Below are positions 1 to 32,681 of a DNA stretch of 32,681 bases, one piece after another. The notes beneath the pieces were generated by a model. It worked only from the letters and a program-made list of their open reading frames with translations, did no database searches and was not told the origin of the DNA. This DNA comes from Pirellulales bacterium (GTDB lineage: Bacteria > Planctomycetota > Planctomycetia > Pirellulales > JAICIG01): NCBI GenBank assembly GCA_035533075.1, contig DATLUO010000099.1, forward strand, positions 1 through 32,681. Direction: 5' to 3'. The position numbers were made by a program, and so were the translations under genes. The number at the start of each line of letters is the position of its first letter. The first letter of the stretch is position 1.

Positions 1-133
1 CGCGTGTCGCGTCCGCGCTCAGCCCAAGCCCGGATGTGGCGAGTGGAACAGTTTCCGCGCCAATTCTGGTTGCTTTTTCACGGCCGAATCGACGATTTCG
101 CTCCCGCCCTACAAACGAACGCCCAAACGAATC

Positions 134-685
134 TCAGTTCAACGACGGGTCCGGCGGAATGTGCTTGATGTTCAGGGCCGAAAGGAAGGCGCCCGACAGC
201 ACCGTCTTGGTCAACTGCTGCCACAAATCCTCCACCGCGCCGAACACCTGCTCTTTCGTGGCCGGCGACACCAGCCACGAACCGTCGCGCAGCTCGCGCT
301 CCAACTGGCCCTCGCCCCAGCCGGCGTAGCCCACGAAAAACCGCAACGGTTCTTCGTCGTTCTCGACCAGTTTCTCCAGCATCTCGCGGCCGGTGCTGAC
401 GTAGACCTCCGGCAACACCACCATTTCCGAAAGCGAGACGTCGCCGTGCAGGGCCATCAGCGGCCCTTCGACCGGGCCGCCCATGTGCAGCGGCGCCTGG
501 CAATCGCACGGCCCTTCGCTGATCTGTTCCCAGATTTGTTTCACCGTGGCGTTCATGCGGCGGTTCAACACCACGCCCGCCGCGCCCTCTTCGTTGTGGC
601 GGAACAACAGGATCACCGTGCGGAAAAAGTTCGGATCGACCAGATCGCTGGTGGCGATCAGGAAATGGGCGGTCAGCGATTTCAT
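134..685 (-). CDS. yqgE: YqgE/AlgH family protein
   Basis: Member of the YqgE/AlgH (DUF179) family, small soluble cytoplasmic proteins of uncertain biochemical role; AlgH was first linked to alginate regulation in Pseudomonas. The 183-aa product has the usual family length. It shows the N-terminal FLIAT segment, the GAAGVVLNRRM strand-turn (family consensus G-A-x-G-x-x-L-N-R), a GGPVEGP motif near residue 70, and FVGYAGWGEGQLE, matching the family's G-Y-x-G-W-x-x-G-Q-L-E signature. The ATG at 685 overlaps the stop of the upstream P-II-like gene (TGATG), which suggests translational coupling; a TTG one codon further upstream (688) is the alternative start. It is the last gene of a minus-strand run ferredoxin, P-II-like, yqgE. 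Family assignment is firm; function is unknown. Confidence 0.93.
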   Translation of the reverse strand: MKSLTAHFLIATSDLVDPNFFRTVILLFRHNEEGAAGVVLNRRMNATVKQIWEQISEGPCDCQAPLHMGGPVEGPLMALHGDVSLSEMVVLPEVYVSTGREMLEKLVENDEEPLRFFVGYAGWGEGQLERELRDGSWLVSPATKEQVFGAVEDLWQQLTKTVLSGAFLSALNIKHIPPDPSLN

Positions 686-1002
686 CAAAGGTCGATCACG
701 CGCTCCGAGGGCAACGCCGGAAGCACAAAGATTTTGCCGTCGCCCATCCGTCCCGTGCGGGCCACTTCCACGATCTTCCGCAGAATCTCTTCCACGCGGC
801 TGTCTTCCACCCAGAGGTTGATCTCCACCTTGGGCAGAAACGCCAGCGAGTATTCGCTCCCCTGATACTGGTCGAGATAATTCTTCTGCCGGCCGTAGCC
901 TTTGACCTCGCGCACGCTCACCGCCTCCAACGGCGCCCGCTTCAGGCCGTCGAGCACTTTCTCGGCCAAAAACGGTTTGACAATGGCGACGATTTGTTTC
1001 AC
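685..1002 (-). CDS. P-II family nitrogen regulator-like protein with shortened C-terminus
   Basis: A 105-aa P-II (GlnB/GlnK) family protein. Members are trimeric sensors of ATP/ADP and 2-oxoglutarate that bind target proteins. The T-loop region is well kept: GYGRQK at 35-40, then EY at 50-51 and FLPKVEI, so the tyrosine that is uridylylated in proteobacterial P-II (Tyr51) is present. The B-loop TGRMGDGKIFV is also present. The C-terminus differs: after IFV the protein reads LPALPSERVIDL and stops, with no R-x-R-T-G-E segment, which in canonical P-II contributes arginines that contact ATP. Start is GTG, with only a weak GGAAG upstream. It lies 28 bp after the ferredoxin gene and overlaps yqgE. 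No amtB or glnA is in view, so its target is unknown. It may be a divergent P-II paralogue rather than true GlnB. Confidence 0.88.
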   Translation of the reverse strand: MKQIVAIVKPFLAEKVLDGLKRAPLEAVSVREVKGYGRQKNYLDQYQGSEYSLAFLPKVEINLWVEDSRVEEILRKIVEVARTGRMGDGKIFVLPALPSERVIDL

Positions 1003-1030
1003 GGGATTTGCTTCCGAGAGCGGTCTGGGG

Positions 1031-1411
1031 TCAGCTAAAAAAGCCTTCGCCCGTCAGGTTCAGCGGCGGGCGGGTGACCACGTCCATGTCGCCCATCACC
1101 TTGGTGCAGCAGGCCAGCCGCATTTTGTCTTCGTTGCCGATGTAGGCGAACAGGGCCGGCGGATTGAACTTGAACTGGATTTTTTCCCAGGTGCCCATGG
1201 GGCTGGCATGTTCCATGCCCTTGGCGATCAGCACGCGGCAGGTACCGCAATGGCCCAGACCGTGGCAGTTGACGATTTCGTTGACCGCGGCCCCATAGCC
1301 GTTGATGCCGTTGTAGAGCTTGACGCCCGCCTTGAGCGCCTCCTTGCGCAGGTTGGCCCCCTCCGGCACTTCAACCTGCTTCTTCTCATTGACGAAATTG
1401 ACGATCGGCAT
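1031..1411 (-). CDS. 2Fe-2S ferredoxin-like protein
   Basis: A 126-aa protein with a plant/adrenodoxin-type 2Fe-2S ferredoxin fold, expected to carry electrons in the cytoplasm. The cluster-binding pattern is visible: Cys49, then Cys55 and Cys58 in CHGLGHCGTC (C-x5-C-x2-C), and a last ligand at Cys101 or Cys102 in RLACCTKV. The N-terminal PIVNFVNEKKQVEV resembles the first beta hairpin of the fold, and EGANLRKEALKAG the following helix. A stretch of about 42 residues separates the third and fourth cysteines, longer than in the simplest ferredoxins. The ATG at 1411 opens the minus-strand run leading to the P-II-like and yqgE genes; the 166 bp upstream are shared with the divergent DinB gene. 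Its redox partner is unknown. Confidence 0.9.
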   Translation of the reverse strand: MPIVNFVNEKKQVEVPEGANLRKEALKAGVKLYNGINGYGAAVNEIVNCHGLGHCGTCRVLIAKGMEHASPMGTWEKIQFKFNPPALFAYIGNEDKMRLACCTKVMGDMDVVTRPPLNLTGEGFFS

Positions 1412-1505
1412 GGAGTATCCCCGGACGCGGCTTGACGTGGCGATAAAAGACCGATTTTACCCGCTGAGCCAGCGTCGGGGAAGCGGCACCGCAGATCCTC
1501 AAGAC

Positions 1506-1532
1506 TTGTACGCCTGTCGCCACCGCTATAAC
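1506..1532 (+). promoter_or_regulatory. candidate sigma-70-type promoter for the DinB-family gene
   Basis: TTGTAC (1506-1511) and TATAAC (1527-1532) are separated by 15 bp, in the divergent region between the ferredoxin and DinB genes, about 45 bp before the DinB ATG. The -10 box matches consensus at five of six positions. The spacer is short, so this is only a candidate. Confidence 0.3.
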
Positions 1533-1577
1533 CTGGAACCTGCACTTTCATCACCAACCACTCTCGGAGACCAAAGC

Positions 1578-2069
1578 ATGAACGCCCAAGCCGCTTTCCG
1601 CCATGCTCTCGCCGACGCGGATATGATCACGACATCGTATCTGAACGATCTCAACGACGCCGACCTACTCGTGCGGGCCGTGCCGGGCATCAACCACATT
1701 GCCTGGCAGCTTGGCCACCTGATTGCGTCCGAAAACGGTATGGTCGGCGAGACCTGCCCCGGTTCGATGCCCGACTTGCCGCAGGGCTTCAAAGAGAACT
1801 ATACCAACGACACGGCCGGCAGCGACGATCCGCACGCGTTCTTGAGCAAGGACGAATACCTGCGGCTCTATCGCCAGCAGCGCGAGGCGACGCTCAAGGC
1901 GCTGGAGGGTTTGAGCGACGCCGACTTCGATCGGCCGGCGCCCGAGCGTTACCGGAATTTTATCGAGACGGTGGGCGGTGTCTTTAGCATGCAGGCCACG
2001 CATTGGCTGATGCACGCCGGGCAATGGGCCGTGCTCCGCCGCAAGCTCGGCCGCAAACCGCTGTTTTAA
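1578..2069 (+). CDS. DinB family protein (putative metal-dependent four-helix bundle)
   Basis: A 163-aa protein of the DinB/YfiT superfamily: cytoplasmic four-helix bundles that bind a divalent metal through three histidines and in some members act as thiol-dependent transferases. The expected ligands are present: His47 in WQLGHLIASE, and His142 and His146 in the C-terminal HWLMH (H-x3-H) helix. The ATG at 1578 is preceded by CGGAGACC at suitable spacing, and the protein begins directly with the first helix, so I prefer it to start codons further upstream in the same open frame. It is divergent from the ferredoxin gene and 35 bp upstream of the WD40 gene, so the two may be co-transcribed. The substrate is unknown; a link to the bacillithiol-type thiol suggested elsewhere in the window (26906-27685) would be speculation. 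Confidence 0.88.
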   Translation: MNAQAAFRHALADADMITTSYLNDLNDADLLVRAVPGINHIAWQLGHLIASENGMVGETCPGSMPDLPQGFKENYTNDTAGSDDPHAFLSKDEYLRLYRQQREATLKALEGLSDADFDRPAPERYRNFIETVGGVFSMQATHWLMHAGQWAVLRRKLGRKPLF

Positions 2070-2104
2070 TCAATCATCCGCTGGCGGTCGTTGAGACCAA
2101 CTGA

Positions 2105-5100
2105 ATGCACATGAATCGCTTCGCCCTCCTGTTTGCCACGGCCACCGAATTATTCGGCTTCGCACCGTTGGCCATGGCCCAACAAGCGGCGCCGGCCCCC
2201 AAGCCGGGTGTCTTCGCCGGTCATAGTCACGCCGTCAGCGCCGTCGAGTTCGCGCCCAACGGCAAGCTGCTGGCTACCGGCAGCTTCGACTTTACACTCA
2301 AGCTCTTCGACGTGGCGACCAGCCGCGAGCTGCGCACGCTCACCGGGCACACGCACCAGGTGCTGACGCTGAATATCAGCCGCGACGGCGCCATGCTCGC
2401 TTCGGGTTCGCGAGATAACACCGTGCGGCTCTGGGACATGATCGTGCCCGACCCGGTGGCCGTGCTCGCCGGTCACGCGGGCGAAGTGCAGAGCGTCGCC
2501 CTCAACGGCGACGGCAGCCTGATCGCGTCGGGCAGCCTCGACCGGACCGTCAAGCTTTGGCAGCGGGCCGACGGTAAGCTGGTGCGATCGCTGGATGGGC
2601 ATGCCGCCGAGATCGACCGCGTCGCCCTCCGCAAAGACAACCAGCAGCTTGCCAGCGGCGATCGTTCGGGCAGCGTGCGACTCTGGAACCTGGCCGATGG
2701 AGCGGCGCAAGGCGAATTGAATTCGCCCGGCGGCCCGATCACCGGACTCGCGTTTCATCCCAACAATCAGACGCTGCTCACCGCCAGCGGCGACGGCACG
2801 CTCCGCTATTGGCAGCTTCCCGCGGCGCCGCGGCCCGCGGCGGAGCTTCCCGCCGAAATCAATAGCCTCGCGGCTTCGGCCGACGGCAAACTGTTCGTCA
2901 CCGGCTCGGCAGACGGCCTGGCGCGAATCCACGATGCGGCGGCCAAGCCGGTGCGGAACCTCGACGGCGCGATGGCGCCGATCACCGCCGTGGCGTTGAG
3001 CGCCGACTTGGCAACCGCCGCGGCCGGCACGAACGCCGGAGTCGTCAAACTTTGGAATACGGCCGATGGCGCCGACAAACTGTTCGTGACCGGTTCTCCA
3101 AGCCCGATTCATGCGATCGCCTTCCAACCGCAGAACCAACAGCTCGCTTCGGCCGGCGGCGACGGCATGCTCCGCGTCTGGCAACTGCCGCTGGTGGCGC
3201 CGCGGCTGTTGGAAGGCCACGCGCAGCCGGTCCGGTCCGTAGCGGTCAGCCCCAACGGCCAACTCACCGCCACAGCCAGCGCCGACAACTCCGTGCGGGT
3301 GTGGAACCTCGGCAACGCGCAGACGGCGGCCACGCTCACGGGGCATACCGCCGCGGTGCAGGCCGTGGCCTGGTCGGCTGACGGGGCGCGGTTGGTCACC
3401 GGCAGTGCCGACAAAACCGTGCGTCTTTGGAATGCGGCCGACGGCAAACAGCTCGCCCAACTCGACGGGCACGCCGCCGAAGTCCGCTCGGTAGCCTTTC
3501 GACCTGACGGCGCCCAGGTTCTTTCCGGCGCGGCCGACGGCGCCGTGACGCAATGGAACACGGCCGATAACAAAGAGGTCCGCGCGCTCGCCGGTCCCGC
3601 GGGGCCGATCGTTGGCGTGGCTTTCCTCGCGGGCGGCGCGCAGCTCGCCGCAGCGGCGGCCGATGGCAAGATGTTCGTCTTCGATGCGGCCAGCGGCGCC
3701 GCCATCCGCACCATCGAGCATGGCGGGCCGGTGACGGCCGTGGTTGCCAGTTCCGACGGATCCCTGTTGGCGTCCGCCGGCGCCGACAACGCGGTCAAGC
3801 TTTGGAAAGCGGCCGACGGCGCCGCGGCCGGCGCGATCGCCGCTCATCCGGCCGCCATCCACGCCCTCAGCTTCACCAGCGACAACCAGAAGCTGGCCAC
3901 CGCCGCGGCCGACGGCGTGCTGCGGGTCTGGGACGCCGCCGGCCAACTCTGGCAATCGTTTTCGACGCCGAACGTGGCCGCCACCGCGGTCGCTTTCGCC
4001 CCAGACAAGAAGACGCTGGTCGCCGGCGGCGCCGACAATCGCGTCCGCGTGTATCAGCTCGCCGCCGTGCAGGCGATCGCGGCACATCCCGCGGGCGTAA
4101 CGACACTGGCCTGGCATCCCAACGGCAGCCAGGTGCTCACCGGCGGCGCCGATAAGATCGGGCGGCTCTGGAATCTTGCCGACGGAAAGCCGCTGCGCGA
4201 TCTCGCCGGACAAACGGAGGCAGTGACCGCGGTCGGGCTGGCCCGCGACGGCAGCCGGGCCGCGGCCGCCAGTGCCGACGGCGCGGTGCGCGTGTGGAAT
4301 CTCAATGCACCACCGGGCAGCCAAGAAGCCGGGCCGCTCGTCTTCGCCCACGCCAAACCGGTGCGATCGCTGGCCCTCAGCGCCGACAACCTGAAGCTGG
4401 CCACCGCCTGCGACGACGGTCTCGTGCGGCTGTGGGACATCGCCAGCGGCCTGCTGCTCGAACAGTTTGCCGGGCACAAAGGGGCCGTCACCTCGCTGGG
4501 CTATGCCGCCGATAACAAGACCCTCGTCTCGTGCTCGAGCGACAAGAGCGTGCGAGTGTGGAGCGTGGCGGCGACGCGGGTGGTGGCGGCACATGTGGGG
4601 GCGATCCGTGCGCTGGCGGTTTCGCCCGACGGCTCCGCCCTGACCGCCGGCGACGACAAAATGGTGCGGCTGTGGGACGGCAACGGCAACAAATCGCGCG
4701 AGTTCGCCGGCAGCCAAGGACCGCTGTTGACGGTGACGGTACGGCCCGACTCCGGGCAACTGGCGGCCGGCGGCGCCGATCAGAAAGTGTATGTCTGGAA
4801 CTACGGCGACGCCAAGCTGGTGCGGACCATCGACACGCCCGCCGCCGTGCAGACGGCCGCTTACAGCGCCGACAACCAGCTTCTGGCGTGCGGAGGGGCC
4901 GACAATCACCTGCGCGTGTTCGGCACGATGGACGGCAAGCTGGTCGAGGAATTCGTCGGCGTGGCGCCCGTCACGTCGGTCGCCTGGACGCCCGACGGCA
5001 AGATGCTGGCCGGCGCCGGCGGCAACAACTCGCTGAAGCTTTGGAAGCATGCCGCCGTCGGCCCGGTGAAGAGTTTCAACGGACACGGCGCCCAGGTTTA

Positions 5101-5695
5101 TGCGGTGGCCATCAGTCCCGACGGGCAATCGATCGCCTCGGCCAGCGCCGACCAGACCATCCGCATCTGGAACATCGCCGCCGGCAACCAGGTGCGGCAG
5201 CTCACCGGCCACCAAGGCTCGGTCTATACGCTGGCCTACAACCACGAGGGCAATCTGTTGGTTTCCGGCGGCGCCGACATGACGGTCCGGCTCTGGGATG
5301 CGCTGGGCGGCCGCGAGCTCAATCGCCTGACCGGAACCGACGCCCCGATCTACAGCGTGGCTTTTAGCCCTGACGGACGGACCGTCGCCGCGGCCGGACT
5401 GGATAAAGTGGTCCACCTTTGGGATGTCGGCACGGGGGCAGTGAAGCTGACCCTCTCCGGGCATGCCGACCATATTTACCATCTGGCTTTCAATCCGGCC
5501 GGAACGCGGCTGCTGTCGTCGGGCTACGCCGGCAACGTCTTCGTGTGGGACCTGGCCGGCGGCAAGCAACTCTTCGCGCACAAGATGCCGGGCGTGGCGT
5601 ATTTCGCTTCGTACTCGCCCGATGGTTCACGGATCGTGGTGGGCAGCGCCGATGGCAACGCGTATTTGATCGACGTGCCCGAAGCCGCCCGCTGA
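2105..5695 (+). CDS. exported protein made of 28 WD40 repeats
   Basis: A 1196-aa protein consisting of a signal peptide followed only by WD40 repeats. Residues 1-26 form the signal (hydrophobic core ALLFATATELFGF, likely cleavage after AMA), so the protein should lie outside the inner membrane. By hand I count 28 repeats of 37-45 residues with recognisable GH, S-x-D-G, L-A-S-G-S/A-x-D and V-R-L-W elements, equal to four seven-bladed propellers. Repeats near the ends (GHTHQV, GHGAQV, GHQGSV) keep the GH dipeptide; several middle ones lose it. No enzymatic domain is visible, so a scaffold or binding role is inferred. The ATG at 2105 is followed by a second ATG at 2111; there is no strong Shine-Dalgarno. 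It lies 35 bp after the DinB gene. Ligand and partners are unknown. Confidence 0.92.
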   Translation: MHMNRFALLFATATELFGFAPLAMAQQAAPAPKPGVFAGHSHAVSAVEFAPNGKLLATGSFDFTLKLFDVATSRELRTLTGHTHQVLTLNISRDGAMLASGSRDNTVRLWDMIVPDPVAVLAGHAGEVQSVALNGDGSLIASGSLDRTVKLWQRADGKLVRSLDGHAAEIDRVALRKDNQQLASGDRSGSVRLWNLADGAAQGELNSPGGPITGLAFHPNNQTLLTASGDGTLRYWQLPAAPRPAAELPAEINSLAASADGKLFVTGSADGLARIHDAAAKPVRNLDGAMAPITAVALSADLATAAAGTNAGVVKLWNTADGADKLFVTGSPSPIHAIAFQPQNQQLASAGGDGMLRVWQLPLVAPRLLEGHAQPVRSVAVSPNGQLTATASADNSVRVWNLGNAQTAATLTGHTAAVQAVAWSADGARLVTGSADKTVRLWNAADGKQLAQLDGHAAEVRSVAFRPDGAQVLSGAADGAVTQWNTADNKEVRALAGPAGPIVGVAFLAGGAQLAAAAADGKMFVFDAASGAAIRTIEHGGPVTAVVASSDGSLLASAGADNAVKLWKAADGAAAGAIAAHPAAIHALSFTSDNQKLATAAADGVLRVWDAAGQLWQSFSTPNVAATAVAFAPDKKTLVAGGADNRVRVYQLAAVQAIAAHPAGVTTLAWHPNGSQVLTGGADKIGRLWNLADGKPLRDLAGQTEAVTAVGLARDGSRAAAASADGAVRVWNLNAPPGSQEAGPLVFAHAKPVRSLALSADNLKLATACDDGLVRLWDIASGLLLEQFAGHKGAVTSLGYAADNKTLVSCSSDKSVRVWSVAATRVVAAHVGAIRALAVSPDGSALTAGDDKMVRLWDGNGNKSREFAGSQGPLLTVTVRPDSGQLAAGGADQKVYVWNYGDAKLVRTIDTPAAVQTAAYSADNQLLACGGADNHLRVFGTMDGKLVEEFVGVAPVTSVAWTPDGKMLAGAGGNNSLKLWKHAAVGPVKSFNGHGAQVYAVAISPDGQSIASASADQTIRIWNIAAGNQVRQLTGHQGSVYTLAYNHEGNLLVSGGADMTVRLWDALGGRELNRLTGTDAPIYSVAFSPDGRTVAAAGLDKVVHLWDVGTGAVKLTLSGHADHIYHLAFNPAGTRLLSSGYAGNVFVWDLAGGKQLFAHKMPGVAYFASYSPDGSRIVVGSADGNAYLIDVPEAAR

Positions 5696-5917
5696 CGGCA
5701 CACGATGTGCTTCCCTCAGCGACCCAGTCCAATTCATGCCTCATTATGCTTACCCATTTCGTGCAGTTCATCCGGCGTGTCGGAAACCTGGCCGAAGCGG
5801 CAATCTAAGCGGAAATCGGGCGGGTTGGGATTGTAAAAACTGCCAACGGTGACAATGATGTCGCCCGCGGTTCGATCGGCAACAGGGAAGTTGCCCGACA
5901 AACCCAGGGAGGGAGTT

Positions 5918-7459
5918 ATGGTCTCATTGCAGGCGGCGGTGCTGGCTCTTGCGCTTTCCAGCAGCGGCGACGTAGTCTTGCTCGATTTCTACGCCGATTG
6001 GTGCGGCCCTTGTCGCCAAATGGAGCCGGTGGTCCACCAGCTTCAGTCCGCGGGCTATCCGGTGCGAAAAGTGAACCTCGACCAGCAGCGGGAGCTGGCC
6101 TCGAAGTTTGGCGTGACCGCGATTCCGTGTTTCGTTCTCTTGGTCGATGGCCAGGAGGTGAAGCGCCTAGTGGGGCCGCGGCCGCATCGCGATCTGGAAG
6201 CGATGTTGTTGGCGGCCGGTGCCCGCGGCCGGACCACGGCCGTGACGCGCGGCCAATCGCCCGACGATCAAGCCGCGACGTCGTTTCCCAGCATTCCATC
6301 CGATTCGTTAGGCAGTCCGCCGCCGCAGGATTTGCCGCACGGAGGCCAGGTGGCCCCGCTCACCGCCGACGCCGTTGCACCCGCGTCGCCGGAGCCGCCA
6401 GTCGAGACCGATGCCATCGTGCGGAGGCTGCTGGCCGCCAGCGTCAGAGTGAAAATCGACGACGGCGGCAGCCACTCGGTCGGTTCGGGCACGATCATCG
6501 ATGCCCGCGACGGTGAGGCGCTCGTCTTGACCTGCGGACACATCTTCCGCGACTCGCAAGGCAAAGGTCCGGTGACGATTGACCTGTTCGGCCCCCAGGC
6601 GCCGCAGAACGTTCCCGGCCACGTGTTGAGCTACGACCTGCAGAGCGACGTGGGGCTGATCAGCTTTCGCCCCGGCGTGGCGGTGGCGGCCGCGCGCGTG
6701 GCGCCCGCCAGCCGCGTGAGGCAGGCCAGCGCGGTCGTCAACATCGGCTGCAATCACGGCGAGAACCCGACGGCACGCGTCAGCCGCGTTACGGCCATCA
6801 ACAAGTTCCTCGGCCCGCCGACCTTTTCGGTGGCCGGCCAGCCCGACCAGGGGCGAAGCGGAGGCGGCCTGTTCACGGCCGACGGGCTGTTGATCGGCGT
6901 CTGCAATGCCGCCGACCCGGCCGACAACGAGGGGCTGTATGCCGCCGTCGACCCGATCCACAAAGAGCTGGAACGCAAGGGACTGAAAGAAATGTGCCTG
7001 GAGCCGGCCGACCCGGCGTCGGGCAACGTGCTGTCGGCGGTGGCCGTCGAGCCGCCGTCGATGCCCTCTCGCATGCCGTCTCCCGGCGCCGATCGTTCCG
7101 ACTCGGGCCTGCTGGCGACGAGCGAAGCGGACGTGCCGCGGGGAATGACGCCGCAAGAAGCGGCGACTTTGGCGGAGATCGGCCGGCGCAGCGAAGGCGC
7201 CGAGGTGATTTGCATCGTGCGATCGCTCAGCGACCCGCGGGCCAAGAGCGAGATCATCGTGCTCGACCGGGCGTCGGGCGAGTTCATCAAGCAGCTTGCC
7301 AGCGAGCGGCGCGTGCAAGCCGCCAGGCACCTGACCTCGGCGAAGCTCCGACAACCGCTGCTGAAAATACCTGGGGCGCCAGCGACGGCACTGGGCACGC
7401 GCCCCGGTTCGCCGCTTCGCCAGTCCGCCGTGGCCCGACGGGGTTCTGAAACGAACTGA
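5918..7459 (+). CDS. thioredoxin domain fused to a trypsin-like serine protease domain
   Basis: A 513-aa two-domain protein. Residues 1-101 form a thioredoxin fold with redox motif W-C-G-P-C (Cys29, Cys32) and a cis-proline loop AIPCF (Pro70). After a proline-rich linker (about 102-170), residues 180-345 resemble a trypsin/HtrA-type peptidase with a complete triad: His208 in TCGHIF, Asp244 in SDVGLISF and Ser314 in GRSGGGLF. The remaining C-terminal segment of about 170 residues has a short alpha/beta-like piece (EVICIVRSL, SEIIVLDRASGEFI) that I cannot name. The ATG at 5918 follows a strong GGGAGGGAG site; an in-frame start at 5849 would add 23 residues with no similarity to thioredoxin. There is no clear signal peptide, so location is uncertain. 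A redox-controlled or disulfide-sensing protease is possible but is inference. Confidence 0.9.
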   Translation: MVSLQAAVLALALSSSGDVVLLDFYADWCGPCRQMEPVVHQLQSAGYPVRKVNLDQQRELASKFGVTAIPCFVLLVDGQEVKRLVGPRPHRDLEAMLLAAGARGRTTAVTRGQSPDDQAATSFPSIPSDSLGSPPPQDLPHGGQVAPLTADAVAPASPEPPVETDAIVRRLLAASVRVKIDDGGSHSVGSGTIIDARDGEALVLTCGHIFRDSQGKGPVTIDLFGPQAPQNVPGHVLSYDLQSDVGLISFRPGVAVAAARVAPASRVRQASAVVNIGCNHGENPTARVSRVTAINKFLGPPTFSVAGQPDQGRSGGGLFTADGLLIGVCNAADPADNEGLYAAVDPIHKELERKGLKEMCLEPADPASGNVLSAVAVEPPSMPSRMPSPGADRSDSGLLATSEADVPRGMTPQEAATLAEIGRRSEGAEVICIVRSLSDPRAKSEIIVLDRASGEFIKQLASERRVQAARHLTSAKLRQPLLKIPGAPATALGTRPGSPLRQSAVARRGSETN

Positions 7460-7477
7460 TTTGAGCGGGCCGCAACG

Positions 7478-8212
7478 TCACCCGAGCTGGGCCAGGCCGA
7501 TCGTGGCCGCTTTCTTCTGGGCCGCGGCGGCGTCGCTTTGGGCGATCGCCTCGTAAATCCTCTTGGCCGCCTCTTTTTGCCCGGCGCCCGCCAGCCGCGC
7601 GGCCAGACGCACACGGGCTTTCGTCGCCCGTAACTGAGCGCGCGGGCCGGGCTGCTGGGCCAGCGCGGCGATGAGCGGGTCGGCCGTGGCGTCGCTGTGG
7701 CCGGCCAAAGCTTCGGCGGCGGCCAGGCGGATCTCCGGATCGCCGTCGCCGGCGCAGGCCTTGAGCACGTCGACGACTTGCGATCCGCTGCGCCGGCCCA
7801 AGGCGTTGATCGCGCCGATGCGGAACTCGACACCCACCGCGTTGAGCGCCGCGTCGGCCAGCGCGTCGGTCGCCGCTTGGCAAGTCATGCGGTCGAGCGC
7901 AACACGGGCCATTTCACGGGCGTCGAAGTCGTTGAGCGTCTCCTTCAGGCCGGGCACTTCCCGATCGCCCCCCACCTCGCCGAGCGCGCGGGCCAGCTCG
8001 CCCCGCGCTTTGGCGGAGTACTTCGGGGCGTCGCCCTTTTCGTTCTTGGCGGTCTCGGCTTTTGCCAGCGCGGCGGCCAGTTCCGCCCGCTCGCCGGCTT
8101 CGCCCGGTGCTCCGGCCGTCGCCGCCATGTCGGCCAGCGCCCGCTTGGCACGATACACCGTCGGCTGGTCGTTGGAATTCAATTGATCGGCTAATTCTTG
8201 AACGGATGGCAT
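7478..8212 (-). CDS. HEAT-repeat protein
   Basis: A 244-aa, alanine- and arginine-rich helical protein with HEAT-like repeats, a scaffold for protein-protein contacts. Repeat helices can be seen at about residues 65-80 (ARGELARALGEVGG), 97-130 (AREMARVALDRM), 130-150 (RIGAINALGRRSG) and 160-180 (DPEIRLAAAEALAGHSD), with the A-A-x-A-L spacing typical of HEAT units. There is no signal peptide or membrane segment, so it is probably cytoplasmic. The ATG at 8212 is preceded by AAGGA at about 8 nt. The gene converges on the thioredoxin-protease gene with only 18 bp between the two stops, and lies 114 bp downstream of the oxidoreductase, with a dispersed repeat in the gap. No enzyme motif; partner unknown. 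Confidence 0.8.
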   Translation of the reverse strand: MPSVQELADQLNSNDQPTVYRAKRALADMAATAGAPGEAGERAELAAALAKAETAKNEKGDAPKYSAKARGELARALGEVGGDREVPGLKETLNDFDAREMARVALDRMTCQAATDALADAALNAVGVEFRIGAINALGRRSGSQVVDVLKACAGDGDPEIRLAAAEALAGHSDATADPLIAALAQQPGPRAQLRATKARVRLAARLAGAGQKEAAKRIYEAIAQSDAAAAQKKAATIGLAQLG

Positions 8213-8260
8213 TGTATGTGTCCTTATGCAGATTGCGGTCTCGGGTTTGGTCGTGCCGAT

Positions 8261-8299
8261 GGCGGGCCGGCGCTCGCAAGCTCGCTGGTCCCACCCTAC
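8261..8299 (-). repeat. dispersed intergenic repeat, copy 1
   Basis: Read on the minus strand this 39-bp stretch starts GTAGGGTGGGACCAGCGAGC. Its first 23 bp (8299 down to 8277) are identical to 26836-26858 on the plus strand. The rest (GAGCGCCGGCCCGCC at its end) can fold back on GGTGGG. It lies between the oxidoreductase and HEAT genes. The identity of the two copies is seen directly; that more copies exist elsewhere in the genome is inferred. Confidence 0.75.
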
Positions 8300-8326
8300 G
8301 CCCCCTCATGCCTCATCTCTCATCCC

Positions 8327-9637
8327 TTACAAGTGCCACGGGGCGCGCATCGGCCTGCTGGCAAGAAGATTCGCCTGCTCGTCGCCGACGAACTGCTCCT
8401 TGTCGGGATCCCAATTGAGCTCGCGGCCCAGCTTGATGGCGATGTTGCCCAAGTGGCAGACCGTCACCGAACGATAGCCGATCTCCACGTCGCAAATCGG
8501 CCGCTCGCGGCTTGCGATGCAGTCCAGCCAGTTCTCATGGTGGTCGCGGCTGACATACAACTTGGTCTGGAACGAGTCGGGACTGAACTCTCTGACCAAC
8601 GCGTTGTAGTCCTTCCAGTTCTTGTCGCCGAGCTGCATCTCGATGCGGCCGCGGCTGACAAACACCCAGCCGTCGCCGCCCGTGAACTTGATGCCGTTCT
8701 CGCCGCCGCTGTGGCAGGTGAGCGCCACGCCGTTGGCATAGGTATAGTCGACGTCGAACGTGCCCGGCACGTCGTGCGGCCCGTTTTGATGATACTTGCC
8801 GGTTCCCTTGATCTTCACCGGCCCGGAACCGTCGGCGCCAATGCCCCATTGAGCGATGTCGTTGTGGTGGGCGCCCCAGTCGGTCATCTTGCCGCCCGAA
8901 TAATCGGAGAACCAGCGGAACTGGTAGTGGCAGCGGTTGGGGCTGTAGTCGGCGTACGGGGCCGGTCCCAGCCAGAAGTTCCAATCGAGTTCGGGTGGCG
9001 GCGTGGTCGGCGCTTGCCACGAGCCGGAATCGATGTCGCCGATGTGCGTGTCGACGCGCTGCAGCCTGCCGATCTTGCCGTTGCGCACCAGCTCGCAGGC
9101 CAGGCGGAAGCGGTTGTCGCTGCGCTGCTGGCTGCCGGTCTGAAACACGGTGCCATAGCGGCGGGCCGTCTCGACCATCTTCTTGCCTTCGTCGATGGTG
9201 AGCGTGAGCGGCTTCTCGCAATAAACATCCTTGCCCGACTCCATGGCGTAGATCGAAGTCAGCGCGTGCCAGTGGTCGGGCACGGCGATCAGCACGGCGT
9301 CGATGTCGGAGCGGTCGCAGAGGTCGCGGAAGTCTTTATGGATGGCGACGCGGCGGCCGGTCTTTTCCAGGGCGATCTTGGCGGCTTCTTCGCGGTGGTT
9401 GCGGTCGACGTCGCACACCGCCGCGACTTCGATCCGCTTGTTCGGCAGCAGCTTGTTGGCCAGGTGGTGGCGGCGGCCGAGGTCGCCGGTGCCGATGGAG
9501 CCGACGACCACGCGGTCGCTGGGCGCCGGCCGGTCGTCTTTGGCGAAGACGGTGGCGGGCACAATGGTGGGCGCCGTCGCGAGGGCGGCCGTGGTTTTCA
9601 GGAATTGTCGACGGTGGCTGCCTGGTCGGTTGGGCAC
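8327..9637 (-). CDS. Tat-exported Gfo/Idh/MocA family oxidoreductase
   Basis: A 436-aa NAD(P)-dependent oxidoreductase of the Gfo/Idh/MocA family, which acts on sugars and sugar derivatives. The N-terminus is a twin-arginine signal (RRQFLK at 9-14, hydrophobic stretch, likely cleavage after VFA near residue 32), implying folded export. The Rossmann motif GTGDLG is at 49-54, CDVD marks the end of the second strand at about 75-78, and the family motif E-K-P is at 141-143. The C-terminal domain contains GGKMTDWGAHHNDIAQW, as in many planctomycete members. GTG at 9637 is chosen because AGGGAGA lies 7 nt upstream and the protein then starts just before the twin arginines; a TTG two codons earlier is possible. 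The substrate cannot be told from sequence. An inverted repeat overlapping a candidate promoter lies about 75-105 bp upstream. Confidence 0.93.
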   Translation of the reverse strand: MPNRPGSHRRQFLKTTAALATAPTIVPATVFAKDDRPAPSDRVVVGSIGTGDLGRRHHLANKLLPNKRIEVAAVCDVDRNHREEAAKIALEKTGRRVAIHKDFRDLCDRSDIDAVLIAVPDHWHALTSIYAMESGKDVYCEKPLTLTIDEGKKMVETARRYGTVFQTGSQQRSDNRFRLACELVRNGKIGRLQRVDTHIGDIDSGSWQAPTTPPPELDWNFWLGPAPYADYSPNRCHYQFRWFSDYSGGKMTDWGAHHNDIAQWGIGADGSGPVKIKGTGKYHQNGPHDVPGTFDVDYTYANGVALTCHSGGENGIKFTGGDGWVFVSRGRIEMQLGDKNWKDYNALVREFSPDSFQTKLYVSRDHHENWLDCIASRERPICDVEIGYRSVTVCHLGNIAIKLGRELNWDPDKEQFVGDEQANLLASRPMRAPWHL

Positions 9638-9709
9638 GGGCAATCTCCCTTTCTTGCGGGGTCGGGCGTGTGAGCGAGGCGCCGTCCGGCAATGACCGCG
9701 GCGCCGTGG

Positions 9710-9742
9710 TGAAATTGTCGCCTGCCGCGCAGACAATTTCAA
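9710..9742 (-). promoter_or_regulatory. candidate promoter overlapped by an inverted repeat
   Basis: On the minus strand TTGAAA (9742-9737) and GACAAT (9719-9714) are spaced by exactly 17 bp. The same bases form a perfect 10-bp inverted repeat (TGAAATTGTC at one side, GACAATTTCA at the other, 12-bp gap). A palindrome covering both boxes is the usual arrangement of a repressor site. It would give a leader of about 70 nt before the oxidoreductase GTG. No T-run follows, so it does not look like a terminator for the comM operon. Confidence 0.4.
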
Positions 9743-9834
9743 GAAGCCGGCGGGCAGAGCACATCGCGGCTTCACTACTTGGCCCCGTCCACAACTGCGG
9801 TTTTGTCGGCACTCACCCCGTTCCCGGTTTGTTC

Positions 9835-10047
9835 TCATTCTTCGCCGTTATCGGCCTGCTTCATCGGACGAGGCGGATCGAAAACCGTAACCTTTGCCCG
9901 GCTGACAAACAACGTGGGGCTGCGCCAGCCCGCGTCCTTGGCGGTTAGCTCGTAGTCCACAGTACCAACGGGGGCCGCATCGCGAGGGAGTTCGCCTGGC
10001 GGCTGTCCATTGTTGAATTGGTCCGGCTTATTCTCATCCGTTGCCAT
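9835..10047 (-). CDS. small hypothetical protein (70 aa)
   Basis: A 70-aa acidic, hydrophilic protein starting at the ATG at 10047, which has a good ribosome site (GAGGTGG, 3-4 nt upstream). The N-terminal half is rich in Asp, Asn, Gln and Pro (begins MATDENKPDQFNNGQPPGEL). The second half, VDYELTAKDAGWRSPTLF followed by AKVTVFDPPRP, looks like a short beta-rich segment. There is no membrane segment or signal peptide. It lies 8 bp after a 34-aa ORF and downstream of comM on the same strand, so all three are probably on one transcript. I do not recognise the family; the support is the ribosome site, position and an uninterrupted frame. Confidence 0.55.
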   Translation of the reverse strand: MATDENKPDQFNNGQPPGELPRDAAPVGTVDYELTAKDAGWRSPTLFVSRAKVTVFDPPRPMKQADNGEE

Positions 10048-10055
10048 GATCCACC

Positions 10056-10160
10056 TCAGCCTCGAAATACTGCCGTCACCTTCTCGCAAATCAGCAACGC
10101 CTTGCAGTGCGGCAGGGGTTTGCCGGCATCGGAATGGTCGCCCGGATTCGGTTTTGGCAT
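10056..10160 (-). CDS. very short ORF (34 aa) between comM and the 70-aa gene
   Basis: An ATG at 10160, six bases after the comM stop and with GGAG about 9 nt upstream, opens a 34-codon frame ending in TGA at 10056. The product begins MPKPNPGDHSD and contains CKALLICEKVT, which reminds me of the first strand of longer DUF6941-type proteins (cysteine/leucine-rich start, then E-K-V). If so, this is an N-terminal remnant cut short by its stop codon. It may equally be a real microprotein or a chance ORF. Its close packing between two other ORFs (6 bp and 8 bp gaps) is the main argument that it is translated. Confidence 0.35.
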   Translation of the reverse strand: MPKPNPGDHSDAGKPLPHCKALLICEKVTAVFRG

Positions 10161-10166
10161 GAATCG

Positions 10167-11705
10167 CTAACTCCACAAATTCCGGTCGAGCATGCGGTAG
10201 TTGATCGCCTCGTTGATGTGGACGGGGCGAATCGCGTCGCTGCGGTCGAGATCGGCGATGGTGCGGGCCACGCGCAACACCTTGTCGTGAGCGCGGGCCG
10301 AAAGGCCCAGCTCGTTCACACTGGCCCGCAACAGATTCAGGCTCTCGTCGTCGAGCTTGCAGAACTGCCGCACCTGCCGCGACGACATCTTGGCGTTCAG
10401 CCGCGCTCGCGTGCCGGCGAAACGCTGGGCTTCGAGCACGCGGGCGGCCAGCACCTGCTCGCGCATCTGCAAGCTGGTCGTGCCGGGGCTGCCGCTGGCC
10501 AGTTCGCGGAAGGGCACCGCCGGCACTTCCAGGTGAATGTCGATGCGGTCCAACAGCGGCCCGCTGATCTTGGCCATGTATTTCTCGACCTGCGGCGGAC
10601 TGCAATGGCAGCTCCGCCGCGGGTCGTTGCGATAACCGCACGGGCAGGGATTGAGCGCCGCGATCAAAATGAAATTGGCCGGAAACGTCGTGCTGGCCAA
10701 GGCCCGGCTGATCGTCACCGTGCCGTCTTCCAGCGGCTGACGCAGAACCTCCAAAGTGCGGCGATTGAACTCAGGCAGTTCGTCGAGAAACAATACGCCG
10801 TTGTGCGAGAGCGAGATTTCGCCCGGTGTGGGCGTCGATCCGCCGCCGACCAGCCCGGCGTCGCTGATGGTGTGGTGCGGGCTGCGATAGGGCCGAGTGG
10901 CCAACAGCGGCTGACCGGCCGGCAACAGGCCCATCGCGCTGTAAATGCGGGTCGTCTCGATCGATTCGGCGGCCGTCAAGTCGGGCAAGATCGTCGGCAG
11001 CCGCTTGGCGAGCATGGTCTTGCCCGACCCCGGCGGACCGATCATGAGCAAATTGTGGCCACCCGCGGCCGCGATCACAATGGCCCGCTTGGCCATTTCC
11101 TGGCCTTTCACGTCGGCAAAGTCGACCTCGTAGCGCGAGAACGCCTGGAACCACTCGTCGACCCGCGGCGGCGTCGGCTCGATGTCGATCTGCCCGGACA
11201 GAAAGGCGGTGGCCTGGGCCAGGCTGGAGACGGCGATGACTTCGACGCCGGCTACCACGGCCGCCTCGCCCGCGTTTTCGCGGGGCACGATGATTCCACG
11301 AAGGTGTTTCTCGTTGGTGGCGGCAATGGCCATCGACAGAGCCCCCTTGGTGGGCCGCATGGTGCCGTCGAGCGCCAACTCGCCGACCACGGCATACTGG
11401 TCGAACTTTTCCGAGACAAGCTGCCCGCTGCCGGCCAGAATGCCCAGCGTAATCGGCAAATCGAACGAAGCAGCCTGTTTGGGCAAGTCGGCCGGGGCGA
11501 GATTGATCACCACCCGGTTCTGTGGACGGATAAAGCCCGAATTGACCAAGGCCCGTTCGACGCGATGAGTGCATTCCTTGACGGCCGCTTCCGGCAGGCC
11601 GACCAACACGGTTTTAGGCAAGGCGCCGTCGGAGACGTCGACTTCAACCTCGACGGGCAAAGCTTCGATACCCAACAACGAAAAAGTGCGAAGGCGTGCT
11701 AGCAT
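10167..11705 (-). CDS. comM: YifB/ComM family Mg-chelatase-like AAA+ ATPase
   Basis: A 512-aa protein of the YifB/ComM family, about the usual length (~500 aa). ComM is a hexameric helicase that promotes branch migration during natural transformation; in non-competent bacteria the role is less clear. The N-terminal ChlI-like domain (about 1-180) includes GLPEAAVKE and NLAPADLPK. The AAA+ core has Walker A GPPGSGKT at 223-230 and Walker B VLFLDELPE around Asp308-Glu309. A cysteine cluster NPCPCGY followed by CHC lies downstream, typical of the family, and a Mg-chelatase C-terminal domain ends the protein. The ATG at 11705 gives the canonical start MLARLRTFSLLGIEA; in-frame extension beyond it is not conserved-looking. 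It is divergent from the HhH/HTH gene across 363 bp and leads two tiny downstream ORFs. Confidence 0.95.
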   Translation of the reverse strand: MLARLRTFSLLGIEALPVEVEVDVSDGALPKTVLVGLPEAAVKECTHRVERALVNSGFIRPQNRVVINLAPADLPKQAASFDLPITLGILAGSGQLVSEKFDQYAVVGELALDGTMRPTKGALSMAIAATNEKHLRGIIVPRENAGEAAVVAGVEVIAVSSLAQATAFLSGQIDIEPTPPRVDEWFQAFSRYEVDFADVKGQEMAKRAIVIAAAGGHNLLMIGPPGSGKTMLAKRLPTILPDLTAAESIETTRIYSAMGLLPAGQPLLATRPYRSPHHTISDAGLVGGGSTPTPGEISLSHNGVLFLDELPEFNRRTLEVLRQPLEDGTVTISRALASTTFPANFILIAALNPCPCGYRNDPRRSCHCSPPQVEKYMAKISGPLLDRIDIHLEVPAVPFRELASGSPGTTSLQMREQVLAARVLEAQRFAGTRARLNAKMSSRQVRQFCKLDDESLNLLRASVNELGLSARAHDKVLRVARTIADLDRSDAIRPVHINEAINYRMLDRNLWS

Positions 11706-12068
11706 CGGACGGATCCGGCGGTGTGTTGGCAGAAATGGCGGGACAGAACTGCTCAAAGCGTCATTGTGCAGGGGAGAATCCGCCGCCGCAAGCAGCCGGG
11801 CATCGCCAGTAACCGGCGGCCGGGCATCGCCCACTAATGACGGGCCAACCGCGGTTTTCAGCCCTGCCGCGGCAGGAAAAAGTAATTTTAAGAGGCAAAA
11901 TCCGGATTCCTGCGAAACACTCTCCGCCGGCCCTGGGTTAGATGGAAGGCGGCGATATTCGTCGCAAGAGAACGACAGAGGTTTCGGGCGTCGGTGAGGA
12001 ACCATGGGTGCCCGTGCGAGAACAGGCGACGTGAGTGGCCGGCGCGCCACGACGGAACAGAGAAGAGT
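11706..12068. promoter_or_regulatory. 363-bp divergent intergenic region with repeats and a palindrome
   Basis: This stretch separates the starts of comM (minus) and the HhH/HTH gene (plus) and must carry both promoters. Two exact copies of GCCGGGCATCGCC lie at 11795-11807 and 11819-11831, 24 bp apart start to start. A perfect 14-bp palindrome, CCTGCCGCGGCAGG, is at 11863-11876, followed by an A-rich run. I could not pick out convincing -35/-10 pairs for either gene. Open frames across it look like chance extensions of the two genes. Confidence 0.45.
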
Positions 12069-13223
12069 ATGATCAACAAGACTTCGGCGATGGTCGCCCG
12101 CGACTATCAACTTGAAGCCAGCTTCGGTGCGGTCCGCCAAAAGCTTTTATCGGCGGAACTCGGCGACCGCTGGCAGGAAGCTTTGGCGTATTGGGCGCGG
12201 ACCACCGACCGCCATTTGCCGATCGCGCTGATGCAGCAATGCTTGCGCACGATTGTGGATACGCCGTTTTCCAAGCTCGCCGCCACGCCGGGCATCGGAC
12301 CGAAAAAACTGAACTCGCTGATCATGCTCCTGGAGCGCGCGGCAACGGGCGAATCCGCGGGTGGTGCCGCGGCCGGGGAGGCACCCGTTGCGGTGCCGCG
12401 TTCGGAACACAACGGCGACGGCAGCTCGTGCGACGTCTCGGAAGCGGTCTGGCGCCAGTGGCGCGCGAGCCTCCAGCAACACGGACTCGGCCGCGAAATG
12501 CTGGGGCGTTTTGCCGCCAGCCTGCAACAGCTTCCACGGGCCATGTGGCAAAAGCGGCTCGACTTTTACCTGCCGCTGTCGCTCGACGAAATCCGATGTC
12601 TCAAGGCCTATGGCGAAAAGCGCGTCGCCGCACTGGTCGAAATCTTCGGCGATCTACACCGAATCATCGACACTTTCCAAGGCTGTCCCCATATTGCCGT
12701 GCGCGTCGAGCCGCGGTTGGCGGCCCGGTTAGACGATTGGTGCAAACGACAGTTGTGCAGTGAGTCACGGCCCGACGAGGCCGCCGTCAAGCGAGCGCTC
12801 CTCGAACCGCTCGTCGAGCAAATCTCCATAGACTTGGGCGATGACGCGGCGGGGATCGTCCGCGCACGCTTGTCCGGCGCCGGACTCAAGATGCAGCAAA
12901 TCGCTCGCCAATTTGGATTGACCCGCGGCCGTGCCTATGAAGTCTTATCGGAAGCAGCCACCGTGATCTGGATCCGCTGGCCGCAAGGGCACGAGCGTGT
13001 GACGAAGTTGCACCGGCACCTGGCCGCTTCCGCGGCGCAGGGTGCCGCCCTGTCGCCAGTGGAATCGCTCCTCAACCTGCTCTTCTCGCAACGCCCTCGC
13101 GAGTTCGAGACGGAACTGGCGCCCCCGCTCGGCCTGCCGTTGACGGGTTATAACTCCCTGTCGCCGGCAGCCGTGGGTGCCGCTCAAGACGGCTTATTCG
13201 CCCTGGCCCAAATCGAACGCTGA
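12069..13223 (+). CDS. predicted DNA-binding protein with helix-hairpin-helix and sigma-region-4-like HTH segments
   Basis: A 384-aa protein I cannot place in a named family. Three segments suggest nucleic-acid binding. Residues about 66-90 (LAATPGIGPKKLNSLI) look like a helix-hairpin-helix with the G-I-G turn. Residues 170-197 (LSLDEIRCLKAYGEKRV) resemble the C-terminal domain of RNA polymerase alpha or another HhH. Residues 271-297 (LKMQQIARQFGLTRGRAYEVL) resemble the HTH of sigma-factor region 4. There is no signal peptide or membrane segment. The ATG at 12069 follows AGAAGAG; starts further upstream add basic sequence unlike the rest. It is divergent from comM and overlaps the convergent propeller gene by 30 bp. 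A transcription-regulator role is inferred from the domains only. Confidence 0.75.
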   Translation: MINKTSAMVARDYQLEASFGAVRQKLLSAELGDRWQEALAYWARTTDRHLPIALMQQCLRTIVDTPFSKLAATPGIGPKKLNSLIMLLERAATGESAGGAAAGEAPVAVPRSEHNGDGSSCDVSEAVWRQWRASLQQHGLGREMLGRFAASLQQLPRAMWQKRLDFYLPLSLDEIRCLKAYGEKRVAALVEIFGDLHRIIDTFQGCPHIAVRVEPRLAARLDDWCKRQLCSESRPDEAAVKRALLEPLVEQISIDLGDDAAGIVRARLSGAGLKMQQIARQFGLTRGRAYEVLSEAATVIWIRWPQGHERVTKLHRHLAASAAQGAALSPVESLLNLLFSQRPREFETELAPPLGLPLTGYNSLSPAAVGAAQDGLFALAQIER

Positions 13224-14054
13224 AATCTTGCCCTCGCGGTCGATCTGGAACACGGCTTTGGCACGCGGGTCGGCGACCAACAGCTTGTCGTCCTGCCAAG
13301 CCAACCCGACTGGGTTAACCAGCGGCCCGCCCGCCGCCCATTTTTCCGGCTTTCCCTCGCGCGGCACCTTCCATACGGCCTTGGCGTAACCGTCGGAGAC
13401 AAACGCCGTGCCTTCGCCGTCGATCATCACCGCGTGCGGAAACTCGAAGGCACGTCCCGGCACGACGACTTCGACCTTCTTCTTCGCGTCGACTCTCAGC
13501 AGGGCGTCGGTGCCTCGCGAAACAACCCACAGCCGTCCATCGGCGTCGAGGCAGATGCCCGACGGCGCCGCCACATCGGCGTACTTCTCCGTATGTGGCT
13601 TCTCGCCCGAAAGAGTCACCTTCCAGATGCGGTGGACCTCCAGGTCGGAAACCAGCAGGTCGCCGTCGGCCGTGACGGCGATTCCCATGGGTATGCCGAT
13701 GGTGCCGTCGGTCAACGGTTCGGGCTTGCCATCGGCGGTGAAGCGATAAACTTCCCGCGTGGCGCTGTCGCCGACGTAAAGCCGGCCCTCGCCGTCGACC
13801 GCCAGACATCGCGGCGCGTTCAGCGGTGTGCGAAATTGCTTGCTGGCCTGGAAGTAGACGCTCAGTTTGCCGCCCGCCGATTTCCATACGCCCGGCAGGT
13901 TCCGGTCGGCCAGGTAAACTGTGTCGCCATGAACTGCGATGGCCAGCGGATACTGCAAGTCGGCGGCGCGCGCCGTCGCCAGTTCCAACAGCGGAAACGA
14001 GAACGCCGACACGAGAAGCACGCGCCGGAATAGAACGGTCAACAATCGAGTCAT
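13194..14054 (-). CDS. exported NHL/SMP-30-like beta-propeller protein
   Basis: A 286-aa exported beta-propeller. The N-terminus (MTRLLTVLFRRVLLVSAFSF onward) is a signal peptide with likely cleavage after ARA. About six repeats follow with the pattern P-x-G-I-x-x-D-x-x-G-x-L-x-V-x-D, for example RCLAVDGEGRLYVGD, GIAVTADGDLLVSD, GICLDADGRLWVVS and AVMIDGEGTAFVSD, as in NHL and gluconolactonase-type (SMP-30) propellers. I see no clear metal-binding set to prove enzyme activity. ATG at 14054 is preferred to a TTG at 14078 because the latter lies in a short AT-rich tandem repeat. The 3' end overlaps the convergent HhH/HTH gene by 30 bp (13194-13223). The gene follows the TPR/FG-GAP gene with 33 bp between them, so co-transcription is likely. 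Confidence 0.85.
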   Translation of the reverse strand: MTRLLTVLFRRVLLVSAFSFPLLELATARAADLQYPLAIAVHGDTVYLADRNLPGVWKSAGGKLSVYFQASKQFRTPLNAPRCLAVDGEGRLYVGDSATREVYRFTADGKPEPLTDGTIGIPMGIAVTADGDLLVSDLEVHRIWKVTLSGEKPHTEKYADVAAPSGICLDADGRLWVVSRGTDALLRVDAKKKVEVVVPGRAFEFPHAVMIDGEGTAFVSDGYAKAVWKVPREGKPEKWAAGGPLVNPVGLAWQDDKLLVADPRAKAVFQIDREGKISAFDLGQGE

Positions 14055-14064
14055 TTCGTTAGCC

Positions 14065-14089
14065 AATCCAAAATCCAAAATCCAAAATC
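14065..14089. repeat. short 7-bp tandem repeat
   Basis: The unit ATCCAAA is repeated about 3.4 times, filling the gap between two minus-strand genes and reaching the stop codon of the upstream one. A related AATTTTGGATTT stretch follows the aroA stop near 28984. The tandem is seen directly; any role is unknown. Confidence 0.6.
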
Positions 14090-17000
14090 AGGGCCGGTGC
14101 CAGAACAGGGTGGGGTCTTGAGTGCGGGTCTGATACGTTCGCAGATAGTTTCGATAACGCGGCAGGTCATGGATGCTGTCTTCGGCGGTATACGGGTATC
14201 CGGTCAGATCGCCAAAGGGAAGTGGTTCGACTGTTTCGCCATAGATTGTGTTCAAATCGCAGTCTTTGTCCCAGCCGACGTTGTAAAGCAGGAAATCGCG
14301 TTTCCAGCCGGCCGGTAACGGCGTTTGCGGCACGGCGAACCGCAAGCTCAATTCGTCGCCGGCGCCGAGCACGACCAACATGTCGTCGCGGGCGGCGAGC
14401 AACTCAGACACGTCGCCGTATCGCGTAAAATGCCCGCGCATGGCGGGCCATTTCGGACCAACGCTGACCTGCTCGTAGTCGTATTTTTCCGGGCCATGGT
14501 TTTCGCCCGGAGTGCGTCGCGAGAACCCGCGGTAATGCAGGTTGGCGGCCAGCAGGTCGAGAGGCGTTAAGCGGAACTCCGCGGGTGGCTCGTCGACGGT
14601 GAGGAACGCTTCGTCCCAGTAAAACTCCATGTTGGTCGCAATCCGCAAACGGTAGTCGTCGGTCAAGAACGCGTCGCTCAAATCGACGGCAATCGTCTTT
14701 GTTTTTCCGCCGGGAAAACCAAGGTAAGGCCGCACCTGCCGCCACTGGCCATCGGCATCGGGCACCCACAACGAGGGCGGGGCCGCGGGCTTGAGGCCGG
14801 GGTTTTGCGAAATGGCCACGTTCATCGACGTGCCGCTCGGAAAAATCCAGCCGGTAAGAAACAGCGTAACCTGGCGCGGGTTGTCGAGCTTGCCGAAATC
14901 GAGCTCCACGAAGTGGTCCTCGGTGTAGCCGAAAGCCAGACGGCGGTCGAAGGCTTTGACGTACTTCCCGTCGCGCCGATGGATGGCGTCGAGCACGTCG
15001 CGGCCGCGTTGGTCGCGGGCAGCCACCGGCCGCCGCGGCCCGCGCACGGTGTGTACCTTGAATTCGGCGATCTCCGCGGGACCGACCTTTTCGTTGGAAT
15101 AAACGTCCACGTCGGCCGGGTGATCGACCGCGATCAACCGCACCTGGTCGAAATACACGGCTTCCCAAAGTTCTTCGGTGATCGCCAGCGGGTAGCAGCG
15201 GTCGCGCGGTTGCAGCTTGTCGCCTTCGACCCGCAAATACTCCCACGACCGCGACGGCGCCGCTTGCCCTTCACCGAGCAGCAGCCCCAGCGGCGCCGAC
15301 CAGAGGCAATCGGTATAGAACTCGAAACGCTCGCCGCTCCAGGTGTAGAGATAGGGGCATGAGCCGAGCAACACTTGCTCGTCGCAAATCACCACCTTGG
15401 CCGCGGGTTCGACAATGTTTTGGGGAACGCCCGTGGTCCAGACGACTCGCAGCGAGTCGGCTTGCCGCTGTTCGCCGAGGCCAAAGTGCGTCTTGCCGGC
15501 CGTTACCAGTTTGCGCTGAAAGCGATTGTCGCTGCGCAGTTCGATGAGGCTGCCGATGCCGTAATGGTTGCTGCGGAAGCTGAGCGATTGCGCGTCGACG
15601 ACGCCGGCGCGCAGCTCGACGTCGAGCCAGGCGTTGGCGTTGCCTCCCTCGTTGGAGTAAAGCGCCACGCGGCCCGTTTCGGCCACAGCCAGGTCTTCGT
15701 CACCGTCGCCGTCCAGGTCGCCCGTGCGGCAAGCGCGGATGTTTTGCAGCGCCGCGACGAACAACGGCGGCATCGCGGCCAGCTCGCCCGATTCGGTTCC
15801 GCGAAAGAACTCGATGGCTTGCTTGCTCCAGGCCACCAGATCCAAGTACCCGTCGTTGTCAAAGTCCCAGGTGACAAGTCCATCGCAACCTTGGCCCGAC
15901 ACTTGTTGACTTGAGCCTGCGGCCACGACGCCCGAAGGGCTGACGGCGGTGTGCAGCAGCGTGCTGCCGCTTTGCCCTGCGGCCATCAGGTTCCACGAAC
16001 CGCTTCCAGCGGAGTCGAACGGCGTCACGGCTTTGGCACTATTCAACGCCTCGAAGCCGGCGTCGAACGGGCGCCAGCGAAATTGTCCGTGCCGCAAGTT
16101 CTCCAGGTAGCCGGCGGGGTTGCCCGACGCATTTGCGACAATCAGATCGAGATCGATATCACGGTCCCAGTCGATGGCCACGAGTGCCGTAGGCTGCTCG
16201 TCGCGCGGAGGCAGTTGACTGCCCGCGGTGATCTCGCTGAACGTCATGTCGCCGCGGTTCGACCAGAGGTGCAAGCCGTCGGCCGCGGCCACGGCGAGAT
16301 CGAGGTCGCCGTCGTGATAGAAATCGGCCGCGACGGCCGCCATCACCTGCGAGACTTCGCTCAGCTCAGCCGACTGCGGCACTTCGTCGAGCGAGCGCGC
16401 CTGGTCGTCGTTGAGCGTATTGCGCAGAAAGCGGATGCCGGCCGTTCCGTAGACCACGAGGTCGAGATCGGCGCGGTGGCAGGGGGCGTCGGGGGCTTTC
16501 GTCGCGGCCGGTTCTTCCGTCGCCCCGCCTTTCTGCTCTGCCGCAGCCGCGTGTTGGCGTTGCTGCGCCTGGCGATGCGCTTCGGTGCCTGGTTGCTGCG
16601 GATCGTCGCGGTCGAGATCGACCGCCAGCAATCGCTCAAAACCGCCGGACAGCGAGAAATCGGCAATGCGTCTCCAGCCGGTCCCGCGGCCGTTATGGCG
16701 GGCATAGACTTCCACGCCCGCGTCGCGGAGCACGATCACGTCCAGCCGCTCGTCCAGGTCGAAATCGGCCAGGGCAAGGTCCTGAACGCCGACCAGCACG
16801 GGAAGCTGTTCCGCGGCCGGCAGCTCGATCAACTTGACGTTGGATGATTCGCCAGGTGCGGCCTCTGTGGGGCGCGTCGGGCAGGCCGTTTGAAAGTCGT
16901 GGAGCACATATTCCAGCGGATGACGTTCCACGCGGCGGAGGTCGCTCAGCGTCCAGGGATCCGGTCGAGTGACGCTGACGAACTGGCGGACTAAGCGCTG

Positions 17001-17834
17001 CGCGCGCGGCCAATCGGCCTGCTTGGCGGCATCCTTCACCTGCTCCAGCCAGGCCAGCGGATCGGCGATGAATCCGTTGCTCAGCGCGGCGACGTTGGCC
17101 ACCAGGCCGGGCATGTGGCTCAGCGACGAACGCAACGCATCGGCGGTCTGGTTCACGTTCATGTCTTTGGCGGTGGCCTCGCTTTCCAACCAACTCAACT
17201 GTAGCGCCAGGTTGTCGGGCGCCGCCTGGTAGGCCCGGACCAGGGCGGCCGGTGCTGCTTCCTGTGCCGTTTCGTCGGGCGACGCCTTGAGGAAGGAGAA
17301 CAGGTCATACCAGAGCGTGGCGTCGTCGGGGTTGAGTTCGGCTGCCCGGCTTAGCTCCGAGCGTGCCCGTGACGGGTCTCCGGTGAGCGCCGCGATTTTG
17401 CCGGCCAGAAGATGGGAGACCGGCGAGCTATCGTCCGCGGCGACGAGGGCCTGCGCCGCCGCGCGGGCTCTTCCGGCCACGTCGGCCTTCATCGCCGGTT
17501 CGGCAACCGTTTGAAGCTGCAGCAAACGTGTGATCGCCAGATTGCGAGCGGCCAGCGGATCGCCCGGCCTGGCTTGAGCGAGCTCCTCAAACAGGGTGGC
17601 CGCTTCGGGCAGCTTGTTGGGCCGGTGCGGGGCCAGCGGACCGTTTTCCAGATAACCCACCGCGACGTTCTTTTTCGATTCGAGCCGTTCGCATTCCTGG
17701 GGCGATAGATCGTTGCGGAACGAGAAGTACGCCACGGCCACCACCAGCAGACAAATCGCGGCCACGATGGCCAGCATTGTCTTCCAGTTCGCGCGGCGCG
17801 TGCGTGGAGCAGGAGCGTCAGCGGGTTGCGACAT
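14088..17834 (-). CDS. membrane-anchored TPR / FG-GAP / ASPIC-UnbV protein
   Basis: A 1248-aa protein with one N-terminal transmembrane helix (about 19-38, LAIVAAICLLVVAVAYF) after a short basic tail, so the bulk should face the periplasm. Residues about 60-230 are TPR-like (GDPLAARNLAITRLLQL, AARSELSRAAELNPDDATLW pattern). Residues about 348-720 carry FG-GAP/VCBS propeller repeats with Asp-rich calcium loops such as LADFDLDERLDVIV, WDFDNDGYLDLV and DLDGDGDEDLAV. Residues about 728-811 form an ASPIC/UnbV domain (NAWLDVEL, YGIGSLIEL, HFGLGEQ, RVVWTTGVPQN). The last ~430 residues (from GSCPYLYTWSGERFEFYTD) are a domain I do not recognise. ATG 17834 puts the basic tail directly before the helix; a start at 17918 is possible. 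Such proteins are common in planctomycetes and acidobacteria; a cell-surface binding role is inferred. Confidence 0.9.
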   Translation of the reverse strand: MSQPADAPAPRTRRANWKTMLAIVAAICLLVVAVAYFSFRNDLSPQECERLESKKNVAVGYLENGPLAPHRPNKLPEAATLFEELAQARPGDPLAARNLAITRLLQLQTVAEPAMKADVAGRARAAAQALVAADDSSPVSHLLAGKIAALTGDPSRARSELSRAAELNPDDATLWYDLFSFLKASPDETAQEAAPAALVRAYQAAPDNLALQLSWLESEATAKDMNVNQTADALRSSLSHMPGLVANVAALSNGFIADPLAWLEQVKDAAKQADWPRAQRLVRQFVSVTRPDPWTLSDLRRVERHPLEYVLHDFQTACPTRPTEAAPGESSNVKLIELPAAEQLPVLVGVQDLALADFDLDERLDVIVLRDAGVEVYARHNGRGTGWRRIADFSLSGGFERLLAVDLDRDDPQQPGTEAHRQAQQRQHAAAAEQKGGATEEPAATKAPDAPCHRADLDLVVYGTAGIRFLRNTLNDDQARSLDEVPQSAELSEVSQVMAAVAADFYHDGDLDLAVAAADGLHLWSNRGDMTFSEITAGSQLPPRDEQPTALVAIDWDRDIDLDLIVANASGNPAGYLENLRHGQFRWRPFDAGFEALNSAKAVTPFDSAGSGSWNLMAAGQSGSTLLHTAVSPSGVVAAGSSQQVSGQGCDGLVTWDFDNDGYLDLVAWSKQAIEFFRGTESGELAAMPPLFVAALQNIRACRTGDLDGDGDEDLAVAETGRVALYSNEGGNANAWLDVELRAGVVDAQSLSFRSNHYGIGSLIELRSDNRFQRKLVTAGKTHFGLGEQRQADSLRVVWTTGVPQNIVEPAAKVVICDEQVLLGSCPYLYTWSGERFEFYTDCLWSAPLGLLLGEGQAAPSRSWEYLRVEGDKLQPRDRCYPLAITEELWEAVYFDQVRLIAVDHPADVDVYSNEKVGPAEIAEFKVHTVRGPRRPVAARDQRGRDVLDAIHRRDGKYVKAFDRRLAFGYTEDHFVELDFGKLDNPRQVTLFLTGWIFPSGTSMNVAISQNPGLKPAAPPSLWVPDADGQWRQVRPYLGFPGGKTKTIAVDLSDAFLTDDYRLRIATNMEFYWDEAFLTVDEPPAEFRLTPLDLLAANLHYRGFSRRTPGENHGPEKYDYEQVSVGPKWPAMRGHFTRYGDVSELLAARDDMLVVLGAGDELSLRFAVPQTPLPAGWKRDFLLYNVGWDKDCDLNTIYGETVEPLPFGDLTGYPYTAEDSIHDLPRYRNYLRTYQTRTQDPTLFWHRP

Positions 17835-18077
17835 CGGGCAGGCGGATAAACGAGCGACGAATGATCGGGGCAAAAATAGATAACCGCGATTGTAACCGCC
17901 CCGCGGTGCGAGTTCCATGCACTACGGCGCCAAGCCCAGGTCTGTAACCGCTTCCGGCGAGTGGTACACTAACCAGCGGCAAATCGGCTCACCTGGCCCG
18001 TTCGACCGTGTCAATGAGTCGCACCGGGCAAGTTGTTTTTTTGGCTTTTCGAGACCTCCATAAAGAAGGCGTAGACT

Positions 18078-18827
18078 ATGTTGCGAAGTAAGAGCGTGGT
18101 GGGAGCGTTGACACTGGTATTGATGGCGTCGCTGGTCTCGGCCCAGGACCAACCGGGTCGCGGGCGGCGGGGAGGAGGGGGTTTCGGCGGTCGGGGCATG
18201 ATGGGTTCTCCTGCGGCGCTGTTGCGCATGCCCGAAGTCCGAAAGGAACTGAACCTGACGGAGGAGCAGAACAAGGAAATCGACCAGGCGCTGCAACAGG
18301 CGACTCCGGGCGGAGGCTTCGCCGGTTTTCAGGATCTCAGCCAGGAAGAGCGTGAGAAGCGCATGGAAGAGATGCGCAAAAGGATGGACGAGGCGACCGC
18401 CGCGGTGAAGAAAGTGCTCACGCCGGAGCAAACCAAGCGGCTCGATCAGTTGTCATTGCAGCTTCAAGGACCGGCCGCGCTGAGTCGTCCTGAGGTCGCC
18501 AAGCAGGTCGGGCTGAGCAAAGAGCAGCAAGACAAGATCAGCAAGATCGAGGAAGGCACACGCCCGCAAGGTGGCCGCAACTTCCGCGAAATGTCCGACG
18601 AAGAGCGGCAGAAGGCTTTCACGGAAATGCGCGAGCGTCAGGAAAAGGCGCAAACCGAAATCCTGGCGGTGCTGACCAGCGAGCAGAAGACGAAGTGGTC
18701 CGAGATGAAAGGCAAGGAGTTCACCTTCCCGCAGTTCGGCGGACCGGGCGGCGGACGTCCGGGCGGAGCCGGTGGGCCTGGCGGCGGCCAGCGTCAGCGG
18801 CCGGCGACCAAAGAGCGCAGCGAATAG
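18078..18827 (+). CDS. exported Spy/CpxP-like LTxxQ protein with internal duplication
   Basis: A 249-aa exported protein. Residues 1-22 are a signal peptide (cleavage likely after VSA). Then comes a glycine-arginine-rich stretch (about 26-42) and two related helical units. Unit one reads MPEVRKELNLTEEQNKEI through KVLTPEQTKRLDQL; unit two reads RPEVAKQVGLSKEQQDKI through AVLTSEQKTKWSEM. The L-T-x-x-Q motifs are those of the Spy/CpxP family of periplasmic ATP-independent chaperones and metal-stress sensors, here in a doubled form. The C-terminus is again Gly/Pro/Arg-rich. ATG at 18078 follows AAAGAAGG at about 8 nt. The upstream region is shared with the divergent TPR/FG-GAP gene, and a hairpin follows the stop. 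Chaperone function is inferred from family only. Confidence 0.82.
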   Translation: MLRSKSVVGALTLVLMASLVSAQDQPGRGRRGGGGFGGRGMMGSPAALLRMPEVRKELNLTEEQNKEIDQALQQATPGGGFAGFQDLSQEEREKRMEEMRKRMDEATAAVKKVLTPEQTKRLDQLSLQLQGPAALSRPEVAKQVGLSKEQQDKISKIEEGTRPQGGRNFREMSDEERQKAFTEMRERQEKAQTEILAVLTSEQKTKWSEMKGKEFTFPQFGGPGGGRPGGAGGPGGGQRQRPATKERSE

Positions 18828-18844
18828 CCGGTTTGCCCAGCGGC

Positions 18845-18874
18845 GGCCAGGTGGATGATTTCATCCACCTGGCC
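18845..18874. terminator. bidirectional hairpin between convergent genes
   Basis: GGCCAGGTGGATGA (18845-18858) and its exact complement (18861-18874) form a 14-bp perfect stem around a TT centre, 17 bp after the Spy-like gene stop and 33 bp from the end of the convergent small membrane gene. There is no T-run on either side, so it is a terminator or transcript-end stabiliser by position rather than a textbook Rho-independent site. Confidence 0.6.
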
Positions 18875-18907
18875 AAAGGGGCGGATTGGATATCGGGCTT
18901 CTCTCCG

Positions 18908-19267
18908 CTACAGCGGCACGAGCTCGATGACCACGAGCTCCGGGCGACACAAAAACCGCAGCCGCGGCGCGGCACCGCGCTCCATACCCACGCCGCGTGA
19001 GACAATGAGCGTTCGTCCGCCGGCAGGCTGTGTGACGCCAACGGCCGCAATCCATACAAAGGCCACAAAGCCGAACAGTCCGTATGCCAATAGCCGCAGC
19101 GCGCCGAAGCGATCTTCAGCCAAACAGACCGCCAGCAAGACGGCTGCAGCCCCGACAGCCAGCGTGGTCAAGAACCACGACCGCGGCCGCCCATTGCGCC
19201 GCGCACTCCACAGCGCCGTCGCCGTGATGATCGCCATGACGCCGTTGAAAAGTGCCGTTGAGAACAC
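18908..19267 (-). CDS. small integral membrane protein
   Basis: A 119-aa protein with three predicted transmembrane helices: about residues 4-22 (TALFNGVMAIITATALW), 31-50 (WFLTTLAVGAAAVLLAVCLA) and 57-78 (RLLAYGLFGFVAFVWIAAV), joined by short basic loops. The last ~35 residues are soluble and include RGVGMERGAAPRLRFLCRPE. The start is a GTG at 19267, only 4 bp after the stop of the peroxiredoxin gene, which argues for translation from the same message. I do not recognise the family. Hydrophobic segments can arise by chance in GC-rich DNA, but three well-spaced helices plus the operon position make a real gene more likely than not. Confidence 0.55.
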   Translation of the reverse strand: MFSTALFNGVMAIITATALWSARRNGRPRSWFLTTLAVGAAAVLLAVCLAEDRFGALRLLAYGLFGFVAFVWIAAVGVTQPAGGRTLIVSRGVGMERGAAPRLRFLCRPELVVIELVPL

Positions 19268-19271
19268 GCGG

Positions 19272-19751
19272 TCAGTCCTTGCCGAATTGCTTTAAGGCCG
19301 CCAGCACCTGCTCGTCGTGCCCGTCGACGGAGACGCGTTTCCAGACCTTGCGGACCACGCCCTGGGCGTCGATCAAGAAGGTCGAGCGCTGCACGCCCCA
19401 CGACTTCTTGCCGTACATGTTCTTCTCTTGCCAGGCGCCGTATTTCTCCGCCACCTGGTGATCGACATCGGCCAAGAGCGGAAAGTTGAGCTGATGCTTG
19501 TCGCGGAATTTCACGTGACTGGCCACGTCGTCGGTGCTGACGCCGAAGACCTTCGCCCCCAGCTTCAATAACTCCTGCTGGCGGTCGCGGAAGGCGCACG
19601 CCTCGCGGGTGCAGCCGGGCGTATCGTCGCGCGGATAAAAATAGAGCACCACGGGGCTGCCGCGTAGGTCTTTCAGTTTGACCTTTTTGCCGTCATCGGC
19701 TGGCAGCGTGAAATCCGGCGCCGCCTTGCCTTCTTCGATCCAGGTGTTCAA
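19272..19751 (-). CDS. bcp: thioredoxin-dependent peroxiredoxin (Bcp/PrxQ)
   Basis: A 159-aa peroxiredoxin of the Bcp/PrxQ group, which reduces hydrogen peroxide and organic hydroperoxides in the cytoplasm using thioredoxin. The sequence has the family start KAAPDFTLPADDG, the catalytic block YPRDDTPGCTREACAF with peroxidatic and resolving cysteines spaced C-x4-C as in E. coli Bcp, then VFGVSTDD, FPLLADVD and the C-terminal STFLIDAQGVVRKVW. Length matches the family (~155 aa). The start is a TTG at 19751 preceded by GAGGAGA at 7 nt; the longer open frame upstream gives sequence unrelated to peroxiredoxins. It is divergent from rsfS across 111 bp and probably co-transcribed with the small membrane protein downstream. 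Confidence 0.95.
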   Translation of the reverse strand: MNTWIEEGKAAPDFTLPADDGKKVKLKDLRGSPVVLYFYPRDDTPGCTREACAFRDRQQELLKLGAKVFGVSTDDVASHVKFRDKHQLNFPLLADVDHQVAEKYGAWQEKNMYGKKSWGVQRSTFLIDAQGVVRKVWKRVSVDGHDEQVLAALKQFGKD

Positions 19752-19792
19752 GGGTGTTTCTCCTCGTGGCTGGTTTTGGATGAACCAAAAAG

Positions 19793-19821
19793 CTGGCATG
19801 CCTGTCCTGGCTGTGTAGAAT
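19793..19821 (+). promoter_or_regulatory. candidate sigma-70-type promoter for rsfS
   Basis: CTGGCA (19793-19798) and TAGAAT (19816-19821) are 17 bp apart in the divergent region between bcp and rsfS, giving a leader of about 35 nt before the rsfS GTG. The -10 box matches consensus at five of six positions, the -35 box at four. Confidence 0.4.
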
Positions 19822-19862
19822 AGCAGGCGGGCAACTTCCCAGTCTATTATGAAAGGACATCT

Positions 19863-20294
19863 GTGGCGATTTCCACCATCGGCCGGTACTCGCAAGCCGC
19901 ATCGTCGGGACGTTCCATGGAGCTTGCCAAGGCGGCAGCCCGTGTGGCCGCGGAAAATCGCGGTCGAGACATCGTGATCTTGGATATGCGGGAAGTCACG
20001 CCCGTCTTCGACTACTTTGTGTTGGCCACCGGCAGCAGCCGCCGCCAACTGCACGCGATGAGTGAGGAGATTGACCACAAGCTGGAAGATGAGATGGGCG
20101 ACCACCGGCTGGGCCTCGAAGGCTATCAAGACAGCCGTTGGATTCTGCTCGATTACGGCGACGTGGTGATCCACTTGTTCGAGGCCGAAGCCCGCGAATA
20201 TTACGGGCTGGAAGACCTGTGGTGCGACGCCAAGCGGGTCCCGGTCGATCTGCCGGAATCCGGCGCGGTGAGCAAGCCGCATTTGGCCTCGTAG
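19863..20294 (+). CDS. rsfS: ribosomal silencing factor RsfS
   Basis: A 143-aa member of the RsfS/Iojap family. RsfS binds ribosomal protein uL14 on the large subunit and blocks subunit joining when nutrients are scarce. The signature runs are present: DIVILDMREVTPVFDYFVLATG, with the D-Y-F-V-x-A-T-G core, then SSRRQLHAMSEEI, the G-x-x-D-S-R-W-I-L-L-D-Y-G-D-V-V-I-H-L-F block, and REYYGLEDLW near the C-terminus. Those are the most conserved parts of the family. GTG at 19863 has AAGGA at 5 nt upstream; an in-frame ATG at 19917 would drop a poorly conserved N-terminal tail. It lies 90 bp upstream of argS on the same strand, so both may be in one transcript. Confidence 0.95.
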   Translation: MAISTIGRYSQAASSGRSMELAKAAARVAAENRGRDIVILDMREVTPVFDYFVLATGSSRRQLHAMSEEIDHKLEDEMGDHRLGLEGYQDSRWILLDYGDVVIHLFEAEAREYYGLEDLWCDAKRVPVDLPESGAVSKPHLAS

Positions 20295-20384
20295 GCGCCC
20301 GCGGCGCGGTTATACTTGGGCGCCATCCGGCCCTTTGCCAGCAGCTTTAGCTGGTGGTTGGTGGCAAATCTTCGCACCTCGATA

Positions 20385-22364
20385 ATGAACGTCCTCGCTC
20401 TCATCCGCTCTCGCTTCGCTGCCGCGCTGGCGCCCGTGGCCCAGGGCGACGAGATCGCCGGGCTGACCGACATGGTGCGGCCCAGCCAGGATGCCAAGTT
20501 CGGCGATTATCAGGCCAACTGCGCCATGCCGCTGGGCAAACGCCTCGGCGTGCCGCCGCGCGACATCGCTCAGCAAATCGTCGATCGGCTTCAGTGGGAC
20601 GACCTCGGCGAGCGCCCGGAAATCGCCGGTCCCGGTTTCATCAACCTGCGGCTGAGCAAGGACTGGCTGGCCCGCCAACTCGCGCTGGCCGCCTTTGACG
20701 ACCGCTTGGGCGTGGCCAAAGTCGAGCGGCCGCGCACCTTCGTGGTCGACTATTCCGCCCCTAACGTCGCCAAGCCGATGCACGTCGGGCACATTCGTTC
20801 CACCGTCATCGGCGACAGCCTCTATCGCACGCTCAGGTTCGCCGGGCACCGGGTGATCGGCGACAACCACATCGGCGACTGGGGCACGCAATTCGGCATG
20901 ATCATCTACGGCTTCCGCCATTTTCGCGATGACGCCGCATATCGGGCCAATCCGGTGGACGAGTTGGGCCGGCTCTATCGGCTGGTACACACGCTGGCCG
21001 ACTACCACGAGGGCCGCAAAAAACTGACCGGAATGCTCGAACAAGTCGTTCGCGATCAGCAGGCGCTGGAGCGTCACGCGGCCCAGGCGGTTGCCGGCGA
21101 TCCGAAGGCCGAGAAAAAAGCGAACAAAGACCTGAAGCGGCTCGAAAAGGAGCTGGCAGAGTCGCGGCAAGCGGCCAAAACGCTGGAAGCGAAGCAGGCG
21201 GCCATTGAAAACGACCCGCGGCTCGCAAGGCTGGCCGCCGAGCGCCGAGACATCGCCGCCGCCGTGCTCGCCGAAACCGCCAAGCTGCACGCGGGCGACG
21301 AAGAAAACCTGCGGCTTTGGCGGGAGTTTATGCCTCCCTGCACGCAGGCCATCGAGCAAATCTATCGGCGGCTGGGCGTAACGTTCGACTACACGCTGGG
21401 CGAGAGCTTTTATCACGACCGGCTGGCCGCAGTCGTCGATGAGCTGCGCCGCCGGGGCATCGCGCGCGAAAGCGAAGGGGCCGTATGCATCTTTTTCGAC
21501 GACATGGCCGTGCCCATGATCGTGCAGAAACGCGACGGCGCCTTCCTCTACGCCACATCCGATTTGGCGACGATCCAATATCGCATGCAGCATTGGTCGC
21601 CCGACGCCATGTTGTACGTCGTCGATCACCGCCAAAGCGACCACTTCCGGCAATTGTTTGCCGCCGCGCGGAAATGGGGCTATGAGAGAGTCGAATTCCA
21701 GCACATCAGCTTCGGCACCGTGCTTGGCTCCGATGGCCGGCCCTTTAAGACGCGTTCCGGCGACACGGTGGGCCTGATGGGCCTGCTCGACGATGCGGTG
21801 GCCCACGCTTACAAGGTGGTCTGCGAGGTCGATGAGCAAAAGCCGCAGGGGAGCGAGTTGTCGGAAGACGAGCGGCGTCGCGTGGCCGAGGTCGTAGGGC
21901 TCTCGGCGATCAAGTATGCCGATCTCTCGCAGAACCGCACCAGCGACTATGAATTCAGCTTCGAAAAGATGGTGGCCTTGAAGGGCAACACCGCCACGTA
22001 CATGCAATATGCTTATGCCCGCGTGCTGAGCATCTTTCGCCGCGGCGGCGTCGACGTCGACGATCTGCGTACTCGGCGGCCGGCCGTCTTGCTCGATCGG
22101 CCGGCGGAACGGGCACTGGGCCTGGAGTTGCTGCGGTTCTCCGAAGCGATCGACTTCACGCTGGCCGATTACCGGCCGAACCAGTTGACGTCCTACCTGT
22201 TCGATCTGGCGAACCGATTTTCGACGTTCTTCGAGGAATGCCCGGTCTTGAAGGCCGAGTCGCCCGAGTTGCGTGACAGCCGGCTCTTGCTTTGCGATCT
22301 GACCGCCCGCACCATCCAGCAGGGGCTGGATCTGCTGGGCATCGAGGTTGTGGGAAAGATGTGA
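20385..22364 (+). CDS. argS: arginyl-tRNA synthetase
   Basis: A 659-aa class I arginyl-tRNA synthetase, charging tRNA-Arg with arginine in the cytoplasm. The N-terminal Add-1 domain that recognises the tRNA D-loop spans roughly residues 1-100. The HIGH-type motif is HVGH at 133-136 within NVAKPMHVGHIRSTVIGD. The KMSKS region is replaced, as often in ArgS, by KTRSG with Lys455. The C-terminal anticodon-binding helical domain includes LKGNTATYMQYAYAR. Residues about 219-309 hold a long charged helical insertion rich in Lys, Glu and Ala, probably a coiled coil, which makes the protein longer than the usual 550-580 aa. ATG 20385 is chosen because MNVLALIRSRF matches the family start; a start at 20316 would add an unrelated tail. 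It is followed by an inverted repeat. Confidence 0.95.
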   Translation: MNVLALIRSRFAAALAPVAQGDEIAGLTDMVRPSQDAKFGDYQANCAMPLGKRLGVPPRDIAQQIVDRLQWDDLGERPEIAGPGFINLRLSKDWLARQLALAAFDDRLGVAKVERPRTFVVDYSAPNVAKPMHVGHIRSTVIGDSLYRTLRFAGHRVIGDNHIGDWGTQFGMIIYGFRHFRDDAAYRANPVDELGRLYRLVHTLADYHEGRKKLTGMLEQVVRDQQALERHAAQAVAGDPKAEKKANKDLKRLEKELAESRQAAKTLEAKQAAIENDPRLARLAAERRDIAAAVLAETAKLHAGDEENLRLWREFMPPCTQAIEQIYRRLGVTFDYTLGESFYHDRLAAVVDELRRRGIARESEGAVCIFFDDMAVPMIVQKRDGAFLYATSDLATIQYRMQHWSPDAMLYVVDHRQSDHFRQLFAAARKWGYERVEFQHISFGTVLGSDGRPFKTRSGDTVGLMGLLDDAVAHAYKVVCEVDEQKPQGSELSEDERRRVAEVVGLSAIKYADLSQNRTSDYEFSFEKMVALKGNTATYMQYAYARVLSIFRRGGVDVDDLRTRRPAVLLDRPAERALGLELLRFSEAIDFTLADYRPNQLTSYLFDLANRFSTFFEECPVLKAESPELRDSRLLLCDLTARTIQQGLDLLGIEVVGKM

Positions 22365-22429
22365 CCGTGCTGGGTGGCTGGTGCAGAGCCGCGCCGGGTG
22401 GGCAGTTCCGCGCAAAACGCACCGCCGCG

Positions 22430-22464
22430 GCGATGCCCCGTTAGCGCCACCACCGGGGCATCGC
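22430..22464. terminator. inverted repeat downstream of argS
   Basis: GCGATGCCCCG (22430-22440) and its perfect complement (22454-22464) flank a 13-nt loop, 65 bp after the argS stop and 140 bp before the next gene. It is followed by GGGGGAATAAAA rather than a T-run. Position suggests a terminator or transcript-stabilising hairpin; a repeat element is also possible. The remainder of the 242-bp gap shows no ORF with a ribosome site. Confidence 0.45.
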
Positions 22465-22606
22465 TGGCTGGGGGAATAAAACCGTCGCTTTTGCACGATT
22501 CTAATCGGGGTGCCTGTCCGGGCAAACTTGTTGATTGGCACCGCGGCGCATAAAATGGGATTGCTGGCAACGTCTCTCAACCCTCCTCGCTTTCGCCGGA
22601 GTTTTT

Positions 22607-23629
22607 ATGCTCGATTTCCGGCCCAAAGGCGGCCGAACCACGAACTATTTCGGCCGCTACGAGCAGCGGAAGCTGCTGCTCTTGGTGCTGAGCGTCGGCA
22701 TGGTGCTGTTTCTGATCGAGGAAGCGGCCAACCCTCAGCGCTGGCTGTGGCTGTGGCAGGCCGCGGGGCAACAAGCCGCGCCCGCCAACGACAAGCCGCA
22801 TCGCTTGGCCCAAGTGGAACAACCGCCCGAGCTTCGCCGCAAGTTGGCGCATGACGAATTCGTCGCCGAGGGTGAGGCCAAGGAGACGATTCCGGCCGAC
22901 AAGAAGTTCTTTCCAGGCGTAGAACCTGAATTGCTGGCCCGCGTTCGCGACGACACCGTTTTTCGCGGCGCGGAATCCGACGCTTTTTATCACTTGCTGA
23001 AGATCCTCGACGAAACCAGCGAAGACGACCTGCAACAGGCGTCGATCGGGCCGGTCAGCTTCACGCAACTCTTCACGCAACCCAAAGAGTATCGCGGCGA
23101 CCTCGTGACGGTCAGCGGCAGCGTGCGGCGGGTGCTCGAAAAAGACGCTCCCCAAAACGACTACGGCATCGCCCGATACTATCAGGTCGTGATCGAGCCC
23201 GACGATCGCGCCTATCCGGTGGTGATCTATTCGCTCGGTTTGCCGGACGCTTTTCCACGCGGCGAAAATCTGAATGAGACCGTCCGCGTCAACGGCTTCT
23301 TTTATAAGAGGTTGGCCGGCCTATCGGCAAAAAAGGAGATCATGACCTGGCCGCTGTTGGTCAGCAAAACCCTGCACTGGCAGCCGGTCGTGGCGGCGGC
23401 GCCCGTCGCCGACGAAAAGGCCCATTTCAAGAACCTGGCGAGCGGCCTTGCGCTGGCCATATTGGCCAGCCTGGCAGTGATGCTGTTCTTGTTCATCGGT
23501 ATGCTTCGCAAGACGCGATTTGTGATGCCGCACGCACGGCCCGACCAGCTCGACGGGTTGGCTGACCGCGAAGTCGCGCCCGACGTGCGACAGCGGTTGG
23601 CGGAGCTTGCCCGGCAGGAGCAGCCGTAA
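22607..23629 (+). CDS. unknown protein with two transmembrane helices and a domain shared with its neighbour
   Basis: A 340-aa protein with transmembrane helices at about 22-38 (KLLLLVLSVGMVLFLIE) and 278-301 (SGLALAILASLAVMLFLFIG), so the central ~240 residues should sit on one side, probably the periplasm. The central part contains FYHLLKILDE, then a beta-rich module at about 152-235: LFTQPKEYRGDLVTVSG, YYQVVIEP, VVIYSLGLPDAFPRG and VRVNGFFYKRL. The same module occurs twice in the next gene. I read it as possibly OB-fold-like, but this is inference. ATG 22607 has CCGGAG 6 nt upstream. The gene is followed after 4 bp by its relative, so the two form an operon. I do not recognise a named family; the pair looks planctomycete-specific. 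Confidence 0.8.
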   Translation: MLDFRPKGGRTTNYFGRYEQRKLLLLVLSVGMVLFLIEEAANPQRWLWLWQAAGQQAAPANDKPHRLAQVEQPPELRRKLAHDEFVAEGEAKETIPADKKFFPGVEPELLARVRDDTVFRGAESDAFYHLLKILDETSEDDLQQASIGPVSFTQLFTQPKEYRGDLVTVSGSVRRVLEKDAPQNDYGIARYYQVVIEPDDRAYPVVIYSLGLPDAFPRGENLNETVRVNGFFYKRLAGLSAKKEIMTWPLLVSKTLHWQPVVAAAPVADEKAHFKNLASGLALAILASLAVMLFLFIGMLRKTRFVMPHARPDQLDGLADREVAPDVRQRLAELARQEQP

Positions 23630-23633
23630 GCTG

Positions 23634-25241
23634 ATGTGCTGGATGACGAGCGCAGTTCGCCTTCACGCCGCCAACGAACGTAGGCTGCAGTATCGCTTGG
23701 CGTGGTGGCTGGCGTTCTGCGGTTTGCTGCTGTGCTGCGGTGCCGCTCGTGGAGCGGGAATCGACGATTCGCCGCCGACCCTTGCTTCGTCGCGCGACAT
23801 GCTCAAGTTGCTGGGCGTGCTCGACCGGCTCGATTCGATCAGCGACGACGCCGATTTTCCGCCGCAGGGCGATGAGCTGCTCTGGCGGATGCTGTATGCG
23901 GTGCGGCGGTTTTCGCTGCTCGATCTCCACCGCTGGAAGCAAGACGTGTCGCCGGAGAAAGTCGAGCGCGATCCGGGCCAGATGCGGGGCGCGGTGGTGG
24001 CCTGGCGCGGCAGCGTGACGCGCGTGACGGTCGAAGAGCTGCCGGCGGAAGCCGCCGAGCGATTCGATCTGCCCCGTTACTATCGGTGCGAGCTGGCGAT
24101 CGCGGAAGGCAGTCCGCCGGTGGTGGTCTACTCTTTGGCGGTTCCGCGAGCGTGGCACATCGACGGACCGCTCCATGCCAGGGCTGAAGTGCGCGGTCTG
24201 TTGGTGCGGCTGACGGCCAGCGAGCGTTCCCCGGTCGTGGTGGCGCGGCGCTTGGCCTGGTATCCGGAGACGGTGCTCGGCGACCTGGACATGGACGTGG
24301 GCTTGTTCGACGAGCTAAGTCCGCGGCCCGAGTGGACCGATGACGACCGCGAGTGCTTCTATCAGTTGTTGGCCGCGGCCGGCAGGGCTGGTGCCAGGCA
24401 ACTCGCGCGAGCGGTGCCCAAGAATGGGCGAAACGCGCCGGTCACGCCGCTGTTCAACCGGCCCGACCAACAGCGCGGCCGGCTGGTCGAGTTGACGGGC
24501 ACGGCGCGGCAGGCTGTGCGGGTGCGCGTCGACGACGCCGACATCGTGGCCCGCTTCGGCATCGATCATTATTATGAAATGGAGATCTTCACCGACGACT
24601 CGCAGGGCAACCCGCTCACGTTCTGCGTCCGCGAGCTGCCGAAGGGGTTTCCCGAGGGCGGCAAGATCACCGAGCCGGTGCGCGTGGCCGGCTTCTTTTT
24701 CAAGAAATGGGGTTATCGTCAATCGGAAGCCGCCCAGGGCATGCCGGGCGGCAAGCAGCTTGCGCCGCTGTTGATCGGCCGCAAACCGGTCTGGCTCGAG
24801 ACTCCCCCGGCCGACCAACGCTTCGCCAACGGCGTGTTTCTGGTGCTGTTCGTGGTGCTGACGATCGTGTTGTGGCTCGTGGTCTTGCGATTATCTCGCA
24901 GCGACAGCAAGTTCCATAAGCAGGTTGCCCAGCGTTTCACTCCGCCGCCCACAGGCTCGCTGAATGAAATCGGCCTGGAGGACCATGGCGGCCCGTTCAT
25001 GTTATCTCCGCACCAATCGGCCGCAACGAAAGAATGGGTTCGAGTTTGGAAATCGGCCGGGCCTCGACTGGCTGAAATTGAGCGGCGCGAACTTCGCGAA
25101 ATGACCGAGGCCGACCGGCGCAGGGCAATACACGCGGTGTTGACCCTGTTGCCGGTTTGGACGGATGCCCCGGCAACAAGCGGACTTGTGGAGCAACAAA
25201 AGTGGTTCAGGAAGTTCATGTCCCGCAATCACCCCTCCTGA
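23634..25241 (+). CDS. unknown exported/membrane protein with two copies of the module seen upstream; C-terminal extension
   Basis: A 535-aa protein starting 4 bp after the previous stop. Residues 20-44 look like a signal peptide (LAWWLAFCGLLLCCGAARG). Two copies of the neighbour's module follow. Copy one is at about 96-195 (MRGAVVAWRGSVTRV, YYRCELAI, VVVYSLAVP, ARAEVRGLLVRL). Copy two is at about 269-360 (LFNRPDQQRGRLVELTG, YYEMEIFTDD, RELPKGFPEGG, VRVAGFFFKKW). A transmembrane helix is at about 398-420 (FLVLFVVLTIVLWLVVLRL). After LNEIGLEDHGG the last ~80 residues change character. They resemble a small soluble partner protein of nucleotidyltransferases (see 24999-25241), so the end of the original membrane protein was probably near residue 455. 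The gene overlaps the nucleotidyltransferase by 40 bp. Confidence 0.78.
   Translation: MCWMTSAVRLHAANERRLQYRLAWWLAFCGLLLCCGAARGAGIDDSPPTLASSRDMLKLLGVLDRLDSISDDADFPPQGDELLWRMLYAVRRFSLLDLHRWKQDVSPEKVERDPGQMRGAVVAWRGSVTRVTVEELPAEAAERFDLPRYYRCELAIAEGSPPVVVYSLAVPRAWHIDGPLHARAEVRGLLVRLTASERSPVVVARRLAWYPETVLGDLDMDVGLFDELSPRPEWTDDDRECFYQLLAAAGRAGARQLARAVPKNGRNAPVTPLFNRPDQQRGRLVELTGTARQAVRVRVDDADIVARFGIDHYYEMEIFTDDSQGNPLTFCVRELPKGFPEGGKITEPVRVAGFFFKKWGYRQSEAAQGMPGGKQLAPLLIGRKPVWLETPPADQRFANGVFLVLFVVLTIVLWLVVLRLSRSDSKFHKQVAQRFTPPPTGSLNEIGLEDHGGPFMLSPHQSAATKEWVRVWKSAGPRLAEIERRELREMTEADRRRAIHAVLTLLPVWTDAPATSGLVEQQKWFRKFMSRNHPS
24999..25241 (+). other. possible small partner ORF of the nucleotidyltransferase, in frame with the upstream gene
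   Basis: From an internal ATG at 24999 the last 80 codons of the upstream membrane protein read as a self-contained small helical protein: KEWVRVWKSAGPRLAEIERR, then ELREMTEADRRRA, ending TSGLVEQQKWFRKFMSRNHP. From memory, small proteins with a W-x-x-x-W-x-x-A-G-P start and an S-G-L-V-E-Q-Q-x-W-F end occur directly before nucleotidyltransferase genes, usually overlapping them as here. It may be translated from 24999, only as a fused tail, or both. A GGAGG lies about 17 nt before the ATG, rather far. The open frame and the change of character are seen; the partner role is recalled and inferred. Confidence 0.5.
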
Positions 25242-25800
25242 TCGCGGCCGGCGAGGCGCAAGCGGTTTGCCGTCAGGAGGGTTGGCGCTCGTGCGTTATC
25301 GGTGGACTGGCGGTTCTTCGCTGGGGGCGGCCCCGCGCCACGCGCGATGTTGATTTGAGCCTCTGGACAGGCTTCGGAATGGAGGCGCCGTTTATCGACC
25401 TGCTTCTCCAACGCTTTCAACCGCGCATCGCCGACGCGAAGCGATTTGCACTGGACAATCGAGTGCTCTTGCTCAGCGCCGGTAACGGAACACCGCTCGA
25501 CGTGGCATTGGCCGGTATACCATTCGAAGAGCACATGCAGGACCGTGCGAGTCCCTATGAATTCAGCGACGATTGTCCGCTCGTGACCGCGTCGGCCGAA
25601 GATCTGGTCGTGTCGAAGGCATTCGCCAATCGCCCGCAAGACTGGCTCGATATTGAAGGCATCTTGTCGCTACGGAGCGATGAGCTCGATTGGTCGCAGA
25701 TCGAGGAGGAGCTAGGGCCGCTGGCCGAACTCAAGGAGGCCCCCGAGATTCTTGCGCAGCTAAATCAAGTTCGCCAAGCCACTCGGCAAAAGTCATCCCC

Positions 25801-25804
<4 letters not shown>
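25202..25804 (+). CDS. nucleotidyltransferase-fold protein (AbiEii/DUF1814-like)
   Basis: A 200-aa protein with a minimal nucleotidyltransferase fold. The G-G-x-A ... D-x-D signature is clear: GGLAVLRWG at 34-42, then RATRDVDLS with Asp49 and Asp51. The third acidic residue is probably Asp100 in PLDVALAG. The C-terminal half (TASAEDLVVSKAFANRPQDWLDIEGIL) matches the helical part found in AbiEii-like and related toxin-type nucleotidyltransferases. GTG 25202 is preferred, with GGAG 8 nt upstream; the open frame also contains a TTG at 25157. It overlaps the preceding ORF by 40 bp, and the end of that ORF looks like a typical small partner. The arrangement suggests a toxin-antitoxin-like pair, but nothing here proves toxicity or the transferred nucleotide. 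Confidence 0.82.
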
Positions 25805-26818
<1,014 letters not shown>

Positions 26819-26835
26819 GCCGGCGACGACGAAAC

Positions 26836-26869
26836 GTAGGGTGGGACCAGCGAGCTTGCCCCACCCTAC
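26836..26869 (+). repeat. dispersed intergenic repeat, copy 2, forming a hairpin
   Basis: The first 23 bp (26836-26858, beginning GTAGGGTGGGACCAGCGAGC) are identical to the minus strand of 8277-8299. Here the element closes on itself: GTAGGGTGGG (26836-26845) pairs perfectly with CCCACCCTAC (26860-26869) over a 14-nt loop. It lies 17 bp after the mdh stop, where it could also act as a transcript-end hairpin. Confidence 0.75.
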
Positions 26870-26905
26870 ACCACTTTCCTTAACACGCACTTTATCGAGA
26901 CGCTT

Positions 26906-27685
26906 GTGTCGAGTAGCGGCTCCTCCGAAAACACCCAGCTTGATGTCATCGCGGTGGGCGCGCATCCCGACGACGTTGAGATTGCCTGCGGCGGCACGCT
27001 GGCGGTGCTTGCCCGGCAGGGATACCGTGTGGGCATCGTCGATCTGACCGACGGCGAGCCGACTCCCTTGTCGCCCGGCCCGGAGGTACGGCTGGCCGAG
27101 GCCCAACGGGCGGCGGAGACGCTGGGCGTAACCACCCGCATTCAGCTTGGCCTCACTAACCGCCGGCTGTTCGACAGCTTCGAGGTGCGGGTGGCCTTGG
27201 CCAAGGAGTTTCGCCGCTACCGGCCCAAGCTGGTGCTGGGCTTCGGCGAAAAGACGCCGCTGGCCTCGCCCGACCATTACCAGGCCATGCAGATCACCGA
27301 CGCGGCGGTGTTCTATTCGCGGTTGACGAAGTGGGACGAACATTTCGACGGTCTGCCGGTCCACACCGTGCCGGGCTATCTTTATTACACGCTGGCTTTT
27401 GCCGCGCTCGGCCTGCCGACGGGGGCGGGGCACTTGGTGGTCGACATCGGCGACACGTTGCAGACTAAGCTGGCCGCCATCCGTTGCTACGAGACGCAGT
27501 TTCCTCCCGCCAAAGCGCATGTGCTGGAGCGCGTGCGGGCCTTCGCCATGCAGCAGGGCCAGGCGGCCGGCTATGAGGCGGGCGAGCTGTTCATCAGCAC
27601 GCGCACGCTCGGCACGCGCGATCTGATGCACTTCTTGTTCGGCCTCACGCCCGCCGAGGCGCCGCGCCAGCCAGACGTGCGGTAA
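26906..27685 (+). CDS. PIG-L family deacetylase, BshB1-like
   Basis: A 259-aa zinc-dependent N-acetylglucosamine deacetylase of the PIG-L/LmbE family. The metal motif A-H-P-D-D-V-E is at 19-25 (His20, Asp23), with the family's [12 protein letters not shown] directly after. The third ligand is probably His124 in SPDHYQA, where BshB1 proteins usually have H-P-D-H. The order [36 protein letters not shown] and the C-terminal [12 protein letters not shown] fits BshB1, which deacetylates GlcNAc-malate during bacillithiol synthesis, better than other PIG-L branches. Start is GTG 26906 with a weak ribosome site. It lies between mdh and aroA on the same strand, 20 bp before aroA. Family is sure; the bacillithiol role is an inference supported by adjacent mdh, since the pathway uses L-malate. 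Confidence 0.85.
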
Positions 27686-27705
27686 TCGGCCGTACCATCG
27701 ATACG

Positions 27706-28983
27706 ATGAACGATGAACGAGACCAGATCGAAATTCTTCCCCGCGGGCCGGTTCGCGGCTCGATACGGCCGCCCGGCTCGAAGAGCATCACCAACCGCGC
27801 ACTCGTCTGCGCGGCCCTGGCTGACGGCCGCTCGCTGCTGGCCGGCGCGCTCGACAGCGAAGATACGCGCGTGATGATCGCCGCGCTCGAACGGTTGGGC
27901 ATCGCTCTCGAGGCGCGGCCCGATGCGGGCAAGATCGCAGTCACCGGATGCGGAGGCCGGCTGCCGGCCGGAGGCGCCGAGCTGTACGTCGCCAACAGCG
28001 GCACCACGGTGCGTTTTCTGGCGGCCATGGTTGGCCTGGGCCACGGAATCTTTCGGCTGGATGGCACGCCGCGGATGCGCAAGCGCCCCATCGGCGATCT
28101 CGTCGACTCGTTGCGGCAACTGGGCGTGGATGCCTCGGCGGAAAGCCCGCACGCTTGCCCGCCGGTGGTGATTCGCGCCGCCGGGCTCTCCGGCGGCCAA
28201 GCAACGGTGCGCGGCGACGTGTCGAGTCAGTTCCTCAGCGGCCTGCTGCTGGCGGCGCCCTACGCGGCCCAGCCCGTCGTGATGACCGTCCAAGGCAAAC
28301 TCGTCTCGCAACCCTACATCCGGATGACGCTGGCGGTGATGGATGCCTTCGGCGTCAACGTGGCCAGCGACGGACTGCGCAAGTTCCACGTGCCGCAAGG
28401 CCATTACCAGGCACGCCACTACGCGATCGAACCCGACGCTTCGGCCGCCAGTTACTTTTTCGCCGCCGCGGCGGTCACGGGCGGAGAAGTGACGGTCGAG
28501 GGCCTTTCTCGCGACAGCCTGCAAGGCGACGTGGCCTTCGTCGACGTGCTGGAAAAAATGGGCTGCCGCGTGACCGCCGCCGCCGACCAGATCCGCGTTC
28601 GCGGCGGAAAGCTCAAAGGAGTCGCCGTCGAGATGAACGCCATCAGCGATACGGTGCAGACCTTGGCCGCGGTGGCCCTGTTTGCCGAAGGGCCGACGAC
28701 GATCACCGGCGTGGGCCACATTCGCCACAAAGAGACCGACCGCATCGGCGCTCTGGCCGTCGAGCTGCGTAAGCTGGGGGCCACGGTCGATGAATTGCCC
28801 GACGGCCTGCGCCTGACGCCGGCGGCGCTGCACGGTGCGGTGATCGAGACGTATCAGGATCACCGCATGGCGATGAGTCTGGCGTTGGTCGGCTTGCGTC
28901 AGCCGGGGGTTGTGATTCGGGACCCCGGCTGTACCGCCAAGACGTATCCGCGCTTTTGGGACGACTTGCGGGCGCTCGGGTGA
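27706..28983 (+). CDS. aroA: 3-phosphoshikimate 1-carboxyvinyltransferase (EPSP synthase)
   Basis: A 425-aa EPSP synthase, transferring the enolpyruvyl group of PEP to shikimate 3-phosphate in aromatic amino acid synthesis. Motifs in order: PPGSKSITNRAL with Lys26, ANSGTTVRFL, DGTPRMRKRPIGDL, GDVSSQFLSGLLLAAP, EPDASAASYFFAAAA, AISDTVQTLAAVALFA (catalytic Asp), IRHKETDRI, YQDHRMAMSLALVGL and DPGCTAKTYPRFWDDL. Length is typical (about 425-450 aa). The ATG at 27706 has no obvious Shine-Dalgarno; a second ATG 7 bp on is out of frame. It follows the BshB1-like gene by 20 bp, so the two are likely co-transcribed, and precedes an unknown anchored protein by 44 bp. Confidence 0.97.
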   Translation: MNDERDQIEILPRGPVRGSIRPPGSKSITNRALVCAALADGRSLLAGALDSEDTRVMIAALERLGIALEARPDAGKIAVTGCGGRLPAGGAELYVANSGTTVRFLAAMVGLGHGIFRLDGTPRMRKRPIGDLVDSLRQLGVDASAESPHACPPVVIRAAGLSGGQATVRGDVSSQFLSGLLLAAPYAAQPVVMTVQGKLVSQPYIRMTLAVMDAFGVNVASDGLRKFHVPQGHYQARHYAIEPDASAASYFFAAAAVTGGEVTVEGLSRDSLQGDVAFVDVLEKMGCRVTAAADQIRVRGGKLKGVAVEMNAISDTVQTLAAVALFAEGPTTITGVGHIRHKETDRIGALAVELRKLGATVDELPDGLRLTPAALHGAVIETYQDHRMAMSLALVGLRQPGVVIRDPGCTAKTYPRFWDDLRALG

Positions 28984-29027
28984 ATTTTGGATTTGACGTC
29001 ACGGCACATCACCGGCAACCCAAGCTA

Positions 29028-30413
29028 ATGACCATGGCAACCGAGCATTCGTCTCCTCCGCAACGCTGGCGCATAGGACCCGGCCTGATCGCGCTGATTG
29101 GCGTTGGCGGGCTCCTCCTGCTGCTGATCCTGGTCATCGCGGGCGCTTTGTTCGCCAACCACCGACGTCTCAACGCGGAGTTGGAGCGCATTCGTGCTGC
29201 CGGCGAACCGGTTTCCGTCGAAGAGATCGAGGCGTTCTATCAGGCCCCGCCGGCCGGCCAGGACACCACGCAACTCTGGCTGGCGGCGCTGGCGCCGCTC
29301 GATACGCCCCAGTTTCAGTCCGACGCCCAAGGCTTACCCTTTGTAGCAGGCGGTCCAGACTCACCGGACTCAATCCCTTGGCCGGGTGAGCCGTGGCCGC
29401 AACTGGAAGCCGCCGAGCAGTTCTTGTCGAGATACGGCCGGTCGTTGGATGAGATGCACCGAGCGGCCCGGCAGGGTGGCCGGGCCCGTTTTCCTACCCG
29501 CTTTGCGGATGGCATCGAAATGCCTTTGCCGCACCTGCAGCAGCTTCGGGCCGGGACGCGACTGCTGGCGCTGGAGTCGGCAGTACACGCGCATCGTAAG
29601 CGACCGGAGGCGGCGGTGGAGTCGATCGCGGCCATGTTCGCCGCCGCCCGTAGTCTGGAACAAGAGCCACTGACCGTCTCGCAGTTGGTGCGAATGGCGC
29701 TCGGCGGCGTGGCCCGCCGCAGGCTCACGTGGCTGCTTTCGGCGCTCAGGCTCGACGAGGACCAGCTCGCTCAGATGGACGCTGAATTATCGGACTGCGA
29801 CTATGACGGTCCTCTGCATCGAGCATGTCTAGTCCAACGGGCGATCGGCATTCAAACCTTTGCCGATCCGACTGCCCTTGGTCCGGAAGCGCCGGCTTCG
29901 CGACTGGGACTGATGCGCCTTGGCGACGAGGTGGTTTACCTGCAAGCGATGGACGAAATCATCGCTGCCATGCGTAAGTCGGGAATCGACAGAAAGGCGG
30001 CGGTCGAGCAGGCGGACCTGCGGTTGAAGCAAGTCGCCCGCGCACCGCTCTCGCGGCTGCAGTGTCCGCTCACGCTCTTACTTGTGGGAGCCTTCGACTG
30101 GGTTCCCGACGCCGCCAGCCGCCACGAGGCCGAATGCAAGGCAACGCTGCTGGCGGTGGCCATCGAACGGTATCAGCGCGGCGAGGGGCGGCTGCCGCAA
30201 AATCTCGACGAGATTGTGCCGAAATACCTTGCTGCCCTGCCGATCGACCCCTTCAGCAGGGCGTCGCTGCGCTATCGTGTGGACCCCGCCGAATACTTCG
30301 TCTACAGCGTGGGCAGCAACGGCGTTGACGATGGGGGCGTGTCAGAGCCTCCCAATCAGCCGGCCGATATTGTCGTGCGAGTGCGACGTTGCCCCTGGGA
30401 GCCCGCGGAATGA
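29028..30413 (+). CDS. unknown single-pass membrane protein with pseudopilin-like C-terminus
   Basis: A 461-aa protein with one N-terminal transmembrane helix (about 18-42, LIALIGVGGLLLLLILVIAGAL) and a large soluble part, likely periplasmic. The middle is helical and rich in Ala, Leu, Arg and Glu with no motif I can name. The last ~90 residues, from ECKATLLAVAIERYQRGEGRLP through IDPFSRASLRYRVDP to YFVYSVGSNGVDDGG, resemble the C-terminal region of type II secretion G-type pseudopilins and similar planctomycete and verrucomicrobial proteins. The ATG at 29028 is followed by a second ATG at 29034. The stop overlaps the start of the M28 peptidase gene (ATGA), so the two are translationally coupled and may work together. 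Function unknown. Confidence 0.8.
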   Translation: MTMATEHSSPPQRWRIGPGLIALIGVGGLLLLLILVIAGALFANHRRLNAELERIRAAGEPVSVEEIEAFYQAPPAGQDTTQLWLAALAPLDTPQFQSDAQGLPFVAGGPDSPDSIPWPGEPWPQLEAAEQFLSRYGRSLDEMHRAARQGGRARFPTRFADGIEMPLPHLQQLRAGTRLLALESAVHAHRKRPEAAVESIAAMFAAARSLEQEPLTVSQLVRMALGGVARRRLTWLLSALRLDEDQLAQMDAELSDCDYDGPLHRACLVQRAIGIQTFADPTALGPEAPASRLGLMRLGDEVVYLQAMDEIIAAMRKSGIDRKAAVEQADLRLKQVARAPLSRLQCPLTLLLVGAFDWVPDAASRHEAECKATLLAVAIERYQRGEGRLPQNLDEIVPKYLAALPIDPFSRASLRYRVDPAEYFVYSVGSNGVDDGGVSEPPNQPADIVVRVRRCPWEPAE

Positions 30414-31471
30414 CTTCGCTCGAACACGCGCTCAAGGCCGATGTCGAGGCCTTGGCGATCGCCGATGGGAGACTTGTCGGCACGGCCGGCCATGAAATCG
30501 CCCGCCGATACCTGCTGGGCCGGATGGCCGAAATCGGTCTCATGCCGTATCGAGGCGATTCATTCGACTTGCCTTACACGCATGGCTACGAGTTCCACAA
30601 CCTGGTCGGCATGGTGCGCGGCCTGACATCGGGCACGGCCCCGGTGCTCGTCGGCGCGCATTACGACAGCGCTCTCGACGCCCCTTGTGCCGACGATAAC
30701 GCGGCGGCCGTTGCGATCGCGCTAGCCGCCGCGGAACGGCTGCTCGCCGCACCGCCCGCCCGCGATGTGATCGTGGCGCTCTTCGATGCCGAAGAAGCTC
30801 CGTTTTACTGGAGCGACGACATGGGCTCCGTCCGGCTCTACCACGATCACCGCCCGCCGACCGGGTTTCATGCCGCCGTCGTCATGGACTTGGTCGGCCA
30901 CGATGTGTCGCTGCCTTTGCCCGTCAGCGGACCTGCACGCGAGCGGATCGCGAACCTGCTCTTCATGACGGGGGCGGAAAGCCATCCGCGATTGAGCGAA
31001 CTGGTGCGCCGCACGCCGCGTCCGGCCGATCTGCCGCTCGTCGCCACATTGAACCGTAACGTCGGCAAACTGGAGTCGATGGCCGGCGAATCGGCGGGCG
31101 AGCATCGCGATTTGAGCGACCATTACGTCTTCCGCACTCACGGCGTGCCGTACCTCTTTCTCTCCTGCGGCCAATGGGCGCATTACCATCAGCCGACCGA
31201 CACGCCTGAGCGGCTCAACTACGTCAAGATGGCCCGGATATGCGAGTTTCTGTTGGCGTTGATCGGTTCGCTGGCCGAAGAAGAGCTTTCTCGCGCCGAG
31301 GGGCCGGCCGGCATCGAAGTCGACACGACTGCCCTGGAGATCGAATTACTGCACGAGGCGTTTGGTCCGGCGCTGCCCTTGGTGCAACAGGTGATCGGTT
31401 TGCCGCGGATTGCCACGCGCGGCGATCTCGACACGCTGGCCCGCAGGGTCCAGCGGTTCTTTTGGGAATGA
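30410..31471 (+). CDS. M28 family metallopeptidase
   Basis: A 353-aa zinc peptidase of family M28 (aminopeptidase Y/glutaminyl cyclase-like). All five expected metal ligands are in place: His84 in VGAHYDS, Asp95 or Asp96 in CADDNAAA, Glu128-Glu129 in DAEEAPF (catalytic base and ligand), Asp160 in VMDLVGHD and His258 or His260 in HYHQPTDTPERLNY. There is no signal peptide, so it is predicted to be cytoplasmic, which is less usual for M28 enzymes. Its natural substrate is unknown; a glutaminyl-cyclase-like activity cannot be excluded. The ATG at 30410 overlaps the preceding stop by 4 bp (ATGA), with GGGAG about 7-8 nt upstream. A long inverted repeat starts 22 bp after the stop. Confidence 0.92.
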   Translation: MTSLEHALKADVEALAIADGRLVGTAGHEIARRYLLGRMAEIGLMPYRGDSFDLPYTHGYEFHNLVGMVRGLTSGTAPVLVGAHYDSALDAPCADDNAAAVAIALAAAERLLAAPPARDVIVALFDAEEAPFYWSDDMGSVRLYHDHRPPTGFHAAVVMDLVGHDVSLPLPVSGPARERIANLLFMTGAESHPRLSELVRRTPRPADLPLVATLNRNVGKLESMAGESAGEHRDLSDHYVFRTHGVPYLFLSCGQWAHYHQPTDTPERLNYVKMARICEFLLALIGSLAEEELSRAEGPAGIEVDTTALEIELLHEAFGPALPLVQQVIGLPRIATRGDLDTLARRVQRFFWE

Positions 31472-31492
31472 CCGAGGCTTTTGAACGCCGCT

Positions 31493-31586
31493 TCTGTAGG
31501 GAACGGACTCCGTGCCGTTCCGGGAAGTGTGCAGAAAATGGTCGACTCGCACTTCGCGGAACGGCACGGAGTCCGTTCCCTACAGA
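31493..31586. repeat. long inverted repeat (30-bp arms) between genes
   Basis: The left arm, 31493-31522 (begins TCTGTAGGGAACGGACTCCG), and the right arm, 31557-31586, are perfect reverse complements over 30 bp. The stem continues imperfectly inward through GAAGTG, leaving a central part of about 20 nt. The right arm is followed by GGTTTTCTTTC, so on the plus strand it could end transcription after the M28 gene. No target-site duplication or ORF is visible. It may be a palindromic repeat element (REP/MITE-like) present elsewhere in the genome. Confidence 0.85.
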
Positions 31587-31654
31587 GGTTTTCTTTCGAT
31601 CGCGCCAAATGGTATCACTACCCGCTTGAGCGGCCGGCGATCATAATGTGAATC

Positions 31655-32425
31655 ATGAACCGCCGTGATCTTCTCAGGACTGTCGCCGCTGCGTGCGGAG
31701 CCGGCCTAGGGACTGTGCTCAATACGCCGCGCCGGCGCATGGTTGGCGGCGCCGCGCCGCCCGCCTACAGCGTGATTCCCGTCGTGGGCGATGGAAAGTG
31801 GATCTGGAAGGAACCGCCGGAGAGCGAGACCGGCTATCTCGAACCACGTTCCTACGACGTCTCCCTCGGCATTGAGCTGGAGGGGTCCGGCCCGGCGAGC
31901 GACATCACCAGCACCACCGTGGCCCCGCTGGAATATCCGGAGCAAAAGATTCTCGATTCGTCGATCGACACCCGCGGCTGCCAGGCCCAGATCCGCAAGT
32001 TGGCCGAGGGGGCCGGGCAACTCGTGCTTTCGGCCGCCGAGATCGGCCGCGGCCAGATGATTCGCGCCGTGGCCCGCTTCCGCATGACGCTGTTCAAGCA
32101 GTTCTTTGCCTATCAGGCCGAGATGTTCCCGGCCAAGCAGGAAGTGCCGCCCGACGTGCGCAAGACCTATCTGCAAGACAGCCCCGGCATTCAGGTCCGT
32201 TCGCGGCAAGTGCGCTCGCTGGCCAAGGAGCTGTTGTCGGGCACGCCGAAGCACCCGTTCGAGCAGGCGCGCGCATTCGCCGAGTGGGTGCCGAAGAACA
32301 TCCAGCCGCAGATCGGCAGCTACACCAGCGTGACGGCGGCGCTCGACGACCGCCGCGGCGATTGCGAGGAGATTTGGCGGGGCGACTGCGTTTCCGCCGG
32401 CCAAGGGAGTTTGGCGCGACGATGA
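31655..32425 (+). pseudogene. truncated Tat-signal transglutaminase-type protein
   Basis: The frame encodes 256 residues. The start MNRRDLLRTVAAACGAGLG is a twin-arginine signal. A beta-rich region and a helical middle follow, and then the beginning of a transglutaminase core: AFAEWVPKNIQPQIGSYTSVTAALDDRRGDCEE. In intact relatives the R-x-G-D-C catalytic cysteine is followed by a helix and later by the catalytic His and Asp. Here similarity stops at about residue 239 (32371), right after GDCEE, and the frame ends after 17 unrelated residues. The His-Asp part is therefore missing and the protein cannot be a working transglutaminase. The DNA after the break reads as a different gene in another frame. 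The ATG has no clear ribosome site. Confidence 0.75.
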
Positions 32426-32621
32426 GATGGGCGGCGTGCTCGTCCGGGATCAACCCGTCGTAATTCACTGCTACACGACCCCCGCAGACATCGCCGATGC
32501 GGATTGTCTCAGCCGACTTGGGAGTTTCTGCCGGCGACTCGGGCGCGAGGCCCGGCAAGGCGAAGTTGGGCTCGTGATCGGCGACGAGTACCTGGCATTT
32601 CGCGATTTCGCGAAGGAGTAG
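32370..32621 (+). pseudogene. 3' fragment of an unrelated gene joined to the truncated transglutaminase
   Basis: In the +1-shifted frame a coherent sequence starts abruptly at about 32370: RFGGATAFPPAKGVW, RDDEMGGVLVRDQPVVIHCY, then a helix-strand end LGSFCRRLGREARQGEVGLV and YLAFRDFAKE, with stop TAG at 32619. It reads like the C-terminal ~83 residues of a small alpha/beta protein that has lost its start. An internal ATG at 32427 would give 64 residues, without a good ribosome site. I have a vague memory of similar hypothetical proteins with V-V-I-H-C-Y and G-x-E-A-x-Q-G-E-V-G-L-V-I motifs but cannot name a family. The gene after it begins 2 bp downstream. Confidence 0.5.
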
Positions 32622-32623
32622 TT

Positions 32624-32681
32624 ATGGGCACAAGCTTGGACATGGAGCGGATTGCAAAAGAGTTGGGAGCGGAGCGGTGCG
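32624..32681 (+). CDS. 5' end of an unrecognised gene, cut by the window edge
   Basis: ATG at 32624 follows a strong GAAGGAG site at 6 nt and overlaps nothing; the stop of the preceding fragment is 2 bp upstream. Nineteen codons are visible (begins MGTSLDMERIAKELGAERC), predicting an initial helix. Too short to assign. The spacing suggests it was the partner gene of the truncated upstream fragment. Confidence 0.6.
   Translation, partial: MGTSLDMERIAKELGAERC

Follow-up and report, generated by a model that had tools for sequence, protein, structure and literature searches.

An antitoxin-like partner of a MenT1-like nucleotidyltransferase joined in frame to the end of a membrane protein in a Pirellulales bacterium

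Analysis of a 32,681-nucleotide stretch of DNA from a Pirellulales bacterium (hereafter the window; contig DATLUO010000099.1 of assembly GCA_035533075.1) indicated that a two-gene module resembling the MenAT1 pair was probably inserted at the 3' end of a membrane-protein gene, the small partner gene of the module being joined in frame to its host. The two halves of the resultant reading frame have separate origins, the insertion site is identified, the nucleotidyltransferase (NTase) of the module has its active-site residues intact, and the pairing of NTase and partner extends across phyla. Such an in-frame fusion with a membrane protein is a new variant of the MenAT1-like pair, and the locus affords a clear before-and-after view of a toxin-antitoxin-like module entering a chromosome at the end of a gene and taking over the terminus of its host. 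The relevant features, with the evidence for each, are as follows.

23634..24998, + strand: host part, a membrane protein (homologues in 156/196 genomes; 26-homologue alignment; model)
24990..24998, + strand: junction within the C-terminal motif of the host, GGPF replacing xPDFSxL and stop (GC3 step)
24999..25241, + strand: antitoxin-like small partner of 80 codons, continuing the host frame (87-member family alignment; NTase adjacency; own-genome paralogue)
25202..25804, + strand: MenT1-like nucleotidyltransferase, 200 aa, DUF6036/AbiEii group (GTG start assumed; PF19502, E = 4e-6)
25877..26818, + strand: malate/lactate dehydrogenase gene, which bounds the insertion site downstream

The host gene, its junction with the tail and the insertion site

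The open reading frame that starts with the ATG at 23634 and ends at 25241 comprises 535 codons and passes through a further ATG at 24999 without a stop, exactly as the initial annotation had described: the transmembrane (TM) helix is followed by LNEIGLEDHGG, and then by ATG 24999 and a tail running from MLSPHQSAATKEWVRVWKSAGP to SGLVEQQKWFRKFMSRNHPS with no stop between. An order-wide search located the host membrane protein (residues 1–455) in 156/196 genomes, and alignment matched these residues to the membrane-protein family along their entire length, with 56–60% identity over residues 13–454 to the closest homologue, located in a genome of the same family (L030). The tail (codons 456–535) was absent from all 26 aligned homologues, while relatives of it at E ≤ 0.01 were detected in 19/196 genomes of the order. 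The closest homologue terminates in DIKDHGKPDFSNLG*, and others terminate either in a similar PDFSxL motif or soon after the TM helix; the corresponding part of the window reads LEDHGGPF, then MLSPHQ, and continues after LEDHGGPF as MLSPHQSAATKEW. The host protein is without the PDFSxL-like end of the closest family members and the tail stands in its place, some eight final native codons plus the stop having been lost.

The prior claim that the last ~80 codons are foreign to the membrane protein was borne out both by the complete absence of the tail from the aligned homologues and by the interruption of the PDFSxL-type end; the converse pattern, in which all homologues would carry the tail with no NTase next door, was sought, and homologues devoid of the tail were found. 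The same 0/26 count ruled out that the tail is a domain native to the membrane protein. Relevant GC3 values (membrane part 0.82, tail 0.64, NTase 0.66, next gene 0.90) further indicated that tail and NTase share one composition unlike that of both flanks. The identity of the two joined halves is not attributable to chance.

Modelling of the fused protein yielded a signal helix, two beta ectodomains, one TM helix (~395–435) and a short cytoplasmic end. The second beta domain (258–393) resembled OB folds with Z up to 9.0, a score that common arrangements also reach; the linker (439–458) was modelled with low confidence, and the tail as separate helices with middling confidence. The basic residues that follow the TM helix suggest, by the positive-inside rule, that the tail is cytoplasmic and on the same side of the membrane as the NTase. 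A tandem paralogue of the second beta domain was also noted directly upstream of the membrane gene (22535–23629 of the window), and the same tandem arrangement was seen in other genomes of the order.

The gene on the other flank, which we take from recognition of its sequence to encode malate dehydrogenase, was present in 54/57 genomes searched in the order. Eight other genomes, drawn from five families of the order, have malate dehydrogenase as the next gene after the membrane gene, at a distance of 109–598 bp; the window has the same two neighbours, with tail and NTase filling the gap between them. Since this order of the flanks is common to eight other genomes, the entry point of the module is known and a chimeric contig is unlikely. 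Separate origins of the two halves followed by insertion are supported by the homologues without a tail, a standalone partner elsewhere in the same genome, the empty site in the eight genomes and the GC3 steps.

Several ancillary observations were made at the site. The membrane gene and malate dehydrogenase (window 23634–26818) constitute a conserved pair in the eight other genomes. The nearest relative (G004) was ruled out as an empty site because its two flank genes are on different contigs. A search for direct or inverted repeats that might mark the insertion mechanism returned only short, scattered ones, and a scan of 23400–25800 detected no sigma-70-like site upstream of the module, a result that fits co-transcription, albeit weakly. 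Elsewhere in G004, a genome of the same family, a decayed copy of the module was located (L062:1408–1671, contig C35) in which the NTase is cut to a C-terminal remnant, indicating that the module can be lost; the ATG of its partner is situated ~5 nt past the stop of a sigma-factor-like gene, making this a second module flush with a gene end.

The nucleotidyltransferase and the family of its partner

The NTase frame can begin at GTG 25202, giving a 40-bp overlap with the partner frame inclusive of its stop, which accords with the start previously proposed 40 bp before the end of that stop. Its match to PF19502 (DUF6036) scored 27.2 bits relative to a curated cut-off of 23.6 bits, and the only significant match of the NTase profile among solved sequences was MenT1 (8an4, E = 4e-9). 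An AlphaFold2 model (pLDDT 95) superimposed on MenT1 with a Z of 20.4 and an rmsd of 2.4 over 178 residues; MenT1 chains held ranks 1–3 (Z 18.9–20.4), the next family scoring 11.9. Residues T47, D49, D100, K139 and D150 were invariant across 56 sequences. The residues mutated in MenT1, T39, D41, K137 and D152 (PMC10435456), align with T47, D49, K139 and D150 respectively. As judged from sequence and model, the NTase is a relative of MenT1 with intact active-site residues, and its activity is predicted. No match to it at E 1e-5 was recorded in plasmids and phages.

The distribution of the partner was established by applying a tail profile to 94 distinct loci of close NTases (those with a profile score of ≥150 bits; window left out or counted under its own locus). 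The partner is directly upstream of the NTase in 86 of the 94, and in 45 of these 86 the overlap, counted at the start of the profile, is 4 nt; it is directly downstream, the NTase being first, in three (L072, L098 and L150), and fused in frame to the NTase in one (L107), with two further loci at contig edges and two without a partner. The earlier suggestion that the tail is a small partner of NTases was thereby vindicated, given that the two adjoin in 89/94 loci in either gene order and are fused in one more. By record titles, NTase plus partner loci span at least 12 phyla: Planctomycetes, Acidobacteria, Verrucomicrobia, Desulfobacteria, Elusimicrobia, Chloroflexi, Bacteroidetes, Omnitrophota, KSB1, Hydrogenedentota, Sumerlaeota and Cyanobacteria. 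The fused pair (L107:3776–4567), from a record titled as a Desulfatirhabdium butyrativorans MAG, is a single frame and, as a natural single-chain pair, would be useful for structural work.

Members of the partner family are mostly of 65–90 aa. When numbered from ATG 24999, W17, S61-G62-L63, Q66-Q67 and F70 are nearly invariant among the 87 aligned, and the tail in the window retains every conserved residue (W, SGL, EQQ and F). The family start lies ~10–20 residues before the conserved W, in agreement with ATG 24999; the Shine-Dalgarno-like GGAGG at 24977–24981 is poorly spaced, being 17 nt from that ATG. An initial scan of the contigs with the tail alone as query gave no match, and Pfam, NCBIfam, PADLOC and PHROGs gave no credible match to the tail, the partner family being present in neither Pfam nor NCBIfam. 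The genome that contains the window also has a standalone 87-aa partner ORF that is 79% identical to the tail and is without an NTase (dN 0.10, dS 1.20); the sequence past QQKWF in this orphan (L002:1462–1725, genome G000, contig C130) is unrelated. On this sequence evidence the partner is a widespread small family, so far unnamed, that is paired with MenT1-like NTases, and it would allow inhibition in the style of MenA1 to be tested far beyond mycobacteria.

Interpretation of the fused frame

On the preferred reading, a two-gene module would have entered between the membrane-protein gene and malate dehydrogenase, removing the last codons and stop of the former, such that the membrane protein would now carry the antitoxin-like sequence as a cytoplasmic domain at its C-terminus. 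With no stop between the two parts, translation of the membrane gene would be expected to yield a membrane-anchored partner each time, as a product of ribosomes on that gene; ATG 24999 may possibly give rise to a free copy as well, and translation of the NTase could be coupled to that of the partner at the end of its frame. MenT1 adds nucleotides to the acceptor ends of tRNA. By analogy, the NTase might modify tRNA acceptor ends in the same manner, and the partner would act as a putative antitoxin that, like MenA1, keeps the NTase inactive by covering its active face.

A lesser but appreciable likelihood attaches to the reading that continuity of frame is accidental, the partner being made mainly from ATG 24999, the long product being unstable or the membrane gene little expressed, and the pair otherwise ordinary. 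That ATG agrees with the start position of the family, and the in-frame join alone could be due to chance, about one third of host-stop deletions being estimated to yield this frame. Neither is recurrent selection for fusion visible: at ten other loci where a long frame precedes the partner, no Pfam match to the upstream frame was obtained (0/10), and the longest such frame (L025) is antisense to what we recognised by eye as a tyrosyl-tRNA synthetase-like reading, results that ruled out these frames as further fusions. A weak tail match in a ComEC-like frame at another locus (L027) was unaccompanied by a match to the partner profile. Against an accidental frame, the absence of a separating stop obliges ribosomes that complete the membrane protein to translate the tail, and the spacing of GGAGG from ATG 24999 is unfavourable to independent initiation. 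The fusion, known from one assembly (8.5 Mb in 296 contigs, the window being contig 99), appears to be one isolated event, possibly accidental, in which both partners are apparently intact.

A functional role for the fusion is improbable, though of consequence: an inner-membrane-tethered antitoxin, attached on the cytoplasmic side to a conserved envelope protein, would hold the toxin at the membrane, and loss of the envelope protein, or failure to produce it, would leave the toxin free of its antitoxin. Were this so, a MenT-type toxin would serve as the guard of an envelope component.

It is more doubtful still that the membrane protein has co-opted the tail as a structural domain, with loss of antitoxin action. 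Retention of an orphan partner without an NTase in the same genome would be compatible with such a change, as would the lost native end motif, but an intact NTase overlaps the tail, and the conserved W, SGL, EQQ and F are all in place. Least probable is an assembly or sequencing artefact, with a stop between the two parts in the true genome, for although the assembly is fragmented and a single base error at the junction could open the frame, the shared order of membrane gene and malate dehydrogenase in eight other genomes shows that the flanks belong together, no homopolymer was found at the junction, and the native end motif has gone along with the stop.

Comparison with known systems

The preferred reading, insertion of a MenAT1-like module, invites comparison with several characterised systems. 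PF19502 (DUF6036), to which the NTase matches above the cut-off, is a family with no assigned function. The NTase also distantly matches AbiEii of the type IV AbiE system (AbiEi/AbiEii), with E = 0.005 in Pfam, below the cut-off, and E = 5e-4 in PADLOC. However, instead of a two-domain antitoxin of the AbiEi type, the NTase has as its neighbour a helical protein of only 80 aa, for which no AbiEi match was obtained in Pfam, PADLOC or NCBIfam. Similarly, MenT3/TglT (Rv1045) shares the NTase superfamily fold (Z 11 to 12), but its toxin is larger and its antitoxin, of the COG5340 type, belongs to another family.

The closest resemblance is to MenAT1 (Rv0078B-Rv0078A) of Mycobacterium tuberculosis, in which a short gene likewise directly precedes an NTase of ~195 aa with the same fold, and whose four mutated catalytic residues are conserved here. 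The MenAT1 antitoxin, of 68 aa, consists of a long helix plus a shorter C-terminal helix, and bridges two toxins, the active faces of which it covers (PMC10435456). The partner in the window is likewise helical in its model. Partner profiles built from 13 and 87 members and searched against PDB sequences up to E = 10 recovered no MenA1 chain, and no solved chain there was detectably similar in sequence to the partner. Unlike its counterpart in MenAT1, the partner in the window forms one reading frame with a membrane protein, and the family to which it belongs extends to at least 12 phyla. The pair is MenAT1-like in its fold, active site and gene layout, as read from sequence and model, with a putative toxin-antitoxin role.
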